A DNA stretch of 64,000 nucleotides, from assembly GCF_002005205.3 (NCBI RefSeq), contig NZ_CP019701.2, positions 1,240,001 through 1,304,000 on the forward strand, given 5' to 3'. The notes under the pieces were generated by a model. It had not been told where the DNA came from and ran no database searches. It saw nothing but the letters and a program-made list of their open reading frames with translations. The position numbers were made by a program, and so were the translations under genes. Below are positions 1-64,000 of the stretch, piece after piece. Every line of letters begins with the position of its first letter. Positions within the stretch are counted from its first letter, which is position 1. This DNA is from Rhizobium rhizogenes (GTDB lineage Bacteria; Pseudomonadota; Alphaproteobacteria; Rhizobiales; Rhizobiaceae).

Positions 1-95
1 TTACATTCGTTTCGATTATCGATACACCAATCTCCATCAGCAGCGACGAAGACGCCTCACCCGCCGATCTCGCTGCCACCACTAACCGGAGATGA
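1..95 (+). CDS. C-terminal end of an unidentified prophage I gene (partial)
   Basis: One plus-strand frame (codons from base 3) is open from the window edge to a TGA at 93-95. The tail is acidic and Ser/Ala-rich (SSDEDASPADLAA). The stop precedes the next likely start at 101 by five bases, which fits the tight packing of the downstream operon. Too little is visible to name a function, and this could be an incidental open frame. Confidence 0.35.
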   Translation, partial: TFVSIIDTPISISSDEDASPADLAATTNRR

Positions 96-100
96 ACGCG

Positions 101-355
101 ATGGCATGGGTAACCCGATACAGGATTGAAGACGGTGCCCGTGTTTTCAACGGAACCGAGTTCACGACCGACGAATGCGACGTGTTTGAGTATCGCAGCG
201 AAGGTGAAGCGAACGACGATGCCGAAGAGTTCGGCGGCGAGGTCGTCAAGTTCGATCGGTATGCCGCGCATCCCGACATGGTTTTCCCGTCGCGTTCGGT
301 CGATCCGCTCGTCCGTGGCGCTGATCTCGGCGGGCATCTGGAAGCGGCTGAGTAA
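101..355 (+). CDS. Small acidic prophage protein, unknown function
   Basis: An 84-residue protein, rich in Asp/Glu, of the kind found between regulatory and recombination genes in rhizobial prophages. The ATG at 101 is chosen because a GGAG at 88-91 lies nine bases upstream; the in-frame ATG at 92 directly abuts that GGAG and is an unlikely start. No motif, signal peptide or membrane segment is seen. It is first in a run of short plus-strand genes and is probably co-transcribed with them. Confidence 0.55.
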   Translation: MAWVTRYRIEDGARVFNGTEFTTDECDVFEYRSEGEANDDAEEFGGEVVKFDRYAAHPDMVFPSRSVDPLVRGADLGGHLEAAE

Positions 356-359
356 GACG

Positions 360-716
360 ATGAGCGAACGAGCAAAAACAACAGGCGGCTCAGCTTTCCC
401 CGGTAACCACTCTTACGTTGATGGGTATCCTGCAAGCTTCGAAGGCATGACGCACCGCGATTATGCGGCGATCCATGCAGATCAGCCAGGCATTGCCGAG
501 ATCGTTTCTATGGCCGGCTTAACCTACTCGGCCGGTCAGGTCTGGTCTGACGAGCAAACGTCCCTCGGTGGTTTCGAAATCTGGTGGCGGTCAATCCCAA
601 ATTCGGAACGGTTCATGCTTTCAGCCCGCGTCCGTTACGCGATGGCAGACGCCCTTCTGGCGGTTAAAGCCGAAACCGACCCCAAGCACTCAGATTACGA
701 CGACGGGCCATTTTGA
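360..716 (+). CDS. Hypothetical prophage protein (118 aa)
   Basis: It starts at ATG 360, four bases after the preceding stop. The mixed-composition 118-residue sequence includes a conserved-looking core (FEGMTHRDYAAIHADQPG) and a Trp-rich stretch (GFEIWWRSIP). The upstream in-frame extension to 126 is low-complexity Arg/Ser-rich sequence in the shadow of the previous gene, so it was left out. No family is recognised. The sequence suggests a soluble protein, and its position fits an early or accessory phage role. Confidence 0.6.
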   Translation: MSERAKTTGGSAFPGNHSYVDGYPASFEGMTHRDYAAIHADQPGIAEIVSMAGLTYSAGQVWSDEQTSLGGFEIWWRSIPNSERFMLSARVRYAMADALLAVKAETDPKHSDYDDGPF

Positions 717-753
717 GCCGCCCCGCATAGGGCTTCAGACAAGGGATAGGGAT

Positions 754-1017
754 ATGACGCTGAGCCTCAAAGTCCTAAAGGACATATTTCCGAAAAATGA
801 ACCGGCGTTCGAAGCGCCCTTCCGTGTCGAGACAGACAAGGATGGAGAGGTTCATATCCGTGATGCGCAGGGTGACATACTAGCGACGTTCGCTCGATAC
901 ACGCAAATGCCGATTAGCGACGAAAGAGCCTTGGCTTACGAGGTCGCCTACTGGGAAATTGAAGCAAACCGCATCGTTGCGGCGCTCAATGCTTCTTACC
1001 CCACCCCCACCAAGTAA
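754..1017 (+). CDS. Hypothetical prophage protein (87 aa)
   Basis: ATG 754 follows an AGGGATAGGG stretch that can act as ribosome-binding site. The 87 residues read as a compact soluble domain (FRVETDKDGEVHIRDAQGDI, then a helical C-terminus ending in a Pro/Thr tail). No catalytic motif was seen. It is in the same direction as its neighbours and lies 37 bases from the preceding gene. Confidence 0.6.
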   Translation: MTLSLKVLKDIFPKNEPAFEAPFRVETDKDGEVHIRDAQGDILATFARYTQMPISDERALAYEVAYWEIEANRIVAALNASYPTPTK

Positions 1018-1040
1018 CCACAGCAAAGCGGGATAAGAAG

Positions 1041-1301
1041 ATGGCAGAGATTGAGTGTGTCTATCGAGCCAGAGTTTTCTACGAAGCCAGCCCAGACATC
1101 GTGGATGCAATAGAAAACAAAGCATTCGGTTGGCAAGGGTCTCTTGAGGTCGAAACGATGTGCGGGAATGCGTGCTGTCCGCCGCACATCGTCGCTGAAG
1201 GCCGATCTCTGGCAGAAGTTACAAAATGGGCCGAGAAAGTTGAGCGCTACATCACGCGCCGCAAAGGGGCTGAACTTCTAGCCCCTGCCCAATCCTCCTA
1301 A
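1041..1301 (+). CDS. Hypothetical prophage protein (86 aa)
   Basis: The start at 1041 is preceded by GATAAGAAG. The protein is 86 aa. It contains a CGNACCPPH segment, whose clustered Cys and His could bind metal, although the spacing matches no zinc finger I can name. A second frame on the other strand through this region is a shadow. Gene order suggests it belongs to the early operon upstream of the RecE/RecT-like pair. Confidence 0.55.
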   Translation: MAEIECVYRARVFYEASPDIVDAIENKAFGWQGSLEVETMCGNACCPPHIVAEGRSLAEVTKWAEKVERYITRRKGAELLAPAQSS

Positions 1302-1345
1302 CCAACCCACCGGCTTTGTCAGAGTAACAGATAAGGGGCAGGATA

Positions 1346-1534
1346 ATGAGCAAGGCAGTTGAAGACGTGTTGTTGGAGCGCCAGAGACAGGTTGTCGCTG
1401 AGGGCTTCGACCAGAACCACGACGACGCATACCATGACGGCGACCCGCGCAAAGCAGCGGCCATGCTCAACGAGGGTTTGGTTCAGGGCGTCGAAGAACG
1501 TCTGTCGCTCTATGCTTCGAAAGGGAGATCGTGA
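1346..1534 (+). CDS. Hypothetical prophage protein (62 aa)
   Basis: Small acidic protein with ATG at 1346 behind AAGGGGCAGGATA. Its TGA overlaps the ATG of the next gene (TGATG at 1532-1536), a sign of translational coupling. The early part (VLLERQRQVVAEGFDQNHDD) resembles a short segment seen in many phage and prophage proteins of unknown function. No domain can be assigned with confidence. Confidence 0.55.
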   Translation: MSKAVEDVLLERQRQVVAEGFDQNHDDAYHDGDPRKAAAMLNEGLVQGVEERLSLYASKGRS

Positions 1535-1758
1535 TGCCCTCCGCTTTCTCCAACACACCAGAAGCGGACGCACTGATCGAACGCATCGAAGCGATCGACA
1601 AGCGTTACCAGGCCGCCCAGCGCAAGATGCGCTCCATCGAACAACTCACCCTCGTTCTCGTGTCCTGCAGCCTCATGTTCGGCGGGTGCTTGGCGCTTGA
1701 GAGCGTCCTGAAGGAACGGGCGGTTATCAATCAGGAGGTCAGCGCGTGGAAAAGATAG
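1534..1758 (+). CDS. Small predicted single-span membrane protein of prophage I
   Basis: The protein is 74 aa, translationally coupled to the previous gene and overlapping the following nuclease gene by 13 bases. The N-terminal half is helical and charged; residues about 40-55 (LVLVSCSLMFGGCLALESV) are hydrophobic enough for one membrane segment. Function unknown. The overlap on both sides supports it as a real member of the operon. Confidence 0.55.
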   Translation: MPSAFSNTPEADALIERIEAIDKRYQAAQRKMRSIEQLTLVLVSCSLMFGGCLALESVLKERAVINQEVSAWKR

Positions 1759-2750
1759 TCGATCAGGACAGGTTCCAGCACATCAGCGGCATTGCCGGGA
1801 AGCTAATCGGCGGCCTTCGACGGGATCGCGTCTGGGACGGCTCGCAAATCAAGCTGGGCGCGGTCTACAGCGGCGTTCCGATTGAGGCCTACCACAGCGA
1901 TACCGAACTGTTTGACGGCTTCTCTATCTCAAGCTCAGGCCTTCGCGCCGTGCTAAAGCGTCCGTCCGAATATTGGGGCTTCTCGCCCTACAATCCCAAT
2001 CCGTTTGAAAAGCCGGAGAAGGATAGCCTGGAGTTCGGCAAGGCGGCCCATATGCTGTTGCTGGGCGAAGAAGGCTTCAAGGAGCGCTATGTCCTGCGCC
2101 CGGAGAAATATCCCGACGAGAAAGGCAACAAGAAGCCTTGGAGCGGCAATTCCAACTGGTGCAAGAAGTGGCTTGCCGATCAGAAGAACGCCGGCCGCGT
2201 CGTCATCACCGACACCGATATCTCGCATATACGCCACATCGCCAACTCGCTCCAGAGCAAGGAGGCTATCCGCCTCGGCATTCTGAACGGTCGCATCGAG
2301 CGCAGCATCTTCTGCAAGCACGGCGATATCTGGCTGAAGGCGCGGCCGGATGTGGTGCCGAACGACAGCGGCGACTTTGTCGACTTGAAGACAGCCGCCA
2401 GTGTGGATGATGAAAGCCTGTCCAAGGCGATCTATTCGCACGGCTATCATGTTCAGGCCGGGCTGCTCCGCATGGTGGTCCGCGAAATCCTCGGCGCCGA
2501 CGCATTCTCCAGCTTCACCTTCGTGTTTGTAGAGAAGTCCCCCCCCTATGACGTGCGGGTTATGCAGCTGAAAGACGAGGATATCGACCTCGGGGAAGCG
2601 CTCGCCCGCAAGGCCATTGCGACGGTCAACGAGTGCCTGAAGCGCAACGACTGGCCAGGCTACGACGGCTTCGACAAGGCCATTTCCTACGCCGAGATGC
2701 CCGGATGGGCAAAGACTCGAATCAAAATTGAACTGGAGGCCGCAGCGTGA
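1746..2750 (+). CDS. PD-(D/E)XK nuclease-like protein, RecE/exonuclease VIII type (DUF3799-like)
   Basis: A 334-aa protein starting at GTG 1746. The core shows the layout of RecE-like phage exonucleases: a helical entry motif (EFGKAAHMLLLG, about residues 98-109), then KARPDVVPNDSGDFVDLKTA (about 198-217), where the first D, the second D of FVDLK and the K form the PD-(D/E)XK metal site. In this family the enzyme degrades one strand from double-strand ends and hands single strands to an annealing protein. The RecT-like gene follows with a 4-base overlap (ATGA-type), so the two probably form a recombination pair. Assignment is by motif and context; the N-terminal 60 residues are not diagnostic. 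Confidence 0.8.
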   Translation: MEKIVDQDRFQHISGIAGKLIGGLRRDRVWDGSQIKLGAVYSGVPIEAYHSDTELFDGFSISSSGLRAVLKRPSEYWGFSPYNPNPFEKPEKDSLEFGKAAHMLLLGEEGFKERYVLRPEKYPDEKGNKKPWSGNSNWCKKWLADQKNAGRVVITDTDISHIRHIANSLQSKEAIRLGILNGRIERSIFCKHGDIWLKARPDVVPNDSGDFVDLKTAASVDDESLSKAIYSHGYHVQAGLLRMVVREILGADAFSSFTFVFVEKSPPYDVRVMQLKDEDIDLGEALARKAIATVNECLKRNDWPGYDGFDKAISYAEMPGWAKTRIKIELEAAA

Positions 2751-3922
2751 ACCAGCTTGCCAAGAATAACGAACGCCCTTCCAAACCTGCGCTTCTTGCC
2801 GGCGGCGCAATTTCCGCAATCGTACCACAGTCGATCGAGGAAGCATTCCGTTTGGCCGAGGCGATCCATATGTCTGGCATGGCCCCGAGTGGCTTCGACA
2901 GCCCACAGAAGGTCATGATCGCCATGCTCGCCGGCCTTGAAATCGGCATGCCGCCTATGGCTTCCGTTCAGTCTGTGGCCGTCATCAACAATCGTCCGTG
3001 CATCTGGGGTGATGCACTTATCGGCGTCGTCCGCAAATCCCCGCTTTGCCTCTATGTCACCGAGTGGATTGAGGGCGAAGGTGACGAGATGATCGCTCAT
3101 TGTGAGACACACCGCAAAGGCGAACCGCGCCCTGTCAAAATGTCGTTCTCGGTAGTCGATGCCAAGAAGGCTGGCTTGTGGCAGACGGAAGCCCGGATCA
3201 CGAAGAAATCGCGGGATGGCGGCACCTACCAGAAAGACAACGACAGCCCGTGGTACAAATACCCGAAGCGAATGCTGCAAATGCGAGCCCGCGCTTGGTG
3301 CCTTCGTGACGTCTACGCCGATGTGACCAAGGGCATGCAGGTACGCGAAGAAGTCGAGGATTACCAGCACGTCGGCCCCGACAACGCCCGCGATATCACA
3401 CCGGCGCAGCCGTCGGTCATGGCAAGGCTCCGCGCCGCTCAGGAAGCCCCACAGCAGCCCGAGGAAGAGCGCGAAGGCTTTGACGCGGCATTCGTCCATT
3501 CGGAGACGGAAACAGCTCTCACGGGCGAGATACTGCCCAACACCAATTCCGACGATGAATCCCCTGCCCAGTCGTCGGATAACGCTGGCATGACGCCAGT
3601 AGATGAGGCCGGAGCGGATGAAGTCCCCGCCTCCGATGCTCCGGCCTCGACCGATCCAGAGCGCGATATCCTTATCCGGTTTGCTGCTGAAATGCTGCCG
3701 ATGGCCGCTACAGCGCCGACTGAGGCATGGAAGGAAGTCGAAAAGGGCTGGTCTGAAGGCGAGATGAAAAAGCTGTCTTCCGCCGGTCTGGAAAAGGCGA
3801 AGGCGATCAGCATGTCGCTGCGTGCGATTGCGAAGGGCAACACCAGTCTGGAGTCGGCGGTCGAGTATTACGCCGAGGTGCTGGACTGCAAGGCTTCTGA
3901 TCTGGGAGGCGTCGATGGCTGA
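2747..3922 (+). CDS. RecT-like single-strand annealing protein
   Basis: The 391-aa product has a conserved N-terminal two thirds typical of phage RecT-family proteins: SPQKVMIAMLAGLEIGMPPM, a Trp-rich 'WGDALIGVV' segment and 'SPWYKYPKRMLQMRARAWCLRD' near residues 165-187. The last third is acidic, Pro/Ser-rich and likely disordered (about residues 225-310), ending in a helical segment. RecT proteins anneal complementary strands during phage recombination, working with a 5'-3' exonuclease. The gene overlaps the RecE-like gene upstream by 4 bases and the next gene downstream by 8, so translation is probably coupled. Confidence 0.8.
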   Translation: MNQLAKNNERPSKPALLAGGAISAIVPQSIEEAFRLAEAIHMSGMAPSGFDSPQKVMIAMLAGLEIGMPPMASVQSVAVINNRPCIWGDALIGVVRKSPLCLYVTEWIEGEGDEMIAHCETHRKGEPRPVKMSFSVVDAKKAGLWQTEARITKKSRDGGTYQKDNDSPWYKYPKRMLQMRARAWCLRDVYADVTKGMQVREEVEDYQHVGPDNARDITPAQPSVMARLRAAQEAPQQPEEEREGFDAAFVHSETETALTGEILPNTNSDDESPAQSSDNAGMTPVDEAGADEVPASDAPASTDPERDILIRFAAEMLPMAATAPTEAWKEVEKGWSEGEMKKLSSAGLEKAKAISMSLRAIAKGNTSLESAVEYYAEVLDCKASDLGGVDG

Positions 3923-4568
3923 CCGTCCTATCCTTTTCAGCGCGCCAATGATCCGCGCGTTGCTGGCTGGCACGAAGACACAGACGCGGCGCCTTATCAA
4001 GCCACGCGGGAAGCATCGCCCAAGCCTGTTCGACGGCACATGGTCCGATTCATATGTGCTTGACCACGGCAACGAAAGCTGGCGCCAAGTCGATATCCCG
4101 ATCAAACTTGGTGATCGCCTGTGGGTGCGTGAAACATGGGCTCCCTTGTCTGCCCTTACCCACAACGATCCGGGCGTGCAGGCTTTGGCGGACGGAGGTT
4201 TCTATCGCGCTGACGGTGGGACGGTCGATGGCGAAATCTCCAAGTGGTTACCGTCGATTTTTATGCCTCGTCATGCTTCCCGCCTGACGCTGATCGTCAC
4301 CGACGTGCGGGTGGAGCGGTTGCAGGACATCAGCGAGGCTGACGCGGATGCCGAATGCTTTGGCGGCAACTATCCCGGCGATGTTCTGCCAGAGGTATTC
4401 CACGGAGACCGGGAGCAGTACGGCCATCTTTCGATGGCGCAATGCTACGGCAGACTGTGGAACCACATCAACGGCGCTGGAGCATGGGAAGAAAACCCGT
4501 GGATAGTCGCCTACACCTTCACCGTCCACCACGGCAACATCGACCAGATTGCGCAGGTGGCAGCATGA
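3915..4568 (+). CDS. ASCH/PUA-like phage protein (often named 'morphogenetic protein')
   Basis: The start is ATG 3915, inside the end of the RecT-like gene. The opening RPILFSAPMIRALLAGTKTQ-TRR is the signature of a widespread prophage family with an ASCH/PUA-like fold. The rest has alternating beta-rich segments (GDRLWVRETW, SRLTLIVTDVRVERLQDI, then a C-terminal NPWIVAYTF). The family is frequently labelled morphogenetic, but that name has little functional backing; an RNA- or nucleotide-binding role is more likely from the fold. 217 aa. Confidence 0.75.
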   Translation: MADRPILFSAPMIRALLAGTKTQTRRLIKPRGKHRPSLFDGTWSDSYVLDHGNESWRQVDIPIKLGDRLWVRETWAPLSALTHNDPGVQALADGGFYRADGGTVDGEISKWLPSIFMPRHASRLTLIVTDVRVERLQDISEADADAECFGGNYPGDVLPEVFHGDREQYGHLSMAQCYGRLWNHINGAGAWEENPWIVAYTFTVHHGNIDQIAQVAA

Positions 4569-4768
4569 ACCGCCTCATTAGACGCGCCATCCACCACTGG
4601 CTCGCTTGGAAGTCGAGACGGAAGCTTGCCCGTGAATACAACTGGCAAACCGAGATCGACGCCGAGATAAGACAGGCAAAGCAATCCCACGGCAAGACAG
4701 GACGTGTCCGCGATCTGGAACGCCGCAAGCGGGACATGATGACACACGCGCTGAGAGGGCATAACTGA
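4565..4768 (+). CDS. Small basic prophage protein (67 aa)
   Basis: A very Arg/Lys-rich 67-residue protein (RRAIHHWLAWKSRRKLAREYNW), consistent with nucleic-acid binding. Its ATG overlaps the preceding stop (ATGA at 4565-4568) and its own stop overlaps the next ATG at 4768, so it is embedded in a coupled operon. No family is recognised. Confidence 0.55.
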   Translation: MNRLIRRAIHHWLAWKSRRKLAREYNWQTEIDAEIRQAKQSHGKTGRVRDLERRKRDMMTHALRGHN

Positions 4769-5370
4769 TGGCCCGGACAGTAGACGAGTGGGTAGGCAAG
4801 ACGGATGACGCCAGAGTGCCACCACGGGTCCGCCAGCGCGTGTTCGACCGGCATAACGGCATATGCCACCTGACCGGCCGCAAAATTCAGCCTGGTGAGA
4901 AATGGGAGCTGGAGCATATCCACGCCCTCATCCTCGGTGGTCAGCATAGAGAAAGCAATCTGGCGCCGGCGCTCTATGCCCCTCACAAGGTCAAGACGGC
5001 CACCGAGATGAAGGTGAAAGCTAAGACCGATGCTGTTCGAAAGAAGCATCTGGGCATCACCCGCCCGAAGCAGACGATCAAGTCCGCCCCCTTCCCCAAA
5101 TCCGAAAAGGCAAGCCAGCGAGACCCGAACAAAGGACTGCCGCCGCTGCCACGCAACAATCTGTACGAGGCAAAGACAGCTTGGGCATTTGCCGATGGCG
5201 ATCTGGTGCGCAAGAAATCCGGCTCATGGTGGGAAGGCCGCGTCGTCGGCACATACTCCACCGAGCAGACACCGCGCGGATATGCCGTCCAGTTGGATAA
5301 GGCATTTGGCCCTGTCCAGATTTACCCGGAATCGGCTCTTGAGAGCGCCCTGCAATCGGAGGAGCGGTGA
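4768..5370 (+). CDS. HNH endonuclease fused to an R67/DfrB-like C-terminal domain
   Basis: Two domains in 200 aa. Residues about 20-80 form an HNH nuclease core: GICHLTGRKI, then ELEHIHALILGG (H50, H52), ESNLAP (N64) and APHKVKT (H73). One expected zinc Cys is replaced (CHLT rather than CxxC). Residues about 80-138 are a basic, Pro-rich linker. Residues about 143-193 match the type II dihydrofolate reductase of plasmid R67: GDLVRKKSG, WWEGRVVGTY, TPRGYAV and VQIYP. The R67 active residues K32, Q67, I68 and Y69 correspond to K149, Q184, I185 and Y186 here. R67 works as an SH3-fold tetramer around a central pore. Whether this fusion reduces dihydrofolate, or uses the fold for assembly or DNA binding, cannot be decided from sequence. 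The gene is coupled to both neighbours by 1-3 base overlaps. Confidence 0.85.
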   Translation: MARTVDEWVGKTDDARVPPRVRQRVFDRHNGICHLTGRKIQPGEKWELEHIHALILGGQHRESNLAPALYAPHKVKTATEMKVKAKTDAVRKKHLGITRPKQTIKSAPFPKSEKASQRDPNKGLPPLPRNNLYEAKTAWAFADGDLVRKKSGSWWEGRVVGTYSTEQTPRGYAVQLDKAFGPVQIYPESALESALQSEER

Positions 5371-5633
5371 TGAAGATGGAATCCGCTGGAAAGGACATGC
5401 GCCGAATTATCTCCGATACGGGAGAGGTGGTGGGGCTTGCCGCAAAGCTTATGAATAATCGTTGGTGTGCCCTTGATTGTGACGGCGGCCGTATAGCGCG
5501 GGCTGGTTTTTTCGACACTCCGCGCCAGGTCTTGCAGTGGTTTGAGAAAGAGGAGCGGTGCTGTCCCAGCACCTGCCATACATCTACCGATGGGACCGCC
5601 AAGGCCGTAAAGGCCAGCCCTGCGATGTCCTGA
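5370..5633 (+). CDS. Hypothetical prophage protein (87 aa)
   Basis: ATG 5370 overlaps the TGA of the HNH gene. The first 60 residues look genuine (ISDTGEVVGLAAKLMNNRW, then GFFDTPRQVLQWFEKEE). The last 25 residues lie in the overlap with the next frame and read like low-complexity sequence, so the true end could be affected by a frameshift or simply be a long overlap. Function unknown. Confidence 0.5.
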   Translation: MKMESAGKDMRRIISDTGEVVGLAAKLMNNRWCALDCDGGRIARAGFFDTPRQVLQWFEKEERCCPSTCHTSTDGTAKAVKASPAMS

Positions 5634-5749
5634 TCCGCACCAAGGTCATGAATAGTTGTCTCGTCCGGTTTGGCGACGGCTACACCATGGTCACAAGCCG
5701 CAATGCGCTGATGAGCAACCGAGCGGCGCTTGAAAGGAGCGAGGGATGA
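5558..5749 (+). CDS. Hypothetical prophage protein (63 aa)
   Basis: This frame starts at GTG 5558 (or a nearby non-ATG codon) just after AGGAG at 5551. It encodes YIYRWDRQGRKGQPCDVLIR and a C-terminal region (SCLVRFGDGYTMVTSRNAL) that looks like a real small phage protein. It overlaps the previous frame by 76 bases, which is long, and its stop overlaps the next ATG (ATGA at 5746-5749). No function can be inferred. Confidence 0.5.
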   Translation: MLSQHLPYIYRWDRQGRKGQPCDVLIRTKVMNSCLVRFGDGYTMVTSRNALMSNRAALERSEG

Positions 5750-5943
5750 CGGAGGAAGCCAGAACAATCGCCAGAAGATCGAGAGCCAGCGAAAGAGCTA
5801 TCACAGCCGCCCTCACCGCGATGAAGTCTGCAGGCCTGCCTGTGGATAAGGTGTGCGTAAACGGTGGACAGGTCGAGATCCACGTCAATACCGTTGAGGG
5901 CGCGACAGAAGCTGAAAATGATGGAGGCCTCAAAGATTGGTGA
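5746..5943 (+). CDS. Hypothetical prophage protein (65 aa)
   Basis: Small helical protein (ARTIARRSRASERAITAALT) followed by a short beta-like stretch (VCVNGGQVEIHVN). Its position directly before a phage integrase, and its size, would suit an excisionase, but no helix-turn-helix or winged-helix signature is clear. It is coupled to the upstream gene by a 4-base overlap and lies eight bases from the integrase start. Confidence 0.5.
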   Translation: MTEEARTIARRSRASERAITAALTAMKSAGLPVDKVCVNGGQVEIHVNTVEGATEAENDGGLKDW

Positions 5944-5951
5944 GGCTTCAA

Positions 5952-7019
5952 ATGAAAATCGACTATCCGGGCCTGATTGAGCAGAAACTTCCTTCAGGCA
6001 CGGTCATTTATCGCGTCAGGCCGAAAGGCCAACACAGCAAGCGCATCCAGATAAGCGGGGAGTTCGGCTCAGACGAGTTTATCCGCCAATACTGGATAGC
6101 CAGGCGCGGAGAAAAACCGGAGCAGGAGAAGAAAGCGTCCGAGCAGGAAGCACCGAAATCTATCGGGTGGCTTGTTCAAAGCTACTTCGAATATTTGGAA
6201 GAGCGCGTGAAGGCCGGAACAACCAGCGCAAAAACGGTGAAGAAAAAGCGTAATCTTCTCAACCGGCTAATTGTCGAACCGGACAGGAAAATGCTCATTC
6301 CGCGGGAAAAGCTCATTGAGATGCAGGACAAGATGGGGTCGACGCCGGCACAGGCCGACGCACTCATGGAAGCTGTTAGCGTCATGTACGGTTGGGCTGT
6401 CGAGCGGAAATATGTTCTTGAGAACACAGCCAAGGGCATCAAGCAGATATATCGCAAGGGCGAAGGCGCCACACCGTGGAAGGCAGCGGATGTCAAAAAG
6501 TTCTTTGCCACCCACAAATACGGTAGCAAGCCCTATATAGCCATGAACGTTCTGCTGTGGACCGGATGCCGAATTGAAGACCTGACGATCCTTGGACGGA
6601 AATTCGAATGCGTCATCGATGGGATCGAGGCGCTTCGCTGGACTCCGCTGAAGCGCGGGTCGTCGGAAGTATCCCTTCCCTTGTTCGCACCGCTGAAAGC
6701 AGCAACGAGATCGGCAACAGTGCAAGGCAACACATACGTTCTCGGCAGAGGTGGCAATCCATACGCCAGCGGAGACGCAATGTCCGCAATGTTCAAGCAT
6801 TGGTGCCGCGATGCCGGCCTAAACGAACTGTCCGCTCACGGGGTCAGGAAAGGTCTGGCAGAGGTGTTGGCTGAAATGGGTTGCACCCAATACGAGATCA
6901 TGGCGATACTCGGTCATTCCGAAGCCAAAACGAGTGAAGTTTACACACGCAGGGTCGAAAGATGGAAGCTTGCTCAGGGTGCTATGGAGAAGGTAACCGC
7001 GACTGGCACTTGGTTCTGA
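5952..7019 (+). CDS. int: Tyrosine recombinase (phage integrase)
   Basis: A 355-aa site-specific recombinase that integrates and excises prophage I. ATG 5952 is preferred because GAGG lies about nine bases upstream; an in-frame GTG at 5937 is the alternative. An N-terminal arm-binding part and a core-binding helical domain (about 70-170) precede the catalytic domain. Visible catalytic residues are R207 (TGCRIEDL), a Lys in the beta-hairpin (about K234), H296 and R299 (SAHGVRKGL), H322 (ILGHSE) and Y331 (SEVYTRR). The gene ends 65 bases from the 3' end of tRNA-Leu, which fits insertion at that tRNA. Confidence 0.93.
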   Translation: MKIDYPGLIEQKLPSGTVIYRVRPKGQHSKRIQISGEFGSDEFIRQYWIARRGEKPEQEKKASEQEAPKSIGWLVQSYFEYLEERVKAGTTSAKTVKKKRNLLNRLIVEPDRKMLIPREKLIEMQDKMGSTPAQADALMEAVSVMYGWAVERKYVLENTAKGIKQIYRKGEGATPWKAADVKKFFATHKYGSKPYIAMNVLLWTGCRIEDLTILGRKFECVIDGIEALRWTPLKRGSSEVSLPLFAPLKAATRSATVQGNTYVLGRGGNPYASGDAMSAMFKHWCRDAGLNELSAHGVRKGLAEVLAEMGCTQYEIMAILGHSEAKTSEVYTRRVERWKLAQGAMEKVTATGTWF

Positions 7020-7084
7020 TTGGTCCAATGCCGGTCCAAAATTGGACCGGTATCATTGAAACATCTCAACAATTTCTTGTTGAA

Positions 7085-7110
7085 TGGTGCGGTCGAGAAG
7101 ACTCGAACTT
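7085..7110. other. Probable att site of prophage I at tRNA-Leu 3' end
   Basis: The 3' end of the tRNA-Leu gene, including CCA, points towards the integrase, so the prophage lies immediately 3' of the tRNA. Tyrosine integrases commonly cross over in this part of a tRNA and restore it. The exact core cannot be defined because the other attachment site lies outside the window. Confidence 0.45.
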
Positions 7111-7169
7111 CCACGGGTTGCCCCACAGCGACCTCAACGCTGCGCGTCTACCAATTCCGCCACGACCGC
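7085..7169 (-). tRNA. tRNA-Leu (anticodon GAG)
   Basis: Reading the minus strand gives an 85-base class II tRNA. The acceptor stem GCGGTCG pairs with CGACCGC, followed by discriminator A and encoded CCA. The D arm carries GGAATTGGTAGACGC. The anticodon stem CAGCG/CGCTG encloses loop TTGAGGT with anticodon GAG. A variable arm TGGGGCAACCCG and a T arm with GTTCGAGTC follow. GAG reads CUC and CUU codons. Its 3' end serves as the likely attachment site for prophage I. Confidence 0.95.
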
Positions 7170-7358
7170 ATCGTGGTAGATGTCAACTTGCGCCGACGGG
7201 GGTGCATGTAGCAAAAGGATTTTCGGTGCACAAGAGCGTCGTGACAGTTTTTTGAAATTAAAAATCGCACCGCGCCGCCCTATATGCAGGAAGCCCGGAA
7301 ATGCTGGGGTTGCCGGCCTCCCGCCATTTTGCGAGAAGGCTGTGGAAAGGACTTTTTC

Positions 7359-8090
7359 ATGCTCACACGCACGGATATCGAGACAAATATGCTGCCGACC
7401 CCCGGTTCGCCGCCCGTTCGCTGGCGAATCTCCGAAGGTCTCGTCCCTTACGGGCAGGCAATCGAGGAAATGGAGCGGGAAGTTGCCGCCATCGCCGCCG
7501 GCGAGGCCGACGAACTCGTCTGGCTTCTGGAGCATCCGCCGCTTTACACGGCCGGCACCAGCGCCGATGCCACCGATCTGATAGAACCGGACCGTTTTCC
7601 TGTCTTTGCGACGGGCCGCGGCGGCGAATATACCTATCACGGGCCGGGACAGCGGGTCGTTTACGTCATGCTCGACCTGAAACGACGCCGGCAGGATGTC
7701 CGCGCCTATGTGGCTGCACTGGAAGATGTCATCATCCGCACGCTGGACAAGATGAATGTGCGCGGCGAGCGGCGCGAGGACCGGGTTGGCGTCTGGGTCA
7801 GGCGACCTGAAAAACCGCTTCTGCCGGATGGCGGCATGGCCGAGGACAAGATCGCCGCGCTTGGCATCAGGCTGCGCAAATGGGTGAGCTTCCACGGGCT
7901 GTCGATCAACGTCGACCCCGACCTCGGGCATTTCTCCGGAATCGTACCCTGCGGCATCAGCGCCTATGGCGTCACCAGCCTTGTCGATCTTGGATTGCCG
8001 GTTATGATCGGTGATGTCGACGTTCTGCTGCGCGAGGCCTTCGAGGAGGTTTTTGGCCCGGCAGTGCCCGAAACCGGCGCAGGCGGCTAA
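7359..8090 (+). CDS. lipB: Lipoyl(octanoyl) transferase LipB
   Basis: LipB transfers octanoate from octanoyl-ACP to the lipoyl domains of 2-oxoacid dehydrogenases and the glycine cleavage H protein. The 243-aa protein has the family motif [13 protein letters not shown] (87-99), the catalytic Lys in [10 protein letters not shown] (K164) and the catalytic Cys in FSGIVPCGI (C198), which forms the acyl-thioester. ATG 7359 is chosen over an in-frame codon at 7284 because the extra N-terminus is not part of the family. It is cytoplasmic. It is the first backbone gene beyond the tRNA-Leu and probably stands alone. Confidence 0.95.
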
Positions 8091-8156
8091 TCCCACCGCA
8101 ACCTTTGCCGCAGGCCGGTGTTTCCAGCATCGATCACCACAAGAGGAGGAACGACC

Positions 8157-9224
8157 ATGTTCACAACGTCCGCTTATGCCTGCGATGACGGTTCTTCACC
8201 GATGAAGCTCGCGACAATCAAACGTCGCGATCCCGGCCCGCGCGATGTCGAAATCGAGATCGAATTCTGTGGCGTCTGCCACTCGGATATCCACACGGCC
8301 CGCAGCGAATGGCCGGGCTCCCTCTACCCCTGCGTTCCCGGCCACGAAATCATCGGCCGTGTCGCACGGCTGGGTTCGGATGTCACGAAGTTCAAGGCAG
8401 GCGACCGTGTCGGCGTCGGCTGTATCGTCGATAGCTGCCGGGAGTGCGCAAGCTGCGCCGAAGGGCTGGAGCAATATTGCGAAAACGGCATGACCGGCAC
8501 CTATAATTCGCCTGACAAGGCGATGGGCGGCGGCGCGCATACGCTCGGCGGTTATTCCGCCCATGTGGTGGTGGATGACCGCTACGTGCTCAATATTCCA
8601 GAAGGGCTCGATCCGGCCGCCGCGGCGCCCCTGCTCTGCGCCGGCATAACCACCTATTCCCCGCTGCGCCATTGGAACGCCGGTCCCGGCAAGCGCGTCG
8701 GCGTCGTTGGCCTCGGCGGCCTCGGCCACATGGCCGTGAAGCTTGCCAATGCCATGGGGGCAACGGTGGTGATGATCACCACGTCGCCCGGCAAGGCGGA
8801 AGATGCAAAAAAGCTCGGCGCCCACGAGGTGATCGTTTCCCGTGATGCCGAACAGATGCGCAAGGCCGCTTCCAGCCTCGATCTCATCATCGACGCGGTG
8901 GCCGCCGATCACGACATCAACGCCTATCTCGCGCTGCTGAAACGCGATGGTGCATTGGTGCAGGTGGGCGCACCGGAAAAACCGCTGTCGGTGCTGGCCT
9001 TCAGCCTCATCCCCGGCCGCAAGACCTTTGCCGGTTCTATGATCGGCGGCATTCCCGAAACCCAGGAAATGCTGGATTTCTGCGCCGAGAAAGGCATCGC
9101 CGCCGAAATCGAGATGATCGATATCGGTCAGATCAATGACGCTTATGAACGCATGATAAAAAGCGATGTGCGTTATCGTTTCGTCATTGATATGAAGAGC
9201 CTGCCGCGCCAGAAGGCCGCCTGA
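8157..9224 (+). CDS. Zinc-dependent NAD(P) alcohol dehydrogenase (YahK/cinnamyl alcohol dehydrogenase type)
   Basis: A 355-aa medium-chain dehydrogenase reductase that interconverts primary alcohols and aldehydes. ATG 8157 lies behind AGAGGAGGA. The catalytic zinc motif is CGVCHSD (C41) with PGHE (H63, E64), and the structural zinc cysteines are C94, C97, C100 and C108 (SCRECASC...YC). The Rossmann glycine motif GLGGLGHMAVK lies in the middle. Length and motifs match the YahK-like branch with broad aldehyde specificity, usually NADPH-dependent. The physiological substrate is not evident. Confidence 0.9.
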   Translation: MFTTSAYACDDGSSPMKLATIKRRDPGPRDVEIEIEFCGVCHSDIHTARSEWPGSLYPCVPGHEIIGRVARLGSDVTKFKAGDRVGVGCIVDSCRECASCAEGLEQYCENGMTGTYNSPDKAMGGGAHTLGGYSAHVVVDDRYVLNIPEGLDPAAAAPLLCAGITTYSPLRHWNAGPGKRVGVVGLGGLGHMAVKLANAMGATVVMITTSPGKAEDAKKLGAHEVIVSRDAEQMRKAASSLDLIIDAVAADHDINAYLALLKRDGALVQVGAPEKPLSVLAFSLIPGRKTFAGSMIGGIPETQEMLDFCAEKGIAAEIEMIDIGQINDAYERMIKSDVRYRFVIDMKSLPRQKAA

Positions 9225-9245
9225 CCTTGAAAGGGGGGCGGCCTT
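9213..9245 (+). terminator. Hairpin terminator after the alcohol dehydrogenase gene
   Basis: Arms AAGGCCGCC (9213-9221) and GGCGGCCTT (9237-9245) pair perfectly. The left arm overlaps the last codons and stop of the dehydrogenase gene. The T-tract is short (TTTC), so termination may be incomplete. Confidence 0.55.
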
Positions 9246-9297
9246 TCGGGCGTCCCCTTCCTCATTGGACCTTCCGGTCGAAAGCGCAGCCCGAACC

Positions 9298-10233
9298 ATG
9301 ACCAGCCAGACCGGTTTCAGCGATGTCGCCAAGGGCATGACCATCATGGCAGGCTGCATGTTCGTGCTGCCGGTCATGGATGCGATTGCCAAATACATGG
9401 CGGTCAGCGGCGGCATGTCGCCGGCGCAGGTCACCTTCTATCGCTTTTTCTTCCAGGTCCTGTGCACCCTGCCGCTGCTGCTCGTGGTCTCGCCCAGGGC
9501 GCTGTTCAGCGCCAAACGGCCGTGGATGAACTGCCTGCGCGGCGTGCTGCATGCCTCAGCCAGCCTGATGTTCTTCGCCGCCGTCAAATACATGCCGCTT
9601 GCCGATGTCTTCGCCATCTATTTCGTCGAGCCCTTCATGCTGACGATGATGTCGGCCCTCTTCCTCGGCGACAAGGTCGGCTGGAAGCGCTGGATGGCAA
9701 TTGTCGTCGGTTTTGGTGGCGCGCTGATCGTCATTCAGCCGAGTTTCGAGATCTTCGGCTGGACCTCGCTCCTGCCGGTCGCCTGCGCCTTTCTCTATAC
9801 GCTTTACCTGTTCCTGAACCGTGCCATCGGTGACGCCGACAGCCCGCTGGTCATGCAGACCATGTCCGGCATTGCCGGCACCATATTCATGGGCGCGGTG
9901 CTTTTGGCCGGTGATGCGCTGGGCGACAGGGATTTTGCGATCTCGCTTCCGCAATCCGGATTCGCGCTTGTCCTGCTCATCCTGCTGGGATCGATATCCG
10001 GCTACATGCACCTGCTGATCGTCAGGGCTTTCAGGCTGGCCCCGCTGTCGCTGCTGGCGCCTTTCCAGTATTTCGAGATCATCTCGGCGACAGTTCTCGG
10101 CTATGCGCTGTTTTCGGACTTCCCGACGCCATCGAAATGGCTCGGCATCCTCATTATCGTCGCATCCGGCCTGTTCATCATCTGGCGCGAAAGCAAGCAG
10201 GCCCATGCGACACCGCCGCTCGACGGGCAATGA
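9298..10233 (+). CDS. DMT-superfamily transporter (EamA type)
   Basis: The 311-aa inner-membrane protein has ten predicted membrane segments arranged as two EamA repeats. Typical family segments are VMDAIAKYMAVSGG (helix 1), QVTFYRFFFQVL, and the second-repeat SLLAPFQYFEIISATVLGY. EamA proteins usually export or exchange metabolites such as amino acids, but the substrate cannot be told from sequence. ATG 9298 gives the normal N-terminus; the in-frame TTG at 9265 would add an unusual 11-residue extension. It is separated from the dehydrogenase by a hairpin. Confidence 0.88.
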   Translation: MTSQTGFSDVAKGMTIMAGCMFVLPVMDAIAKYMAVSGGMSPAQVTFYRFFFQVLCTLPLLLVVSPRALFSAKRPWMNCLRGVLHASASLMFFAAVKYMPLADVFAIYFVEPFMLTMMSALFLGDKVGWKRWMAIVVGFGGALIVIQPSFEIFGWTSLLPVACAFLYTLYLFLNRAIGDADSPLVMQTMSGIAGTIFMGAVLLAGDALGDRDFAISLPQSGFALVLLILLGSISGYMHLLIVRAFRLAPLSLLAPFQYFEIISATVLGYALFSDFPTPSKWLGILIIVASGLFIIWRESKQAHATPPLDGQ

Positions 10234-10235
10234 CG

Positions 10236-10256
10236 CCTGACGCCGGTCCCGTCAGG
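10236..10256. terminator. Bidirectional hairpin between convergent genes
   Basis: CCTGACG (10236-10242) and CGTCAGG (10250-10256) form a perfect 7-bp stem between the convergent transporter gene and the minus-strand gene ending at 10252. No long T-run is seen on either strand, so strength is uncertain. Confidence 0.45.
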
Positions 10257-10710
10257 TGCCGGAGGGCAGCGGCCCTTCATCGTGATGATCCTGCGCTTCG
10301 ACGAGACTGCCAAGCAGCCAGAGCGAAACCTCCGCCGCTTCACCCGCGGATTTGAAACGATAGGAGCCGCTATATTTCGGCATGTCGAAGAAGGTGACCA
10401 CGAAACCGTCGCCGCTTTCCAGACCCTCTATCCTGATGCGCTCGGGATCGATCATCACGCACACATAGTGCGAGCCCATGTTGCGCATGAAGCCGGCCTT
10501 GTTGTCGTGCAGCCGCACAAAGGCCGCGCCGCCATCCGCCGTCATATGAAGGCTTCTGATCGCCTCGTTCGGAAAGGCACGGGCGAAATCCATGATCGCC
10601 TGCCCCACATCATGGCTGTTGTCATCCTCCGTCGCCCGCGACATGCGCCAGGCATAAACGGCAAAGACCGAAAGCAGCACGAAGACGATAATCCAGATCG
10701 CCAAATTCAT
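10252..10710 (-). CDS. Single-span membrane-anchored protein, unknown function
   Basis: A 152-aa protein with one N-terminal membrane helix (residues about 3-22, IWIIVFVLLSVFAVYAW) and a soluble C-terminal domain with alternating beta strands (GAAFVRLHDNKAGFMRNMG, VCVMIDPERIRIEG). Likely anchored in the inner membrane with its domain on one side. I do not recognise the family; it looks like a conserved rhizobial protein. It lies downstream of, and in the same direction as, the phytoene-synthase-like gene, 129 bases away. Confidence 0.7.
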   Translation of the reverse strand: MNLAIWIIVFVLLSVFAVYAWRMSRATEDDNSHDVGQAIMDFARAFPNEAIRSLHMTADGGAAFVRLHDNKAGFMRNMGSHYVCVMIDPERIRIEGLESGDGFVVTFFDMPKYSGSYRFKSAGEAAEVSLWLLGSLVEAQDHHDEGPLPSGT

Positions 10711-10839
10711 CCGGGACGCTCCCTAAGCACCGAAACCTTCGGATTCGCGAATCGAAACGACACGAACCCGTTTCAGGTTCATATAGGTCGAGGCTTGCGT
10801 GAAGTGTGGCGTGGCGGAGAGACACGGCGCCGCTGAAGA

Positions 10840-11685
10840 TCAGAAGCGCTTGAGAAACGATGCCTTCGCGAGAAGCCATTGCCGGCGAAGCTGCGACAGC
10901 TGCAATTCGCCTTCGAACACTCCCGATCCGGCCTTTCGAGCGGCAACGATAACAGGGCCGGACAGGGCAACAGGCAGATAGGCGGCAAAAACGGTCTTGG
11001 AGGTCGTCGCGCGCCGGGCCTTTTCCAGATGATCCAGCGCGTGCGCGGCAAACAGCTCGATGGCAATACCGATCCGTTGCCGGTCCGCGCCCTCGAGAAA
11101 GGTCTCGCGATCGAGCCCGGCGGCCGAGAGCATGTCGGCGGGAATATAGACCTGCCCGCGACGGCGATGCAGCGGCATGAGGAGCAGGATACCGGCCATG
11201 GCCTGCGCCACACCCGCATGCCCTGCCGCTTCCGCGCTGGTCGCAGCGTCCTGCGGGGAAAGCACCAGGCTCGCCAGCTGAATAAGGGCGGACGCGGTTT
11301 CCCCCGCATAACCCTCAAGCGCGTTGCGATCCTCGAACAGATCATCGTAGAGATCGAAGATACGCGCCTCGATCATATTGACCAGCACCGGGCGCGGCAG
11401 GCGATGCTGCTCGATCACGGCCAGAAGCGCCGCCGCGACGGGGTGGGACTGGCTGTCCCCATGCGCATTGCCCTCAAGCAGGTCGCGCCACCATTGCATG
11501 CGCACTTCGCCGGGCAGCGCCTCGCGCACGGAATCACGGATACGCGCGATTTCGGCGTTGAAGGCATAGAGCGCCGCCAGAGCGTTGCGCTTATCGGCAG
11601 GCGACAGAAGACAGGCGAGATAGCGGTCGCGATCGGTATCGCGCAGCGTCGCGAGGCAGACGTCGAGATTTTCTGTGGGTGCCAT
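10840..11685 (-). CDS. Squalene/phytoene synthase-family protein, NDUFAF6-like
   Basis: A 281-aa all-helical protein of the squalene/phytoene synthase family (ALYAFNAEIARIRDSV, VRMQWWRDLLEG, MIEARIFDLYDDLFED, then RGQVYIPADML). The two Asp-rich DxxxD metal motifs of true prenyl synthases are not both intact; the first region reads AEIARIRD and only the second keeps several Asp residues. That pattern and the gene order next to an NDUFAF3-like gene and secDF match the alphaproteobacterial relatives of the mitochondrial complex I assembly factor NDUFAF6. A role in assembly is therefore more likely than carotenoid synthesis. The function remains inferred. Confidence 0.8.
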   Translation of the reverse strand: MAPTENLDVCLATLRDTDRDRYLACLLSPADKRNALAALYAFNAEIARIRDSVREALPGEVRMQWWRDLLEGNAHGDSQSHPVAAALLAVIEQHRLPRPVLVNMIEARIFDLYDDLFEDRNALEGYAGETASALIQLASLVLSPQDAATSAEAAGHAGVAQAMAGILLLMPLHRRRGQVYIPADMLSAAGLDRETFLEGADRQRIGIAIELFAAHALDHLEKARRATTSKTVFAAYLPVALSGPVIVAARKAGSGVFEGELQLSQLRRQWLLAKASFLKRF

Positions 11686-11708
11686 GGTTCCCCGCGCGAA
11701 ACGTCCTG

Positions 11709-12101
11709 TCAGCCTTCGACGGCAATCAGCGCCGCAGCCACGGCGCGCGATTCCGAAAGCATGATATTATAGGTGCGCACGGCAGCACCCGTGCTCATCG
11801 GGTCGACGGAAATGCCCGCTTCCCTGAAGGCCGCGCGCAATTCCTTTGGCAGCACCCGCATGCCGTCACCTGTGCCGATCAGCAGCACCTCGATGTCCTG
11901 CGCTTCCGCCAGAACCTTCTCGAAATGCCCGAGGGTCAATTCTTTCGCATCGACGGGCTCCCACCCGTAAATGCCCGAAGGCAGAAGCAGAAGCGAGCCG
12001 CGATGCGACATCTCGGCAAAACGGAAACCGCCATTGCCATAGGCATCGATGGGCGCCCGGCCGGGAAAATGGGCCGGGCGTATTTCGATCCCGCCGGCCA
12101 T
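11709..12101 (-). CDS. Mth938-like domain protein (NDUFAF3 homologue)
   Basis: A 130-aa single-domain protein of the Mth938/DUF498 fold. Diagnostic segments are IDAYGNGGFRF, GSLLLLPSGIYGW, and VLLIGTGDGMRVLP with the C-terminal VDPMSTGAAVRTYNIMLSE. The mitochondrial member NDUFAF3 helps assemble complex I. Its start codon overlaps the secDF stop by one base, so it is translated with secDF. The squalene-synthase-like gene follows 23 bases downstream, so all three are likely one operon with yajC. Confidence 0.88.
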   Translation of the reverse strand: MAGGIEIRPAHFPGRAPIDAYGNGGFRFAEMSHRGSLLLLPSGIYGWEPVDAKELTLGHFEKVLAEAQDIEVLLIGTGDGMRVLPKELRAAFREAGISVDPMSTGAAVRTYNIMLSESRAVAAALIAVEG

Positions 12102-14665
12102 CAGACGGCAGGCTTGCCGCCGATGGCATTGCCGGGTTTTTCGTCCTTCTCGTCTTCCGCATCCTTGTTATCGGGACGCAGCTTGAAGGCGATCAGCACC
12201 GGTGCGGCAATGTAGAGCGACGAGAACACGCCGATACCGACACCGAACAGCATGGCGAAGGTGAAGGACCTGATAACCTCGCCACCGAAGAGGTAGAGCG
12301 CGAGCAATGCCAGAAGCACGGTCAGACCGGTGAGGATCGTGCGCGACAGCGTCTGGTTCAGCGATGCATCGATGATCATCGACAGCGGCATCTTTTTATA
12401 ACGCCTGAGGTTTTCGCGGATACGGTCGTAAATGACGACGGTATCGTTCAGCGAATAACCGATGATCGTCAGGATCGCCGCGATACTCGTGAGGTTGAAC
12501 TCTATCCCCAGGAAGACAAAGAGCCCGATGGTGAAGACAACGTCATGCACCATGGAGATGACAGCGCCGAGCGCAAACTGCCATTCAAAGCGGACCCAGA
12601 TGTAGACCATGATCGCCGTCATGGCGAGTATGATACCGATCGTGGACGTGTAGGTAAGGTCACCCGACACGGCCGGACCGACGACTTCCACACGGCGGAA
12701 ATCGTATTTGTCCTCAAGCTCGCCACGCACCATGGTGATGGCGGACTGCTCGGCATTCTCGCCGCCTTCCTGCGCCTGAATGCGGATGAGGACATCCTGC
12801 GGCGTACCGAAGTTCTGCGCCTGGATTTCACCGAGGTTCAGCTGGTTCAGACGCTCGCGGATATCGGCGAGATCGGCTTCACCCTGCTTGGCGCGCACTT
12901 CAATGACGGAGCCGCCCTGGAAGTCGATGCCGAGGTTCAGGCCCTTGGCCACGAAACCGCCGATACAGGCGAGCATGATCGCGCCGGTGATCATGAACAC
13001 CACGCGGCGATAGCGCATGAAGGGAATGTCGCGGCCATCGAACATGGCCGTGCGCACGCCCTTCGGCAGATGCTTCGGACGGCTGCGGCGAACCCAGTAG
13101 CCGAACATCCACGCCGTCAGCGTATAGGCGGTAAAGACGGTGGTGATGATACCGACGGCGAGCGTGACGGCGAAGCCCTTGACCGGGCCGGTGCCCATGT
13201 AGAACAGCACGCTCGCCACGATCAGCGTCGTCAGGTTGGCGTCGATAATGGTCGCAAAGGCGCGGGTAAAGCCGTTATCCAGTGACTGAATCAGCGGCTT
13301 GCCGCTTTTCACTTCCTCGCGTATTCGCTCGTAGATCAGAACGTTGGAATCCACCGCCATGCCGATCGTCAGAACGATACCGGCGATACCTGGCAATGTC
13401 AGCGTCGACCCGATCACACTGAGAACGGCGAGCAGCATGACGACGTTGACGACAAGCGCGATGTTCGCCAGCAGGCCGAAGAAGCCGTAGAAGACGAACA
13501 TGAAGATGAGGACGCCGACGGCGCCGATGGCACTTGCCGTCAGGCCGGCGGTGATGGAGTCGTTGCCGAGGCTCGGACCGACCGTGCGTTCTTCAACGAC
13601 GGTCAGCGTGGCCGGCAGCGCGCCCGCGCGCAGAAGAACAGCAAGGTCGTTTGCGCCCTGCACCGAGAAGCTGCCGGAAATCTGTCCCGAACCGCCGATG
13701 ATCGGCTCGCGGATGACAGGTGCGGAAATGACCTGGTTATCGAGCACGATGGCGAAAGGCTTGCCGACATTCTGCTGCGTCGCCTGCGCAAAGCGCTGCG
13801 CGCCGCGGCTGTCGAAGCGGAAGGTGACGACGGGTTCGTTGGTCTGCTGGTTGAAGCTCGCCTGTGCGTCGACGAGATTGTCGCCGGAGACGAGCGCGCG
13901 GCGTTCCACCAGATAGGGAACCGGCGGATCGTCCTGCGAATAAAGAACTTCAGAGGTCGCGGGCGGACGGCCGTTCATCGCTTCCTGAACCGGCATGGTG
14001 GTGTCGACCATGCGGAAGGACAGCTTTGCCGTCTGGTTGAGCAGCGATTTCAGACGCTGCGGATCCTGAAGGCCCGGCACCTGCACGATGATGCGGTCGG
14101 AACCCTGACGCTGGATGAGCGGCTCGGTGGTGCCGACTTCGTCGACGCGGCGGCGCACGACTTCGATCGACTGCGATACGGCCGACGACAGGCGGTAATC
14201 GACGCCTTCATCCGTAAGGTTGAGGCGCAGCAGATTGTCGCCGCCGTCGCTCATCGTCACTTCGGTGATGGAACCGCCGACCAGCGTTCCGGCGGATACC
14301 GGCTGCGTCAGATCGCGTAGCGCCGTCTTGGCGGCTTCCAGCTGGGCGGGATCGCTGATGCGAACCTGAATCTGCTGGCCGTTGCCGGTGAGCCCCGAAT
14401 AACGGATGTTGGCATCGCGAAGCTGGGTACGCACATCGCCAACAATCGTCTCAAGCCGTTCCTTGACAATGTCGGAACGCTCGATCTTGAGCATGATGTG
14501 CGAGCCGCCCTGAAGGTCGAGACCGAGCGTTACCTTGTTGTCCTTGTACCAGGCAGGCATGCTCTCCAGCTGTTTTTCCGAAAACAGGTTGGGAGAGGCG
14601 ATGAAGACGCTTGCCAGCACAAGCAGCCAGATGAAGACTGTTTTCCAACGGGAAAAATGAAGCAT
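12101..14665 (-). CDS. secDF: Fused protein-export subunit SecDF
   Basis: An 854-aa fusion of SecD and SecF, which use the proton gradient to finish translocation of secreted proteins through SecYEG. The SecD half has an N-terminal membrane helix (WKTVFIWLLVLASVFIA), the motif GLDLQGGSHIML, a large periplasmic domain, and the five-helix block beginning near ITAGLTASAIGAVGVLIFM with VDSNVLIYERIREE. The SecF half starts near RRVVFMITGAIMLA and has GIDFQGGSVIEV and NDTVVIYDRIRENLR. The start is taken at 14665, giving the usual short N-terminus; an upstream in-frame codon adds 19 non-conserved residues. It sits after yajC and is coupled to the Mth938-like gene. Confidence 0.97.
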   Translation of the reverse strand: MLHFSRWKTVFIWLLVLASVFIASPNLFSEKQLESMPAWYKDNKVTLGLDLQGGSHIMLKIERSDIVKERLETIVGDVRTQLRDANIRYSGLTGNGQQIQVRISDPAQLEAAKTALRDLTQPVSAGTLVGGSITEVTMSDGGDNLLRLNLTDEGVDYRLSSAVSQSIEVVRRRVDEVGTTEPLIQRQGSDRIIVQVPGLQDPQRLKSLLNQTAKLSFRMVDTTMPVQEAMNGRPPATSEVLYSQDDPPVPYLVERRALVSGDNLVDAQASFNQQTNEPVVTFRFDSRGAQRFAQATQQNVGKPFAIVLDNQVISAPVIREPIIGGSGQISGSFSVQGANDLAVLLRAGALPATLTVVEERTVGPSLGNDSITAGLTASAIGAVGVLIFMFVFYGFFGLLANIALVVNVVMLLAVLSVIGSTLTLPGIAGIVLTIGMAVDSNVLIYERIREEVKSGKPLIQSLDNGFTRAFATIIDANLTTLIVASVLFYMGTGPVKGFAVTLAVGIITTVFTAYTLTAWMFGYWVRRSRPKHLPKGVRTAMFDGRDIPFMRYRRVVFMITGAIMLACIGGFVAKGLNLGIDFQGGSVIEVRAKQGEADLADIRERLNQLNLGEIQAQNFGTPQDVLIRIQAQEGGENAEQSAITMVRGELEDKYDFRRVEVVGPAVSGDLTYTSTIGIILAMTAIMVYIWVRFEWQFALGAVISMVHDVVFTIGLFVFLGIEFNLTSIAAILTIIGYSLNDTVVIYDRIRENLRRYKKMPLSMIIDASLNQTLSRTILTGLTVLLALLALYLFGGEVIRSFTFAMLFGVGIGVFSSLYIAAPVLIAFKLRPDNKDAEDEKDEKPGNAIGGKPAV

Positions 14666-14747
14666 TTCGATCTCGGTCAGGGTTGGGGTTGCGCGGACAG
14701 CGCAACCCGTCAAAATTCGCAATCGGGCGTCCGGTTATCCGGCAGGA

Positions 14748-15095
14748 TCAGGAAGCGGCTTCCGTCTTGACCACTTCACCCTTCACACGCACTTCGGCGA
14801 TATAAGCGCGGGCAGCGCGGATTTTCACGCCTTCGGCGATTTCGACTTCGAGTTCATTGTCATCGATGACCTTGGTCACCTTGCCAACGATGCCGCCGCC
14901 AAGAACGACCTGATCGCCACGGCGAATGCTGGTCAGCGTTTCCTGGCGCTTCTTCATCTGCGCGCGCTGCGGGCGTATGAGGAAAAAGTACCAGACGACC
15001 ATAAGGGGCGCAAACAGGAAAAGCATTTCCAGGCCGGAACCGAAGGCCGATGCGCCGCCCGTTGCGTCCTGGGCAAAAGCTTGACTAATGAACAT
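14748..15095 (-). CDS. yajC: Preprotein translocase subunit YajC
   Basis: A 115-aa inner-membrane protein that associates with SecDF. It has one membrane helix (about residues 20-42, GLEMLFLFAPLMVVWYFFLI), the family signature RPQRAQMKKRQ, and a cytoplasmic beta domain (IRRGDQVVLGGGIVGKV). ATG 15095 follows TTGAGGAGTTTTAT, a good ribosome-binding site; the upstream in-frame extension is not part of the family. The order yajC-secDF is standard. Confidence 0.96.
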   Translation of the reverse strand: MFISQAFAQDATGGASAFGSGLEMLFLFAPLMVVWYFFLIRPQRAQMKKRQETLTSIRRGDQVVLGGGIVGKVTKVIDDNELEVEIAEGVKIRAARAYIAEVRVKGEVVKTEAAS

Positions 15096-15302
15096 ATAAA
15101 ACTCCTCAACGATTACGGCACGACCTCGTATGCCGCCCCAGCTTTCAAGCCGCCGGAATATAGTGGGGAACGCCGGGATTGCAACAGATGCAAGGCCCAC
15201 GCCGTACCGATTCCGGACCTCTTAACCTTTATGGGCCGGAAACGCCATGCTAGGCCGGTCTCAAAACAGAGTTTTGAACACCAGACAAGCGGAAGAAACA
15301 CC

Positions 15303-16175
15303 ATGATTCGAGAAGAAACGGCCACCCTGCTTCTTGCCGAACTGCGCCGGCTGAACGTTGCCGTGGAGCGACTGGCCGGCCCCGCCCCCGCCGAAAACGA
15401 CTGGAATGCCGCCGATTGTTTCGTCTGGTCGCCGGTCAATTCCTTTCTGCAGCCGGTCCCCCGCCCCAATCGTATCGCGCTCAAGCTCATCCGTGGCGTC
15501 GATCATGTGCGTGACATCCTGCATGAAAACACCCTGCGTTTCGCCGATGGTTTTCCCGCCAACAACGTGCTTTTGTGGGGCGCGCGCGGCATGGGCAAGT
15601 CCTCGCTGGTCAAGGCGGTTCACGAAGATGTGCGCACCGCAAGCGGCGTTCCCCTGAAACTTGTGGAAGTGCACCGGGAGGATATCCACACCCTGCCCGC
15701 TTTGCTCGACATACTGAAAATCTCGGATCAGCGCGTCATTCTGTTCTGCGACGATCTCTCTTTCGATCACGACGACACGGCCTATAAATCGCTGAAGGCG
15801 GCGCTCGATGGTGGTATCGAAGGCCGGCCGGACAATGTCCTTTTCTATGCGACCTCCAACCGGCGCCATCTGCTGCCACGCCACATGATGGAAAACGAAC
15901 AATCGACCGCCATCAACCCGTCGGAAGCAGTCGAGGAAAAAGTCTCTCTCTCCGACCGCTTCGGCCTGTGGCTCGGCTTCCACAAATGCGGCCAGGAAGA
16001 CTATCTGACGATGATCGACAGCTATGCCGAACATTTCGATCTGGGTCTGGACCGCGAAACCCTGCATCACGAGGCGCTGGAATGGGCAACCACCCGCGGC
16101 GGCCGCTCCGGCCGTGTGGCCTGGCAATATATTCAGGACGCCGCCGGACGCCTGAGAAAATCCATCGACCGATAA
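15303..16175 (+). CDS. DUF815 AAA-type ATPase
   Basis: A 290-aa protein of the DUF815 ATP-binding family. It has a Walker A motif GARGMGKSSLVKA (about residues 99-111) and a Walker B motif ILFCDDLSF (about 147-155), followed by a sensor-like ATSNRRHLLP. ATG 15303 begins the conserved region. The gene is divergent from yajC. Members are common in alphaproteobacteria and have no settled function; the AAA fold suggests a remodelling role. Confidence 0.88.
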   Translation: MIREETATLLLAELRRLNVAVERLAGPAPAENDWNAADCFVWSPVNSFLQPVPRPNRIALKLIRGVDHVRDILHENTLRFADGFPANNVLLWGARGMGKSSLVKAVHEDVRTASGVPLKLVEVHREDIHTLPALLDILKISDQRVILFCDDLSFDHDDTAYKSLKAALDGGIEGRPDNVLFYATSNRRHLLPRHMMENEQSTAINPSEAVEEKVSLSDRFGLWLGFHKCGQEDYLTMIDSYAEHFDLGLDRETLHHEALEWATTRGGRSGRVAWQYIQDAAGRLRKSIDR

Positions 16176-16210
16176 CGACACCGTGACATCAGGCGAAAGC
16201 CGGTGTCGTT
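16174..16210 (+). terminator. Inverted repeat at the end of the DUF815 gene
   Basis: AACGACACCG (16174-16183) and CGGTGTCGTT (16201-16210) form a perfect 10-bp stem with a 17-base loop, overlapping the stop codon of the ATPase gene. No T-run follows, so it could be a weak terminator or a structured 3' end. The rest of the 340-base gap to the formaldehyde dehydrogenase start shows no convincing gene. Confidence 0.45.
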
Positions 16211-16518
16211 ACGGTCACAAAGCGTGTCGTATTCCCGAACGACAAGCCTCGCCCCGCATGGTTTGCTGCAGATATCCGGTTCCGCTTCGAATTTCAGGGC
16301 GGAACAGTCGGAACACCGGCGAAATGCCGGTGGTTGCGGCGGGCGGTGATCGGGAGACAGGCTACGTCTTTCAGGACGTGCGGCAATTCCCCTTTCCATC
16401 CCCTCGCCGGACGATTCCGTGTGAGCCGAACAGCGGCTCGCACGCGTGCATTGTGACGATATCCTGCCCGCGGAGGAGCGGGCCGGCATTGGCGTTCAAC
16501 CCCCAGGAGGAGATGGAT

Positions 16519-17709
16519 ATGAGCAGGAACAGAGGCGTCGTCTACATGCGGCCGGGTCAGGTGGAGGTCCGCGATATTGACGACCCCAAGCTGGAGGCGC
16601 CGGATGGCCGCCGTATCGAACACGGCGTTATTCTCAAGGTGATTTCCACCAATATCTGCGGCTCCGATCAGCACATGGTGCGCGGCCGCACCACGGCGAT
16701 GCCGGGTCTCGTCCTTGGCCATGAAATCACCGGCGAAGTCATCGAAAAGGGCGTCGATGTCGAAATGCTCGAAATCGGCGATATCGTCTCGGTGCCGTTC
16801 AACGTCGCCTGCGGCCGTTGCCGCTGCTGCAAGTCGCAGGATACCGGCGTCTGCCTGACGGTGAACCCGTCGCGCGCCGGCGGCGCTTACGGTTACGTCG
16901 ACATGGGCGGCTGGATCGGCGGACAGGCCCGTTATGTCACCATCCCCTATGCCGATTTCAACCTTCTGAAATTCCCTGACCGCGACAGGGCGATGTCGAA
17001 GATCCGCGACCTCACCATGCTGTCGGACATCCTGCCGACCGGCTTCCACGGCGCGGTCAAGGCGGGCGTCGGTGTCGGCTCCACGGTCTATGTCGCGGGC
17101 GCCGGCCCGGTCGGCCTTGCGGCTGCCGCCTCCGCCCGCATTCTCGGCGCCGCGGTCGTCATGATCGGCGATTTCAACAAGGATCGCCTCGCACATGCGG
17201 CAAAAGTCGGTTTCGAACCCGTCGATCTCTCCAAGGGTGACCGGCTGGGCGACATGATCGCCGAAATCGTCGGCACCAACGAGGTCGACAGCGCCATCGA
17301 CGCCGTCGGCTTCGAGGCACGCGGCCATGCGGGCGGCGAGCAGCCGGCCATCGTTCTCAACCAGATGATGGAAATCACCCGCGCCGCCGGTTCGATCGGC
17401 ATTCCCGGCCTTTACGTCACCGAGGACCCCGGCGCGGTCGACGCCGCGGCAAAACAGGGCAGCCTGTCGCTGCGTTTCGGCCTCGGCTGGGCAAAGGCGC
17501 AATCCTTCCACACCGGCCAGACGCCGGTGCTGAAGTATAATCGCCAGCTCATGCAGGCGATCCTGCATGACCGCCTGCCGATTGCCGACATCGTCAATGC
17601 GAAGATCATCGCGCTCGACGATGCCGTGCAGGGTTATGAAAGCTTCGATCAGGGCGCGGCAACCAAATTCGTGCTCGATCCCCACGGCGATCTGCTCAAG
17701 GCGGCCTGA
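16519..17709 (+). CDS. fdhA: Glutathione-independent formaldehyde dehydrogenase
   Basis: A 396-aa zinc-containing medium-chain dehydrogenase that oxidises formaldehyde with NAD without added glutathione, as in Pseudomonas putida FdhA. It keeps the catalytic zinc motif NICGSDQHM and LGHE, structural cysteines in FNVACGRCRCCKSQDTGVC, the insertion GGAYGYVDMGGWIGGQARY specific to this subfamily, and the NAD-binding VAGAGPVGLAAAASA. ATG 16519 is eight bases from the CCAGGAGG site; ATG 16513 is too close to it. Likely cytoplasmic and used in formaldehyde detoxification. Confidence 0.93.
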   Translation: MSRNRGVVYMRPGQVEVRDIDDPKLEAPDGRRIEHGVILKVISTNICGSDQHMVRGRTTAMPGLVLGHEITGEVIEKGVDVEMLEIGDIVSVPFNVACGRCRCCKSQDTGVCLTVNPSRAGGAYGYVDMGGWIGGQARYVTIPYADFNLLKFPDRDRAMSKIRDLTMLSDILPTGFHGAVKAGVGVGSTVYVAGAGPVGLAAAASARILGAAVVMIGDFNKDRLAHAAKVGFEPVDLSKGDRLGDMIAEIVGTNEVDSAIDAVGFEARGHAGGEQPAIVLNQMMEITRAAGSIGIPGLYVTEDPGAVDAAAKQGSLSLRFGLGWAKAQSFHTGQTPVLKYNRQLMQAILHDRLPIADIVNAKIIALDDAVQGYESFDQGAATKFVLDPHGDLLKAA

Positions 17710-17737
17710 CGCCTGCCGTCGGTAAACCAGAATGACG

Positions 17738-17770
17738 AAACGCCCGCGACATATTTCGTCGCGGGCGTTT
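17738..17770. terminator. Strong bidirectional terminator
   Basis: A 13-bp perfect stem, AAACGCCCGCGAC (17738-17750) with GTCGCGGGCGTTT (17758-17770), has a 7-base loop and lies between the convergent fdhA and tetR genes. The A/T ends of the stem supply a T-run on both strands, so it can stop transcription from both sides. Confidence 0.85.
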
Positions 17771-17801
17771 TGCAAGCCAATCATGTCTCCGGCCGGAGAT
17801 A

Positions 17802-18455
17802 TTACATGTCGTTCTCGACAAGAGCCTCAAGCTCGACCCTTGCCTCGGCGGAGAGATAGGGCCGGAACAGGCTGGAGACCTGTTGCAGCCCCCAGTCCAG
17901 CTGCTGCGGCCCGAATTCGCCAACACCCTCCTGCAGATTGAGATAGGCAGCCCAATAGGTCGAGACGATCCATAGATTCGTCAGAACCGCATCGCGCTCG
18001 CTTTCGGGAATGGTCACCAATCCGGCTTTCTGCATCCGGCCGACAATGTCGCCAACCGCCAGCCGCATGGTGGCGCTTATGGCCCTGACCGGCTCCACCA
18101 GCCCCGGCGCCAGCGCGACGAGCCCGACCAGATCGCGAAACAGAAAGCGGTAATTCCACACCAGCGAGAACCATTGCCGAAGAAAACCGGCATAGGTGGC
18201 CGCCGCCGCCTCGTCGGCCCCGTCAACGGTTGCGACAAGAACCATCGCATCGGCTTCGAACCGCGCAAACAGGGCGAGAACCAGCGATTCCTTGGTGCGG
18301 AAATGATAATAGAGATTGCCCTCGTTGATACCGACCGAAAGGGCGATCTCGGCCGTCGTCACCCGATCAGGCCCGCGCTCGTTGAAGAGGTCAAGGGCGG
18401 CGTCCAGAATCCTGTCCCGCGTGCGCCGTGGTCGTTCCGCATCATTGTTCTTCAT
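17802..18455 (-). CDS. TetR-family transcriptional regulator
   Basis: A 217-aa regulator with the TetR N-terminal DNA-binding domain (TRDRILDAALDLFNERGPDR, then TTAEIALSVGINEGNLYYHF, residues about 12-60). The helical C-terminal ligand domain is of the TetR_C-type seen near fatty-acid or terpenoid genes (AGFLRQWFSLVWNYRFLFRDL). ATG 18455 is used; ATG 18458 directly before it is equivalent. It is divergent from a cytochrome P450, and the shared intergenic region holds two copies of a dyad operator, so it probably represses itself and the P450. Confidence 0.92.
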   Translation of the reverse strand: MKNNDAERPRRTRDRILDAALDLFNERGPDRVTTAEIALSVGINEGNLYYHFRTKESLVLALFARFEADAMVLVATVDGADEAAAATYAGFLRQWFSLVWNYRFLFRDLVGLVALAPGLVEPVRAISATMRLAVGDIVGRMQKAGLVTIPESERDAVLTNLWIVSTYWAAYLNLQEGVGEFGPQQLDWGLQQVSSLFRPYLSAEARVELEALVENDM

Positions 18456-18481
18456 CAAAATCGCGCCCCGTCATTGAAATC

Positions 18482-18497
18482 TAAGGCATACACCTTA
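18482..18497. promoter_or_regulatory. TetR operator candidate, copy 1
   Basis: TAAGGCATACACCTTA is an imperfect 16-bp dyad (TAAGG...CCTTA) in the gap between the divergent tetR and P450 genes. A near-identical copy lies 27 bp away. Spacing and symmetry are as expected for TetR-family operators; this copy is nearer the regulator gene. Confidence 0.7.
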
Positions 18498-18508
18498 AGT
18501 ATCTAAAA

Positions 18509-18524
18509 TAAGGTATACACCTTA
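18509..18524. promoter_or_regulatory. TetR operator candidate, copy 2
   Basis: TAAGGTATACACCTTA differs from the first copy at one base and is closer to a full palindrome (TAAGGT...ACCTTA). It lies 43 bases upstream of the P450 start codon, where a bound regulator could block RNA polymerase. Confidence 0.7.
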
Positions 18525-18566
18525 ACAGCAATGTCCCGTCATTCAACGTGAATTAAGGAGCTGTCG

Positions 18567-19961
18567 ATGATCGGAACCGGCCTTTCCACCCCGTCCATGG
18601 ATGTAACAGAGACGGAACCCCTGTCGAAATTCGCGGCGGCACGTCTCGCAATCTCGCTTGTCCGCAATCCGTTGAAGGCACTGCCGCCGGAAATCTTCAG
18701 CAAACCGGCGGTCTTCACCCGTCTCGGTGGCACGATGCGTGTGCATCTCGCCGATCCCGCACTGATCCATGAGGCACTGGTCAAGAACGCCCACCTGCTC
18801 GGCAAGGGTGAGGACGTGCGCCGGGTGCTCGGCCCTGCCCTCGGTCAAGGTCTTCTGACCGCCGATGGCGACCACTGGAAATGGCAAAGACAATCCGTTG
18901 CCGCCGCCTTCCGCCACGAAAAGCTGCTGGATTTGCTGCCGGTCATGATCGACACGGCACGGCGCACGCAAGCGCGCTGGCGCGCCCCCTCGACGGGTAA
19001 CATCGATATCGGCCACGAAATGATGCGAACCACCTTCGACATCATCGTGGAAACCATGATGTCCGGCGGATACGACATTGATATCGCGCGCGTCGAACAA
19101 AGCATCACCGATTATCTGAGGCCGACTGGCTGGACCTTCGCCCTCGCCATGCTGGGCGCACCGGAATGGCTGCCGCATCCCGGCCGGCGCAAATCCCGCG
19201 CCGCCGTCGATTACCTGCGCGCCAGTCTCGCGAAGGTGATTGCCGGGCGGCGGGCAAACCCGACCGACAGAACCGATCTCGTCTCCATGCTGCTGGAAGC
19301 CAGGGATCCGGAAACCGGGCGCATGATGAGCGATGAGGAAATCATCGACAATCTGCTGACCTTCATCACCGCCGGCCATGAAACGACGGCGCTCGGCCTT
19401 GCCTGGAGCTTCCATCTTCTGTCGCAGAACCGGGAAACGGAAAGAAAAATCATCGAGGAAATCGAAGCCGTCACCGCCGGCGAACCGGTCGCGGCCGAAC
19501 ATATCGCCAATCTCACCTACACCCGGCAGGTGTTTTCGGAGGCGATGCGGCTTTACCCGCCCGCCCCGGTCATCACCCGCACGGCACGGCAGGATTTCAG
19601 GTTGGGCGAGCACGATATCCCGGCCGGAACCATTCTTTATGTGCCGATCTATGCCGTGCACCGGCACGCCGCGCTGTGGGACGAACCCGAACGCTTCGAC
19701 CCGTCACGCTTCGAACCCGAAAAGGTCAAGGCGCGCCACCGTTATGCCTATATGCCCTTCGGCGCCGGTCCGCGCGTCTGTATCGGCAATGCCTTTGCCA
19801 TGATGGAGGCCGTGGCGATTCTTGCCGTCCTCTTGCAGACGATCCATCTCGAAAACACGTCCCCGGCTGCGGCGGAGCCGCTGATGCGCGTGACATTGCG
19901 GCCGCAGGACCGGCTGATGATGAGGATCACACAGCGAAAAAACAGATCGCCCGCGGCGTGA
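18567..19961 (+). CDS. Cytochrome P450
   Basis: A 464-aa soluble P450 monooxygenase. All hallmark motifs are present: the oxygen-activating AGHETT in the I helix, the K-helix ExxR (EAMRLYPP), and the haem loop FGAGPRVCIG with Cys405 as axial ligand. There is no N-terminal membrane anchor. The I-helix sequence and length resemble the CYP102/CYP4-like bacterial group that often hydroxylates fatty acids or similar chains; the substrate is not evident. No ferredoxin or reductase gene is adjacent, so it must use partners encoded elsewhere. It is probably controlled by the divergent TetR regulator. ATG 18567 follows TTAAGGAGCTGTCG. Confidence 0.93.
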   Translation: MIGTGLSTPSMDVTETEPLSKFAAARLAISLVRNPLKALPPEIFSKPAVFTRLGGTMRVHLADPALIHEALVKNAHLLGKGEDVRRVLGPALGQGLLTADGDHWKWQRQSVAAAFRHEKLLDLLPVMIDTARRTQARWRAPSTGNIDIGHEMMRTTFDIIVETMMSGGYDIDIARVEQSITDYLRPTGWTFALAMLGAPEWLPHPGRRKSRAAVDYLRASLAKVIAGRRANPTDRTDLVSMLLEARDPETGRMMSDEEIIDNLLTFITAGHETTALGLAWSFHLLSQNRETERKIIEEIEAVTAGEPVAAEHIANLTYTRQVFSEAMRLYPPAPVITRTARQDFRLGEHDIPAGTILYVPIYAVHRHAALWDEPERFDPSRFEPEKVKARHRYAYMPFGAGPRVCIGNAFAMMEAVAILAVLLQTIHLENTSPAAAEPLMRVTLRPQDRLMMRITQRKNRSPAA

Positions 19962-19974
19962 ACCACCGCGGGCG
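19948..19974 (+). terminator. Hairpin at the end of the P450 gene
   Basis: CGCCCGCGG (19948-19956) and CCGCGGGCG (19966-19974) form a perfect 9-bp GC-rich stem spanning the P450 stop codon. No clear T-run follows. Confidence 0.5.
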
Positions 19975-20020
19975 ACTAATAGATAAATGCGAAAATCCAC
20001 CCGTCACCGAGTGGTGACGA

Positions 20021-20227
20021 TCAGAGGTCGACGTCGAGGATCGCCATGGAGAAATTGTACGAGCGGTCGCCGTCCTCGTCGTCGATATAGACAACGCCGA
20101 GAAACTCTTCGCCAAGATACACTTCGGCGGAATCGTCCTTGCGCGGACGCGCCTTGACCACCATCGTCGGGTTGAAGGTGCGCTTGAAATAGGCGTCGAG
20201 TTTTTTGATTTCGTCGGCTTTCACCAC
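20021..20227 (-). CDS. DUF3126 family protein
   Basis: A 68-aa protein matching the small alphaproteobacterial DUF3126 family (KKLDAYFKRTFNPTMVVKAR, EVYLGEEFLGVVYIDDEDGD). It starts at one of two tandem GTG codons (20227 or 20224) downstream of AGGAG; both give the same family-length protein. The sequence is soluble and acidic. Function is not known. The gene lies between cysE and the P450, in the same direction as cysE and 149 bases away. Confidence 0.85.
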   Translation of the reverse strand: MVKADEIKKLDAYFKRTFNPTMVVKARPRKDDSAEVYLGEEFLGVVYIDDEDGDRSYNFSMAILDVDL

Positions 20228-20375
20228 TATTCTCCTGTGCGGTTCGCGTTGGCCCGCTTTTGGCATGGGACAAAGGCCAAAGTAAAGTGAAAGCGGCGCA
20301 TCGCCCCAGCCTTTCACAGGCCATGTCTTTCGCACGCTGTCTTCCATACGGACGACCGCGAAAATTCCGGGGTGG

Positions 20376-21200
20376 TCAGATATCGGCTCCGATAAGCTGG
20401 TCCATCAGTCGCGAGGGTTCCGAACACCCTGCTTCTCCCACCACGCGCGCCGGCACGCCGGCAACCGTGGTCTTGGGCGGAACCGGCTTCAGCACCACCG
20501 AGCCGGCAGCAATGCGCGAGCAGCTGCCGATCTCGATATTACCGAGGATTTTCGCCCCCGCCCCGATCATCACGCCATTGGCGATCTTCGGATGGCGGTC
20601 CGCCCCCTCCTTGCCGGTGCCGCCGAGCGTGACGCCATGCAGGATGGAGACGTTATCACCGATGACGGCCGTTTCGCCCACCACCAGTCCGGTGGCGTGG
20701 TCGAGGAAAATGCCCTTGCCGATGCGCGCCGCCGGATTGATATCCGTCTGAAAGATGCTCGATGAGCGGCTCTGCAGATAAAACGCAAAGTCTTTACGGC
20801 CCTTCTGCAGCAGCCAGTGGGCGAGGCGATGGGTCTGGATGGCCTGGAACCCCTTGAAATAAAGGAGCGGCTCCATGAAGCGCGTGCAGGCCGGGTCGCG
20901 ATCGTAGACGGCCTGAATGTCGACGCGCAGCACGCTTCCCCATTCCGGCCAGTCATCCAGCATGTCCTGGAAGGTCTGGCGCAGAAGCACGGCCTGCATG
21001 TCGGGATGATCGAGGAGTTCGCAGATACGGTAGATCACACATTCTTCGAGAGACCGGTGATTGAGGATCGTCGAATAAAGGAAGGCGGAAAGCAGCGGGT
21101 CCTGTGCCGCGGCACTTCGGGCTTCATTGAGCAGGCTGCCCCAGATGGGATCGACGATCGCCAGCTGTTCGGGCTGACGGGCCTCGGTACGTGCGACCAT
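20376..21200 (-). CDS. cysE: Serine O-acetyltransferase
   Basis: CysE makes O-acetylserine from serine and acetyl-CoA, the first step of cysteine synthesis. The 274-aa protein has the N-terminal helical serine acetyltransferase domain (DPIWGSLLNEARSAAAQDP, LDDWPEWGSVLRVDIQAVYD) and the C-terminal left-handed beta-helix of hexapeptide repeats. The active-site segment IFLDHATGLVVGETAVIGD contains the catalytic His, followed by LHGVTLGGTGKEGADRHP. Length is normal. It probably forms hexamers and associates with CysK. Feedback inhibition by cysteine is a family property, not visible here. Confidence 0.95.
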   Translation of the reverse strand: MVARTEARQPEQLAIVDPIWGSLLNEARSAAAQDPLLSAFLYSTILNHRSLEECVIYRICELLDHPDMQAVLLRQTFQDMLDDWPEWGSVLRVDIQAVYDRDPACTRFMEPLLYFKGFQAIQTHRLAHWLLQKGRKDFAFYLQSRSSSIFQTDINPAARIGKGIFLDHATGLVVGETAVIGDNVSILHGVTLGGTGKEGADRHPKIANGVMIGAGAKILGNIEIGSCSRIAAGSVVLKPVPPKTTVAGVPARVVGEAGCSEPSRLMDQLIGADI

Positions 21201-21285
21201 GAATGGTCTCCTCGTTTGCAGTGGTCGTTCTTTATACAGAAAAAGACGTGCATTAGAAATGGGATTCGAATGACGACTTTAAAGG

Positions 21286-21336
21286 CGGCAAGGCTTCAGT
21301 TTTTCTTCATGCAGCATGAAAAACCGTTTCTTGCCG
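21286..21336 (-). terminator. Nested stem-loop downstream of the alpha/beta hydrolase gene
   Basis: An outer stem CGGCAAG/CTTGCCG (21286-21292, 21330-21336) encloses an inner stem TTCATG/CATGAA with loop CAG (21306-21320). It lies in the 200-base gap between the hydrolase 3' end and the start of cysE. It may be a terminator for the hydrolase or a structured leader-distal element; there is no clear T-run on the minus strand. Confidence 0.35.
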
Positions 21337-21401
21337 TCCTGAGCGTTGCCGCATTTGCGGACGGAAAACCGGGTTCCACTTTTTCCCGGAAATGCTCCCG
21401 A

Positions 21402-22178
21402 TCAAAGTGAGCGGTAAAACTCCAGAACCGCCGCCTTGAACACCCGGTCGCCGACGGCCAGCATATGGTCGCGGCCGGGAATGTCGATCGCCCGCGCATG
21501 CGGCATGATCGCTGCAAGCTCCGCGCCGGAACCGGCGATATCGTCCTTGGTTCCGACCGCGATCAGCGTTGGCGCGTCGATTTTCTCAGCCTGTTCGCGC
21601 GTGACGAGAACCCGCGATGTCTCGATACAGGCGGCAAGCGCCAGCCGGTCGCTTTTCGTCTGGTCGGCAAAGGCGCGGAACATGCGGCCGCGCTCATGGG
21701 TGACGACATCGAGCGAGGGAGCAAGCAGCGCTTCCGCAATCGGGTCCCAGTCGCCGACACCTTCCACCATGCCGATGCCGAGCCCGCCGAAGACCAGCGA
21801 ACGCACGCGCTCCGGATGCGCCATGGCCAGAAAGGCGGAAATGCGCGCGCCCATGGAATAGCCCATCACATGCGCTTCGGCGATGCCGAGATGATTGAGC
21901 AGCGCCACGGCGTCCTCCGCCATGACGGGCGGATAATAGGCTTCGGAATCGTGCGGCTTGTCGCTTGCGCCATGGCCGCGATTGTCGATGGCGATCACCC
22001 GGTAGCCCGCTTCACCCAGCGTCTTCAGCCAGCCGGGATGCACCCAGTTGACATTGGCGCTGGAGGCGAAGCCATGGATCAGCAGAACCGGATCGCCCGC
22101 CGGATCGCCCTCGTCGAAATAGGCAAGGCGAAGGCCGTCATGGGAAAAATCGGAAAACTGCGGCGTGTTGAGATTCAT
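21402..22178 (-). CDS. Alpha/beta-fold hydrolase, 5' region altered by prophage II
   Basis: A 258-aa alpha/beta hydrolase. It shows the oxyanion-hole motif PVLLIHGFASSA, the nucleophile elbow GYSMG (Ser about residue 105), an Asp in the TLIAVGTKDDIAG region and a His in PGRDHML, so the Ser-Asp-His triad appears intact. Substrate unknown. ATG 22178 is inside the 10-bp att core of prophage II. The joined host sequence from the other prophage end would place AAGGA eight bases before this ATG; the integrated state has only AAGAG there. Integration therefore leaves the protein intact but replaces its promoter and ribosome-binding site. Confidence 0.9.
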   Translation of the reverse strand: MNLNTPQFSDFSHDGLRLAYFDEGDPAGDPVLLIHGFASSANVNWVHPGWLKTLGEAGYRVIAIDNRGHGASDKPHDSEAYYPPVMAEDAVALLNHLGIAEAHVMGYSMGARISAFLAMAHPERVRSLVFGGLGIGMVEGVGDWDPIAEALLAPSLDVVTHERGRMFRAFADQTKSDRLALAACIETSRVLVTREQAEKIDAPTLIAVGTKDDIAGSGAELAAIMPHARAIDIPGRDHMLAVGDRVFKAAVLEFYRSL

Positions 22179-22183
22179 CAAGG
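22174..22183. repeat. attL core of prophage II
   Basis: TTCATCAAGG occurs here and at 56589-56598 in the same orientation, exactly at the change from host to AT-rich phage sequence. Short cores are normal for large serine integrases. The core contains the reverse complement of the hydrolase start codon (CAT). Confidence 0.75.
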
Positions 22184-22263
22184 TAACTCTTGTCAGTTTG
22201 GCGGGCTAACGTCTTGGTATCGGTAAATATCTCTATTAAACCAAAGAGATAATTACCACCCCG

Positions 22264-22608
22264 ATGACACGAAATAAATTTGAAAAGGCGTTTGGTGACG
22301 CGCATCCGCATCTAAAATACGAAGCCGTGCGCCTGAAATATACGATTGAGCATCAATACACACCGGATTGGATCGATCCAGAAACAGGCGCGATTTTCGA
22401 AACCAAAGGCCGTTTCGTTTCAGCAGATCGCAGCAAGCAATTAGCGATCAAAGCCCAATATCCAGACCTCGATATCACGCTGGTTTTTATGAAGCCTAAC
22501 CTACCGCTTTATAAAGGCTCAAAGACGACCTACGCCGAGTGGTGCGAAAAGCACGACATCAAATGGATAGATGGTAGCGAATACGCGAAACGAAAGAAGG
22601 GAAAATAA
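22264..22608 (+). CDS. T7-type endonuclease I (Holliday junction resolvase)
   Basis: A 114-aa homologue of T7 gene 3 endonuclease I, which cleaves branched DNA during phage recombination, DNA maturation and host DNA breakdown. The PD-(D/E)XK-like site is visible as E20, TPDW (D35) and IFETKG (E46, K48), followed by the family's conserved end (KLPLYKGS-type motif read here as LPLYKGSKTTYAEWCEKHDI). It is slightly shorter than T7 endonuclease I at its N-terminus. It is the first phage gene inside attL, transcribed inward. It is unusual to find it apart from a T7-like replication block. Confidence 0.92.
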   Translation: MTRNKFEKAFGDAHPHLKYEAVRLKYTIEHQYTPDWIDPETGAIFETKGRFVSADRSKQLAIKAQYPDLDITLVFMKPNLPLYKGSKTTYAEWCEKHDIKWIDGSEYAKRKKGK

Positions 22609-22853
22609 AACAGGGAGGCAGGCACAACATCCGAGGGGAGTTTAAAGGGAGGGAGACCAATAGGTGTTGCACCTGCCATAAGATGATGCGGGAAACAGGG
22701 TTAAGGAAAAACCTTATCATCTTACATTACTATTTATCACATAAGCGAAATTCCAATTTTTATATCGTTTTTTGATACGTTTTGAAGTCGAAAGATAAAT
22801 AAAAGTAGTTGGTAAAAAAAGGGAACCAACTTAAAATAACGGAGATCAAAAAA

Positions 22854-23456
22854 ATGACTTATCAAGACGAACTATTCACATTTTCAAACGCAAAGCCAAA
22901 GACCCAACCTTTGACAGCGGCCAAGAAAACGCTTTCTTTCAACGAACAACTCATTAGCGACTATACGTCTGTTGACGGGTCCGTATTCGATGTTGGCAAC
23001 GGTAGCCAACCTTTGGTCTTGTCCGATTTATACGACGCGCCACTAACGATAAATTACAAGATCAAGTACACCGGAACGAACCACAATCGTCCGTTTCTCG
23101 ATATTGACAAAGACGACCGTAGAGCGCTGCATAACCTCTTGACTGAGGTTTTCATTATCGGACTTTTGGACGAAGCCGACACGCTTGACGATACATTTCA
23201 AAATGACATTTGGAGCATTATGCACACGACCGCATCAACGGTTAATCGTCGTGGTGTGAAACAGACTTGGCAAACGATGGTCAAAGGTTTGTTGAATGAC
23301 AAAATAATGTACAAACAACGTAATTATCACGGCAAAACGCGCCGTCACAATGACGATTTTTCATACGACCAACTTCGCAATATCCATAATTTGTTTTCAA
23401 GCATCTGCCTTGCACTTGGCGTAAACGGCGTAAACTTTGTCGAGGTGCAGAAATGA
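22854..23456 (+). CDS. Phage protein of unknown function (200 aa)
   Basis: ATG 22854 follows ACGGAGATC. The 200-residue product has an N-terminal low-complexity stretch (about 1-40) and a conserved-looking C-terminal half (NHNRPFLDIDKDDRRALHNL, then YDQLRNIHNLFSSICLALGV). No enzyme motif is seen. The 245-base gap before it is AT-rich with no gene. A plus-strand transcript shared with endonuclease I and the next small gene is likely. Confidence 0.65.
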   Translation: MTYQDELFTFSNAKPKTQPLTAAKKTLSFNEQLISDYTSVDGSVFDVGNGSQPLVLSDLYDAPLTINYKIKYTGTNHNRPFLDIDKDDRRALHNLLTEVFIIGLLDEADTLDDTFQNDIWSIMHTTASTVNRRGVKQTWQTMVKGLLNDKIMYKQRNYHGKTRRHNDDFSYDQLRNIHNLFSSICLALGVNGVNFVEVQK

Positions 23457-23587
23457 CCGAGAAGCAGCAGGGCAAAGGATATATCGCGCAGATGACAAAC
23501 CCTCTGCGCGACCCTCGTGCAAGGGCAATAGTTGAAGAAGCCCGCAGAGAATACCAAGAAAATTCGAACGCTAAGAAAGGCTCCTAA
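23453..23587 (+). CDS. Small phage protein (44 aa)
   Basis: A 44-residue reading frame whose ATG overlaps the previous stop (ATGA at 23453-23456). It encodes a hydrophilic peptide (MTEKQQGKGYIAQMTNPLRD...) rich in Arg and Glu. Translational coupling and the terminator that directly follows the stop codon support it. Function unknown. Confidence 0.55.
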   Translation: MTEKQQGKGYIAQMTNPLRDPRARAIVEEARREYQENSNAKKGS

Positions 23588-23598
23588 TTGGAGCCTTT
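23576..23598. terminator. Bidirectional hairpin between the plus-strand leftmost genes and the late block
   Basis: AAAGGCTCC (23576-23584) and GGAGCCTTT (23590-23598) form a perfect 9-bp stem with loop TAATT. It overlaps the stop codon of the 44-aa gene and lies four bases beyond the end of the convergent adhesin gene, so it can end transcription from both sides. Confidence 0.75.
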
Positions 23599-23601
23599 GC
23601 C

Positions 23602-24663
23602 TTATGTAATTCTGCCTGAAATTGTTCCCGTGTTAGATACGACTTGAACAATGGCACTTCTGTATGCAACGCCTGCCGCGCCACCTGCACCGCCAGCCGT
23701 ACCACCGCCGTTGTTGCCGGAATTACCTGTAGCACCGCCTGCGCCTGCGGCTCCCCATCCGCCGCCATTACCGCCTGTACCACCCGACCCCGCGTTAGTG
23801 CCGCCGCCTGCGCCACCTACACCATTTGTACGGCCTTGCTGCCATCCCTGACCTGCACCGCCATTACCGCCTGTACCACCAGATGAATTTCTATTTTCCC
23901 ATCGGCGTCTGATAACTTCGTAATAGGATGCTGAACCATCGCCATTATCGCGCATTGTATGGCGGTAATATCGCCAGCCATCGGTGCCGTCGCGTTCGGT
24001 TACACCGCTGTTTGCTGCCGGAGGAACGAAAATGCCATTATTCCAAATCGCTGATGTACGATTCTGAGTCCATTCGGCAACCCAATATGAAGCCGAACCA
24101 GATGTACGGTTATATTGCGGTCCTTCCATAAATTCTTGTTGCCAAATCCCTGCGCCGCCTGTGCCACCTTGTCCACCGCCACCACCGCCGCCAAGGATTG
24201 TACCGGCATTGATCAACTGTAGTTTCTTCGTCCACGTTTGGCCGTCATCGGGGAATATTGCATTACCACCTCGACCACCATTTGGCTGGCCTCCACGGCC
24301 TTGTATCGAGCCATAATTTTCGAGGGTTAATGTACCTCCCCACGATGCAGCACGACCGCCATTCTGTGCAGCCAGCGCCCAATCCCAAGACGAGCCATTA
24401 ACAATTACGTTTGAAGCGATAACGACACGTTTTCTTGCGGAAGAAGTCCATTGTGCAACCGTGAATAAGTTTTCGAGGATCAAATCTTGTCGATTGGATG
24501 TAATGTTAATTACGATTTCACTCGTGAAGACGTTCTTCAATGCGCCATCTGCAGGCAGTTTAGAATACAATTCTGTAGATGACTGCCAAACACCATTGAT
24601 CTTTCTGTAAATATCAACAGCACGTTTAACCGCGCCGTCTACTTTAATATAAGTTTCACCCAT
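23602..24663 (-). CDS. Glycine-rich phage adhesin (tail fibre tip, gp38-like architecture)
   Basis: A 353-aa protein. The N-terminal part (GETYIKVDGAVKRAVDIYRK) is an attachment-type module, followed by a beta-rich middle. The C-terminal half has long Gly-rich runs (LGGGGGGGQGGTGGAGIW, GGAGGGTNAGSGGTGGNGGG) interrupted by aromatic-rich loops. That pattern is like the polyglycine-II sandwich of T-even gp38 adhesins, where the loops bind the host receptor. Its start overlaps the stop of the tail fibre gene upstream by one base, so the two are co-translated. Receptor unknown; likely last gene of the late transcript. Confidence 0.75.
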   Translation of the reverse strand: MGETYIKVDGAVKRAVDIYRKINGVWQSSTELYSKLPADGALKNVFTSEIVINITSNRQDLILENLFTVAQWTSSARKRVVIASNVIVNGSSWDWALAAQNGGRAASWGGTLTLENYGSIQGRGGQPNGGRGGNAIFPDDGQTWTKKLQLINAGTILGGGGGGGQGGTGGAGIWQQEFMEGPQYNRTSGSASYWVAEWTQNRTSAIWNNGIFVPPAANSGVTERDGTDGWRYYRHTMRDNGDGSASYYEVIRRRWENRNSSGGTGGNGGAGQGWQQGRTNGVGGAGGGTNAGSGGTGGNGGGWGAAGAGGATGNSGNNGGGTAGGAGGAAGVAYRSAIVQVVSNTGTISGRIT

Positions 24664-25739
24664 TATTCATACCTAAAATAAATATCACCATTTGCACCGA
24701 AACTTGCGGCAGGAACCGCCGTTCCGTAATAAAAATTCTTTGCAGCGGAATTACCGATATCCGCCACGTTGACCTTTAGATTCAACGCATTTTGAGTTGC
24801 CGTGCTTATTGGTTTGTTCGCGTCTGTAGTGTTGTTGACATTGCCGAGTCCGAGATTGGTTCGGGCTGCTGCTGCTGTTGTTGCACCGGTTCCACCCGAC
24901 GCTACATCGAGAAAACCATTCAGGGTTAGGTTTCCGTTTGTGAGGTTCAAACGTAGGCGTTCTGTAAGAACGGTAGGGTCTGTATTAACGGCAGACCAGA
25001 TGCGATAGAGGTTAGCATCAACATTTTCTACGGCATTGTAAGCACCTGTCGTCCGGTCATTGAAACTGATACCGGGAGCGAAACTGCTTAGATTAATGAG
25101 AGGTACGGATTGACCTTGGTTTGAATCGATATTCAAAATGCCAGCGGATGAAGTTACAGTGCCGATTGTTACCGCAGATGTGAATGATTTTCCTGTTTGT
25201 GTGGCGGGCAATCGAGCGTCATTAATCGTACCGGACGAGATGTTTGAGGCATTCAATGCGGTGACATTCGCGCCGTTTCCATAGAAACTTGAAGCCTTTA
25301 TAGCGCCGGAATAATCAGAGAGATTTTGCACTGAACTAAGAATGTATCTGGTTCCGTCTGCCACAAGATCAACCGGAAACCCTACCCTGATATCACCCGC
25401 TTGTAGTGCTGAACCATCAGGACGTACAATCGATCTTGTACCAGTGGCGTTCAAATTGATGGTCGCCGCGCCTGTGTTCGCAATATGCGGCCAAAATGAA
25501 ATCCTTTTGCCTTTTAGGATGGTCAAAGGCTGCTCAAAAGTGAGAACATAAGCCGTTGCTGTACCTGTAGAAGTTTTCAGTGGCGAGGTTGAAACGAATT
25601 CGCGTTTAATCGCACCTCTGATTGCACGAATGATAGGTGCTACTGTTGTCGGCGCATAGCCGCCCTGAACGCCATCAGGTGATGCGGAGATATTCGCGTT
25701 ATCCAACTCCGTCCATTTGTTATCGATAATATCAACCAT
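24663..25739 (-). CDS. Tail fibre protein
   Basis: A 358-aa fibre with repeats typical of phage fibre shafts (GAIKASSFYGNGANVTALNA, SSGTINDARLPATQTGKSF, then DVASGGTGATTAAAARTNLG near residue 285). The GGTGATTAAAARTNLGLG segment is a common fibre repeat. The N-terminus (IIDNKWTELDNANISASPDG) probably attaches to the virion. It lies directly upstream of the adhesin, so it likely forms the shaft that carries it. Confidence 0.85.
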   Translation of the reverse strand: MVDIIDNKWTELDNANISASPDGVQGGYAPTTVAPIIRAIRGAIKREFVSTSPLKTSTGTATAYVLTFEQPLTILKGKRISFWPHIANTGAATINLNATGTRSIVRPDGSALQAGDIRVGFPVDLVADGTRYILSSVQNLSDYSGAIKASSFYGNGANVTALNASNISSGTINDARLPATQTGKSFTSAVTIGTVTSSAGILNIDSNQGQSVPLINLSSFAPGISFNDRTTGAYNAVENVDANLYRIWSAVNTDPTVLTERLRLNLTNGNLTLNGFLDVASGGTGATTAAAARTNLGLGNVNNTTDANKPISTATQNALNLKVNVADIGNSAAKNFYYGTAVPAASFGANGDIYFRYE

Positions 25740-25781
25740 CTAATTCTTCTTCTTATTATTAATTTTGGTTCTTATTTATAT

Positions 25782-28097
25782 TTATTGAGATTCTTGCAGA
25801 TCGTTCAAATAATCGCGAATAGCAATCTTGAGGTTCGCATCTGTTGTCTTGCGATAAATCGTAGAAATTCGGTTGATCGCGCCTCTTTGTGTTCCCTGAT
25901 TAAGACCAGCCATCCATTTCAATGTTTCGGGACTCGAGAACAATTTATATGCGTATTTCTTGGATGCCCTATCCGCCCCATACTTAATAACGGGTATCAG
26001 TAAAGCAGAAGGCGAAGCCGTACTAATCGCACCGGCAATGGAAGCCGTATTGACGAAATCGTTCAATTGCGATGACAGGTGACGGGCTGTGTTGGAATGG
26101 TTCTTCGTGCCGCCATATTCGACCAACTGACGGGATACCTTGACGATATCTTCCATCGCTTTACGAAGTTCATTGCCGTCCTTGGTCATATAGAGCGCGG
26201 TCTTGGTTTCCTTTGGAATAGCGTCCCAATCCGCTATCAAGCGACTTGGGGAAAAATCGCCTGCTTTGTCACGACCGAGTTTGTTGAAAACGCTTGATCC
26301 GATATCCCTTACAGCGTCGTCACCACCGGCAATCTTAGCCTGACGAACCATTTGCGTAATCTTGGAACCGGCATTCTTGGAACCAGACATAACGAGTTTG
26401 TAAGCGGCTTCGGGAACCTGCTTTCTAAGGATTTCGTCCGGTACGTTCTGGCTGACCAAATTCCCAGGATTCTTCATTCGAGCCGTAAAGTTGTTCGCCT
26501 TACGCATTGCCTGAATTGCGTCGTCACCAGCCTTTGCCGCTGTTTCGGTCATATCATCAGTGAGCGATTTATAAAGGCTTCTGAAAAGTTGGCTTTCCTT
26601 GGTTCCAAGATCGCGCCCGAACGCAATGTCGCCAATCGCGGTACGAGCCTGCTTCAAGGTATCGAAAGACGCGCCTGCGTTTACGTCATTGACGATGGCT
26701 TCAGCCTGTTTGATCGATGACTCGTAAGCGTCACCGGAATTCATCTTTGCCGACTGGCCTAAGCCCTTTAATTCGTCACGCGTGCTTTTGAGAAAATTAG
26801 ATGTGTTCGTAACGGATGCAGGTACACCGTCTGTCAACTCGCCAGCGCGGTCATAGAGTTCCGCTTGTCTCTGCTTGGTGATATCCTTGAAATCTCTTGC
26901 ACGCTGTTGGATAGCATCGCCCGCTTCAGCAGCAGAAAGATTACGACCACCTGTCGTACGTTCAATAACATCATCGAAACGTTGGCCGACTTGATCGTAG
27001 ACTTCCCCTACCCTGTTTGACATCGCCTGATTACCGGTAAGTCGGGATTGTTCACGGGTTGCAGCGTTAGCACCACCAATCATACCGGGAGTCGGGGTTA
27101 CACCGATTTGTTCAAAATCACTCAAACGAGTTGCAGCGCTTGCGACGTCATCGGCTGGTGACAAGCCGCCAAAGATACGAGAAGGACGCAAAGCGTTTCC
27201 AGCGGCACGAAAACCACGACCAATGATAGGAGCCGCAACAGCACCACCGAGTTCAGCGGTTGCACCAATGAGAGCATCTTTACCGATATCAAGGGCTTGT
27301 TCGCCTGTGGTTCTGGTATCCTCGTTGTCATAAAGCCAGTTCATACCGCGCTCATACAATTGCTTACCCGTTGTATAGCCCGCAGAACCACCAGCAGCGC
27401 CACCGGCAAGCGCGCCGGTAGTCGTCCCAACAATCGGAACAACCGAGCCAGAACCGCCGCCAAGAGCCGCACCACCTATGCCACCAATCGTAGCACCGAT
27501 AGTACCCGCTACCTCTGGCAACGCATCCGCGACATCACCCCACGATGGCGTCCAACCTTCGATATTATAAACCATCGGCTTATTCGTTTCGGGATCGCGC
27601 ATAATGAATTGTTCGGTGCCAACTGCTTGCGCATCTGGATAGTATTTGCGGAGCGCACGAAGGCGGTCCTCTGGTTTAGTCAACGCTGCGACTTCAGCAC
27701 GTACCGAAGCCGGGACTTCCTGATTAATTGCTTTTACAGAAACAGGTGTGTTGTCGTCGTAATATACCGTATCGCCGTCTTGACGAGTCCAAGGCGCATT
27801 AGGTGCAGAGGGTTTGTTCGGATCGTAGCCGGGAACATATTCATAATCATCAGGATTTTCACCAGCATCAATAATCAACTGTCTGTCGGCATCTGATAGC
27901 GTAGTTGGTGCTTGATTTGGCGGGACAAAGGCAGATGGATTTTCAGGGTCGTAACCGTCCTCGTACTCGTAATCATCTGGATTTTCACCCGCGTTGATAA
28001 TGAGTTGTCTATCGGCTTCTGAAAGTCGCTTTTTCTTAGGTGCGGTAGGTGCACCACCAAACATTACGGACGTAGGTTTCTTATTGTTATCTGCCAT
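25782..28097 (-). CDS. Internal virion (ejection) protein with N-terminal tandem repeat
   Basis: A 771-aa protein at the position of podovirus internal-core/ejection proteins. Residues about 24-56 and 68-100 are two near-identical repeats (RLSEADRQLIINAGENPDDY / LSDADRQLIIDAGENPDDY, then DPENPSA / DPNKPSA). A glycine-zipper region about residues 195-245 (GTIGATIGGIGGAALGGG, GALAGGAAGGSAGYTTG) could insert into membrane. The rest is long helical sequence. By context it may form part of the DNA-ejection conduit. I know no named family with certainty. Confidence 0.7.
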   Translation of the reverse strand: MADNNKKPTSVMFGGAPTAPKKKRLSEADRQLIINAGENPDDYEYEDGYDPENPSAFVPPNQAPTTLSDADRQLIIDAGENPDDYEYVPGYDPNKPSAPNAPWTRQDGDTVYYDDNTPVSVKAINQEVPASVRAEVAALTKPEDRLRALRKYYPDAQAVGTEQFIMRDPETNKPMVYNIEGWTPSWGDVADALPEVAGTIGATIGGIGGAALGGGSGSVVPIVGTTTGALAGGAAGGSAGYTTGKQLYERGMNWLYDNEDTRTTGEQALDIGKDALIGATAELGGAVAAPIIGRGFRAAGNALRPSRIFGGLSPADDVASAATRLSDFEQIGVTPTPGMIGGANAATREQSRLTGNQAMSNRVGEVYDQVGQRFDDVIERTTGGRNLSAAEAGDAIQQRARDFKDITKQRQAELYDRAGELTDGVPASVTNTSNFLKSTRDELKGLGQSAKMNSGDAYESSIKQAEAIVNDVNAGASFDTLKQARTAIGDIAFGRDLGTKESQLFRSLYKSLTDDMTETAAKAGDDAIQAMRKANNFTARMKNPGNLVSQNVPDEILRKQVPEAAYKLVMSGSKNAGSKITQMVRQAKIAGGDDAVRDIGSSVFNKLGRDKAGDFSPSRLIADWDAIPKETKTALYMTKDGNELRKAMEDIVKVSRQLVEYGGTKNHSNTARHLSSQLNDFVNTASIAGAISTASPSALLIPVIKYGADRASKKYAYKLFSSPETLKWMAGLNQGTQRGAINRISTIYRKTTDANLKIAIRDYLNDLQESQ

Positions 28098-28111
28098 TAT
28101 ATTTTCTCAAA

Positions 28112-29029
28112 TTATGCGCGTCTGGTAAATCCGCCAAAGCCAACCAAACCGCCGCGACGTTTGCGCGGATCATCTTCTTCTTTAGTATTTACAAGGGATT
28201 CAGCGAATTGGAGTTGTACAGGTGCAGACGAACCACCTGATATACGACCGCCTTGTGGTGGGGGTGGTGGTGCTGATTTCTCGCTTCCCATACCCGCAAG
28301 AGCAGAACCAAAACCTGCAAGGTTGGTTAGGTCGGAATCCTTGCCATCAAGGGTAAAGCCCCAAAGTGATCTGTTTCCGTCATCATCTAATTTGACGCCT
28401 ATCGCATCATCGATACCGTTTCTGATATCGCGACCAAAGCCTTTCAAGCCGGTCAACTCTTTACCGTTCGCATCGTAGTTTCGAGGATCGGCACCTTCTG
28501 GAATTGGTGTTTTTGTAGGCTGTGATGACGCTACCTGTGTTGGCTGATATGGTTGACCTGAAGGCGGGGTATAGTCGCCTTGATTGAGAATTGCAGCATC
28601 AAGGTCGGCGTCGGATACGTGTTGCAAACCTTCCCATTCAGCCCTCATAGCAGCACGTTTACCAGCCATAGAATCAGCGGAATTCAAACGTTTCTGCGCA
28701 AGGTGGTTTGCTATTAAATCCTGTGTCTCTGCGTTGTAAGGCGTATTAGGATCAAGGCCCAATTCGTTGACGGCATTTCGAAGAGTCGTTCCAACAATCT
28801 GAAACCTGCCGGTAGGTGTTGCTACTCGACCGATTTCACCTTTGACAGATTGTCCATATGCACCATCAGGTCTGGTAAAATCGATGACCTGACCAATTGA
28901 CATATTGGAAACGTCAACACCTTCGAATGGTGAACCTTTGCGTCTCTGACGATTTCCATACAGCGTACTATATGAACCGCCACCTTCTGTTCTATCAATG
29001 AGTCCTAACAAACGCTTGTTTATAGCCAT
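28112..29029 (-). CDS. Virion protein with lysozyme/transglycosylase-like N-terminal domain
   Basis: A 305-aa protein whose first 120 residues resemble lysozyme-like folds: an early IDRTEGGGSYSTLYG (Glu15 as candidate catalytic acid), GRVATPTGRFQIVGTTL and ETQDLIANHLAQKRL. The C-terminal half is disordered and Gly/Pro-rich (KSAPPPPPQGGRISGG). Phage ejection proteins often carry such peptidoglycan-cleaving domains to open the cell wall. It sits between two other internal virion proteins, which supports that role. Activity is inferred. Confidence 0.7.
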   Translation of the reverse strand: MAINKRLLGLIDRTEGGGSYSTLYGNRQRRKGSPFEGVDVSNMSIGQVIDFTRPDGAYGQSVKGEIGRVATPTGRFQIVGTTLRNAVNELGLDPNTPYNAETQDLIANHLAQKRLNSADSMAGKRAAMRAEWEGLQHVSDADLDAAILNQGDYTPPSGQPYQPTQVASSQPTKTPIPEGADPRNYDANGKELTGLKGFGRDIRNGIDDAIGVKLDDDGNRSLWGFTLDGKDSDLTNLAGFGSALAGMGSEKSAPPPPPQGGRISGGSSAPVQLQFAESLVNTKEEDDPRKRRGGLVGFGGFTRRA

Positions 29030-29033
29030 ATCG

Positions 29034-30695
29034 TTACCCCCTCTTTCTTAAATGAGCGGGTAGATTTGACGAATTAGGATTCAGTACAGGACCACCAAGT
29101 GTTCCGTTCGAATTACCCTTGCGTGTTGATTGCTCTTTATTCCAACGCTTGAATTCCTCAAGTGGGTCTGGAAGTGCTTGCATTTGTGCAAGAGCATCGG
29201 ATTGACTAATTCGACCTGCCTGCGCCTGCGCCGCGATTTGCCCTAACTGCTGTTTGTAATTTGCAAGGCCGCGCATAGATGCAACAATAAGTTGGTTACC
29301 TTCTGGCGTACCCTGAAGTTGTGGTAGAGAGCCTTTAAACAAACGCATATCAGCATCAGAAGCCGCACCGGAACCGGCTGGACGCTGTAGCGGCACCAAC
29401 TTGTCAATCATTGCTGATGCGACCTGAACGCTGGAAGCGTTGTTGGAAACCATATCACCAAGACCCCAATTGTTCGCGCCTTGGATAACCAAGTTGGTGA
29501 AACCACCGGGGGTTTCTTTCAGAGCGGTGTCGAGGACTTCAATGTTTGCAAGATCGGTACGAGCGTTAAGACCATCTTCCGTAAGGGTCTTGAACATAGA
29601 GGCGTTATTCTTACCCGCTTCCTCTGCAAATTTAGTGTCAGATGCTACACGGTTTTGCTCTGCCTGATAGTCTTCCATAGTCATAGCGGGTTTACCGCTG
29701 GCAAGACGTTCTTCATTTATGCGATCAAGATTTCGCTGTAGATCGGTCGAACCGACACCTTTAGATTTGCGTGTTTCCCAATCTACATAAGTTCCTTTGA
29801 AACCGTTTTTGACGGCATACTGGTATTCCTTGATGGAAGCCGTATCACCTGTAGTGTTTCCTAAGATGCTGTTTGCTGCTGTATAGTCGCCTAGTTCGGC
29901 CTGTAGCGCTGCTACTCGTTGTCTTTGAGCGACATTAAGCCCATCAGGTCCAGCCGCTTGAATGATGCTCGAAATCTCTGCCTGAATTGCTTTCTTGCGG
30001 TCGGCTTCATCCAAGGTGCGTTTACCAGCGTCAATGCGCTGCTGACCAAGGGCGCGTTCCTGTGCTGCCTTATCGTAGGAGTCGCCCGCCTCACCATAAG
30101 CATTGATACCACGACCGAGGTTGCGCCATACATCAGGATCATTACCCGCAAGGATCGCACCACCAGCGCGTAGCATACCGTTTGACCAACGCTTGCGATC
30201 TTCCTTGTCAGCAAGACCGAGGAAATCCCAAAATGCATTTGAATCGTTAGGTGTGCTTGCCGCAGGTGCCGTTGGCGGATCGGTGTAAGCCTCGCCGGTC
30301 AAAACGTAGGACATTGGCGATGGTGTCGTATCTACGACTTCATCTTCAACAACCAGAATAGGGTCGCTTTCGCGTAAACGCCCTGCCCTGTCATCTACAT
30401 AAAGTGACGGTTGTTCGGTGACGACGCGGGTTGGTTGGATCGTATCAGAAACCATATTCTGACGACCTAATTCAATTGCAGCAGCGGTATTTGCACGGCC
30501 ACGGCGATAAAGATCATCCGCATACGCATCATCCATATAGGTCTGCTGTTGCGCCTCAAGATCGGCTAAACGCTGTGCTTCCAATAGGCGCTGACGTTCT
30601 AGTTCTTCTTGTTCTCGCTTTTTCCTTTCAACGGCATCCGTACCGTTGAAAGTTATGTCTGCCCTATTTCCGAGCCAATCCCAAAGTGATGCCAT
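29034..30695 (-). CDS. Structural/internal virion protein (553 aa)
   Basis: Starts with Trp-containing MASLWDWLGNRADI and a long charged coiled-coil region (ERKKREQEELERQRLLEAQR, about residues 24-60). The rest is helical with Gln/Ala-rich stretches. No enzyme motif. It lies five bases from the lysozyme-like gene and two bases after the stop of the 518-aa gene upstream, in the ejection-protein block, so it is probably virion-associated. Confidence 0.6.
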   Translation of the reverse strand: MASLWDWLGNRADITFNGTDAVERKKREQEELERQRLLEAQRLADLEAQQQTYMDDAYADDLYRRGRANTAAAIELGRQNMVSDTIQPTRVVTEQPSLYVDDRAGRLRESDPILVVEDEVVDTTPSPMSYVLTGEAYTDPPTAPAASTPNDSNAFWDFLGLADKEDRKRWSNGMLRAGGAILAGNDPDVWRNLGRGINAYGEAGDSYDKAAQERALGQQRIDAGKRTLDEADRKKAIQAEISSIIQAAGPDGLNVAQRQRVAALQAELGDYTAANSILGNTTGDTASIKEYQYAVKNGFKGTYVDWETRKSKGVGSTDLQRNLDRINEERLASGKPAMTMEDYQAEQNRVASDTKFAEEAGKNNASMFKTLTEDGLNARTDLANIEVLDTALKETPGGFTNLVIQGANNWGLGDMVSNNASSVQVASAMIDKLVPLQRPAGSGAASDADMRLFKGSLPQLQGTPEGNQLIVASMRGLANYKQQLGQIAAQAQAGRISQSDALAQMQALPDPLEEFKRWNKEQSTRKGNSNGTLGGPVLNPNSSNLPAHLRKRG

Positions 30696-30696
30696 C

Positions 30697-32253
30697 TTAA
30701 TATACGCTTTCTGAAACTCTTAAATCTTTAAATGTGTCGTTATGAATCCACTTGAGACCATCAATCTCGGTAACAAGGTCTGGACGAACCGCCTCAACTT
30801 CTTGCGCCATAGGTCCGACATATTTTTCATCATCACCAATGTAGTTATATGAATACATATCCCAACCATTAGGTGATTTACCGATACGGACGATGTTTTC
30901 CTTCGTACGTCTGTCCGAAAGGAAGCCAAGGAAAGCGGAACCAAGACCAAGGATATTGGAGAGCGCAGAATTACCCGGCTGTGTGGTCTGGCTAGTCTGG
31001 CTATTGTAGCCACCGCCGTTAAGAATGTTCGCGAAGTTCGCCAACTGGATGAGCGGACCTTGCTGCTGTTGGTCCCACTGGCTGATTTGACCGTTCAATA
31101 CCTGCTGATTATATGCGTCATTCATCGCACCGATATTGCCGATGGTTTCAGCCGGTAGAAGCGAATTCTGATAAATGTTTCCAGCGTTATTTGCCGCGCT
31201 AAGTTGTGTATTAGCCGCCCCCTGAGAAGCGGTCGTACCCGCGTTTGCAGCGTTAAGAGCAAGGTTGGCGTTATTGAGATTATTCGATACGCCTTGGTTA
31301 TACATATTGGACTGCTGACCAAGCAGACTCGATAGATTGCTAATCGAGTTTTGGTAATTTTGGTCGAGTCCTTGTGCACCTGCCAACTGTGTGTTTGAGT
31401 TCTGTGCAGATGCATTGGAGAGGTTATTAGCCGCGCTAATCTGGTTAGAAATGCCGGTATTATAGTTGTTCGATAACTGCGTATTCGCATTCAACATACT
31501 GTTAACATCGGTGTTGTATTGGTTCGCGTACATATCCGTTGCGACCTTTGCCATCTGGTTGGCGGCAGTATCGGTAGCACTATTGATCTGTGATGCGAAC
31601 GCACCAGAACCGTTACGGCCAAGTGCCGCCGCCTGCCCGTTTAGAGAAGGCAACGTTGAATTCTTGAGCATATCCGCGATCTGCTGTTGGTTGTTCGCAA
31701 TGCTCTGGTTGAGATACGGATTGTTACCGATATTCGCGCCGGAAGCCGTCGCCTGAAGGTTTGCGTTCGTTGGGTTTACCCCCTGTGCAGCGGTCATTGC
31801 ACCCTGCGATGCGCCTACACCGGGATTCGTGCCGTTCGCAATATTCGCGTAAGTCTGAGAACCGGGAGCCGTTGTATTAGCCGTTGACGAAAGCAACGCC
31901 GCGATCCCGCCCGTTGAAGGATCGGAACCGATATTAAGGCCATTCATCAAATTCGAGTAGGTATTGTTCGCTTGCTGGTTAGCACCACCCGATTGAATAA
32001 GGTTGTTGGTAGCATTCGTCGCATTATTGATCATCGACGTTGTGTTGCCGCTTGTTGCGGCATTCATCGCCATTTGCTGCGCAAGTTTCGTTTCGTTGGA
32101 CTGATCTGCTACGGTCTGGCCTTGCCATACTTGCGGCTGACCATTTTGAAGTGCGGTATCGTACTTCGCGTAAACCGATTCAAGATAAGGTTTAGCCCCT
32201 GCCCACGGTTCGGTCGTTGTGGTTTGGGTCGTCGTCTTTGGTGCTGATGCCAT
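30697..32253 (-). CDS. Asn/Gln/Ala-rich virion protein with C-terminal S74 chaperone domain
   Basis: A 518-aa protein. Residues about 60-400 are a repetitive Asn/Gln/Ala/Ser-rich helical sequence (TSMINNATNATNNLIQSGG, QQSNMYNQGVSNNLNNANLA). The last 80 residues form a Peptidase_S74 intramolecular chaperone: FLSDRRTKENIVRIG, then YVGPMAQEVEAVRPDLV. These domains trimerise fibres and cut themselves off before the Ser of SDRR. They usually end tail spikes, so finding one on a low-complexity protein in the ejection block is notable. It overlaps the preceding gene by 62 bases. Confidence 0.8.
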   Translation of the reverse strand: MASAPKTTTQTTTTEPWAGAKPYLESVYAKYDTALQNGQPQVWQGQTVADQSNETKLAQQMAMNAATSGNTTSMINNATNATNNLIQSGGANQQANNTYSNLMNGLNIGSDPSTGGIAALLSSTANTTAPGSQTYANIANGTNPGVGASQGAMTAAQGVNPTNANLQATASGANIGNNPYLNQSIANNQQQIADMLKNSTLPSLNGQAAALGRNGSGAFASQINSATDTAANQMAKVATDMYANQYNTDVNSMLNANTQLSNNYNTGISNQISAANNLSNASAQNSNTQLAGAQGLDQNYQNSISNLSSLLGQQSNMYNQGVSNNLNNANLALNAANAGTTASQGAANTQLSAANNAGNIYQNSLLPAETIGNIGAMNDAYNQQVLNGQISQWDQQQQGPLIQLANFANILNGGGYNSQTSQTTQPGNSALSNILGLGSAFLGFLSDRRTKENIVRIGKSPNGWDMYSYNYIGDDEKYVGPMAQEVEAVRPDLVTEIDGLKWIHNDTFKDLRVSESVY

Positions 32254-32674
32254 AGTATTTTCCGAGCAGGTGGAGTCCTGCTTTCTCGTTGTTTTTGTTA
32301 CTATTATTTATGCAGATTTCATTGAATCCGCGATTTTGAAGTACACGCTTCCAGCCTTTACGACCGCAAATACACATACCTATTGCGCCGTGGTTCTTTG
32401 ACCATTCGGCTACGAAATCAAAACCGGTAAGAATACTGTTCATTTCACCGGCAGCGATGCGGATGAGACACCAGACCTCATCATACTGTGTGATGATCTG
32501 GACAATCGCGATTGAGTTTTTATCAACGAACATCACCGCTTTTCGATCATCAAGAAGGCACAATAGGTCATATTCTGAGACGTCACCAGAAAGGGATAAA
32601 ACATCCAGAATTTGATTTCTAAAACGACCGTACGTATCAATTGCGTCTTGAGCGTCATCAACTCTGCGGATCAT
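32192..32674 (-). CDS. GNAT-like acetyltransferase-fold phage protein
   Basis: A 160-aa protein with features of the small GNAT-like proteins found in podovirus structural blocks: an early helix-rich part (DAIDTYGRFRNQILDVLSL), beta strands (AVMFVDKNSIAIVQIITQYD) and GRKGWKRVLQNRGFNEICI near residues 105-123, resembling the acetyl-CoA-binding end of the fold. Its target is unknown. Its stop lies 62 bases inside the next gene, an unusually long overlap. Confidence 0.6.
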   Translation of the reverse strand: MIRRVDDAQDAIDTYGRFRNQILDVLSLSGDVSEYDLLCLLDDRKAVMFVDKNSIAIVQIITQYDEVWCLIRIAAGEMNSILTGFDFVAEWSKNHGAIGMCICGRKGWKRVLQNRGFNEICINNSNKNNEKAGLHLLGKYYGISTKDDDPNHNDRTVGRG

Positions 32675-32976
32675 AGGACACCTATAACCGCGAAATCAAA
32701 AAGAGCGGGGCCGCTGGCAACACTGGAAAAGGTAAAGGTTGCCTGTCCTGATGTTATGGTACTTATGAACCACTTTGCGTCTCTGGCTGATGCATTACGA
32801 GGCGATAGGCTTATAAATGAGCCACTAAATATTCTAGTATTTTGTAAAACGACGTTTCCATTTGCCGAAACAGATAATGAACCTGTCGTGTCAGATACCT
32901 GTCGAACAACCTGATTGATAACAGTTCGAAGATTGCTCTCATCTTTAACGTTGGTGATTTGATTAATAGTAGTCAT
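32671..32976 (-). CDS. Small structural-block protein (101 aa)
   Basis: A beta-rich, Ser/Thr/Val-rich 101-aa protein (VSDTTGSLSVSANGNVVLQN, SGSFISLSPRNASARD) with ATGA-type overlaps on both sides (32671-32674 and 32973-32976). It resembles small virion decoration or tail proteins in composition only. No family is recognised. Confidence 0.6.
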   Translation of the reverse strand: MTTINQITNVKDESNLRTVINQVVRQVSDTTGSLSVSANGNVVLQNTRIFSGSFISLSPRNASARDAKWFISTITSGQATFTFSSVASGPALFDFAVIGVL

Positions 32977-34481
32977 CGGCCACCTGTCGTGATGGCATCG
33001 ACTTGGAACGACGAAATCTTGTTCCAGTTACCTGAAATTGTGCACCTAATAGAATGGTATCGTGCCTGATTTCGAAGGTAGGCGTAGCCCGTTGCGTTAG
33101 TAGTTGGCACAGGATTTGACCAACTCAAATCGTCATTAGGAATCTGCTTGCTACCGATTGTAACAGTTGCCGTTCCCGTGGATTGATACACAGGTCTTAC
33201 CGCTTGGATTTGCGCACGGTCGGTCTTGGCGTCCTGTAGGCTTGCAGCAATCTGTAATTCTGCCGTTTCGATGGTTGCGGTCATCACAGGCCCGGTCATC
33301 GTGTAAACTTTGCCGGATACGTCCAAACCCCAAATTACGGAATTTCCACCTGCCCAATTATCGGCATCGAAAGACGCAGGAACGTTGTCGATAGACCCGT
33401 AAGCGGCGAGGCTATCAATGGTCCACGGTGTGGTGACGGACTGAAAAAGCATAGGAGAGCGGGCGTCGGAAGTTGACCATTCCCCCGTAAGATAATTGAA
33501 AATCAGAGAACGGTCGGCTTGACCGTCTGGTGTGGATTTAGAAACGTATGTCCAGATGATTAGCGGCTCATAGCGGTCTGCTACAACCGTCATAAGGTGG
33601 AATTTATCGGTATCTGCGGACTCGCTGAAATAGCGATCAACCTTGCCTGCGCCGATGGGGGTGTTCTGCCCCTTCTCGAAAACATACCAACCATCACCAG
33701 CGTAATAAAAAGTCTTTCCGTTCACAGTGATCATTGACGTTGGTATCGTACATCCACGACCATCAATAACCGTCGAAAAATTGAATATCCAAGGCGTACC
33801 AATGTAGTGCATACGAACAATAGCGTTCGTGCAGAAGACCCACACGTCTTCGTCGGAAACTATGCCGGTAATGCTTCCTACATTCCTTAAGTCCTGATAA
33901 TCCGCCTGCGTTGCCTGACTAAATGTCCAATCAAACGGATTGTTCAGAGCCGACCAACGAACACGTGAAGGCTGTTGCCCATCAAACTCGTCTTGCGTGT
34001 TTCCGAGAATAACAAAACCGCGATGTTCGGTTATATGCCGAGCGCGTACCAGCGACGTCAAATCAGAAAACGGATCAAGATTATCCATATTAATGTACTG
34101 CAAATTGTCAGAATAATTAGTTGCAATAACAGAAGAAGCATATTGAATGGACTTCCACGTTTCCTTTTCGGTTGTTGCGTATCCGCCAGCCCTTGAGACG
34201 TTCACCCAATTCTGTGTTGACGCATTGAACCGACTTAATCTGTTCGTTGTTCCAGTGTAGATGTATGCGATGCCGAGACTATCCGTACCGGTCATCAATC
34301 CACGAGCCTGCGAATCCAATGAAGATGACGCATATAGCGCACTCGACAACATCGGTAGGTAGGTAACTGTACCATTGGCATTACCCATTGAAGGCGTGCA
34401 ATTGTTGGCGCTTTTCAAGCCGGGATTATTGATATCCGCTGCGTCAGGTCGCCAATGCGGCAGAGGAAAATCTATTACCAT
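32973..34481 (-). CDS. Tail nozzle / DNA-stabilisation protein (beta-propeller type)
   Basis: A 502-aa beta-rich protein with regular blade-like repeats (RGLMTGTDSLGIAYIYTGT, RHITEHRGFVILGN, VSDEDVWVFCTNAIVRMHY, GDGWYVFEKGQ). The pattern resembles the P22 gp10-like packaged-DNA stabilisation proteins and podovirus nozzles. It follows the tail tube-like gene with a 7-base overlap, the usual order. It probably closes the portal channel and gates DNA release. Confidence 0.75.
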   Translation of the reverse strand: MVIDFPLPHWRPDAADINNPGLKSANNCTPSMGNANGTVTYLPMLSSALYASSSLDSQARGLMTGTDSLGIAYIYTGTTNRLSRFNASTQNWVNVSRAGGYATTEKETWKSIQYASSVIATNYSDNLQYINMDNLDPFSDLTSLVRARHITEHRGFVILGNTQDEFDGQQPSRVRWSALNNPFDWTFSQATQADYQDLRNVGSITGIVSDEDVWVFCTNAIVRMHYIGTPWIFNFSTVIDGRGCTIPTSMITVNGKTFYYAGDGWYVFEKGQNTPIGAGKVDRYFSESADTDKFHLMTVVADRYEPLIIWTYVSKSTPDGQADRSLIFNYLTGEWSTSDARSPMLFQSVTTPWTIDSLAAYGSIDNVPASFDADNWAGGNSVIWGLDVSGKVYTMTGPVMTATIETAELQIAASLQDAKTDRAQIQAVRPVYQSTGTATVTIGSKQIPNDDLSWSNPVPTTNATGYAYLRNQARYHSIRCTISGNWNKISSFQVDAITTGGR

Positions 34482-35059
34482 ACCGTCACCTCTTGGGGGA
34501 TTGGGTTGGCGATGGTTTCGTATTGTTTTTGGTCTGCTACTAACTGCTGTAGAGACTGTGCAAACTGTGCCTGCGTTGATGCAGCGGCTTCCTCATCACG
34601 CGCCCAATGATAGAGTTGCGCCAACACACCAAACAGATAAATGTTCGGAAAATATTCGAGCAACCAATTGGTCGTTTGGGTAGACGTAAGTGCAGGACAA
34701 CGCCCATAATAAACAATGTTCGCTTTGCTGATGCCACCAATAGAGTTGAAGACAATCTGATTGCCGGTTCTATAATACGTTATCTCATTCGGATATATTT
34801 TCGCATCGAATATCGAAATTGGTTTGGCGACTTTCCCGTCAACGAAGATTGCACGAAACTTCTGAAAATCGTTAGGAATGGTAATTGTCTTTGTGGATGC
34901 CGGAATGTTTATTGTCGTAGACGTTTCGGCGCGATAATGAATAAGAAATGGTGCAACTGATGACTCGAAGTTTCCAATCAATATATCGAAAGGTGCGTCC
35001 GAGCGGAGCGAGTAATCTTGTAGTGCTGAAACTAATTCGGAATAAGTGGTGATGGCCAT
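34475..35059 (-). CDS. Tail tube / portal adaptor protein (gp11-like)
   Basis: A 194-aa protein with the layout of podovirus adaptor proteins: TTYSELVSALQDYSLRSD at the start, a beta-rich centre and the family-like ending TNWLLEYFPNIYLFGVLAQL followed by a long helix. It is placed between the small gene downstream of the capsid and the nozzle gene, as expected for the ring that links portal to tail. Naming is by pattern and gene order. Confidence 0.75.
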   Translation of the reverse strand: MAITTYSELVSALQDYSLRSDAPFDILIGNFESSVAPFLIHYRAETSTTINIPASTKTITIPNDFQKFRAIFVDGKVAKPISIFDAKIYPNEITYYRTGNQIVFNSIGGISKANIVYYGRCPALTSTQTTNWLLEYFPNIYLFGVLAQLYHWARDEEAAASTQAQFAQSLQQLVADQKQYETIANPIPQEVTVW

Positions 35060-35415
35060 CAGATCACCAACCCGTTCGTACGAACCTTGCTGAAATCGGA
35101 GTCATTAAGACGTCTCTTTAAAAGTTTTTTCTCTGGATCATCAGGGTTGTCGATAATCCCCTCTTTTTGCCATTCGTAATAGAGGCCAGTCGGGATATGT
35201 GCGACGTGTTGCAGTGTGTTTAATTGACTGTTTCTTGAAAAATTAGCAGCGGCTTCGGCGTTCTCATCAAAGACAGCCTGTATAGTCTTGTAATAGGTCT
35301 CGATATGGATTTCGTCACCACGTCTAACCATATCAACACGAACGTCTGGCGTATCTTTCCAAACAATTCTATCTCTTCCAACCATATCACCTATAGTTAA
35401 ATCTAGTTCTGACAT
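35059..35415 (-). CDS. Structural-block protein of unknown function (118 aa)
   Basis: An acidic protein (IGDMVGRDRIVWKDTPDVRV, RRGDEIHIETYYKTIQAVFD). Gene position between capsid and adaptor suggests a head-completion or connector factor. Its stop codon shares a base with the next start at 35059. A terminator-like hairpin separates it from the capsid gene, so it may have its own promoter in the gap at 35416-35463. Confidence 0.55.
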   Translation of the reverse strand: MSELDLTIGDMVGRDRIVWKDTPDVRVDMVRRGDEIHIETYYKTIQAVFDENAEAAANFSRNSQLNTLQHVAHIPTGLYYEWQKEGIIDNPDDPEKKLLKRRLNDSDFSKVRTNGLVI

Positions 35416-35463
35416 AATATACTCACATAGTTATATGTAAGTATTTATCGACTTAAACAAAAA

Positions 35464-35485
35464 TAGGCGGGTATTACCCCGCCTA
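35464..35485 (-). terminator. Terminator after the major capsid gene
   Basis: TAGGCGGG (35464-35471) pairs with CCCGCCTA (35478-35485) and is followed on the minus strand by TTTTTGTTT. It lies 30 bases beyond the capsid stop. A terminator at this place raises capsid relative to downstream tail gene expression, a common phage strategy. Confidence 0.85.
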
Positions 35486-35514
35486 GTTTGTTTATCTTAT
35501 TGTTATTGTTATAT

Positions 35515-36447
35515 TTAAGATGCGGTTACGTCAGCGATTTTACCGCTTGCCTTTTCATTCTTGGATTCAAGCGTAAGTTCGGTTTCAAGCATAAACTTAG
35601 TGGAAGAACCAGTTTTTCCGAGGTCTTCACGTTTAAGGCTGCGAAGCGTTGCCACGGACCAGAACTTTGGATCAAACGCTATAACAGTTGTCTTTGACAT
35701 AAAGTGATGCGGGATGATTTGATGTGTACCGAAGTCAGAAACGTATACGTCAACGCCTGCATATACAGTCTTAGATTTGTCCTGTTCCTGATACTTCTGC
35801 GCGTTACCAGAGAATTTAGAAATCGCTTTCTTGAGTGAACCAGACGCGATCACCTTTGTCGGGTTGCCGCCTTCGTTCCAAATCATTTCAGCAAGTTCAT
35901 TGAACATATCTTCTGTGAGAGCGCGAGTTGTACCAGCCGTAACAGCACCGACCGTGCCGTTGGAGAAGCCGGGAGTATCACCACCAACGCCGTGCAACGC
36001 ATTTGTAGAAAGCCAAGCCTCCGCGCCAGCAAGTTTACGCTCACCTGATGCAATAGACGCGTTCGCGGAAACAAGAGCGGCTTCGATGTCACGCTTAATT
36101 TCGGCTGTTGCGGTTGCCAACTGATAAGCGGTATTTGACTTTACACCAGCAATATCCACGGCTTCGGACGTAGCGGATAAATGGCGAACCTTTTCGAAAA
36201 TCTGCGTCCAGTTACCTTCGCGCTTCGCAACGGTATTATTTGCTTCACCTGCATCGGCACCTTCTTCCTTGGCATTGTCCTTATTAGGTGGTGCCAATTC
36301 GTCGGACGCAAATTCGTGGTAAGTATTCTTTGCCTTCGTCTTGTTAATTTCCGTATAAAAGGGTGTCTGTTCTGGCGAAATTCGGGAAATCACATCCGAA
36401 AGGTCTTCTCGCATATTAACAATTTCTGTAGTCTTTTGTACTGCCAT
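35515..36447 (-). CDS. Major capsid protein (SU10-like, DUF5309)
   Basis: A 310-aa HK97-fold capsid subunit. It begins with MREDLSDVISRISPEQTPFY, the hallmark of the SU10/DUF5309 capsid family, followed by QIFEKVRHLSATSEAVDIAG and the long backbone helix NTAYQLATATAEIKRDIEAAL. The C-terminal domain contains VYAGVDVYVSDFGTHQIIPH and AFDPKFWSVATLRSLKRE. It follows the scaffold gene and is ended by a terminator, which fits a strongly expressed gene. Confidence 0.9.
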   Translation of the reverse strand: MAVQKTTEIVNMREDLSDVISRISPEQTPFYTEINKTKAKNTYHEFASDELAPPNKDNAKEEGADAGEANNTVAKREGNWTQIFEKVRHLSATSEAVDIAGVKSNTAYQLATATAEIKRDIEAALVSANASIASGERKLAGAEAWLSTNALHGVGGDTPGFSNGTVGAVTAGTTRALTEDMFNELAEMIWNEGGNPTKVIASGSLKKAISKFSGNAQKYQEQDKSKTVYAGVDVYVSDFGTHQIIPHHFMSKTTVIAFDPKFWSVATLRSLKREDLGKTGSSTKFMLETELTLESKNEKASGKIADVTAS

Positions 36448-36491
36448 TTGAATGGTTCTCTTTCTTATTATTATAATTGTTGATTGTAGAT

Positions 36492-37487
36492 TTATAACAT
36501 CTGCATAATCAACGCAGCGGCATCATCAATTGAACCAGTTTGTTCGAATTTGTTTCGAGACTGTTCTACTCTTGAATTACCGTGTGGTTTTGCAGACGGT
36601 TTAGTAATTTTGGGTTTCGCTGCAATCGCTGCCTTAGCCTGTGGCACTGCCTGTGCAGTTGTTTGCGCCTTATAAGCCGCGTACAGAACCGATAGGATGC
36701 GGCTATCCGCAATGCCTTCTATTTCCTGCTTTGTGAAACCTTGGTCCTTGAGGAAATTTGTCATTCCCTTGAGGATCGGTGTCGCAGTTTCTTTGTATGC
36801 AAATTCAGGGTACTTTTCGACCAATTCAGTACGTGCACGGTGCTGGTTGGCTAAAAATGTTTCCTGCTCAACTCGGTCGTTTTCGGCTTTGAATGCCGTT
36901 TCGAGTTGCTGCAACTGCTGGACGTTCTGTTCGAAAGACGCGAATGCTTCTTTTTTTTGCGCGTATTCGTAAGGGTCGTCCTGTGCTAACTGCTGCCAAT
37001 TGATATTGAAATCGTAATTGTACTTAACCGCCAACTGACGTTTAATGTGTTCGATCTCACCCAATGACTGTTTACGGATATCGACCTTCGCTTGTTCCAT
37101 CGTGCCGAGTTTTTCACGCTCTACCGCTAGTTCCTGCGTTTTTCTGGTGTAATCCGCCTGACGAAGATAGCCTTTCTTCATTTCGGCATAATTGACTTTG
37201 GAACCGTCATCTAGAGTGAGTTCGTAGTCGTCAGTTAATTCGAATTCAGGCCCCTCTTCGGTGTTGGTGTCTTCCGCAACTTCTTCGTTTGTTTCGGATT
37301 CCGTTTCCGGTTGATCGTTTGCAATCTCATCTGCTGTTTCGGACGCGGTATTATCATCAACAATTACATCGTCGGTTGTTACGCTATCGCCTTCGATAGC
37401 GGAGTCCCACATTGCTGTAATCTCTGCTGCTGCATCATCGATGCTGAAACCAGTCCCGTTATCTGGGGTATTGGTAAATTCTGTCAT
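36492..37487 (-). CDS. Capsid scaffolding protein
   Basis: A 331-aa, highly acidic protein (about residues 30-85 are Asp/Glu/Thr-rich) followed by a conserved-like motif MKKGYLRQADYTRKTQELAV and a long coiled-coil (about 105-225, RVEQETFLANQHRARTELVE). The C-terminus is basic. Acidic N-terminus, coiled-coil centre, basic end and position between portal and capsid are the usual signs of a scaffold. It is not a sequence match to a named family. Confidence 0.85.
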   Translation of the reverse strand: MTEFTNTPDNGTGFSIDDAAAEITAMWDSAIEGDSVTTDDVIVDDNTASETADEIANDQPETESETNEEVAEDTNTEEGPEFELTDDYELTLDDGSKVNYAEMKKGYLRQADYTRKTQELAVEREKLGTMEQAKVDIRKQSLGEIEHIKRQLAVKYNYDFNINWQQLAQDDPYEYAQKKEAFASFEQNVQQLQQLETAFKAENDRVEQETFLANQHRARTELVEKYPEFAYKETATPILKGMTNFLKDQGFTKQEIEGIADSRILSVLYAAYKAQTTAQAVPQAKAAIAAKPKITKPSAKPHGNSRVEQSRNKFEQTGSIDDAAALIMQML

Positions 37488-37552
37488 TTTATGTATTTCC
37501 TACATATTGTTTATTATACTTTTATTTATCACAATATGAAGGCTCACAAATT

Positions 37553-37804
37553 TTACTCTCCATTACTCTTTTGTATTTTATCCACAGATATGTATGAATC
37601 TATTTTCTTTTTTAGCAAATCTAATGCATATGAAACTTTGTGCAGTTCTTCCCTACGTTCCGTATCAAGGACACCGGTAGAGCAAAAATTACCGAATATG
37701 TCTTCTTTGACAAATCCCATCACATCTACGAAATCAGCGTTTTTTAGCAATCGCTTGGCTTGTTCCGCTCGTTCGGAAATTTGTTCAGGTGTCATTTGTT
37801 TCAT
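37553..37804 (-). CDS. Small phage protein between portal and scaffold (83 aa)
   Basis: A helical, charged protein (TPEQISERAEQAKRLLKNAD, then REELHKVSYALDLLKKKIDS). It starts four bases after the portal stop. No function can be assigned; similar small genes lie next to portals in other podoviruses. Confidence 0.6.
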   Translation of the reverse strand: MKQMTPEQISERAEQAKRLLKNADFVDVMGFVKEDIFGNFCSTGVLDTERREELHKVSYALDLLKKKIDSYISVDKIQKSNGE

Positions 37805-37807
37805 TGG

Positions 37808-40138
37808 TTACATTCCCATTGGATTCGGTGGCGTTTGCGGCATTGGTGACTGCGGTATAGGTGCCTGTAATTCAGCCATCATTTGTGCTTTTGCGGCTTC
37901 ATCCATCTGACGTTGTTCATCGATCTGCTTTTTGCGTTTGGCTTCCAAACGTTCGCGTTCAATCGCCCATTCAACGTCCTGACGCTGGCGTGACTGCTCT
38001 ACTTCAAGGCGTGCAATATCGATCTGTGCGCCGTACTTTGCTGCGATTTCTGCTTGTTCGATGACGAGTTTTTGAGCCAATTCATCGCGACGGAAATCAT
38101 CTTCCACACGCAACTTGTAAGCATCAAATTCGCGTTCTTTCTCGTCGGCCTGCGCCTCAAGTTGCGCTTTAAGGACTTGGGCTTCAGCCAAGGATTTGTT
38201 CGGGTCAACTGGCTCTGGTGGTGGCGGTGCTGGTGGTAACGTAGCGGGATCGATGTAATAGGATTCCGCGCCCTGTAGGCCCGCCGTCTCTGCAATCTCG
38301 ACCAAAGTCTTGTAAATCTGCTGCGGCCCCGCAATACCGCTCTGCATAGCCTGCATCTGGCTTTGTAGCGTGGTGTTGAGAACGGACAGACGATAATCGC
38401 GATCCATAGAACCAAACGAAATCGTCGTGCTTACGTCCATTTCAGATGACCAATCATCAATCGCGAAAGGAATCGCGTTGTTGGTTAGTCGCTGGACGTA
38501 CTGCTGCGCTAATTCCGGGTTTTGGATACATAGGTCGATGATAATTCGAACAAGGTAGCGATAACCGGAATCCGCAAACTGGCGGCAAACTTGTTCAATA
38601 AGCAATTGCTGTGCATTTACACGCTGTGTGTTCGCACCAGCCGCTACGCGCTGAAGGTCAGCAGGATCGATAGAAACCATCTGACCGCCTACACCGGTAA
38701 CGTAATCCATATTGGATTTCATTTGCTCAACAATAGGTAACGCGGACATACCGGCAAATTGTGGCTGGCTATACGAGATGCCACCTGTAGGGTCGTCGGA
38801 GCGGATCACCTTACCGGCGTGTATAGAAAGAACATCATCAGCGCTGGTAACTTCGGGATTGATGATTTTGACCGGGTCAACGTGCATATGCAGGTTATCG
38901 AGGATAGCGCGTTGGATCTTCGAAATAAGGTCTTGTTCGTTACCAACTCGGTCGGCAATCCCCTGCCCCCAAAGCGTATTTGCAAGAGGGAACGGAACGA
39001 ACGGTGCATACGGGGAAATACAAGTTACCTCTTGCCATCCGAGCACCACAGGACCGGTAATGCTACCTGCAACTGTGATGCGGTAGGGACGGGAAACTTT
39101 GTCGTCTATCTTGGTTTTTGTGAAAATTTCATAGACTTCAATCGTGTTGCCATTCGGCTTGATGTCGTTGCCGCCAACCTTCTGTTGACGGTTCCATTGC
39201 AGTGAATCTGTTTGAGAGTTCGCAGTCGGAATGGTGCCGATTATGGCTTCATCATAACCGCGTTCAAAAAGGTCGTCCTTGGTAACGTAAGAGCGATGGC
39301 CCTGAATGTCAGCAACAATACCGCCGGTCTGAACGTCAATGGACGCATCTGCGGAAACAATAAAATCTTCGACAGCGAGCGCTTTGAAAGTGAATTCTGG
39401 ATTGTTCGAAATGGTGCGAATTTTCAAGTCGCGAACAACGGGCATAATTTGGTCTTTGATCGCATCAGGAAGCGAGTCCAGGTCGATCTGTGAAGCATCG
39501 AGCGGCATTCCCATCTGAGCGGCTAAGCCGGCTATCATCTGAGGATCGATTTCAATTCTTTTTTCCTCACCGACTTCAACAATAGCGATTTTACCCGCCT
39601 CTTCGTTGGCAACGTATTCGACCAATTGCTCGTCGGTAACGTTCGAAATAAGTTTTGGAAGGGACTCTTTGCGACTAGCCGCAAAATCAACGTACATAAC
39701 GCCAAGACCGAAAAGAGCGCCGTTCTGTACCCACGGCGTCAAAAGCGAGACGTGGCTATTACGTTCACGAAGGATGTGATTGATAACCGTGTTCTGCTGT
39801 TTTGCAATTTGGACATCGTACGGTTCGGTCGTTTTCGGCTCGAAATAAACAACCGATTTCTGGCCATCCATAACAGATAGGATTTGTGCGACTGCCCAAC
39901 CAACTCTTTCCTGTACGTCGCTCGAAACAAACTTGCTACGACCTTTGATCTTGTCGTCGCCTCCCATTGGCAGACGCAAATATTGGCGCAAATTCCTGTC
40001 GTATTGCGCAGTCAAAGTTGATTGATGGAAGTTCGTAGCGGACTGAAGTTTACCTGCGATCATCGTTGCAATGTTGGAACGCAGGTCGTCATCAACATTT
40101 GATTCCGTTGTCTTGTTGTTATTGTTATTTTTCGACAT
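37808..40138 (-). CDS. Portal protein
   Basis: A 776-aa portal, the dodecameric ring for DNA packaging. Visible portal features are the N-terminal helical clip (SSDVQERVGWAVAQILSVMD), the SHVSLLTPWVQNGALFGLGV stem region, and the later ANTLWGQGIADRVGNEQDLI and VNAQQLLIEQVCRQFADSGY segments. The C-terminal 150 residues form a long Glu/Gln/Arg-rich coiled coil (barrel) ending in a Pro-rich tail (PIPQSPMPQTPPNPMGM). Size and position next to the terminase support the call. Confidence 0.9.
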   Translation of the reverse strand: MSKNNNNNKTTESNVDDDLRSNIATMIAGKLQSATNFHQSTLTAQYDRNLRQYLRLPMGGDDKIKGRSKFVSSDVQERVGWAVAQILSVMDGQKSVVYFEPKTTEPYDVQIAKQQNTVINHILRERNSHVSLLTPWVQNGALFGLGVMYVDFAASRKESLPKLISNVTDEQLVEYVANEEAGKIAIVEVGEEKRIEIDPQMIAGLAAQMGMPLDASQIDLDSLPDAIKDQIMPVVRDLKIRTISNNPEFTFKALAVEDFIVSADASIDVQTGGIVADIQGHRSYVTKDDLFERGYDEAIIGTIPTANSQTDSLQWNRQQKVGGNDIKPNGNTIEVYEIFTKTKIDDKVSRPYRITVAGSITGPVVLGWQEVTCISPYAPFVPFPLANTLWGQGIADRVGNEQDLISKIQRAILDNLHMHVDPVKIINPEVTSADDVLSIHAGKVIRSDDPTGGISYSQPQFAGMSALPIVEQMKSNMDYVTGVGGQMVSIDPADLQRVAAGANTQRVNAQQLLIEQVCRQFADSGYRYLVRIIIDLCIQNPELAQQYVQRLTNNAIPFAIDDWSSEMDVSTTISFGSMDRDYRLSVLNTTLQSQMQAMQSGIAGPQQIYKTLVEIAETAGLQGAESYYIDPATLPPAPPPPEPVDPNKSLAEAQVLKAQLEAQADEKEREFDAYKLRVEDDFRRDELAQKLVIEQAEIAAKYGAQIDIARLEVEQSRQRQDVEWAIERERLEAKRKKQIDEQRQMDEAAKAQMMAELQAPIPQSPMPQTPPNPMGM

Positions 40139-40184
40139 ATTAGTTTCATCTTATACAGAAAGTTATATATCTGTATTTATGGGA

Positions 40185-41636
40185 TTACTCATACATCGAT
40201 AGATTGTCGTATTTTAACGGCTTACTGAATCCATATTTAGATGCATAGCGTGTGGACGAAACAGCAAACGTAAGACAAAGAGCATCCGCGTGGTCTGGCG
40301 ATTTACCTTGCGAACGTTTCTTCAAGTCTTTTTTGGCTTCTACACAAATCTTGCCGTTGTCTGTGTTGTATCGAATATTGGTGAGTTCGAATATCAAGTC
40401 GTCGTGTTTAGGAATGACAACGTCTTCTGTTTCAAACCATTCCTTTGTTTCCCACCAGATTTGGTCGCGCATATTGCGGTAACGTTCTGGCTGGCGAGTT
40501 GGCTTGTTCGAAACCTTGATGCCTTTGACCGGAAGCCCGAAATCCTTAAGCGCTGAGTACACCCCATAACCAACTCCGATGGTATCAATCGCTATAACGG
40601 TTGGACGTTGGTTCGCTGGCGTTCTCTGGTAAACGTCTCTGATTTTGTATGCGAGTTGGATGCTATCAAGATTCTGATAGGCTTCGACACTATGCAGTGT
40701 TCGGCCTTGGCGGATGCAAAGAACGGATTTGTCTTGACCGTCACCAGCGGGGTCCAATCCCCATATGAATGCTTCAGATGCGGCGGGAATGATATACTGT
40801 TGATCAACGGCGATATCGACCAATGAGCGCGGGATAAGCCCTTCTGCGCTATCCTCTGGAAACTCACCGAGGACCATAATTCGATATTCGCGAGATTCCT
40901 TGCCGCCGTACTGGATCGCCATTTCAGCAAGGCGTGCTTCGGTAACGTTCGGATTATCTGCTGCTTTACCGTGTATTTTCGCCCAACCGAGCGAGACTTC
41001 AGGATGAGTCCACGTGTTGTAAAAGAAGCCGGATGGTTTTGACGGGTTTGAAATCAGAACCAACTTAGGGTTCTCGTCCGTCATAATGTTCATTAAAGCG
41101 CCGGTGAAAATAGTATCGTCAATACCGTCTGCTTCGTCGCAAATGACAAAATTATTGGTTGCGTGAATACCACGAGCCGCCGCTACGTTATCTTTGGATG
41201 CGAGTTTGTATTCTGCAAAACATTCGGATGGTTGTGCGTTTCTCGATGCCTTAGTTGCGGTGATTGAGTATGCCTGTTTAAAAACAGGGTTCATACGTTG
41301 GTAGAGTACGTCCAATTCGTTCCAGATACCGGTCTTGATCTGACCTTCAGACGGGCCGAAAATCGATACTTTGACGCGGTTGTGGCAAATGAGACTCCAC
41401 CAAACCATAATCGCTACGGCGTGAGTTTTTCCAAAACCTACACCACCTTTGAACGAAATCTTTCTTTCGTGTCTGAACGCGTTAGCGAATTCGATTTGCT
41501 TGGGTCTTAGAGTTGAACTGAAAACTATATCGGCAAAAATAGCGATATCATCTCTGAAGATATCGATTAATTGGCCTAGTTCTTTTGCTTTCTGTAGGTT
41601 CTTTTGCTCATCCGTTAGGTGTTGTGTTTCCGTCAT
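40185..41636 (-). CDS. terL: Terminase large subunit
   Basis: The 483-aa DNA-packaging motor. The ATPase domain has Walker A FKGGVGFGKTHA, Walker B NFVICDEADG and a coupling motif LVLISNPSKPSG. The C-terminal RNase H-like nuclease has the acidic residues in IWGLDPAGDGQD, VIAIDTIGVG and SPDHADALCL. ATG 41636 is the likely start; a longer in-frame form from 41702 lies within the upstream gene. The packaging type (terminal repeat or headful) cannot be told here. Confidence 0.95.
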   Translation of the reverse strand: MTETQHLTDEQKNLQKAKELGQLIDIFRDDIAIFADIVFSSTLRPKQIEFANAFRHERKISFKGGVGFGKTHAVAIMVWWSLICHNRVKVSIFGPSEGQIKTGIWNELDVLYQRMNPVFKQAYSITATKASRNAQPSECFAEYKLASKDNVAAARGIHATNNFVICDEADGIDDTIFTGALMNIMTDENPKLVLISNPSKPSGFFYNTWTHPEVSLGWAKIHGKAADNPNVTEARLAEMAIQYGGKESREYRIMVLGEFPEDSAEGLIPRSLVDIAVDQQYIIPAASEAFIWGLDPAGDGQDKSVLCIRQGRTLHSVEAYQNLDSIQLAYKIRDVYQRTPANQRPTVIAIDTIGVGYGVYSALKDFGLPVKGIKVSNKPTRQPERYRNMRDQIWWETKEWFETEDVVIPKHDDLIFELTNIRYNTDNGKICVEAKKDLKKRSQGKSPDHADALCLTFAVSSTRYASKYGFSKPLKYDNLSMYE

Positions 41637-42039
41637 CGTTCGTAGTCTTTTTATTATTATTTTTTTCTGAAATAGATTCTTGGTAAGCGTCCAAGATGCC
41701 ACCCGGCGTGAGGGTTGCTGGAATTACCGGGTTCTTTGAATATTTTTGGGCGATGCGTACGAGCGCTTCAGCGAGGTAAAGACCTATCAAGCCGAACACG
41801 AATGCGATGCCTAATGACTGGTTTGAATTCTCTGCAATATTGAGAAAGTTCGTCACTACAGGTGTCGCATATGATGCCGTTAAAGCACCCGCTATACCAC
41901 CGACTATGGTTTCTGTTGTTGTGCGGTGGGGAGTAGTGGAATAGCGCACAAGAGCACCAGCCGCTCCAGCGGCAAAGTGGGTGTTTATAAGCCACGCAAA
42001 AAAGGAGTAAATGGATTCAAGCATCTGATTTGTACGCAT
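41608..42039 (-). CDS. Holin candidate (small membrane protein beside terminase)
   Basis: A 143-aa protein with hydrophobic segments at about 24-34 (FAAGAAGALV), 46-64 (IVGGIAGALTASYATPVVT) and 75-92 (GIAFVFGLIGLYLAEALV), separated by short loops, and a charged hydrophilic C-terminal tail (SEKNNNKKTTNDDGN). Size and topology suit a holin, which times lysis with the lysozyme at 53.8 kb. It is far from the lysozyme, so the call is tentative. It overlaps the terminase start by 29 bases. Confidence 0.5.
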   Translation of the reverse strand: MRTNQMLESIYSFFAWLINTHFAAGAAGALVRYSTTPHRTTTETIVGGIAGALTASYATPVVTNFLNIAENSNQSLGIAFVFGLIGLYLAEALVRIAQKYSKNPVIPATLTPGGILDAYQESISEKNNNKKTTNDDGNTTPNG

Positions 42040-42069
42040 TTCTGTATTTATTATTGTTGTTGGATGTTT

Positions 42070-42498
42070 TCAGATGTCATCATCATCTTCAGGCATTACG
42101 TCTATTACGTTTGTTATCAATCCCGCTCGTTTGTCGTTCACCTTCTGAAGAAGGTCAGAAACGGAATATTCGTGAGATATTTCAATCTTACGTGCTGCTT
42201 TCGGCACGAACGGGCTAAGGACTTTATCAACAGCAGCAAGCGCTACAGCGTCCTTTTCCGAGTACATAAGTTCGCCCAAACGAACTAAAGCATCTTCGAC
42301 CATTCCCCCAAGATGCGCTTTGATTTCTTCCGGTATTGGCTTTCTGCCGCCCATACGTTTGTGACCGGGCTGGAAGCCGATTGCTCTGCAATGTGCCGCG
42401 TGTTCTGGCGTCTTGCGCAAATCCGTCGCTACAGGTTCGTAGTAAGGCGAACTACCATTTGGATTACGTGGAAGGCGTCCCCTTGTTTCGGTATCCAT
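42070..42498 (-). CDS. Possible terminase small subunit
   Basis: A 142-aa protein with a basic N-terminal half (GFQPGHKRMGGRKPIPEEIK) and a helical centre (HLGGMVEDALVRLGELMYSE), then an acidic end (VMPEDDDDI). Lying just upstream of the large terminase, it could be the DNA-recognition subunit. No helix-turn-helix is obvious, so this rests on context. ATG 42498 is chosen because GGAAAGG is nine bases upstream. Confidence 0.45.
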   Translation of the reverse strand: MDTETRGRLPRNPNGSSPYYEPVATDLRKTPEHAAHCRAIGFQPGHKRMGGRKPIPEEIKAHLGGMVEDALVRLGELMYSEKDAVALAAVDKVLSPFVPKAARKIEISHEYSVSDLLQKVNDKRAGLITNVIDVMPEDDDDI

Positions 42499-42499
42499 A

Positions 42500-42769
42500 T
42501 CAGTGAACCTTTCCACCCAACTTCTTTAGAAAGGCATTCGCAAGGGTTTCATCATCAAAAGAGATATCGAAGAACATACGTCCGGTGTCTGTTACAAAAT
42601 CCGCTGGTTCACCAATCTTGTCCTCAATCCACGCAAGGTATTTGCTTTTCATCCATTCATCTAAAGCCACTGTCAGATCGAGCGATGGACGTGCGTGAAC
42701 ATAATCACGCGCTTCTGTTTGAACCAGAAATGTAGGAACTTCATATCTAATCATTATAATTTTCGTCAT
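42500..42769 (-). CDS. Hypothetical phage protein (89 aa)
   Basis: A soluble protein (RPSLDLTVALDEWMKSKYLA, then FFDISFDDETLANAFLKKLG). It ends two bases before the next gene's start. The composition suggests a compact alpha/beta fold; no family is recognised. First gene of the minus-strand late operon as far as can be seen. Confidence 0.55.
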   Translation of the reverse strand: MTKIIMIRYEVPTFLVQTEARDYVHARPSLDLTVALDEWMKSKYLAWIEDKIGEPADFVTDTGRMFFDISFDDETLANAFLKKLGGKVH

Positions 42770-42871
42770 CATCTTAAAAATAGGTGTTGCATATACTTCT
42801 ATTTATGAGTAGTCGTCGTTTAACCAACTCACTGCGGTAATATGTCAACAAATATTTTAGGAGACACGAAT

Positions 42872-43288
42872 ATGGCAGAACAAAAAACTGGCGTAGACCT
42901 TTTCAAAACATTCGCTTTTGATAAGTCCGCTAAAGGACAGGCTCGTTTGATTGATCCTGTTAGCAAACTCGTCAAAGCGATTGATGAACAAATCGCGATT
43001 GTGAACATCCAGAAAACAAAGGCTAACCCGCAGTTTGCTAAATTTGATTGGGTTTCATCTATCGTGATGAATGCGAAGCCTTACTGGCAGGTCAAGATTG
43101 GACACTTCCCGCTTCAAATCGCGGACGAAACCCATTTCGCAGTTGAAACACTCGATCAAGCACTCACGTTGATGAACGAGGCGAAGCGTATGGTTCTTGC
43201 GAACGAAGCCGGTCTGGCCGACCAAGTCCGCAAGAAAGCGGAATCACGCGGCAAGAAAATCAGCGAAAATAAAGGCAAGAAAGCCTGA
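42872..43288 (+). CDS. Hypothetical phage protein (138 aa), lone plus-strand gene
   Basis: ATG 42872 follows AGGAGACACGAAT. The basic protein (KTFAFDKSAKGQARLIDPVS; Lys-rich C-terminus KKISENKGKKA) has a helical end and could bind nucleic acid. It stands alone on the plus strand between minus-strand blocks and has its own terminator directly downstream, so it is a separate transcription unit. No domain is recognised. Confidence 0.65.
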   Translation: MAEQKTGVDLFKTFAFDKSAKGQARLIDPVSKLVKAIDEQIAIVNIQKTKANPQFAKFDWVSSIVMNAKPYWQVKIGHFPLQIADETHFAVETLDQALTLMNEAKRMVLANEAGLADQVRKKAESRGKKISENKGKKA

Positions 43289-43297
43289 GAATAAAAG

Positions 43298-43320
43298 AAG
43301 CCCCGATAAGGGGCTTTTTT
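43298..43320 (+). terminator. Rho-independent terminator
   Basis: AAGCCCC (43298-43304) and GGGGCTT (43310-43316) form a perfect 7-bp stem with loop GATAA, followed by a T-run to 43320. It ends the plus-strand gene at 43288, and its last bases overlap the stop of the convergent 59-aa gene. Confidence 0.9.
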
Positions 43321-43498
43321 AATGTCCTGATTTTTGTTTGGTGAACAACGTTCTGATGATCTGGTAAAGTTGATAAGCGGCTATAGCACCCGCGAGGACG
43401 CCAAGAGGCCATAAATCAATCAAAGAACCACCTGATAGTTTCTGGTAGATCATCATAAGTAGGTAAATTGCAATCCACGGAAAAATCTTTTCGATCAT
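43319..43498 (-). CDS. Small two-helix membrane protein (59 aa), holin-like
   Basis: A 59-residue frame, below usual size cut-offs. It begins MIEKIFPWIAIYLLMMIYQK and continues with a second hydrophobic stretch (DLWPLGVLAGAIAAYQLYQI) before a basic tail (RTLFTKQKSGH). GAGGAT lies about eight bases before ATG 43498. Two spans with a basic C-terminus fit class II holins, making this an alternative to the holin candidate near the terminase. No sequence family is recognised. Confidence 0.6.
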   Translation of the reverse strand: MIEKIFPWIAIYLLMMIYQKLSGGSLIDLWPLGVLAGAIAAYQLYQIIRTLFTKQKSGH

Positions 43499-43548
43499 AA
43501 TGAAATCCTCATAAATTTATAGATAGTTCGACACATCGCTTCGATTAA

Positions 43549-43887
43549 TCACGAAGTCAAGTCGACAAATGTACATCCTTTCAGGACAAGGATTGTTTCC
43601 ACATCGTCGCTTTCAGGAAAGACGGCGGTGATCGCCCCCCCCCTTGCCAGATGGTCCATACCAAGGATCGGAACCACCCTATAGGATGAGGCTTCCCATA
43701 ACTCAATTGCGCTATCGATGGTCATAGGGTCTTCGACAATGCAGACGAAACAGTTGGTTGCAGGTGGCGCTATTAGTAAATCGTGAAATTCTTGGTTGAT
43801 GTAGGCGGCTTGAATTTGCGGGGCAATATCTACCGTTTCACCTTTCACCGTTTCTAAGAACGCGTCCCAATCGAAAGTGTTCTCCAT
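43549..43887 (-). CDS. Hypothetical phage protein (112 aa) with a G9 tract
   Basis: Starts at ATG 43887, two bases after the stop of the helicase-primase gene. The sequence reads as a mixed alpha/beta fold (ATNCFVCIVEDPMTIDSAI, SYRVVPILGMDHLA). Codons around residue 84 contain nine consecutive G on the coding strand (C9 at 43635-43643 on the plus strand). Slippage there would truncate or alter the last 30 residues. Function unknown. Confidence 0.55.
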   Translation of the reverse strand: MENTFDWDAFLETVKGETVDIAPQIQAAYINQEFHDLLIAPPATNCFVCIVEDPMTIDSAIELWEASSYRVVPILGMDHLARGGAITAVFPESDDVETILVLKGCTFVDLTS

Positions 43888-43889
43888 CT

Positions 43890-46352
43890 TCAAGCCCCCC
43901 TTCCCTTGAGGTTTTTCATCAAGTCTTTGATGTTCACGACTGGTGCGGCCTTCATCATCGGCTTGGATACGATAGAACGGATATCCGCCCTCATCTTTGC
44001 GGTTGGTTGTTCAACCGTGTCACCGTCAATTACCGCTGGCTTTATGATGATTTTACCGGAACGAAGGTTTTTCATAATGTTCGGGATTTGCTTGATACGA
44101 TCTTTCTTGTTCGAACCGAACATATCCGCGTTGCGATGAAGGTACGCCTCGACTTGATCAAGCGGGATACCCATTCCAGCCATTGACCACGCGAAGTTGT
44201 TAAAAGCCTTGTTACCGGTTCCAGCAGCCGTTGAAGCGTGTCGTTCAAGGGCTTTCGCCGCTTTAGCGTCAATGTCATCAGCCGACAGGCTTGCTTGTTC
44301 TTTTACGGTTTCGAGTCTACGTGCCATATCGATTTCCGCTTCGACTTCGGCCTTGACCAACTCGGAAATGAAATCGGTTGGATTTAGAACGGACTTTTCG
44401 GTCCAATTGGTTTTGATGAAAACGTGGTCGCTTTCGAGACCTGAAGCCGGTTTGGTAGGTTCAAGGTAGATACCAACGGGGGTAACTCGGTCGATACCTG
44501 CTTTACGGCTACCGGCATACGCCACGATCTTTGCAACGATTGAGTCGCCAACAAATCGAGCCAATGCATCTTCGCACGAATGGGTAAGCGGAACGATGAC
44601 GCGGTAACGGATTTCGTTTGTATTGTTGCTATAGGAATTATGCACGATATGTGCGCAATCGATGATCTTTGAAATCTCGGTTGGCTTGATTTCGGTCTTG
44701 TCGATATCGAGCATCAAAAGGTTCGTTGAGTAAGCGTCTTCTGCTTTACGAACACCAGCGCCGTTCATAAGCCAACCATCAAACTTATGGTTCAAGGTGA
44801 CGTTGGAAAGGGCTTCCATACGGGCCGCAAAATCATCAAGGCTAACGATTTGATCTTCACGCTTTGCGGTCTTGTTATCGATTGACGACCAGCGAGTATA
44901 CGCAATCTTGCCGTCAAATGGCACCAGCGTATCAAGGATCGCTTTTGAGCGCTTTTCGATCTTACGCTTCTTGGCAACGCGTTCTGCGCCGGTGAGAGCA
45001 CGTACGGGCTTGTGCGATGGGGGTTCGACCACAGGAACGATATCAACACCGAGCGGAAGTACGCTAGAGCCAGGTATCTTGGTAGCGAGGAATTTAGCCG
45101 TACGCTTATCAACCACCACGATTTCAACAGCATCGGTAGCCGCTGGCATTCTGAGGCTTGTACGCATAGCGAACTGATAAGCCGTTTCGAAAGATTTAGA
45201 TTCAGCAAGCGCCGCTTTTTCAATCCCGAAATACGTTTCGAGAAATGACATATGAACGGGTGTGTCGTTCAAAGCAGGAAGGAAAACCGCATTGTTGATG
45301 TGACGGAATTCGTTGATACCGTGCGAAATAACAGGTGCCTTGATACCAGCGCGGACGATCGGTGCGATATCAGCGTCCTTTACCGACTTGTTCGCGGTCC
45401 AAATGAAAGAGCGGCCTTCGAGGTGCTTTGCGATGGTTTCAGCGATGACCGGTAAAACGTTGTGCTTGGTGTTCAGGTGTTGGGACCAGTTCTGGTCTAT
45501 GCAATACGTGATCGTGGTGCGGTTGCCAGTTTCAAGGGAATGAATGGTTGGCAGATTAGTCGCGTGGTTCCAAGGCTTGAACGACACACCCTCGTAAGTC
45601 GACCAAGCCTTGTAGAGCATTGAATCGAGAAAGTTCGCACCCATCAGAATGACGTTATCCCAATGACGGAAGATGGTTGGGTGAACGATAAGGTGCGTAT
45701 TCAACTGGTAAGATGAACGGTCTGGATTGACGAACGAGTCCCAAACTTCAGATGCAACAATAGCGTCCATATCAACGCTATCAACGGCACCGAATAACGA
45801 TCCCAACTTCTCTACAAGGGAGTCGTTCCTGTCGGTCTTGATGTCATCAAAGCCATTACGGTACGCATCGCTTGAACGAATGATGTTGTAATAGCCATCA
45901 ACCTTAGATGGGACTACAGCCATATTAGAAGAAACAACGTGCTTGAACGAATTCAGTTGGATTGATTCACTGGTTTCAACGGCTGGTAATTCATCGATGA
46001 CGAGATAGGTCTTTTCAGCGTTCGCCTTCTCAAAGTATGGGTTATCGATCAAGGTTTTTTGCGTCACGAAAACCAAATCCAACGAAGGATTCAAGAGAGC
46101 CGCCTTGAACTGGCTTGCTGCCGATTCCGATGCAAAGTCCCCTGTTTCGCGATAAACCAGTGTAGCCGAAACACCGAGTTCGGACTTAAAGCGTTCAGCC
46201 GTTGATTTCATCAGATCGATGGTAGGTTGAGCGATAACAAGACGTGAACCGCTCATACGGACTTTCTTGTAGAAATTGATAAGGGATGTTGTTTTGCCAG
46301 AACCGCAGATAGCATTTACATATTGAAAGTTTGTCATATCAGTAATTTCCAT
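43890..46352 (-). CDS. Helicase-primase replication protein (DEAD-type helicase plus AEP-like primase)
   Basis: An 820-aa protein. The N-terminal half is a superfamily 2-type helicase: Walker A ICGSGKTTS (K20), Walker B YLVIDELPAV (D120, E121) and a later SFIWTANKSVKD segment, similar in layout to origin-binding UL9-like helicases. The C-terminal half has features of archaeo-eukaryotic-type primases: NLLMLDIDKTEI with the metal-binding DxD, YSNNTNEIRYRVIVPL, and a terminal helical PriCT-like region (TGNKAFNNFAWSMAGMGIPL). The fusion would unwind and prime DNA, leaving elongation to host polymerase. Domain order (helicase first) is unusual. ATG 46352 is used; ATG 46337 is possible. Confidence 0.75.
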   Translation of the reverse strand: MEITDMTNFQYVNAICGSGKTTSLINFYKKVRMSGSRLVIAQPTIDLMKSTAERFKSELGVSATLVYRETGDFASESAASQFKAALLNPSLDLVFVTQKTLIDNPYFEKANAEKTYLVIDELPAVETSESIQLNSFKHVVSSNMAVVPSKVDGYYNIIRSSDAYRNGFDDIKTDRNDSLVEKLGSLFGAVDSVDMDAIVASEVWDSFVNPDRSSYQLNTHLIVHPTIFRHWDNVILMGANFLDSMLYKAWSTYEGVSFKPWNHATNLPTIHSLETGNRTTITYCIDQNWSQHLNTKHNVLPVIAETIAKHLEGRSFIWTANKSVKDADIAPIVRAGIKAPVISHGINEFRHINNAVFLPALNDTPVHMSFLETYFGIEKAALAESKSFETAYQFAMRTSLRMPAATDAVEIVVVDKRTAKFLATKIPGSSVLPLGVDIVPVVEPPSHKPVRALTGAERVAKKRKIEKRSKAILDTLVPFDGKIAYTRWSSIDNKTAKREDQIVSLDDFAARMEALSNVTLNHKFDGWLMNGAGVRKAEDAYSTNLLMLDIDKTEIKPTEISKIIDCAHIVHNSYSNNTNEIRYRVIVPLTHSCEDALARFVGDSIVAKIVAYAGSRKAGIDRVTPVGIYLEPTKPASGLESDHVFIKTNWTEKSVLNPTDFISELVKAEVEAEIDMARRLETVKEQASLSADDIDAKAAKALERHASTAAGTGNKAFNNFAWSMAGMGIPLDQVEAYLHRNADMFGSNKKDRIKQIPNIMKNLRSGKIIIKPAVIDGDTVEQPTAKMRADIRSIVSKPMMKAAPVVNIKDLMKNLKGRGA

Positions 46353-46375
46353 AAAATATCATTTTTTTGAACATT

Positions 46376-46427
46376 GTGTAACGATTCGAACCTAAGTCGT
46401 AATCTGTTCGCGTTTGTGTTCGTTACA
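46376..46427. promoter_or_regulatory. Degenerate third copy of the TGTAACG/CGTTACA control element
   Basis: GTGTAACG at 46376-46383 and CGTTACA at 46421-46427 are inverted half-sites like those inside the two 63-bp repeats, but with 37 rather than 24 bases between them. The first 19 bases also resemble the repeat end (GTGTAACGnTTnnAnCCT). It lies 23 bases upstream of the helicase-primase start and could be its operator or part of an origin. Confidence 0.45.
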
Positions 46428-46500
46428 TCTCTATTTAGTCTAGTTGTAACAGATGATGCGTTTTAGCCGCAATATTTTCGATTTTCTTTATATGGACAAT

Positions 46501-46536
46501 GAAAAAGCCCTATGAGGTTACGATTCTCATAGGGCT
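46501..46536 (-). terminator. Rho-independent terminator (minus strand)
   Basis: AGCCCTATGAG (46506-46516) pairs with CTCATAGGGCT (46526-46536), an 11-bp perfect stem; on the minus strand a TTTTTC tract follows. It probably ends transcription from the methyltransferase gene. This gap of about 530 bases (46353-46884) holds no gene, but several operator-like repeats. Confidence 0.85.
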
Positions 46537-46700
46537 ACAGGAGTTCAAAAAGTGTTTTAGGAAAGTTATGTCTACTTCAATATGTTAGACTGATTTGCAT
46601 CAGTAACATTAGTATTTATCACATATCGACTTTTCGGGATTCAATATTTTCTTTTTGGTTGGGATTTTGATCATTCCATTTCAGGTAGGACTAACGCACG

Positions 46701-46723
46701 AGGTATGCAGACAGTGCATACCT
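46701..46723. promoter_or_regulatory. Perfect palindrome AGGTATGCA-N5-TGCATACCT
   Basis: A 9-bp inverted repeat with spacer GACAG. The half-site AGGTATG also occurs inside both 63-bp repeats (AGGTATGTAACG), so the same regulator might bind all of them. It lies in the control gap between the helicase-primase and methyltransferase genes. Confidence 0.5.
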
Positions 46724-46760
46724 ACTAAAATACGGGATTCCAGCCAAATATGGTAAAAAG

Positions 46761-46823
46761 CCCAGAAAATAAGGGTTTTAGGTATGTAACGGACGGACCT
46801 ATAGTAAGGTCTTAGCGTTACAC
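46761..46823. repeat. 63-bp inverted repeat, left copy
   Basis: It matches the reverse complement of 53615-53677 at 60 of 63 positions (three adjacent mismatches at 46811-46813). Inside are TGTAACG (46785-46791) and CGTTACA (46816-46822), themselves inverted, flanking a 24-base core with CTATAG. In this copy the shared sequence reads outward towards the helicase-primase and late block. It lies in the non-coding gap and is probably a control region. Confidence 0.85.
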
Positions 46824-46884
46824 TTTTTATCGACGCAACCTATGACCTATGCGCATATCTAATGACTCTAGATTCCCAAAAACC

Positions 46885-47679
46885 TCACCCATAGATACGG
46901 CTGTAGTGCTGCACATCCGAAATAGCCCGATCAAAGAAATCACGGTTCTTTTCTATACAAATCCACCGACGACCTGTTATTTCAGATGCTATGGCAGTTG
47001 TTCCAGAACCAGCCGTTAAATCGAGAACCAAGTCCCCACGACGACTCCACATCTGAATCAACTGAACAAACAGGTCTACCGGCTTTTGTGTTTCGTGCCA
47101 CTTAGACACCGAGTAGCGAGTGTTATCTGAAACAACTATCGAAGTCGGATAGCCGGTCTTATCAACGAAATATTCCTTTTTCGTTTTTCCGCTTACCTCA
47201 TCCAAAACACCGCCGTGCACGCCAGCAGTCCCACCAAGAAATCCTCTATCCGGGTCGCTACTCGATCTGTTGCGTTTAACGGGTGTATCAGAGGTGGATA
47301 CTTGCGGATTGTAAGCACCTGCTTTGCGATAAAAAACCAAGATGTCTTCGTGAGCCTTGAGGGGTAGTTTGCTACTCGTCATAAACCCGGTCTGATATCC
47401 CTTATCCCAAATCAACGCCGTTCTGAAATAATCGATCTGTGACATCAATAGAGCAGATGTAAACGGTTGAGAAGCCGTAAGCACTACAGCCGAATCCATC
47501 TTACAAACACGCCAAATCTCTTTCCACATAGATTCAAACGGAATAACCGAGTCCCACTCACATTTCGTAGTACCGTACGGCAAGTCACACATTATCATAT
47601 CGACAGAACCAGATTGTATGCCCTTCATAACATCCAAACAGTCGCCGTTCAAAAACTCGCCTTTTCCGATACACGTCAC
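46885..47679 (-). CDS. DNA adenine/cytosine-N4 methyltransferase (orphan, beta-class order)
   Basis: A 264-aa N6/N4 DNA methyltransferase. The catalytic motif IV is DLPYG (a DPPY variant, about residues 31-35) and comes first. The AdoMet-binding motif VLDLTAGSGTTAIA lies near the C-terminus after HETQKPVDLF, so the order is that of the beta class. No restriction endonuclease gene is next to it, so it likely protects phage DNA or affects regulation. GTG 47679 overlaps the stop of the small gene upstream. Confidence 0.88.
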   Translation of the reverse strand: MTCIGKGEFLNGDCLDVMKGIQSGSVDMIMCDLPYGTTKCEWDSVIPFESMWKEIWRVCKMDSAVVLTASQPFTSALLMSQIDYFRTALIWDKGYQTGFMTSSKLPLKAHEDILVFYRKAGAYNPQVSTSDTPVKRNRSSSDPDRGFLGGTAGVHGGVLDEVSGKTKKEYFVDKTGYPTSIVVSDNTRYSVSKWHETQKPVDLFVQLIQMWSRRGDLVLDLTAGSGTTAIASEITGRRWICIEKNRDFFDRAISDVQHYSRIYG

Positions 47680-47792
47680 TTATCAATCCACCAGTTATCA
47701 AAATCGATTCGGACCAGATACCACAAACTGATTATCAAAAAAATAATAATCAACACATAAATCAAATAACGTGTTGACGAAATGAAAAACAT
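47676..47792 (-). CDS. Very small single-span membrane protein (38 aa)
   Basis: A 38-residue frame, MFFISSTRYLIYVLIIIFLI and onward to a charged end (VRIDFDNWWIDK). The stop overlaps the methyltransferase start (GTGA), so the two genes would be coupled. No strong ribosome-binding site precedes it, and an ATG one codon upstream (47795) is possible. Supported mainly by the overlap and hydrophobic core. Confidence 0.4.
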   Translation of the reverse strand: MFFISSTRYLIYVLIIIFLIISLWYLVRIDFDNWWIDK

Positions 47793-47883
47793 CATATAAG
47801 AATACGAACATCACTTCAACAGCAACCCATAACCAAGGAAAACAGAATGGGCGCAAAACATAATGAAAGGATTTTTTATTCAA

Positions 47884-48714
47884 ATGACCAACGTAGTTTC
47901 TCTCGACATCGCACGTTTTAAAAAAGCAATTTCCATTTTTGACATTAAGTCAGTTGATATCGACGCAATTGACAATCTGATTTCGGCTTACAAAGATTTC
48001 GAAGACAAGATCACCGGTAAGACAGAAAATACAGATGTTGTAGAAACACCGGTTTCAGAAGAACACAACAACGTTGTCCCGTTCGAAAAACCACCTGTTG
48101 AAAACACCACTAACAATGATGATCAACAGAAGACATCACCGACAAAGCCCCGTTTTCGTGGTTCCCGTAAGTTCGGTGTTGTAGCCCTGCTATCCTCTAC
48201 AAAGACCGATAACCTTACCGTTCTGACATATGACGGTAACTTGTTTGCGTCTCTGGAAGACCTGCGCGGTAACGAACAAATGGCAATCGTACCGCACACC
48301 CCTCGCCTTTCCAAAAAGTACCCACTGCGCTCTACTGTAGAACCGTCAACGGCTGATCACATCGTGAACCGTTCGAAGGCTTGGTGGGTAGTAGGCAACG
48401 AAGTTTTCGTACACGCCGATATCGAAGCACAGGGTGACTGGTTCCGCCGTCACAATGATGAATTCGTAGAAATGGGCTTTGGTGAAATTATCACCTCTGC
48501 CAAGAGGACTGACGGCTTTACCCATAAGACTCATCTGCTGAGCGCAATCGGTGGCGAACGTCCTACAAACATCTTCAAAACAACACTCGATACAAACACC
48601 ATCAACCTTATGAAGAAGCACGGACGCGGATATCATCGCGACACCACCTTTGATGTTGACGACCTGCGCACGGTAGTTTGTGCCGAAAAGGAGGCGAAGA
48701 TGGCAGCGGCTTAA
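47884..48714 (+). CDS. Phage protein of unknown function (276 aa)
   Basis: The N-terminal 60 residues are helical (RFKKAISIFDIKSVDIDAID), followed by a Thr/Asn/Pro-rich linker (about 50-95) and a beta-rich domain with Trp pairs (NRSKAWWVVGNEVFVHADIE, DWFRRHNDEFVEMG). The C-terminus has KKHGRGYHRDTTFDVDD. No family is recognised. ATG 47884 follows AAAGGA by 12 bases; an in-frame ATG at 47863 is an alternative. It is divergent from the methyltransferase. Confidence 0.65.
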   Translation: MTNVVSLDIARFKKAISIFDIKSVDIDAIDNLISAYKDFEDKITGKTENTDVVETPVSEEHNNVVPFEKPPVENTTNNDDQQKTSPTKPRFRGSRKFGVVALLSSTKTDNLTVLTYDGNLFASLEDLRGNEQMAIVPHTPRLSKKYPLRSTVEPSTADHIVNRSKAWWVVGNEVFVHADIEAQGDWFRRHNDEFVEMGFGEIITSAKRTDGFTHKTHLLSAIGGERPTNIFKTTLDTNTINLMKKHGRGYHRDTTFDVDDLRTVVCAEKEAKMAAA

Positions 48715-48768
48715 TCAAAACGAATATGAATTTATTGGTTTAAACAAAAACAGAAAAGGAATTTTAAA

Positions 48769-49236
48769 ATGGAAAATACCGAATTAAGAAATATTTTTGG
48801 TTATCTGCATAATACGAAAGGTCCATCCGTAATATCGGAACAAGGGAGATGTTTCGAATGGTATAAAAATGGAAAAATTCACAGGGATAACGGACCAGCA
48901 GTAACCAGAACAAACGAATACAAAGAAATCCATATGTTTTGGTTTGTTGATGGAAAACAAAAAGCAAGCATTGTTTTTAATGATCCTCGACACGATTTTG
49001 ACGTAACGGTCAAGAACGGGTGCAGCAAGTCGTTTGTTAGTACAATCGATGAAAACGGAAAGTCGGCATCGAGGTTTTTCGACACCGCCATCGTCGTTCA
49101 TTTGGCGCACCTATTTTTTCCAGAAATGGTAATCCCCAAAAAGCACAAAAAGCATCTCACACAACCCGTAAGCGACTATATACCGACCGTTGATACTTTC
49201 GACTCAAACATTATTCGACTTCTTGTGGGTGCGTGA
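48769..49236 (+). CDS. Phage protein with MORN-like WYKNGKIHRDNGPA motif
   Basis: A 155-aa protein whose N-terminal part holds FEWYKNGKIHRDNGPAV, a motif repeated in many phage proteins that resemble MORN-type repeats, followed by HMFWFVDGK. The C-terminal half is basic (PKKHKKHLTQPVSDY). Such proteins are abundant in large phages but uncharacterised. ATG 48769 is preceded by AGGAATTTTAAA. Confidence 0.65.
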   Translation: MENTELRNIFGYLHNTKGPSVISEQGRCFEWYKNGKIHRDNGPAVTRTNEYKEIHMFWFVDGKQKASIVFNDPRHDFDVTVKNGCSKSFVSTIDENGKSASRFFDTAIVVHLAHLFFPEMVIPKKHKKHLTQPVSDYIPTVDTFDSNIIRLLVGA

Positions 49237-49340
49237 TGGAAACGATCCCGCTCCAACGGATGGTTTGTTGACTGGAATCCCTAATATCCAAAAAACGGAT
49301 AAAAAATTTTGGGATGACCTATACAGAAAAAAAGAAAACT

Positions 49341-49360
49341 GTAGGGGGGTCTTCCCCTAC
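49341..49360 (-). terminator. Terminator between convergent genes
   Basis: GTAGGGG (49341-49347) and CCCCTAC (49354-49360) form a 7-bp stem; on the minus strand it is followed by AGTTTTCTTTTTTTC. It lies downstream of the small serine recombinase gene and probably ends that transcript. The gap 49237-49438 contains no convincing gene. Confidence 0.75.
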
Positions 49361-49438
49361 CCGGTGACCGGTCAAATCCCGGCCAGACAAGCCCGCCCAA
49401 GGTCATACAGGCCATCTAGGCTACTACCCTACCCTAAA

Positions 49439-50095
49439 TCATCCAATCGCCTGTGTGGCGCTCTGTGAGCGATCTATGACGCGTTTGACTTGGATGTGAG
49501 TCCAATCGTTTCCGTTGATCGTCTTAAATCCTTTTTCGTTCAATGCTTTAGCCAATGCTCTATTCGATAGGCTTTGATAATCAGGTATCGTTTGAATGAT
49601 CTGATACAGGCTATCAGCGGATGCTTTGCCCTTGGCGATCACGCCAGCCATTACGTTAGGATTGTGCACGCCGAGTTTGACACCACGCGCCTTTGCAGCA
49701 GCAAGGGAAACGGTTGTACGTTCGGATGCCATACGCGCTTCGTGTTCGGCAATCATCGCCAACAATTGAACCATAAGCGTATTCGCATTGGGAATATCAA
49801 CGGCTTGGAATGATGCCTTACTTTCCTGCAATCCTGTGATGAAATGCAGATTACGTGCAAGCCTATCCAACTTGGCTATCAGGAGCGTTGCACCAATCGT
49901 CTTAGCGTGAGCCAAAGCCTTAGCCAGTTCAGGCCGGTCATTACGCTTGCCGGACTCTATCTCGGTGTATTCGGCCACGATCTTGTCAGACGCTTGTAGA
50001 AAGCCCTGTACGGCCTTCTGTTGCGCCTCTAAGCCTAATCCGCTCTGGCCTTGGCGTTGGGTGGATACTCGGTAATAAGCGATGTAATCAGTCAT
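49439..50095 (-). CDS. Small serine recombinase (resolvase/invertase family)
   Basis: A 218-aa recombinase with the serine recombinase catalytic domain: IAYYRVSTQRQGQSGLGLEA (Ser11 nucleophile), ESGKRNDRPELAKALAHA, LLIAKLDRLARN and the long E helix (LLAMIAEHEARMASERTTVS). The C-terminal part ends in a DNA-binding-like region (SNRALAKALNEKGFKTINGN). It is distinct from the large integrase at 54.8-56.5 kb, so the prophage has two serine recombinases. It may act on a site inside the phage or be a later acquisition. ATG 50095 begins the family N-terminus. Confidence 0.9.
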   Translation of the reverse strand: MTDYIAYYRVSTQRQGQSGLGLEAQQKAVQGFLQASDKIVAEYTEIESGKRNDRPELAKALAHAKTIGATLLIAKLDRLARNLHFITGLQESKASFQAVDIPNANTLMVQLLAMIAEHEARMASERTTVSLAAAKARGVKLGVHNPNVMAGVIAKGKASADSLYQIIQTIPDYQSLSNRALAKALNEKGFKTINGNDWTHIQVKRVIDRSQSATQAIG

Positions 50096-50388
50096 AGGAA
50101 TATGTTCTTCTATCAACATTTCAACGTGGAACATTCTAACGTCCGTTACTTTGTTCCAGAAGTCTTTTATTATGCCGATAAACGAATTAAGTCATTGACT
50201 TTGAAGGATAATTTCTTTAGAATCGACGGCCTTCAGAGTGAGGGGAATTCCCACGCAAAAAAGGAAAAAAGAAAAGAATTTTGTATTTTTTCTTTTCCGG
50301 ATTCATAGGTCGACTCCAGAAGTCGTTGAATAATTCAAACGACGCCGCGCCTAACAGTCCCCTCGTCCAATCGAAAGACACTCACACG

Positions 50389-50565
50389 ATGACGGATAAA
50401 GCATTTTGGGTTTACGGTGACCACGCTGGCGTCAAGGAACCTATCTACCAATCACCCGACCGCAAGAAAGCCGAACAATGGGCAAAGGATTACGCAAGAG
50501 ATAATCCAGACATATACCAAGAGATTTCGATTGAGGAAGGCAGTAAGGATAAACCCGCCTACTGA
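50389..50565 (+). CDS. Small phage protein (58 aa)
   Basis: A hydrophilic protein (VYGDHAGVKEPIYQSPDRKK, AEQWAKDYARDNPDIY) with one ATG at 50389 and a terminator directly after it. Function unknown. It occupies the gap between the divergent-facing recombinase and the KAP NTPase. Confidence 0.6.
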   Translation: MTDKAFWVYGDHAGVKEPIYQSPDRKKAEQWAKDYARDNPDIYQEISIEEGSKDKPAY

Positions 50566-50573
50566 GCGGGTTT
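50551..50573 (+). terminator. Rho-independent terminator after the 58-aa gene
   Basis: AAACCCGC (50551-50558) and GCGGGTTT (50566-50573) form an 8-bp stem across the stop codon (TGA at 50563-50565), ending in TTT. The convergent KAP gene ends 57 bases further on. Confidence 0.75.
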
Positions 50574-50629
50574 CATTCGTGAGCAATACGGAACACATTC
50601 GTGCGTGTTCGTTGGGTCTCGTTCGCCTA

Positions 50630-52120
50630 TCACCTGTAGAATCCTTCATTCTTTAGAACTACCCTTCTGTAGTCCTTAACGCTTGAATGCGACGACCGAG
50701 TATGCTCTGGGCTTTTCGACCTAATTTGATGTTCACTACGCATATATTGATACACGTAATTAACCTCATAAGTCAGTTCTGTGGAATTGGATATCTTCCT
50801 TAGCCAATCATACATATGCATTGTCATTGAATCGCTGAATATATCTGCATACTGCCTCAAATCCACGTCTTGTCCTTCGTAAACTATGGACCAGTGCGAA
50901 TTGACGTCCAATATGTTCTTTATTCTGGTATTCTTTTCAATCGACCTTGTCTTTGCATATTCGCATACAAGCGGATACATCATCACCAACTCAATTGGAT
51001 ATTCCTCTGTCCATATTGAAGTTATGTCCTGAATTATATCAATTGATTGCTCGAATTGGCGCGTGGTCAACGATGCGAGTTTAGCAGTCTCGGCAAGGAA
51101 CTCAGCAAATATTGCCGGGTCGTTGATTGAGGATGAGGGTGGTATCGACCATTTTGATATGTCGATCCCATTCTTCACAATGAGACTTCCCGCGATATAT
51201 GCGAAGGTGGCTGAATCGAGTTTGTATGATCTATGGAAGAACCTTTGTAGGTATTGCTTTGAATCAAAGTTAGAACCGTATACCGCATTGATAGAATGGG
51301 CCAATTGGTCAGCATCTGTTGCTATTACAAAGACCAAACCTTCAACGTCAAATAGATGCTTGATGCGTTCCAACATAGCGATAGAGTACGTGGGTCTGCA
51401 TCTATCGAGTTCGTCAACAAATATGAAAAATGGTAGTGACTTCTCACTGTCGGTGGTGATGGTTTTCAGGAGCGCAGCAAGGTTGGCTTTAAAATTAGTG
51501 ATGCTGTTGGTTGTCTTATGCAGGTCGTCAAGTCTCTGTTGTGCGTACTTGTCTATCGCTTGATCCGTTAGGGCGGCTACACCAAGGCCAACGGCATCAA
51601 TCATATCTGCTGTTGTTGAACTTTCTTCCGCTCCTATTGAATTGTTCTCGCCCTCTAACGCGGCGGTAATTCCTTCGCCGCCGTCAGATATGGCCTTTTT
51701 TAACAGGGTTTTTCCGACCTCTTTGCCTGTCGCTATCGCAACAGTCCCGAAGTTCCGGCGTAGTTTTTTTGCGCCATCTATGAATTTGGCTTTTACGGAT
51801 TTTGGCAGTTCGCTTTCGATGCTTTTGAAATACCGATCAAGCGCGCCGACGACGATTGAGTAGGGATCGTCTACGAAATCGAATTCCCAAGCGTTTATAA
51901 GAACAGCCGGATGTTTCTTTTCGAGCGCGTCTCGGTACATTCCATTGATGAGGAAGGTTTTACCTTGGCCCCACTTGGCATCTACGTTGATTACGTATGA
52001 ACCGCGTTTGTCAGCCTTTTCGTTTTCCTTGTAGCGATTTAGCAATAGGCGATAGATCAAATCGCCATCTTGCTGACGATTTAGCAAGTCGCCGTTCCAA
52101 TTTTCCGTATCTGCCGTCAT
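50630..52120 (-). CDS. KAP-family P-loop NTPase
   Basis: A 496-aa KAP P-loop protein. Walker A is KWGQGKTFL (K54) and the KAP-type Walker B is FFIFVDELDRCRPTYSIAML near residue 250, followed by the sensor-like VFVIATDADQLAHSI. An insertion between them (about residues 115-215) holds an Ala/Gly-rich stretch (FGTVAIATGKEVGKTLL) but no clear membrane helix, unlike many KAP proteins. KAP proteins such as F-plasmid PifA exclude other phages, so a superinfection-exclusion role is possible; this is inferred from family and prophage location. It is flanked by terminators. Confidence 0.88.
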   Translation of the reverse strand: MTADTENWNGDLLNRQQDGDLIYRLLLNRYKENEKADKRGSYVINVDAKWGQGKTFLINGMYRDALEKKHPAVLINAWEFDFVDDPYSIVVGALDRYFKSIESELPKSVKAKFIDGAKKLRRNFGTVAIATGKEVGKTLLKKAISDGGEGITAALEGENNSIGAEESSTTADMIDAVGLGVAALTDQAIDKYAQQRLDDLHKTTNSITNFKANLAALLKTITTDSEKSLPFFIFVDELDRCRPTYSIAMLERIKHLFDVEGLVFVIATDADQLAHSINAVYGSNFDSKQYLQRFFHRSYKLDSATFAYIAGSLIVKNGIDISKWSIPPSSSINDPAIFAEFLAETAKLASLTTRQFEQSIDIIQDITSIWTEEYPIELVMMYPLVCEYAKTRSIEKNTRIKNILDVNSHWSIVYEGQDVDLRQYADIFSDSMTMHMYDWLRKISNSTELTYEVNYVYQYMRSEHQIRSKSPEHTRSSHSSVKDYRRVVLKNEGFYR

Positions 52121-52198
52121 CTTTAGCCCGCTTTGAAATCAACTAAGGGTAAGGATGCCTATAAAACGGCGGGTTGCAATATGGCTATCGATCCACGC

Positions 52199-52225
52199 AC
52201 AAAAAACCCGCCTGTTACAGCGGGT
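52199..52225 (-). terminator. Rho-independent terminator (minus strand)
   Basis: ACCCGC (52206-52211) pairs with GCGGGT (52220-52225); on the minus strand the hairpin is followed by TTTTTT. It lies 11 bases past the 149-aa gene and separates the three-gene unit at 52.2-53.5 kb from the KAP gene. Confidence 0.8.
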
Positions 52226-52235
52226 CTTGGTAGTT

Positions 52236-52685
52236 TCAGGTGGCAAGTTTTTGATGGCCGGTTGCCTTTGACATATCCTCTATGTCCTCATCATAAAGAT
52301 ACGCAACGCCTTCAATCATTCCTTTGTGAATGTGCGTATATCTGCCAATTGTTTCCATCTTCAGCAAGACAGGCATTTTATCGGGGTACGCTTTGATATG
52401 TGTGGTATCGAAGTGATGGGCGCTCAATCCAACCCCGACGCTACCGATTAGGTACAGGCCGGTGTTCTCTCTGGTTGGGATAATCACGTCCACCCATTCT
52501 GGTTCGCAATCTCGGTCTTTGATGTAAGCCCTTGCTGCTTTCAGTGCGTAAATCTGGACGGTTCCGTTTAACACTTGTTCGTGCACGTCATCTTCGAATC
52601 CTTCGGGGTTGTAAGCAATCTCGTACTTTTTCGGATTGATGATGAAGTCGCTGGTCTTGCAGTCTTTGAAGTCCTTGATCGACAT
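52236..52685 (-). CDS. Phage protein of unknown function (149 aa)
   Basis: An acidic mixed-fold protein (FKDCKTSDFIINPKKYEIAY, NTGLYLIGSVGVGLSAHHFD) ending in an acidic helix (EDIEDMSKATGHQK). It is the last gene of the minus-strand trio at 52.2-53.5 kb. No domain could be assigned. Confidence 0.6.
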   Translation of the reverse strand: MSIKDFKDCKTSDFIINPKKYEIAYNPEGFEDDVHEQVLNGTVQIYALKAARAYIKDRDCEPEWVDVIIPTRENTGLYLIGSVGVGLSAHHFDTTHIKAYPDKMPVLLKMETIGRYTHIHKGMIEGVAYLYDEDIEDMSKATGHQKLAT

Positions 52686-52702
52686 TTCGTTACCCTCTTA
52701 TT

Positions 52703-52999
52703 TTACCAAGTGACTTTCACGTCTTCAGGTCCAACAAGCGTTTCGTTATTTTCAAGGTAATCACGCGCAAACAGTAAAGCGCTTTCCTTGTTATAGTATG
52801 CGGCAACGATCTTTGTCGGGTGGCCTTTGGGTGTCGACTCTACCCTGAAAACTGGCAACACATCTAAGCGCCACGCCGTGTTACCGGACGTGTTTTTCAA
52901 GGTCTCGGTTTCAATATACTGTTCGCATTCGGACTTTGAACCGGTGTACACGAGAACGTCTTCTGGTTCCAATTTTATCCAGACGCCATATTCTATCAT
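52703..52999 (-). CDS. Phage protein of unknown function (98 aa)
   Basis: ATG 52999 is used because AGGAGG lies ten bases upstream (53005-53015 region). The 98-residue protein has a small alpha/beta pattern (MIEYGVWIKLEPEDVLVYTG, YYNKESALLFARDYLENN). It is separated from the next gene by 17 bases, so the two are co-transcribed. Function unknown. Confidence 0.6.
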   Translation of the reverse strand: MIEYGVWIKLEPEDVLVYTGSKSECEQYIETETLKNTSGNTAWRLDVLPVFRVESTPKGHPTKIVAAYYNKESALLFARDYLENNETLVGPEDVKVTW

Positions 53000-53071
53000 T
53001 TTAAATGTACCTCCTATTGGTGTGTTTTTCGGAGGCACGGTCTACCAGCGATGATTGCAGAAGTCGATGGG

Positions 53072-53500
53072 TTAACCCCTTTGGCGGTTGATGTATCTTG
53101 GCGACGATGGATCAAGAAAATCCTGAGACTCGTAAGACCTGACGTATTCCAATTCGAGTGCCAGATAGAGACCGTGGGCAATGGCTTTAGCCGCTGAATG
53201 GCTGATGTCGGTATTTCGTTGGCCGGATGCCTTGGCAATGTCATCAGGAACGGCCCACAGGCGCGTGTAGATGAATTCTACCAGTTCGGGCTTGGTGATG
53301 ACGCAACCGCCCTTGGTGAACGTGTAGTTGACCGACAAACGGCTTACCAGTTCTTCGGCAAGGACTTTCGTGATGGTGGGTGATCGCTTGCGGGTCTGGC
53401 CGGTTCCTGCAAAGTTGGACCGTATCGTACGCTCTGCCGTGATGAGTTTCAGATAGATTGACGACTCCAGGTCGTCTTTTGCCATCGGTCTGGTATCCAT
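53072..53500 (-). CDS. Phage protein of unknown function (142 aa), possible regulator
   Basis: GGAG is nine bases before ATG 53500. The helical protein has SPTITKVLAEELVSRLSVNY and KPELVEFIYTRLWAVPDDIA, which could include a DNA-binding helix pair, but there is no confident helix-turn-helix. As the gene nearest the right 63-bp repeat (115 bases from its end), it is one candidate for the factor that binds there. This is only a positional argument. Confidence 0.55.
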   Translation of the reverse strand: MDTRPMAKDDLESSIYLKLITAERTIRSNFAGTGQTRKRSPTITKVLAEELVSRLSVNYTFTKGGCVITKPELVEFIYTRLWAVPDDIAKASGQRNTDISHSAAKAIAHGLYLALELEYVRSYESQDFLDPSSPRYINRQRG

Positions 53501-53588
53501 CGGTTTGTTCTCCGTCTGTTCTCATTCTGTTATGCCGTAGAACGGGACCGGAGTCGAGCAGGAGATAGTTACCGTTTGGGAATCCAGA

Positions 53589-53603
53589 ACATACTACATA
53601 TAG
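53589..53603. repeat. 15-bp inverted repeat, left arm
   Basis: ACATACTACATATAG is the exact reverse complement of 53744-53758. Together the arms frame the right 63-bp repeat. Each arm is itself a near palindrome (ACTACATATAGT-like), as in operator sites. Confidence 0.65.
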
Positions 53604-53614
53604 ACTTGGAATAT

Positions 53615-53677
53615 GTGTAACGCTTGCACCTTACTATAGGTCCGTCCGTTACATACCTAAAACCCTTATTTTCTGGG
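53615..53677. repeat. 63-bp inverted repeat, right copy
   Basis: Reverse complement of 46761-46823 with three mismatches. TGTAACG at 53616-53622 and CGTTACA at 53647-53653 flank a 24-base core (CTTGCACCTTACTATAGG...). The core includes TACTAT, usable as a -10 box. It reads towards the lysozyme on the plus strand, about 150 bases before its start. Confidence 0.85.
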
Positions 53678-53743
53678 ACTTTTGATGATTTTACATCGAT
53701 CTTATAAGACCCCGAAACATATATTAGCAATTACTACCAACTA

Positions 53744-53758
53744 CTATATGTAGTATGT
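53744..53758. repeat. 15-bp inverted repeat, right arm
   Basis: CTATATGTAGTATGT pairs with 53589-53603. It lies 66 bases upstream of the lysozyme start. The 320-base gap 53501-53823 contains no gene and is filled by these elements. Confidence 0.65.
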
Positions 53759-53823
53759 CTGCCTGATTTGAATACTACACCAATAAATACCCATAAGAAC
53801 AATAATCTTATGAGGTATTCATT

Positions 53824-54306
53824 ATGGCTATCAATTCAGCCGCACTTTCTCTTATCAAAAGGTTCGAAGGACTTAAAACAACTGCTTACCTTTGCCCTGC
53901 CCATATCCCAACCATCGGATATGGACATACCCGCACAGTCAAACGTGATGACGTAGGCAAAAAGAAGATCACCGAAAAGGAAGCCGAACGACTTCTTGCA
54001 GAAGATCTTAAGCGCTTTGAGTCTGATGTTACCCGCCTCGTCAAAGCCCAGATCAATGAGAACCAGTACGGCGCGTTGGTATCGTTCGTTTACAACATTG
54101 GTCCCGGTGCTTTTGCAGGATCAACACTTTTACGAAAACTCAACTCTGGTGACGTTGCTGGTGCTGCCAAGGAATTCGAGCGCTGGAACAAAGGCGGCGG
54201 TAAAGTCCTGAACGGACTCGTTGCGCGTAGAGCCGCAGAGAAGGACTTATTCCTAAGCCCCGTGGTCAAAGCCGTTGCTAAAAAGACATCTGCGAAGGCG
54301 GGCTAA
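53824..54306 (+). CDS. Phage lysozyme (GH24 endolysin)
   Basis: A 160-aa T4-type lysozyme that cleaves peptidoglycan for release of progeny. The catalytic set is E15 (KRFEGLKT), C24 (AYLCPAHIP; Cys replaces the T4 Asp, as in many phage lysozymes) and T30 in PTIGYGHT. The remaining fold matches the family (NQYGALVSFVYNIGPGAFAG, STLLRKLNSGD, GGGKVLNGLVARRAAEKDLF). No signal-arrest-release helix is present, so it needs a holin. ATG 53824 follows TATGAGGTATTCATT. Confidence 0.95.
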   Translation: MAINSAALSLIKRFEGLKTTAYLCPAHIPTIGYGHTRTVKRDDVGKKKITEKEAERLLAEDLKRFESDVTRLVKAQINENQYGALVSFVYNIGPGAFAGSTLLRKLNSGDVAGAAKEFERWNKGGGKVLNGLVARRAAEKDLFLSPVVKAVAKKTSAKAG

Positions 54307-54310
54307 CGAT

Positions 54311-54571
54311 ATGCCGGTATGGAATTGGAAGTCGATCATTGAATATCTGTTTTATAATTTTACAGAGATAACAGCCATCACCCACGACCGGGAAACAGGC
54401 GAAGTTACCCTTTACGGTAATCACTCATATGTTCTTTCTGATTTCGTACCGTTCACCCACTTTGTAGACCCAAACAAAACAGGCATCACCCTTTACCAGC
54501 GATACGGAAGGTGGGGTGACTACATATCGATTACTGTAATCCACGAAGATGATTTGAATGATATCGAATAA
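54311..54571 (+). CDS. Hypothetical phage protein (86 aa)
   Basis: Begins four bases after the lysozyme stop. The 86 residues (ITAITHDRETGEVTLYGNHS, WGDYISITVIHEDDLND) read as a small beta-rich soluble domain. There is no lipoprotein or membrane segment, so a spanin role is unlikely. Co-transcribed with the lysozyme. Confidence 0.6.
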   Translation: MPVWNWKSIIEYLFYNFTEITAITHDRETGEVTLYGNHSYVLSDFVPFTHFVDPNKTGITLYQRYGRWGDYISITVIHEDDLNDIE

Positions 54572-54845
54572 CGTAATTGATGTAGCAACTTACATCCTTG
54601 ATAGTTTCGACGTCAGGTCCGTAACAATCGATTGCGAAGACTCTTTCATCCATATCGGGGGCCGTCTGTTCATAGAGGACGTTTCCGATATATTGCCGAT
54701 CAAAGAAATTGATTTCAGTGATTGGAGACGAGACATCAGGTGCGAACCAAACTCTTTCCAATTCAAACGTTCCGTATCAGGCCGCACAGGCTTGTATGTA
54801 ATTTATGCCGACAAAGACCCTGATTATCACCTCATATCCGTTTAA
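54558..54845 (+). CDS. Hypothetical phage protein (95 aa)
   Basis: Overlaps the previous gene by 14 bases and the convergent integrase by 14 bases. Its beta-rich sequence (SFIHIGGRLFIEDVSDILPI, RTGLYVIYADKDPDYHL) resembles its neighbour in style but not in sequence. No family is recognised. The tight packing supports a real gene. Confidence 0.6.
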   Translation: MISNNVIDVATYILDSFDVRSVTIDCEDSFIHIGGRLFIEDVSDILPIKEIDFSDWRRDIRCEPNSFQFKRSVSGRTGLYVIYADKDPDYHLISV

Positions 54846-56502
54846 CGCGCTGTATGGCCTCGTGTGACGTTTTTAGCCCTACGTTGTTAGCCATCTTTAC
54901 AAGGGCTTCTTCTGACAAATTAGAGAAATCAGTTGACCGAGTAACTTCACCCTTGGCGTTGATTTCCCAAATGCGAGTAGCACCCGCTACCGATACGTAA
55001 GCCGATTGATCAACAGCATCGATGCTAACCACCGAAACGATTTCCCTTAGTTTGGAATTTACCAGAGAACGCGATTGAAAAAGATCGTCACCGCTAAAGG
55101 TATCCCATTTGGAGCGTTCATCTTCGATGGTCTTGTGGATGGTGGTGAAGTCATCACGCACTGTTTCGAGCGTTCTAATTTCAGACGTGACTCGTTCTAT
55201 CTCTGCCGTTTGCCGTGACTTGTCAGAACGTAGGGCTTTCAATCTAGTCATCAAGTCGGTTTTGTCGTCTGGATGGTCCGTAATTTCGGCCATAGCAATG
55301 ATGTTCGAAATACGCCTATCGATATCAGCGATACCCGTTTGAATTTCGATCACCTGCCGCTTTAGATCATCACTGGAAACCGTGGGTATCTCTGGAAGGT
55401 GACAATACGTAGCCACGTTATCCAAAACTGCTTTTTCGAGAATGTCATATCGTAGGGAGGTCTTGCCGTACTTGCCTTTGCCTGTGCAAAGTTCGCCAGT
55501 CTCTTTGATCTTTTCGCAAGTGATGTACCGATGACCTGAGCCACCACCGATAACCCTTGCTGGACCGCCACAGTGAAAGCATTTCGAGATACCAGCAAAC
55601 AAGTTGGTGTACCCTAAGCCGGTCCTGCCATTCGTCGCTTTCTTGGATTTGTTGTTGTACCTATCGTTTACACGCCACCACGTAACCGGATCGACGGCAG
55701 CAGGGTAATATCCCTCAACAACTGTATCACCAATTGCCAAGTCCCCACGAACGGCAACCGAATTCAGGATTTCGCCAACGACTTTACGACGCCAAATCTT
55801 GTTAGGATCGGGATTAGAACGTCTGGACTCCTGAAGGGTAAGGATACCGTTTTCGTTCAACCAAATGGCAATCTTGGCGATACCGTATCCCTTTTCGTAC
55901 AATTCAAAGATTTTCTGAACAGTCGAAACGGACTCTCTAAGAGTGAATTCGTATTCTTTTGAAGTCCCGATTTGGGTTTGTTCTAACCAAGACGGCAGAT
56001 GATGGACGCGGGCTTTGATACCGGCTTTAACATCTGAATGTAGTTGAGCAAGATAGGCTTTACCGCGAACACTTTTGACCTGCGATTCATCGTGTGCGCG
56101 TGCCATCGACATAAGAGAAAATATCAACTGGCTGAAATCATTGTTCCGGCTATAGCGGTACTTGTCAGCCAAGGTAACGACATCGATACCAGAACGGATA
56201 ATGTCGAGTAGTTGCGATTGAGCCGTAAGAACATCAGCGCGTGAAAGTCGGTCGAGAGATTCAACTATCAAAACCGAACCAACCGGAATCTTTCCGTTGT
56301 TCACCAGTTCAAGAAAACCACCGAGCGCACCAAACTTGACGTGATCCTGATGGAAACCAGAGGCAACGTCCGAAAGGCTGGTGTCGATCTCAAGGCCGTG
56401 TTCAAGAGCGTACTTTTCTGCCGCCTCTACCTGACGACGAAGCCCGTCCCCGCCTAACTGTTTCTTAGATGAAATACGGGCATAAGAAAAAGCAAGCGCC
56501 AT
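54832..56502 (-). CDS. int: Large serine recombinase (prophage II integrase)
   Basis: A 556-aa large serine integrase. The catalytic domain has AFSYARISSKKQLGGDGLRR (Ser11 nucleophile) and ESLDRLSRADVL. The recombinase domain follows (YEKGYGIAKIAIWLNENGIL, WRRKVVGEILNSVAVRGDL), then a zinc ribbon (AGISKCFHCGGPARVIGGG, ITCEKIKETGELC) and a coiled coil (EIQTGIADIDRRISNI, TAEIERVTSEIRTLETV). These are the parts needed for directional integration. It starts 86 bases from the right att core. AAAGG serves as ribosome-binding site at 56511-56515. Confidence 0.95.
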   Translation of the reverse strand: MALAFSYARISSKKQLGGDGLRRQVEAAEKYALEHGLEIDTSLSDVASGFHQDHVKFGALGGFLELVNNGKIPVGSVLIVESLDRLSRADVLTAQSQLLDIIRSGIDVVTLADKYRYSRNNDFSQLIFSLMSMARAHDESQVKSVRGKAYLAQLHSDVKAGIKARVHHLPSWLEQTQIGTSKEYEFTLRESVSTVQKIFELYEKGYGIAKIAIWLNENGILTLQESRRSNPDPNKIWRRKVVGEILNSVAVRGDLAIGDTVVEGYYPAAVDPVTWWRVNDRYNNKSKKATNGRTGLGYTNLFAGISKCFHCGGPARVIGGGSGHRYITCEKIKETGELCTGKGKYGKTSLRYDILEKAVLDNVATYCHLPEIPTVSSDDLKRQVIEIQTGIADIDRRISNIIAMAEITDHPDDKTDLMTRLKALRSDKSRQTAEIERVTSEIRTLETVRDDFTTIHKTIEDERSKWDTFSGDDLFQSRSLVNSKLREIVSVVSIDAVDQSAYVSVAGATRIWEINAKGEVTRSTDFSNLSEEALVKMANNVGLKTSHEAIQRVKRI

Positions 56503-56510
56503 ACCGGAAA

Positions 56511-56588
56511 CCTTTGATCTGGATCACCTTTGATCGTGTCGAAAGATATACCGTGAAAGACGTAAAATTGACAAGTGTCCCTTTGATC
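56511..56588. repeat. Three CCTTTGATC direct repeats beside attR
   Basis: CCTTTGATC occurs at 56511-56519, 56527-56535 and 56580-56588 between the integrase start and the att core; the last copy touches the core. On the minus strand they read GATCAAAGG. The first supplies the integrase ribosome-binding site; the others could be integrase-binding or autoregulatory sites. Confidence 0.6.
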
Positions 56589-56598
56589 TTCATCAAGG
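56589..56598. repeat. attR core of prophage II
   Basis: TTCATCAAGG, same orientation as 22174-22183. The flanking CCTTTGAT on the left and ATCAAGG in the core form an imperfect dyad, as expected for serine integrase sites. Beyond it the GC-rich host sequence resumes; the divergent host genes on both prophage sides would be adjacent in an empty site. Confidence 0.75.
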
Positions 56599-56763
56599 AC
56601 ATCCTTTTTGCCGGACCATATGGCAGGAATTAGCAATGTTGAACATGTTTCGCTGACGATTTTTATGGAGATGCAATGCGTTTGAGGCTACATATCCGCA
56701 ACGGCGAGCCGACGCGCAAAGGCGGATCGCGGCTCGATAACGATATTGCATTTGGAGACGAAC

Positions 56764-57009
56764 ATGGCCGGGCATCCCATTCCCCACTTCCAGAACGATG
56801 GCGGACACCGCATGATCGAGATCGGCGTCAAGGAATTCATGTGCACCGGCGCTTCCGTGCCCTACGATCACCCGCATATCTTCATCGACATGGGCGACGA
56901 CAACGAGAAGGTCTGTTCCTACTGCTCCACCCTTTACCGCTACAATCCGTCGCTGAAGGCCGAGCAGACCAATCCTCCGGGCTGCGTCTTCCATGTGAAG
57001 GCCGCCTGA
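56764..57009 (+). CDS. CHCC zinc-finger protein, NDUFS6-like
   Basis: An 81-aa protein of the zinc-finger CHCC family (mitochondrial NDUFS6 is a member). Likely ligands are C27 in GVKEFMCTG, H41 or H43 in PYDHPHIFI, and the pair in EKVCSYCSTLYRYNP. NDUFS6 is an accessory subunit needed for the last step of complex I assembly. ATG 56764 gives the usual N-terminus. It was divergent from the alpha/beta hydrolase before prophage insertion. Confidence 0.9.
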   Translation: MAGHPIPHFQNDGGHRMIEIGVKEFMCTGASVPYDHPHIFIDMGDDNEKVCSYCSTLYRYNPSLKAEQTNPPGCVFHVKAA

Positions 57010-57039
57010 CCTTCCACCTTTCCTGATCGGGGCGCACCA

Positions 57040-58209
57040 ATGCCCATAAAATCCGTAGCCATTGTCGGTGCCGGCATCGCCGGTCTCACCGCCGCGCTTT
57101 CTTTTGCCCGGCACGGGATCGGCTGCGACATCATCGAACAGGCGGGTGAACTCACGGAAGTCGGCGCCGGCCTGCAGCTGTCACCCAACGCCGCCCGTAT
57201 ACTTGCCACGCTTGACGTGCTGCCGGAAATCGAGGCGCGCTGGACCGAACCGGTCAGCGTCGATCTCACCTCCGGAAAATCGCTTGCCACGCTGCTCTCC
57301 CTGCCGATGGGCACGGTGGCCCGCACACGCTGGGGCGCACCTTATGGCGTGCTGCACCGCTCGACACTGCAAAGCGCACTTCTCCATGCGGTGACATGCA
57401 ATCCGCTCTGCCGGCTGCATCTCGGCAAGCGCATAGAAAACGCCACCGCCGACATCATTGCCGCAACCACCTTCCGCGATCACGATCTGATCGTTGGCGC
57501 CGATGGCGTCTGGTCGGCGGCCCGCTTTGCCGTTCCTGCCGCGCCGACAGCCACCTTTTCCGGCAATATCGCCTGGCGTTTCACGGTCACCGAAAACAAT
57601 GTTCCGTCCGCCATCAACAAAAGCGCCGTTACCGCCTATCTCGGCTCCCGCGGCCATATCGTCGCTTATCCGCTCAAGGAAGTCGGCGGTTTCAACATCG
57701 TCGCCATTGCACTGGGCGCCGATCCCGGCGCCACCTGGCGCGCCGAATCGAGCGGACGGCAGAAATCCATGCTGCTCGAACAGTTTCGCGGCTGGAGCCC
57801 GGATTTGCTGCGGCTGCTGGAAAAAGCCGAAGATCCAACGTTCTGGCCGCTCTATCAGGCCGGCCCGGGGCGCTGGCATAATGGCCGTGACACGGTGCTG
57901 ATCGGCGACGCGGCGCACGCCATGATGCCCTTTGCCGCCCAGGGCGCGGCCATGGCGATAGAGGATGCCTTCGAACTCGCCGGCGTGCTTGCCGCAGAGC
58001 CCCTGCCCGTGCCGCAGGCCCTTGCCGCTTTCGAGGCCTTGCGCCTCCCGCGCATAGAAAAGGCCCGCAAACGGGCCTCTCTCAATCGTTTTGCCTATCA
58101 CGCCACAGGCCCGGTCCGAATTGCGCGGGACTTCGTGTTTTCAACGCGTCCCGCCAGTGCCTTCCTGAGCGACTTCGACTGGCTTTATGGCTATCACGCC
58201 AGGGGCTGA
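57040..58209 (+). CDS. FAD-dependent monooxygenase (salicylate hydroxylase-like)
   Basis: A 389-aa group A flavoprotein monooxygenase. It has the N-terminal FAD-binding VGAGIAGLTAALSFARHG, the DG motif LIVGADGVWSAAR (about 150-163) and the GD motif TVLIGDAAHAMMPFAAQGAA. Sequence style is that of aromatic-ring hydroxylases such as salicylate or 6-hydroxynicotinate 3-monooxygenase. The substrate is unknown and no aromatic-degradation genes are adjacent. It starts 30 bases after the zinc-finger gene and may share its transcript; it is convergent with the lyase gene. Confidence 0.88.
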   Translation: MPIKSVAIVGAGIAGLTAALSFARHGIGCDIIEQAGELTEVGAGLQLSPNAARILATLDVLPEIEARWTEPVSVDLTSGKSLATLLSLPMGTVARTRWGAPYGVLHRSTLQSALLHAVTCNPLCRLHLGKRIENATADIIAATTFRDHDLIVGADGVWSAARFAVPAAPTATFSGNIAWRFTVTENNVPSAINKSAVTAYLGSRGHIVAYPLKEVGGFNIVAIALGADPGATWRAESSGRQKSMLLEQFRGWSPDLLRLLEKAEDPTFWPLYQAGPGRWHNGRDTVLIGDAAHAMMPFAAQGAAMAIEDAFELAGVLAAEPLPVPQALAAFEALRLPRIEKARKRASLNRFAYHATGPVRIARDFVFSTRPASAFLSDFDWLYGYHARG

Positions 58210-58218
58210 TGGCTAAGG

Positions 58219-59406
58219 TCAGATGCCGGCTGCGGCCGCAAAGCCGGCCTCGAGGTCTTTCTTCAGATCAGCGACATCCTCAAGCCCGATCTGAAGACGG
58301 ATGACCGGCCCTTCGGAGGGACCTTTGGCAATCGTCCTGTCGATGAGCGAGACCGCCACGGCAAGCGATTCGTATCCGCCCCAGGAATAACCGAGCCCGA
58401 AGAAGGTCAGCGCATCGAGAAAGGCCGCCGCCGCCTGCTTGTATTTGCCCTCTTCCGCCTTCAATACGAAGGAGAAGACACCGCTCGCGCCCTTGAAATC
58501 ACGCTTCCAGAGTTCGTGACCGGCAAAGCTCGGCAGGGCCGGATGCAACACGCGCACCACATCGTTGCGGCCTTCCAGCCATTGAGCGATATCGAGCGCG
58601 CTTTTCTGATGGTGTTCCAGCCTGATTCCCATGGTGCGCATGCCGCGCAGGATCTGGTAGGCATCATCGGAGGTGACGCAGATGCCAAGATTGGTATTGG
58701 CCTGATAAAGCGCCTTCCAGTGTTTTTCATTGGCCGAGACGAACCCCATCAGCACATCGGAATGCCCCGAGGGATATTTGGTGGCGGCGTGAATGGAAAT
58801 ATCGACGCCGAAATCGAGCGGCTTGAAATAAAGCGGCGTCGCCCAGGTATTGTCCATCGTGACCACACAGTCATGCCTGTGGGCGATCTCCGTGATTACC
58901 CGGACATCCTGGATCTCGAACGTATTGGAACCCGGCGCTTCCAGATGCACGAGTTTCGTATTCGGCCGGATCAGCGCTTCGATGCCAGCCCCGATCGCGG
59001 GATCGTAATATTCGATCTCCACACCGAGCTTCTTCAGCATCGTGTTGCAGAAGCGGCGTGTGGGGAAATAGACGGAATCGACGACAAGCGCATGATCGCC
59101 CGCACCGAGATAGGCAAGGAACGGCACGGTGATCGCCGCAAGCCCCGAGGGCACGAGGATAGTTCCGAAAGAACCTTCCAGCTCGTTGACGAGGTTGCAC
59201 AGCGCATCGGTCGTCGGCGTGCCGTGAGTGCCATAGGTGTATTTCTGGTTTTCTGTCGAAAGCGTCTCCGCATCCGGGAAAAGGACGGTAGAGCCACGCA
59301 CGATGGGCGGGTTGACGAAACCGAAACAGTCCGCGGGATCATTGCCGCCATGGGTCAGGCGCGTATTCACACCTGCGGCGGAAAGCAGGTCATTTGTCTT
59401 GGTCAT
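58219..59406 (-). CDS. metC: Cystathionine beta-lyase-like PLP enzyme
   Basis: A 395-aa Cys/Met-metabolism PLP enzyme; MetC cleaves cystathionine to homocysteine, pyruvate and ammonia. Diagnostic segments are YGTHGTPTTDALCNLVNELE, VPSGLAAITVPFLAYLGAGD, the PLP-phosphate and Tyr region near DSVYFPTRRF, TMDNTWATPLYFKPLDFGVD, and the Schiff-base Lys in SIHAATKYPSGHSDVLMG. Length is normal. Related lyases overlap in activity, so metC is the most likely but not certain name. Confidence 0.88.
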   Translation of the reverse strand: MTKTNDLLSAAGVNTRLTHGGNDPADCFGFVNPPIVRGSTVLFPDAETLSTENQKYTYGTHGTPTTDALCNLVNELEGSFGTILVPSGLAAITVPFLAYLGAGDHALVVDSVYFPTRRFCNTMLKKLGVEIEYYDPAIGAGIEALIRPNTKLVHLEAPGSNTFEIQDVRVITEIAHRHDCVVTMDNTWATPLYFKPLDFGVDISIHAATKYPSGHSDVLMGFVSANEKHWKALYQANTNLGICVTSDDAYQILRGMRTMGIRLEHHQKSALDIAQWLEGRNDVVRVLHPALPSFAGHELWKRDFKGASGVFSFVLKAEEGKYKQAAAAFLDALTFFGLGYSWGGYESLAVAVSLIDRTIAKGPSEGPVIRLQIGLEDVADLKKDLEAGFAAAAGI

Positions 59407-59487
59407 TTCAGATCAGCTTTCGAAAGAATATTGACGCGTGCGACAATGCGGAGAGCGGAAGGCAAGGTCAAGTCCCGTGAACCCTCG

Positions 59488-59513
59488 CAGGATGGGTCGA
59501 TTGATCCATCCTG
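59488..59513. promoter_or_regulatory. Inverted repeat CAGGATGG-N10-CCATCCTG upstream of metC and aapJ
   Basis: A perfect 8-bp dyad in the 376-base gap between the divergent metC and aapJ genes, 82 bases upstream of the metC start. It may be an operator for either gene. The rest of the gap is AT-rich, consistent with promoters, but I cannot name a binding protein. Confidence 0.45.
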
Positions 59514-59782
59514 AAACAGCATACAAGAAGTATACAAAAATCGTGCAAGTGCAAATTTCCGCAAAAATATGCTTATATTTTCACCCTTTGCACACTTCCC
59601 GACCAAAATTTCGAAAATTCCGTTTTATAGGCACAATTATCGCCGGCACGTCTTGACCCCGCTGCCAATTGCGATTGTGATAGAAAAAGCGGATCGAAAA
59701 GATCTCGCTGAGGGGGGAGCTGGGGCAAAACAAACATGCCGGTCCCCTTGCGATTGACGATAACAAACAAAGGTTGGGAAAA

Positions 59783-60805
59783 ATGAAAAAGGCAATTCTG
59801 TCAGCCGCCATTGGCGCAGCAGTTTTGGGAGGAGCCTCGGTCGCTTCGGCTGCGACACTTCAGGACGTGAAGGGAAAAGGTTTCGTCACCTGCGGCGTGA
59901 GCGCCGGCATTCCGGGATTTTCCAATCCCGATGACAAGGGCGAATGGTCCGGCATCGACGTGGACTATTGCCGTGGCATTGCCACAGCGGTTTTCGGTGA
60001 CCCTTCCAAGGCGAAGTTTGTCGCTCTTTCGAGCAAGGACCGCTTCCCTGCCCTCCAGTCCGGTGAAGTCGACGTTCTGACCCGTAACACCACCTGGACC
60101 ATCAGCCGCGACACGTCGCTCGGCTTCAACTTCCGCACCGTCAACTACTATGACGGTCAGGGCTTTATCGCCAAGAAGGGCCTCAACGTGAAGTCCGCAC
60201 TTGAGCTTTCCGGCGCCGCCGTCTGCGTTCAGACCGGCACGACCACCGAGCTCAATCTCGCCGACTACTTCAAGACCAACAACCTGCAGTACAATCCGGT
60301 CGTTTTCGAAAAGGAAGCCGACGCAACCTCCGCCTATGATTCCGGCCGTTGCGACGTCTACACCACCGACCAGTCCGGCCTCTACGCCATCCGCCTGAAG
60401 CTGAAGAACCCGGACGACAACATCGTCCTGCCCGAGGTCATCTCCAAGGAGCCGCTCGGACCGGCCGTTCGTCAGGGTGACGACCAATGGTTCGACATCG
60501 TGACCTGGGTTCACTACGCGATGGTCAATGCCGAAGAGCTGGGCATCACCTCCAAGAACGTCGATGAGCAGAAGAACAGCGCCAATCCGGACATCAAGCG
60601 TCTGCTCGGCACGGAAGAAGGCACCAAGATCGGTACCGATCTCGGCGTGACCAACGACTGGGCCTACAACATCATCAAGCTGGTGGGTAACTACGGCGAA
60701 GTCTTCGACCGCAACGTCGGTGCAGGCTCGCCGCTGAAAATCGAACGTGGCCAGAACGCGCTGTGGACCAAGGGCGGCCTGCAATACGCACCGCCGGTCC
60801 GTTGA
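59783..60805 (+). CDS. aapJ: General L-amino acid-binding periplasmic protein AapJ
   Basis: A 340-aa periplasmic substrate-binding protein of the broad-specificity Aap ABC system. ATG 59783 gives a clean signal peptide (MKKAILSAAIGAAVLGGASV, cleavage near ASA-ATL). The mature protein has the SBP_bac_3 pattern: GFVTCGVSAGIPGFSNPDDK, WSGIDVDYCRGIATAVFGD, SGEVDVLTRNTTWTISRD and DVYTTDQSGLYAIRLK. It is first in the aapJQMP operon and is followed by a hairpin, so it may be made in excess of the permeases. Confidence 0.95.
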   Translation: MKKAILSAAIGAAVLGGASVASAATLQDVKGKGFVTCGVSAGIPGFSNPDDKGEWSGIDVDYCRGIATAVFGDPSKAKFVALSSKDRFPALQSGEVDVLTRNTTWTISRDTSLGFNFRTVNYYDGQGFIAKKGLNVKSALELSGAAVCVQTGTTTELNLADYFKTNNLQYNPVVFEKEADATSAYDSGRCDVYTTDQSGLYAIRLKLKNPDDNIVLPEVISKEPLGPAVRQGDDQWFDIVTWVHYAMVNAEELGITSKNVDEQKNSANPDIKRLLGTEEGTKIGTDLGVTNDWAYNIIKLVGNYGEVFDRNVGAGSPLKIERGQNALWTKGGLQYAPPVR

Positions 60806-60834
60806 TCGACCCCATCATCGGCTAGATCATGACA

Positions 60835-60859
60835 GGAGGCTGGGCAACGCCCGGCCTCC
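60835..60859 (+). terminator. Attenuator-like hairpin between aapJ and aapQ
   Basis: GGAGGCTGGGC (60835-60845) and GCCCGGCCTCC (60849-60859) pair over 11 positions with one G-T pair and a 3-base loop, then ATTTAAAATTATAT. Such hairpins after binding-protein genes stabilise the upstream mRNA or partly stop transcription. Confidence 0.7.
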
Positions 60860-60913
60860 ATTTAAAATTATATAAATAAGCTCGCAAAGAGCATATAAAA
60901 GGGAAAGGTGCCT

Positions 60914-62110
60914 ATGGCAGGCAACGCGGTCAGTTCGCAACGATCGCGCGCGCAAAGCGCGTCGTCACTTATCTACGATCCACGCATACGCGGAGTTTTC
61001 TATCAGGTCCTGACTGTCGTCATCCTGACCGCCTTCGTCTGGATCATCGTGACGAATACGATCACCAATCTTCAACGGTCCAACATTTCATCCGGCTTCG
61101 GCTTCCTCAATGGAAGAGCCGGCTTCGATATCGGCCAGTCGCTGATCGCTTATACCAGCGACGCGACCTATGGCCGTGCATTGCTCGTTGGCATTCTCAA
61201 CACGATCCAGGTCGCATTTTTCGGCATCATCGCCGCCTCGATCATCGGTTTCATCGTCGGCATCGCCCGGCTCTCCAACAACTGGCTGATTTCGAAGCTC
61301 GCGCAGGCCTATGTGGAAATCTTCCGCAACATCCCGCCGCTGCTCGTCATCTTCTTCTGGTACAAGGGCGTCATCTCCGTTCTGCCGCAGGCCCGCGAAT
61401 CGCTGGAACTGCCGCTCGGCAGCTATCTCAACAATCGCGGTTTCTTCTTTCCGAAGCCGCTCTGGGGTGACGGTATCTGGCTCGTGCCGGTGGCCTTCCT
61501 CGTCGCCATCGTCATCAGCGTCTTCATCTATCGCTGGGCCAAGGCGAGGCAGGAGAAAACCGGTCAGCAGTTCCGCACCGGCCTTACCCTGACGCTTCTC
61601 ATCATCGGCCTGCCGCTTGCGACATTCCTCGCGCTCGGCGCACCGCTGACATTCGACTATCCGATTGCCGGACGGTTCAATCTCACCGGCGGCGCGGTCG
61701 TTGCGCCTGAATTCATGTCGCTGTTCCTCGCGCTGTCCTTCTACACCGCCTCCTTCATCGCCGAGATCGTTCGCGGCGGCATCAAGGCTGTGGCAAAGGG
61801 GCAGACGGAAGCAGCGGATGCGCTCGGGCTTCGTTCCAGCACCACGACACGCCTGATCGTCGTGCCGCAGGCGATGCGCATCATCATCCCGCCGCTGACG
61901 AGCCAGTTTCTCAACCTGACCAAGAACTCCTCGCTTGCGGTCGCTGTCGGTTTCGCCGACATCGTCTCCGTCGGCGGCACGATCCTGAACCAGACGGGTC
62001 AGGCGGTCGAAGTGGTTGCGATCTGGCTGGTCATCTATCTCTCGCTGTCCCTGCTCACGGCCGTGGTCATGAACTGGTTCAACGCGAAAATGGCCCTGGT
62101 GGAGCGATAA
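60914..62110 (+). CDS. aapQ: General L-amino acid ABC transporter permease AapQ
   Basis: A 398-aa inner-membrane permease of the HisMQ family. It has about eight membrane segments: one near residues 35-57 (VLTVVILTAFVWIIVTNTIT), the start of the permease core (GILNTIQVAFFGIIAASIIG) and the ATPase-contact EAA loop KGQTEAADALGLRSSTTTRL with VVPQAMRIIIPPLTSQFLNL. The start at 60914 lies five bases after GGGAAAGG. It pairs with AapM and the AapP ATPase; three bases separate its stop from aapM. Confidence 0.95.
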   Translation: MAGNAVSSQRSRAQSASSLIYDPRIRGVFYQVLTVVILTAFVWIIVTNTITNLQRSNISSGFGFLNGRAGFDIGQSLIAYTSDATYGRALLVGILNTIQVAFFGIIAASIIGFIVGIARLSNNWLISKLAQAYVEIFRNIPPLLVIFFWYKGVISVLPQARESLELPLGSYLNNRGFFFPKPLWGDGIWLVPVAFLVAIVISVFIYRWAKARQEKTGQQFRTGLTLTLLIIGLPLATFLALGAPLTFDYPIAGRFNLTGGAVVAPEFMSLFLALSFYTASFIAEIVRGGIKAVAKGQTEAADALGLRSSTTTRLIVVPQAMRIIIPPLTSQFLNLTKNSSLAVAVGFADIVSVGGTILNQTGQAVEVVAIWLVIYLSLSLLTAVVMNWFNAKMALVER

Positions 62111-62113
62111 TCG

Positions 62114-63271
62114 ATGACAACAAGCAATCACGCCTTCGTGCGACAGACCATCGAGGAAGCCCGGCCCGCACCGTCAAGCGCCGTCGGACTGGGCCATTGG
62201 CTGCGCACCAAACTTTTCGCCACGCCAAAGGATACGGTCCTCACCGTCCTTGCCATCGCCCTGCTCGCCTATCTGGTGCCGCCGATCGTCAAGTGGCTCT
62301 TCATCGACGCGGTATGGACCGGCAGCGATCGTATCGCCTGCCTGACCGCTTCGCAGGGCGGTGCGCTGCCGGACGGCCAGTCCGGTGCGTGCTGGGCCTT
62401 CGTATCGGCCAAGCTCGGACAATTCGTCTTTGGCCGCTATCCGCTCGATGAGCGCTGGCGTCCGATCCTTGTGATGGTGGCGTTCGCCATCCTCCTGATC
62501 CCGATGCTGATTCCAAAAGCGCCATTCAAGCGCCTCAACGCGCTGGCACTTTTCATCATCCTGCCTTTCATTGCGTTTTTCCTGCTCATCGGCGGCGTCT
62601 TCGGTCTGCCGAAGGTGGAAACGCAGCTGTGGGGCGGCCTGATGGTGACCCTGATCCTGTCCTTCTTCGGGATCACGGTCTCCCTGCCCTTCGGCATTCT
62701 TCTGGCACTCGGCCGGCGCTCCAACCTGCCGGTGATCAAGATGCTCTGCGTGCTCTTCATCGAAGTCATCAGAGGCATTCCGCTGATCACCGTCCTGTTC
62801 TTCGCCAGCATCATGCTGCCGCTGTTCCTGCCCGACGGCTGGACCTTCGACAAGTTCCTGCGCGCGCTCGTCGGTGTGTCGCTCTTCTCGTCCGCCTATA
62901 TGGCGGAGGTGATCCGCGGCGGCCTGCAGGCCATTCCCAAGGGACAATATGAAGGTGCCGATTCGCTCGGCCTGAACTACTGGCAGAAGACGAGACTGAT
63001 CGTGCTGCCGCAGGCGTTGAAGCTCGTCATTCCGGGCATCGTCAACACCTTCATCGGGCTGTTCAAGGACACGTCGCTAGTCTCGATCATCGGCATGTTC
63101 GACCTGCTCGGCATTGTCACACTCAACCAATCGGATGCGAACTGGGCCACGCCCGTCACCGCCATGACTGGCTATATTTTCGCAGGCTTCGTATTCTGGA
63201 TATTCTGCTTCGGCATGTCGCGTTATTCGCTGTTCATGGAACGGCACCTCGACACCGGGCATAAACGATAA
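62114..63271 (+). CDS. aapM: General L-amino acid ABC transporter permease AapM
   Basis: A 385-aa permease, partner of AapQ. The N-terminal part has membrane segments at about 35-62 ([20 protein letters not shown]) and a periplasmic loop with Cys residues, then the HisMQ core ([20 protein letters not shown]). The EAA loop reads [20 protein letters not shown]. It follows aapQ directly and precedes aapP by 11 bases, all in one operon. Confidence 0.95.
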
Positions 63272-63282
63272 GGGACGCTCAA

Positions 63283-64000
63283 ATGGCAGAAACCCAAGCA
63301 AAAAAACTGGCCGTCTCGACAACGGACGTGGCAATCGAACTCATCGGCATGAACAAGTGGTATGGCGACTTCCACGTGCTGCGCGATATCAACCTCAAGG
63401 TCATGCGCGGTGAGCGTATCGTCATTGCCGGCCCTTCCGGCTCTGGCAAATCGACCATGATCCGCTGCATCAACCGGCTGGAAGAGCACCAGTCCGGCAC
63501 CATCAATGTCGATGGCATCGAACTCACCAACGATCTGAAAAAGATCGATGAGGTGCGTCGTGAAGTCGGCATGGTGTTCCAGCACTTCAACCTCTTCCCG
63601 CATCTGACGATCCTCGAAAATTGCACGCTGGCGCCGATCTGGGTTCGCAAGATGCCGAAGAAGGAAGCCGAAGAAGTGGCGATGCACTATCTGAAGCGCG
63701 TCAAGATTCCCGAGCAGGCGAACAAGTATCCCGGCCAGCTCTCCGGCGGCCAGCAGCAGCGCGTGGCGATTGCCCGCTCGCTCTGCATGAAGCCGAAGAT
63801 CATGCTGTTCGACGAGCCGACCTCGGCGCTCGACCCGGAAATGGTGAAAGAAGTGCTCGACACCATGGTCAGCCTCGCCGAAGACGGTATGACCATGCTG
63901 TGCGTCACCCACGAAATGGGCTTCGCCCGCCAAGTGGCAAACCGCGTCATCTTCATGGACCAGGGCCAGATCGTCGAACAGAACTCGCCCGCCGAATTCT
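63283..64000 (+). CDS. aapP: General L-amino acid ABC transporter ATPase AapP (partial, runs off the window)
   Basis: The visible 239 residues contain all ATPase motifs: Walker [16 protein letters not shown]-loop [10 protein letters not shown], signature [14 protein letters not shown], Walker [15 protein letters not shown] and the switch His in CVTHEMGF. It powers uptake by AapQM with the AapJ binding protein. ATG 63283 follows TAAGGGACGCTCAA. The C-terminal end lies beyond the window. Confidence 0.95.

Follow-up and report, generated by a model that had tools for sequence, protein, structure and literature searches.

The closest described relatives of the protein considered here belong to the DfrB family of trimethoprim-resistance enzymes, the archetype of which is R67/DfrB1 (PDB 1vie, 2gqv), a free-standing plasmid enzyme of 78 amino acids (aa). 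As supposed in the preliminary description of the present locus, DfrB-like domains are also known within larger proteins (Lemay-St-Denis et al., 2023; PMC9835603). These homologues, called DfrB-H, are reported in the accessible text of that paper to form tetramers and to possess dihydrofolate reductase (DHFR) activity, the DfrB-like domain driving tetramer formation within the larger protein and one well-studied large homologue forming tetramers plus other oligomers. Trimethoprim resistance was conferred by four of the five homologues when overexpressed in Escherichia coli, and one of those tested is nearly identical to DfrB1 in its core. The five selected proteins span 97 to 463 aa with added domains described as devoid of structural or sequence similarity, and two of them (H3 and H4) originate from phages; their native function is given as unknown, and metagenomic data as needed for tracing the family. 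In the accessible text of the papers examined on the origin of DfrB, namely PMC9774602, PMC10432401, PMC11662351 and PMC9835603, phages play almost no part: words starting with "phage" occur twice in the last and nowhere in the other three, and "bacteriophage" occurs in none of the four. As for viral sequences, dfrB2-like open reading frames (ORFs) are described from four viral contigs of a freshwater virome in the accessible text of PMC7265639.

Within a 64-kb stretch of the 5.48-Mb genome of Rhizobium rhizogenes, hereafter the window (G000:C1:1240001-1304000), an ORF at positions 4768-5370 (+ strand), starting with ATG and free of internal stops, encodes a 200-aa protein (P0001) in which an HNH endonuclease unit is followed by an R67/DfrB-like module. 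Like DfrB-H, P0001 harbours in a larger protein an SH3-like domain with the K32, W38 and VQIY residues of R67, and lacks W45, which is replaceable and not conserved in DfrB-H according to PMC9835603. Unlike DfrB-H, it has a partner that can be recognised as an HNH endonuclease and a junction of traceable origin; unlike R67/DfrB1, the module here is the C-terminal domain of a nuclease-type protein encoded by a prophage. HNH as a word is absent from the main text of PMC9835603, and no HNH-DfrB fusion was found in the main texts of open-access papers; as far as our searches show, what is new is not the kind of protein, which is already published, but the HNH partner, the tracing of the junction and the wide range of partners.

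P0001 is encoded within a prophage, downstream of genes for an exonuclease VIII (RecE)-like protein (1746-2750, + strand; PHROG 412, E 3.2e-76) and a RecT-like single-stranded DNA annealing protein (2747-3922, + strand; PHROG 561, E 8.7e-30), and upstream of an integrase gene (5937-7019, + strand; PHROG 1 "integrase", E 1.8e-25), tyrosine-type as judged by eye. Further left, ORFs on the opposite strand were named terminase- and portal-like by eye. The 3' end of a tRNA-Leu gene (7085-7169, - strand) contains a 19-bp repeat (7085-7103) that matches G000:C1:1196229-1196247; this repeat is probably the att core and probably marks where the prophage ends on the right, so that the prophage would span about 51 kb from repeat to repeat. 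Over the stretch compared (window 1-7019), a 49,977-base IMG/VR record, probably from the same genome, is identical, the fusion gene included; as the frame is open too, a sequencing or frame artefact is not supported. The last 33 bp of a small ORF (5719-5751) recur at 97-100% identity in four further prophage loci (L022, L024, L026 and L030), apparently as a gene-end joint common to them and used in mosaic recombination. Elsewhere in the window, a second prophage-like island (23602-56502) is low in G+C, at about 45-49% over most of its length where the greater part of the remaining window has 57-62%. By eye, it comprises large terminase-like, portal-like and capsid-like ORFs and one DNA methyltransferase-like ORF, and the ORFs at 50630-52120 and 54832-56502 resemble a KAP-type ATPase and a serine recombinase, respectively.

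The preliminary description had proposed an HNH endonuclease fused to an R67-type domain, and this assignment proved right on both sides, with PHROG 333 matching the N-terminal part and Pfam DHFR_2 as well as R67 chains matching the C-terminal part. The HNH unit with its own basic, proline-rich tail covers residues 1-133 (4768-5166, + strand), as delimited by the PHROG 333 match and the ends of its relatives. PHROG 333 "HNH endonuclease" matches residues 3-115 (E 1.4e-18; profile positions 3-121 of 138), and the Pfam HNH profile (PF01844) scores 15.5 bits, under its curated cut-off of 21.4. Among PHROG 333 endonucleases from Rhizobiales and Paracoccus phages or prophages, the 14 aligned relatives are 48-80% identical to P0001, and identity to proteins of Sinorhizobium phage phiLM21 and Paracoccus phage Shpa is 54.8% (over residues 1-123) and 58.7% (over residues 3-123), respectively; the relatives share the motif residues and many also share the type of tail. 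What had been taken for a basic linker is indeed basic but is for the most part the C-terminal tail of the HNH family itself, carried by HNH-only relatives as well. The motif residues His50 (first His, in LEH; codon 4915-4917), Asn64 (4957-4959) and His73 (last His; 4984-4986), all on the + strand, are invariant in the 15 aligned HNH sequences, where they would be catalytic or otherwise functional. Of the Cys residues associated with structural zinc in HNH endonucleases (a CxxC pair and one preceding the last His), P0001 retains C33 but has T36 and no Cys before H73; the relatives at L020-L022 and L027 resemble it, whereas those at L023-L026 and L028 retain these residues. Because these Cys residues are mostly absent and the Pfam HNH score lies below the cut-off, the nuclease activity of P0001 is regarded as putative.

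The R67/DfrB-like SH3 module had been placed at about residues 143-193; its presence was borne out, with bounds wider than proposed, at about residues 136-194 (5173-5349, + strand), as defined by Pfam and PDB matches and by structural alignment. Pfam DHFR_2 (PF06442) matches residues 140-192 (E 5.4e-17, 61.8 bits against a curated cut-off of 25), and R67 chains in the PDB match the same residues (E 3.2e-13). The predicted structure of residues 130-200 has the R67 fold of the DHFR_2 family and aligns residue for residue with R67 20-78 (59/59, chain 2gqv), from which the equivalences announced beforehand were confirmed, i.e., K149 for K32, Q184 for Q67, I185 for I68 and Y186 for Y69. A fold unlike R67, which the preliminary description had named as contrary evidence, was not encountered in profile and fold searches, and a chance occurrence of VQIYP is ruled out by the Pfam and PDB E-values and the structural alignment. 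The model of full-length P0001 is poor (mean pLDDT 63.4) because its alignment covered the HNH half alone. The K32, W38 and VQIY hallmarks of DfrB are present (codons on the + strand), namely Lys149 for K32 (codon 5212-5214), Trp155 for the tetramer-interface W38 (5230-5232; role as described in the accessible text of PMC9835603) and Val183-Gln184-Ile185-Tyr186 for the VQIY tetrad (5314-5325; supported by the PDB match, structural alignment and conservation count). The monomer-interface W45 is replaced by T162, and over 384 modules this position is T in 257, F in 53 and W in 40. Besides, P0001 departs from the free-standing form of about 78 aa, and NCBIfam trim_DfrB, for trimethoprim-resistant DfrB, scores 68.2 bits, below its 137-bit cut-off. 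Tad2-type proteins are phage sponges and were taken as possible structural relatives of the module; neither these nor any other known phage sponge was recognised among the best 50 rows of either fold search.

The residues that line up with the R67 active site are highly conserved. Among 384 distinct modules, K32 is kept in 383, W38 in 384, V66 in 383, Q67 in 382, I68 in 383, Y69 in 382 and P70 in 382, with K32, Q67, I68 and Y69 jointly intact in 378, counts that lean towards conservation as most of the modules were found by words or patterns containing the motif. When one keeps only 57 representatives that are less than 75% identical, the same seven positions are retained in 56, 57, 56, 57, 57, 55 and 56, rare variants such as VHIYP (L015) and VQLYP (L012) being masked there as they sit in larger clusters. 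In the set found with the Pfam profile, comprising 13 loci of which L018 and L171, below the Pfam cut-off, have no aligned domain, the 11 left retain K32 in 10, W38 in 11, V66 in 10, Q67 in 10, I68 in 10 and Y69 in 11; K32, Q67, I68 and Y69 are all present in 8 of these 11 and the other 3 miss one, four of the 11 being near-copies of each other. At the codon level, the comparison of the module with L030 gives dN 0.033 and dS 0.37, and that of the HNH part with L020 gives dN 0.088 and dS 0.99, i.e., a ratio of about 0.09 in both cases, which indicates purifying selection on both parts; the partner gene being unfused in each comparison, these estimates concern the unfused relatives and not the fused state. 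The Q67H mutant of R67 was crystallised with NADP+, according to the title of PDB 2p4t, and since this mutant folds, Q67 is seemingly not kept for folding alone.

Regarding the origin of the fusion, HNH-only relatives with a long tail terminate at the equivalent of about residues 133-138 of P0001; 18 of 19 HNH relatives are 114-146 aa long with the starts chosen, and the remaining one (L042), with a late start, is 69 aa long. The HNH relative at L006 ends in ..LPPLPRNSFYEAKP-stop where P0001 reads ..LPPLPRNNLYEAKTAWAF.., and the junction region, from HNH tail to the own leader of the module, can be set at 5158-5181 (+ strand) by comparison of ..SFYEAKP-stop in L006 with ..KEAKTGWAF in L030. 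On the one side, window 4780-5111 shares 82% DNA identity with the HNH gene of L020; on the other side, a 206-bp block (5167-5372, + strand) matches, at 90.8% identity, the 3' end of an L030 prophage gene that has an unrelated N-terminus, and this similarity goes no further than the stop codon. Its final 29 bp (5344-5372, encoding SALQSEER-stop) recur unchanged as the end of an L040 gene that lacks the module but has a coiled-coil N-terminus, by eye, resembling that of many module genes; conserved gene ends of this sort may serve as exchange points for cassettes. A separate module gene with an HNH-type gene or match upstream on the same strand is found in L044, L045, L123, L126, L133, L137 and L182. 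Because HNH and module genes adjoin in some related prophages, a single deletion joining neighbours would suffice, and the fusion probably arose from such a pair of neighbouring genes. Considering the ends of the HNH relatives and the 91% DNA match to L030, the fusion looks recent.

The fused form is also rare in the material searched. No further full-length match to P0001 was present among 39 genomes of the genus (5 with any match) or 394 of the family (59 with any match), and the only one among 24 viral-contig loci was the own record of this prophage; none of the phage records matched covered 80% of P0001, and the module was absent from the HNH relatives compared. Residues 134-200 as a query retrieved 61 further proteins at an E-value of 0.001 or better, none of which has the HNH N-terminus by eye. 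As the two larger homologue searches gave the best 120 of 714 and the best 120 of 540 proteins, other nuclease-module fusions may exist among the remaining homologues.

Apart from fusion, nuclease and module are linked in other ways. In L182 (1501-2249, reverse complement), the HNH gene overlaps the module gene by 4 bp (ATGA), and in L114 (4451-4989) the same overlap occurs in reverse order, the module gene coming first. PHROG-333-like HNH sequences were detected in 10 of 125 module loci (80 viral and 45 genomic) and in none of the other 115; in these 10, the HNH is always on the strand of the module and upstream of it in 9. Leaving the present locus aside, the HNH lies within 600 bp of the module in 4 of 9 loci against 1.1 expected (binomial, 0.018) and beyond 3 kb in none of the 9 (0.006), which is suggestive of HNH hits clustering near modules, in a sample of nine, with an HNH profile partly built from the same loci and with phage genes that are clustered anyway.

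The module is furthermore attached to many other proteins. In a set of 291 proteins among the matches listed in three homologue searches, P0001 included, 258 flanking segments of at least 30 aa fall into 139 clusters, of which 117 are single. Among the same matches, 396 of the 723 pairs with modules at least 85% identical, counted where both N-termini reach at least 30 aa, show no BLASTP similarity between their N-termini at E 0.1. Partner domains were tallied for 147 members of this set, the greater part of them proteins that have extra sequence: Pfam gave 24 families, including Lar restriction alleviation (4 members), GIY-YIG, DUF551 and alginate lyase (1 each) and several helix-turn-helix (HTH) families (1 each), and the first 25 of 55 PHROG families comprise pyrophosphatases (2 members) and three families of homing endonucleases (1 each). 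The majority of the partners match nothing known. One of them, P0200, constitutes a second, unrelated nuclease-type fusion: like P0001 it combines a nuclease-type N-terminus with a C-terminal DfrB-like module, but the nuclease is of the unrelated GIY-YIG family and the module is of a DfrB1-like version. By eye, P0185 and P0187 exhibit an N-terminal DfrB-like module followed by a MazG-like part that would handle nucleotides, and are presumably the two PHROG pyrophosphatase members. In P0229, the DfrB-like module sits at the C-terminus of an alginate-lyase-like protein (PF08787), which is an unusual companion for a phage early module.

Respective to gene context, the viral-contig set represents 80 of 274 loci with ORF starts chosen by script, and its module ORFs are free-standing in 31 cases, have at least 30 aa before the module in 42 and have at least 30 aa solely after it in 7. 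Phage records with the module, 26 with P0061 as a query and several of them GenBank/RefSeq duplicates, include phages of Rhizobium, Sinorhizobium, Pseudomonas, Vibrio, Ochrobactrum, Aeromonas and Skermania. The 45 genome-contig loci have mixed neighbours: among 131 flanking ORFs, taken as the longest non-overlapping ones of at least 110 aa rather than as gene calls, matches to PHROG integrase families number at least 8 and those to acetyltransferases 4. Not all module genes are therefore phage-borne, in agreement with the metabolic neighbours described in the accessible text of PMC9774602. Two of the 131 ORFs, which flank module genes in L123-L167, match a TIR domain, and a motif search of these two brought no identification.

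Taken as a whole, the explanation we place first, at about an even chance, is that of an HNH endonuclease with a promiscuous, tetramerising pore module acquired in frame. The HNH endonuclease from the recombination region of the prophage would have gained its R67/DfrB-type SH3-like module when its gene was joined in frame with an adjacent accessory gene of the phage. Four modules would self-assemble as a dimer of dimers around a positively charged central pore and so gather four HNH domains; a small ligand, anionic or aromatic, would bind in the pore, the HNH domain would perform the DNA chemistry, i.e., nicking or cutting, and the fused form would be of use to the phage, any dihydrofolate reduction being an incidental property of the pore and not the selected function. 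A tetrameric HNH protein with an R67-like pore is likely because the homologous DfrB-like domain tetramerises, as described in the accessible text of PMC9835603. The suggestion in the preliminary description that an SH3-like tetramer assembles a DNA enzyme fits with this and with the retention of W38, the tetramer of P0001 itself being predicted by homology. A small anionic or aromatic pore ligand is preferred to a purely structural role, which fits poorly because Q67 is near-invariant although the Q67H mutant folds. Since the fused form is seen in this prophage only, it could also be a functionless accident, in which a recent deletion in the prophage fused the HNH gene with the end of an accessory gene lying downstream and left a module that is tolerated and idle. 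That the fusion occurs in one of the 39 genus genomes and one of the 394 family genomes, and in its own record alone among the viral-contig loci, speaks for an accident, as do the HNH part finishing at about its usual end, the module block finishing at its own stop codon and the adjoining genes of related prophages, for which one deletion is enough; the intact frame, the retained key residues of both module and HNH part, and the recurrence of nuclease-module linkage in P0200, L182 and L114 run counter to it, and we deem an accident somewhat unlikely, albeit deserving serious attention.

Could the module instead be a working, trimethoprim-insensitive DHFR, supplying the phage with tetrahydrofolate and carrying the HNH domain as a passenger, and thereby form a reservoir of DfrB? 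The active site is complete, module genes of Rhizobium phages bear the similarity-based annotation "dihydrofolate reductase protein", and, in the accessible text of PMC9835603, two DfrB homologues are active in lysate besides the resistance seen on overexpression of four out of five. Partners as diverse as HNH, GIY-YIG, Lar-like, HTH and many unknown proteins are nonetheless unexpected for a metabolic enzyme, and the NCBIfam DfrB score is about half its cut-off, so that we rate this explanation as very unlikely. The reservoir put forward in the preliminary description thus holds as a possible latent DHFR property, but leaves the many unrelated partners unexplained. It is likewise doubtful, though a little less so, that the module is a DNA-binding domain of SH3/KOW/Tudor-like type guiding the nuclease to its target, with the pore residues kept for contact with DNA. 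Beyond the favoured explanation of an endonuclease with an acquired pore module, a broader and rather speculative proposal is that the R67/DfrB pore is a phage-born and phage-kept ligand-binding tetramer, mixed and matched with early proteins either as a sensor by which the partner is switched or as a sponge.

P0001 bears on the native role and the source of the DfrB trimethoprim-resistance enzymes in that it links their domain to a recognisable DNA enzyme; the DNA comparison shows the module being passed from gene to gene by phages. The partners, namely HNH, GIY-YIG, Lar-like, HTH and pyrophosphatase-like proteins, provide a concrete set in which to search for the ligand of the pore. If the mix-and-match proposal were true, this ligand would be a nucleotide-like molecule of the host or the phage, e.g., an NAD(P) species, a modified nucleotide or an alarm signal of nucleotide type, and some partners (HNH, GIY-YIG, Lar-like and HTH proteins) would act on DNA or counter host defence. 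Trimethoprim resistance borne by plasmids would then be a by-product of a pore that also fits NADPH and dihydrofolate, and, in the prophage of R. rhizogenes, the module would make the nuclease responsive to this ligand.
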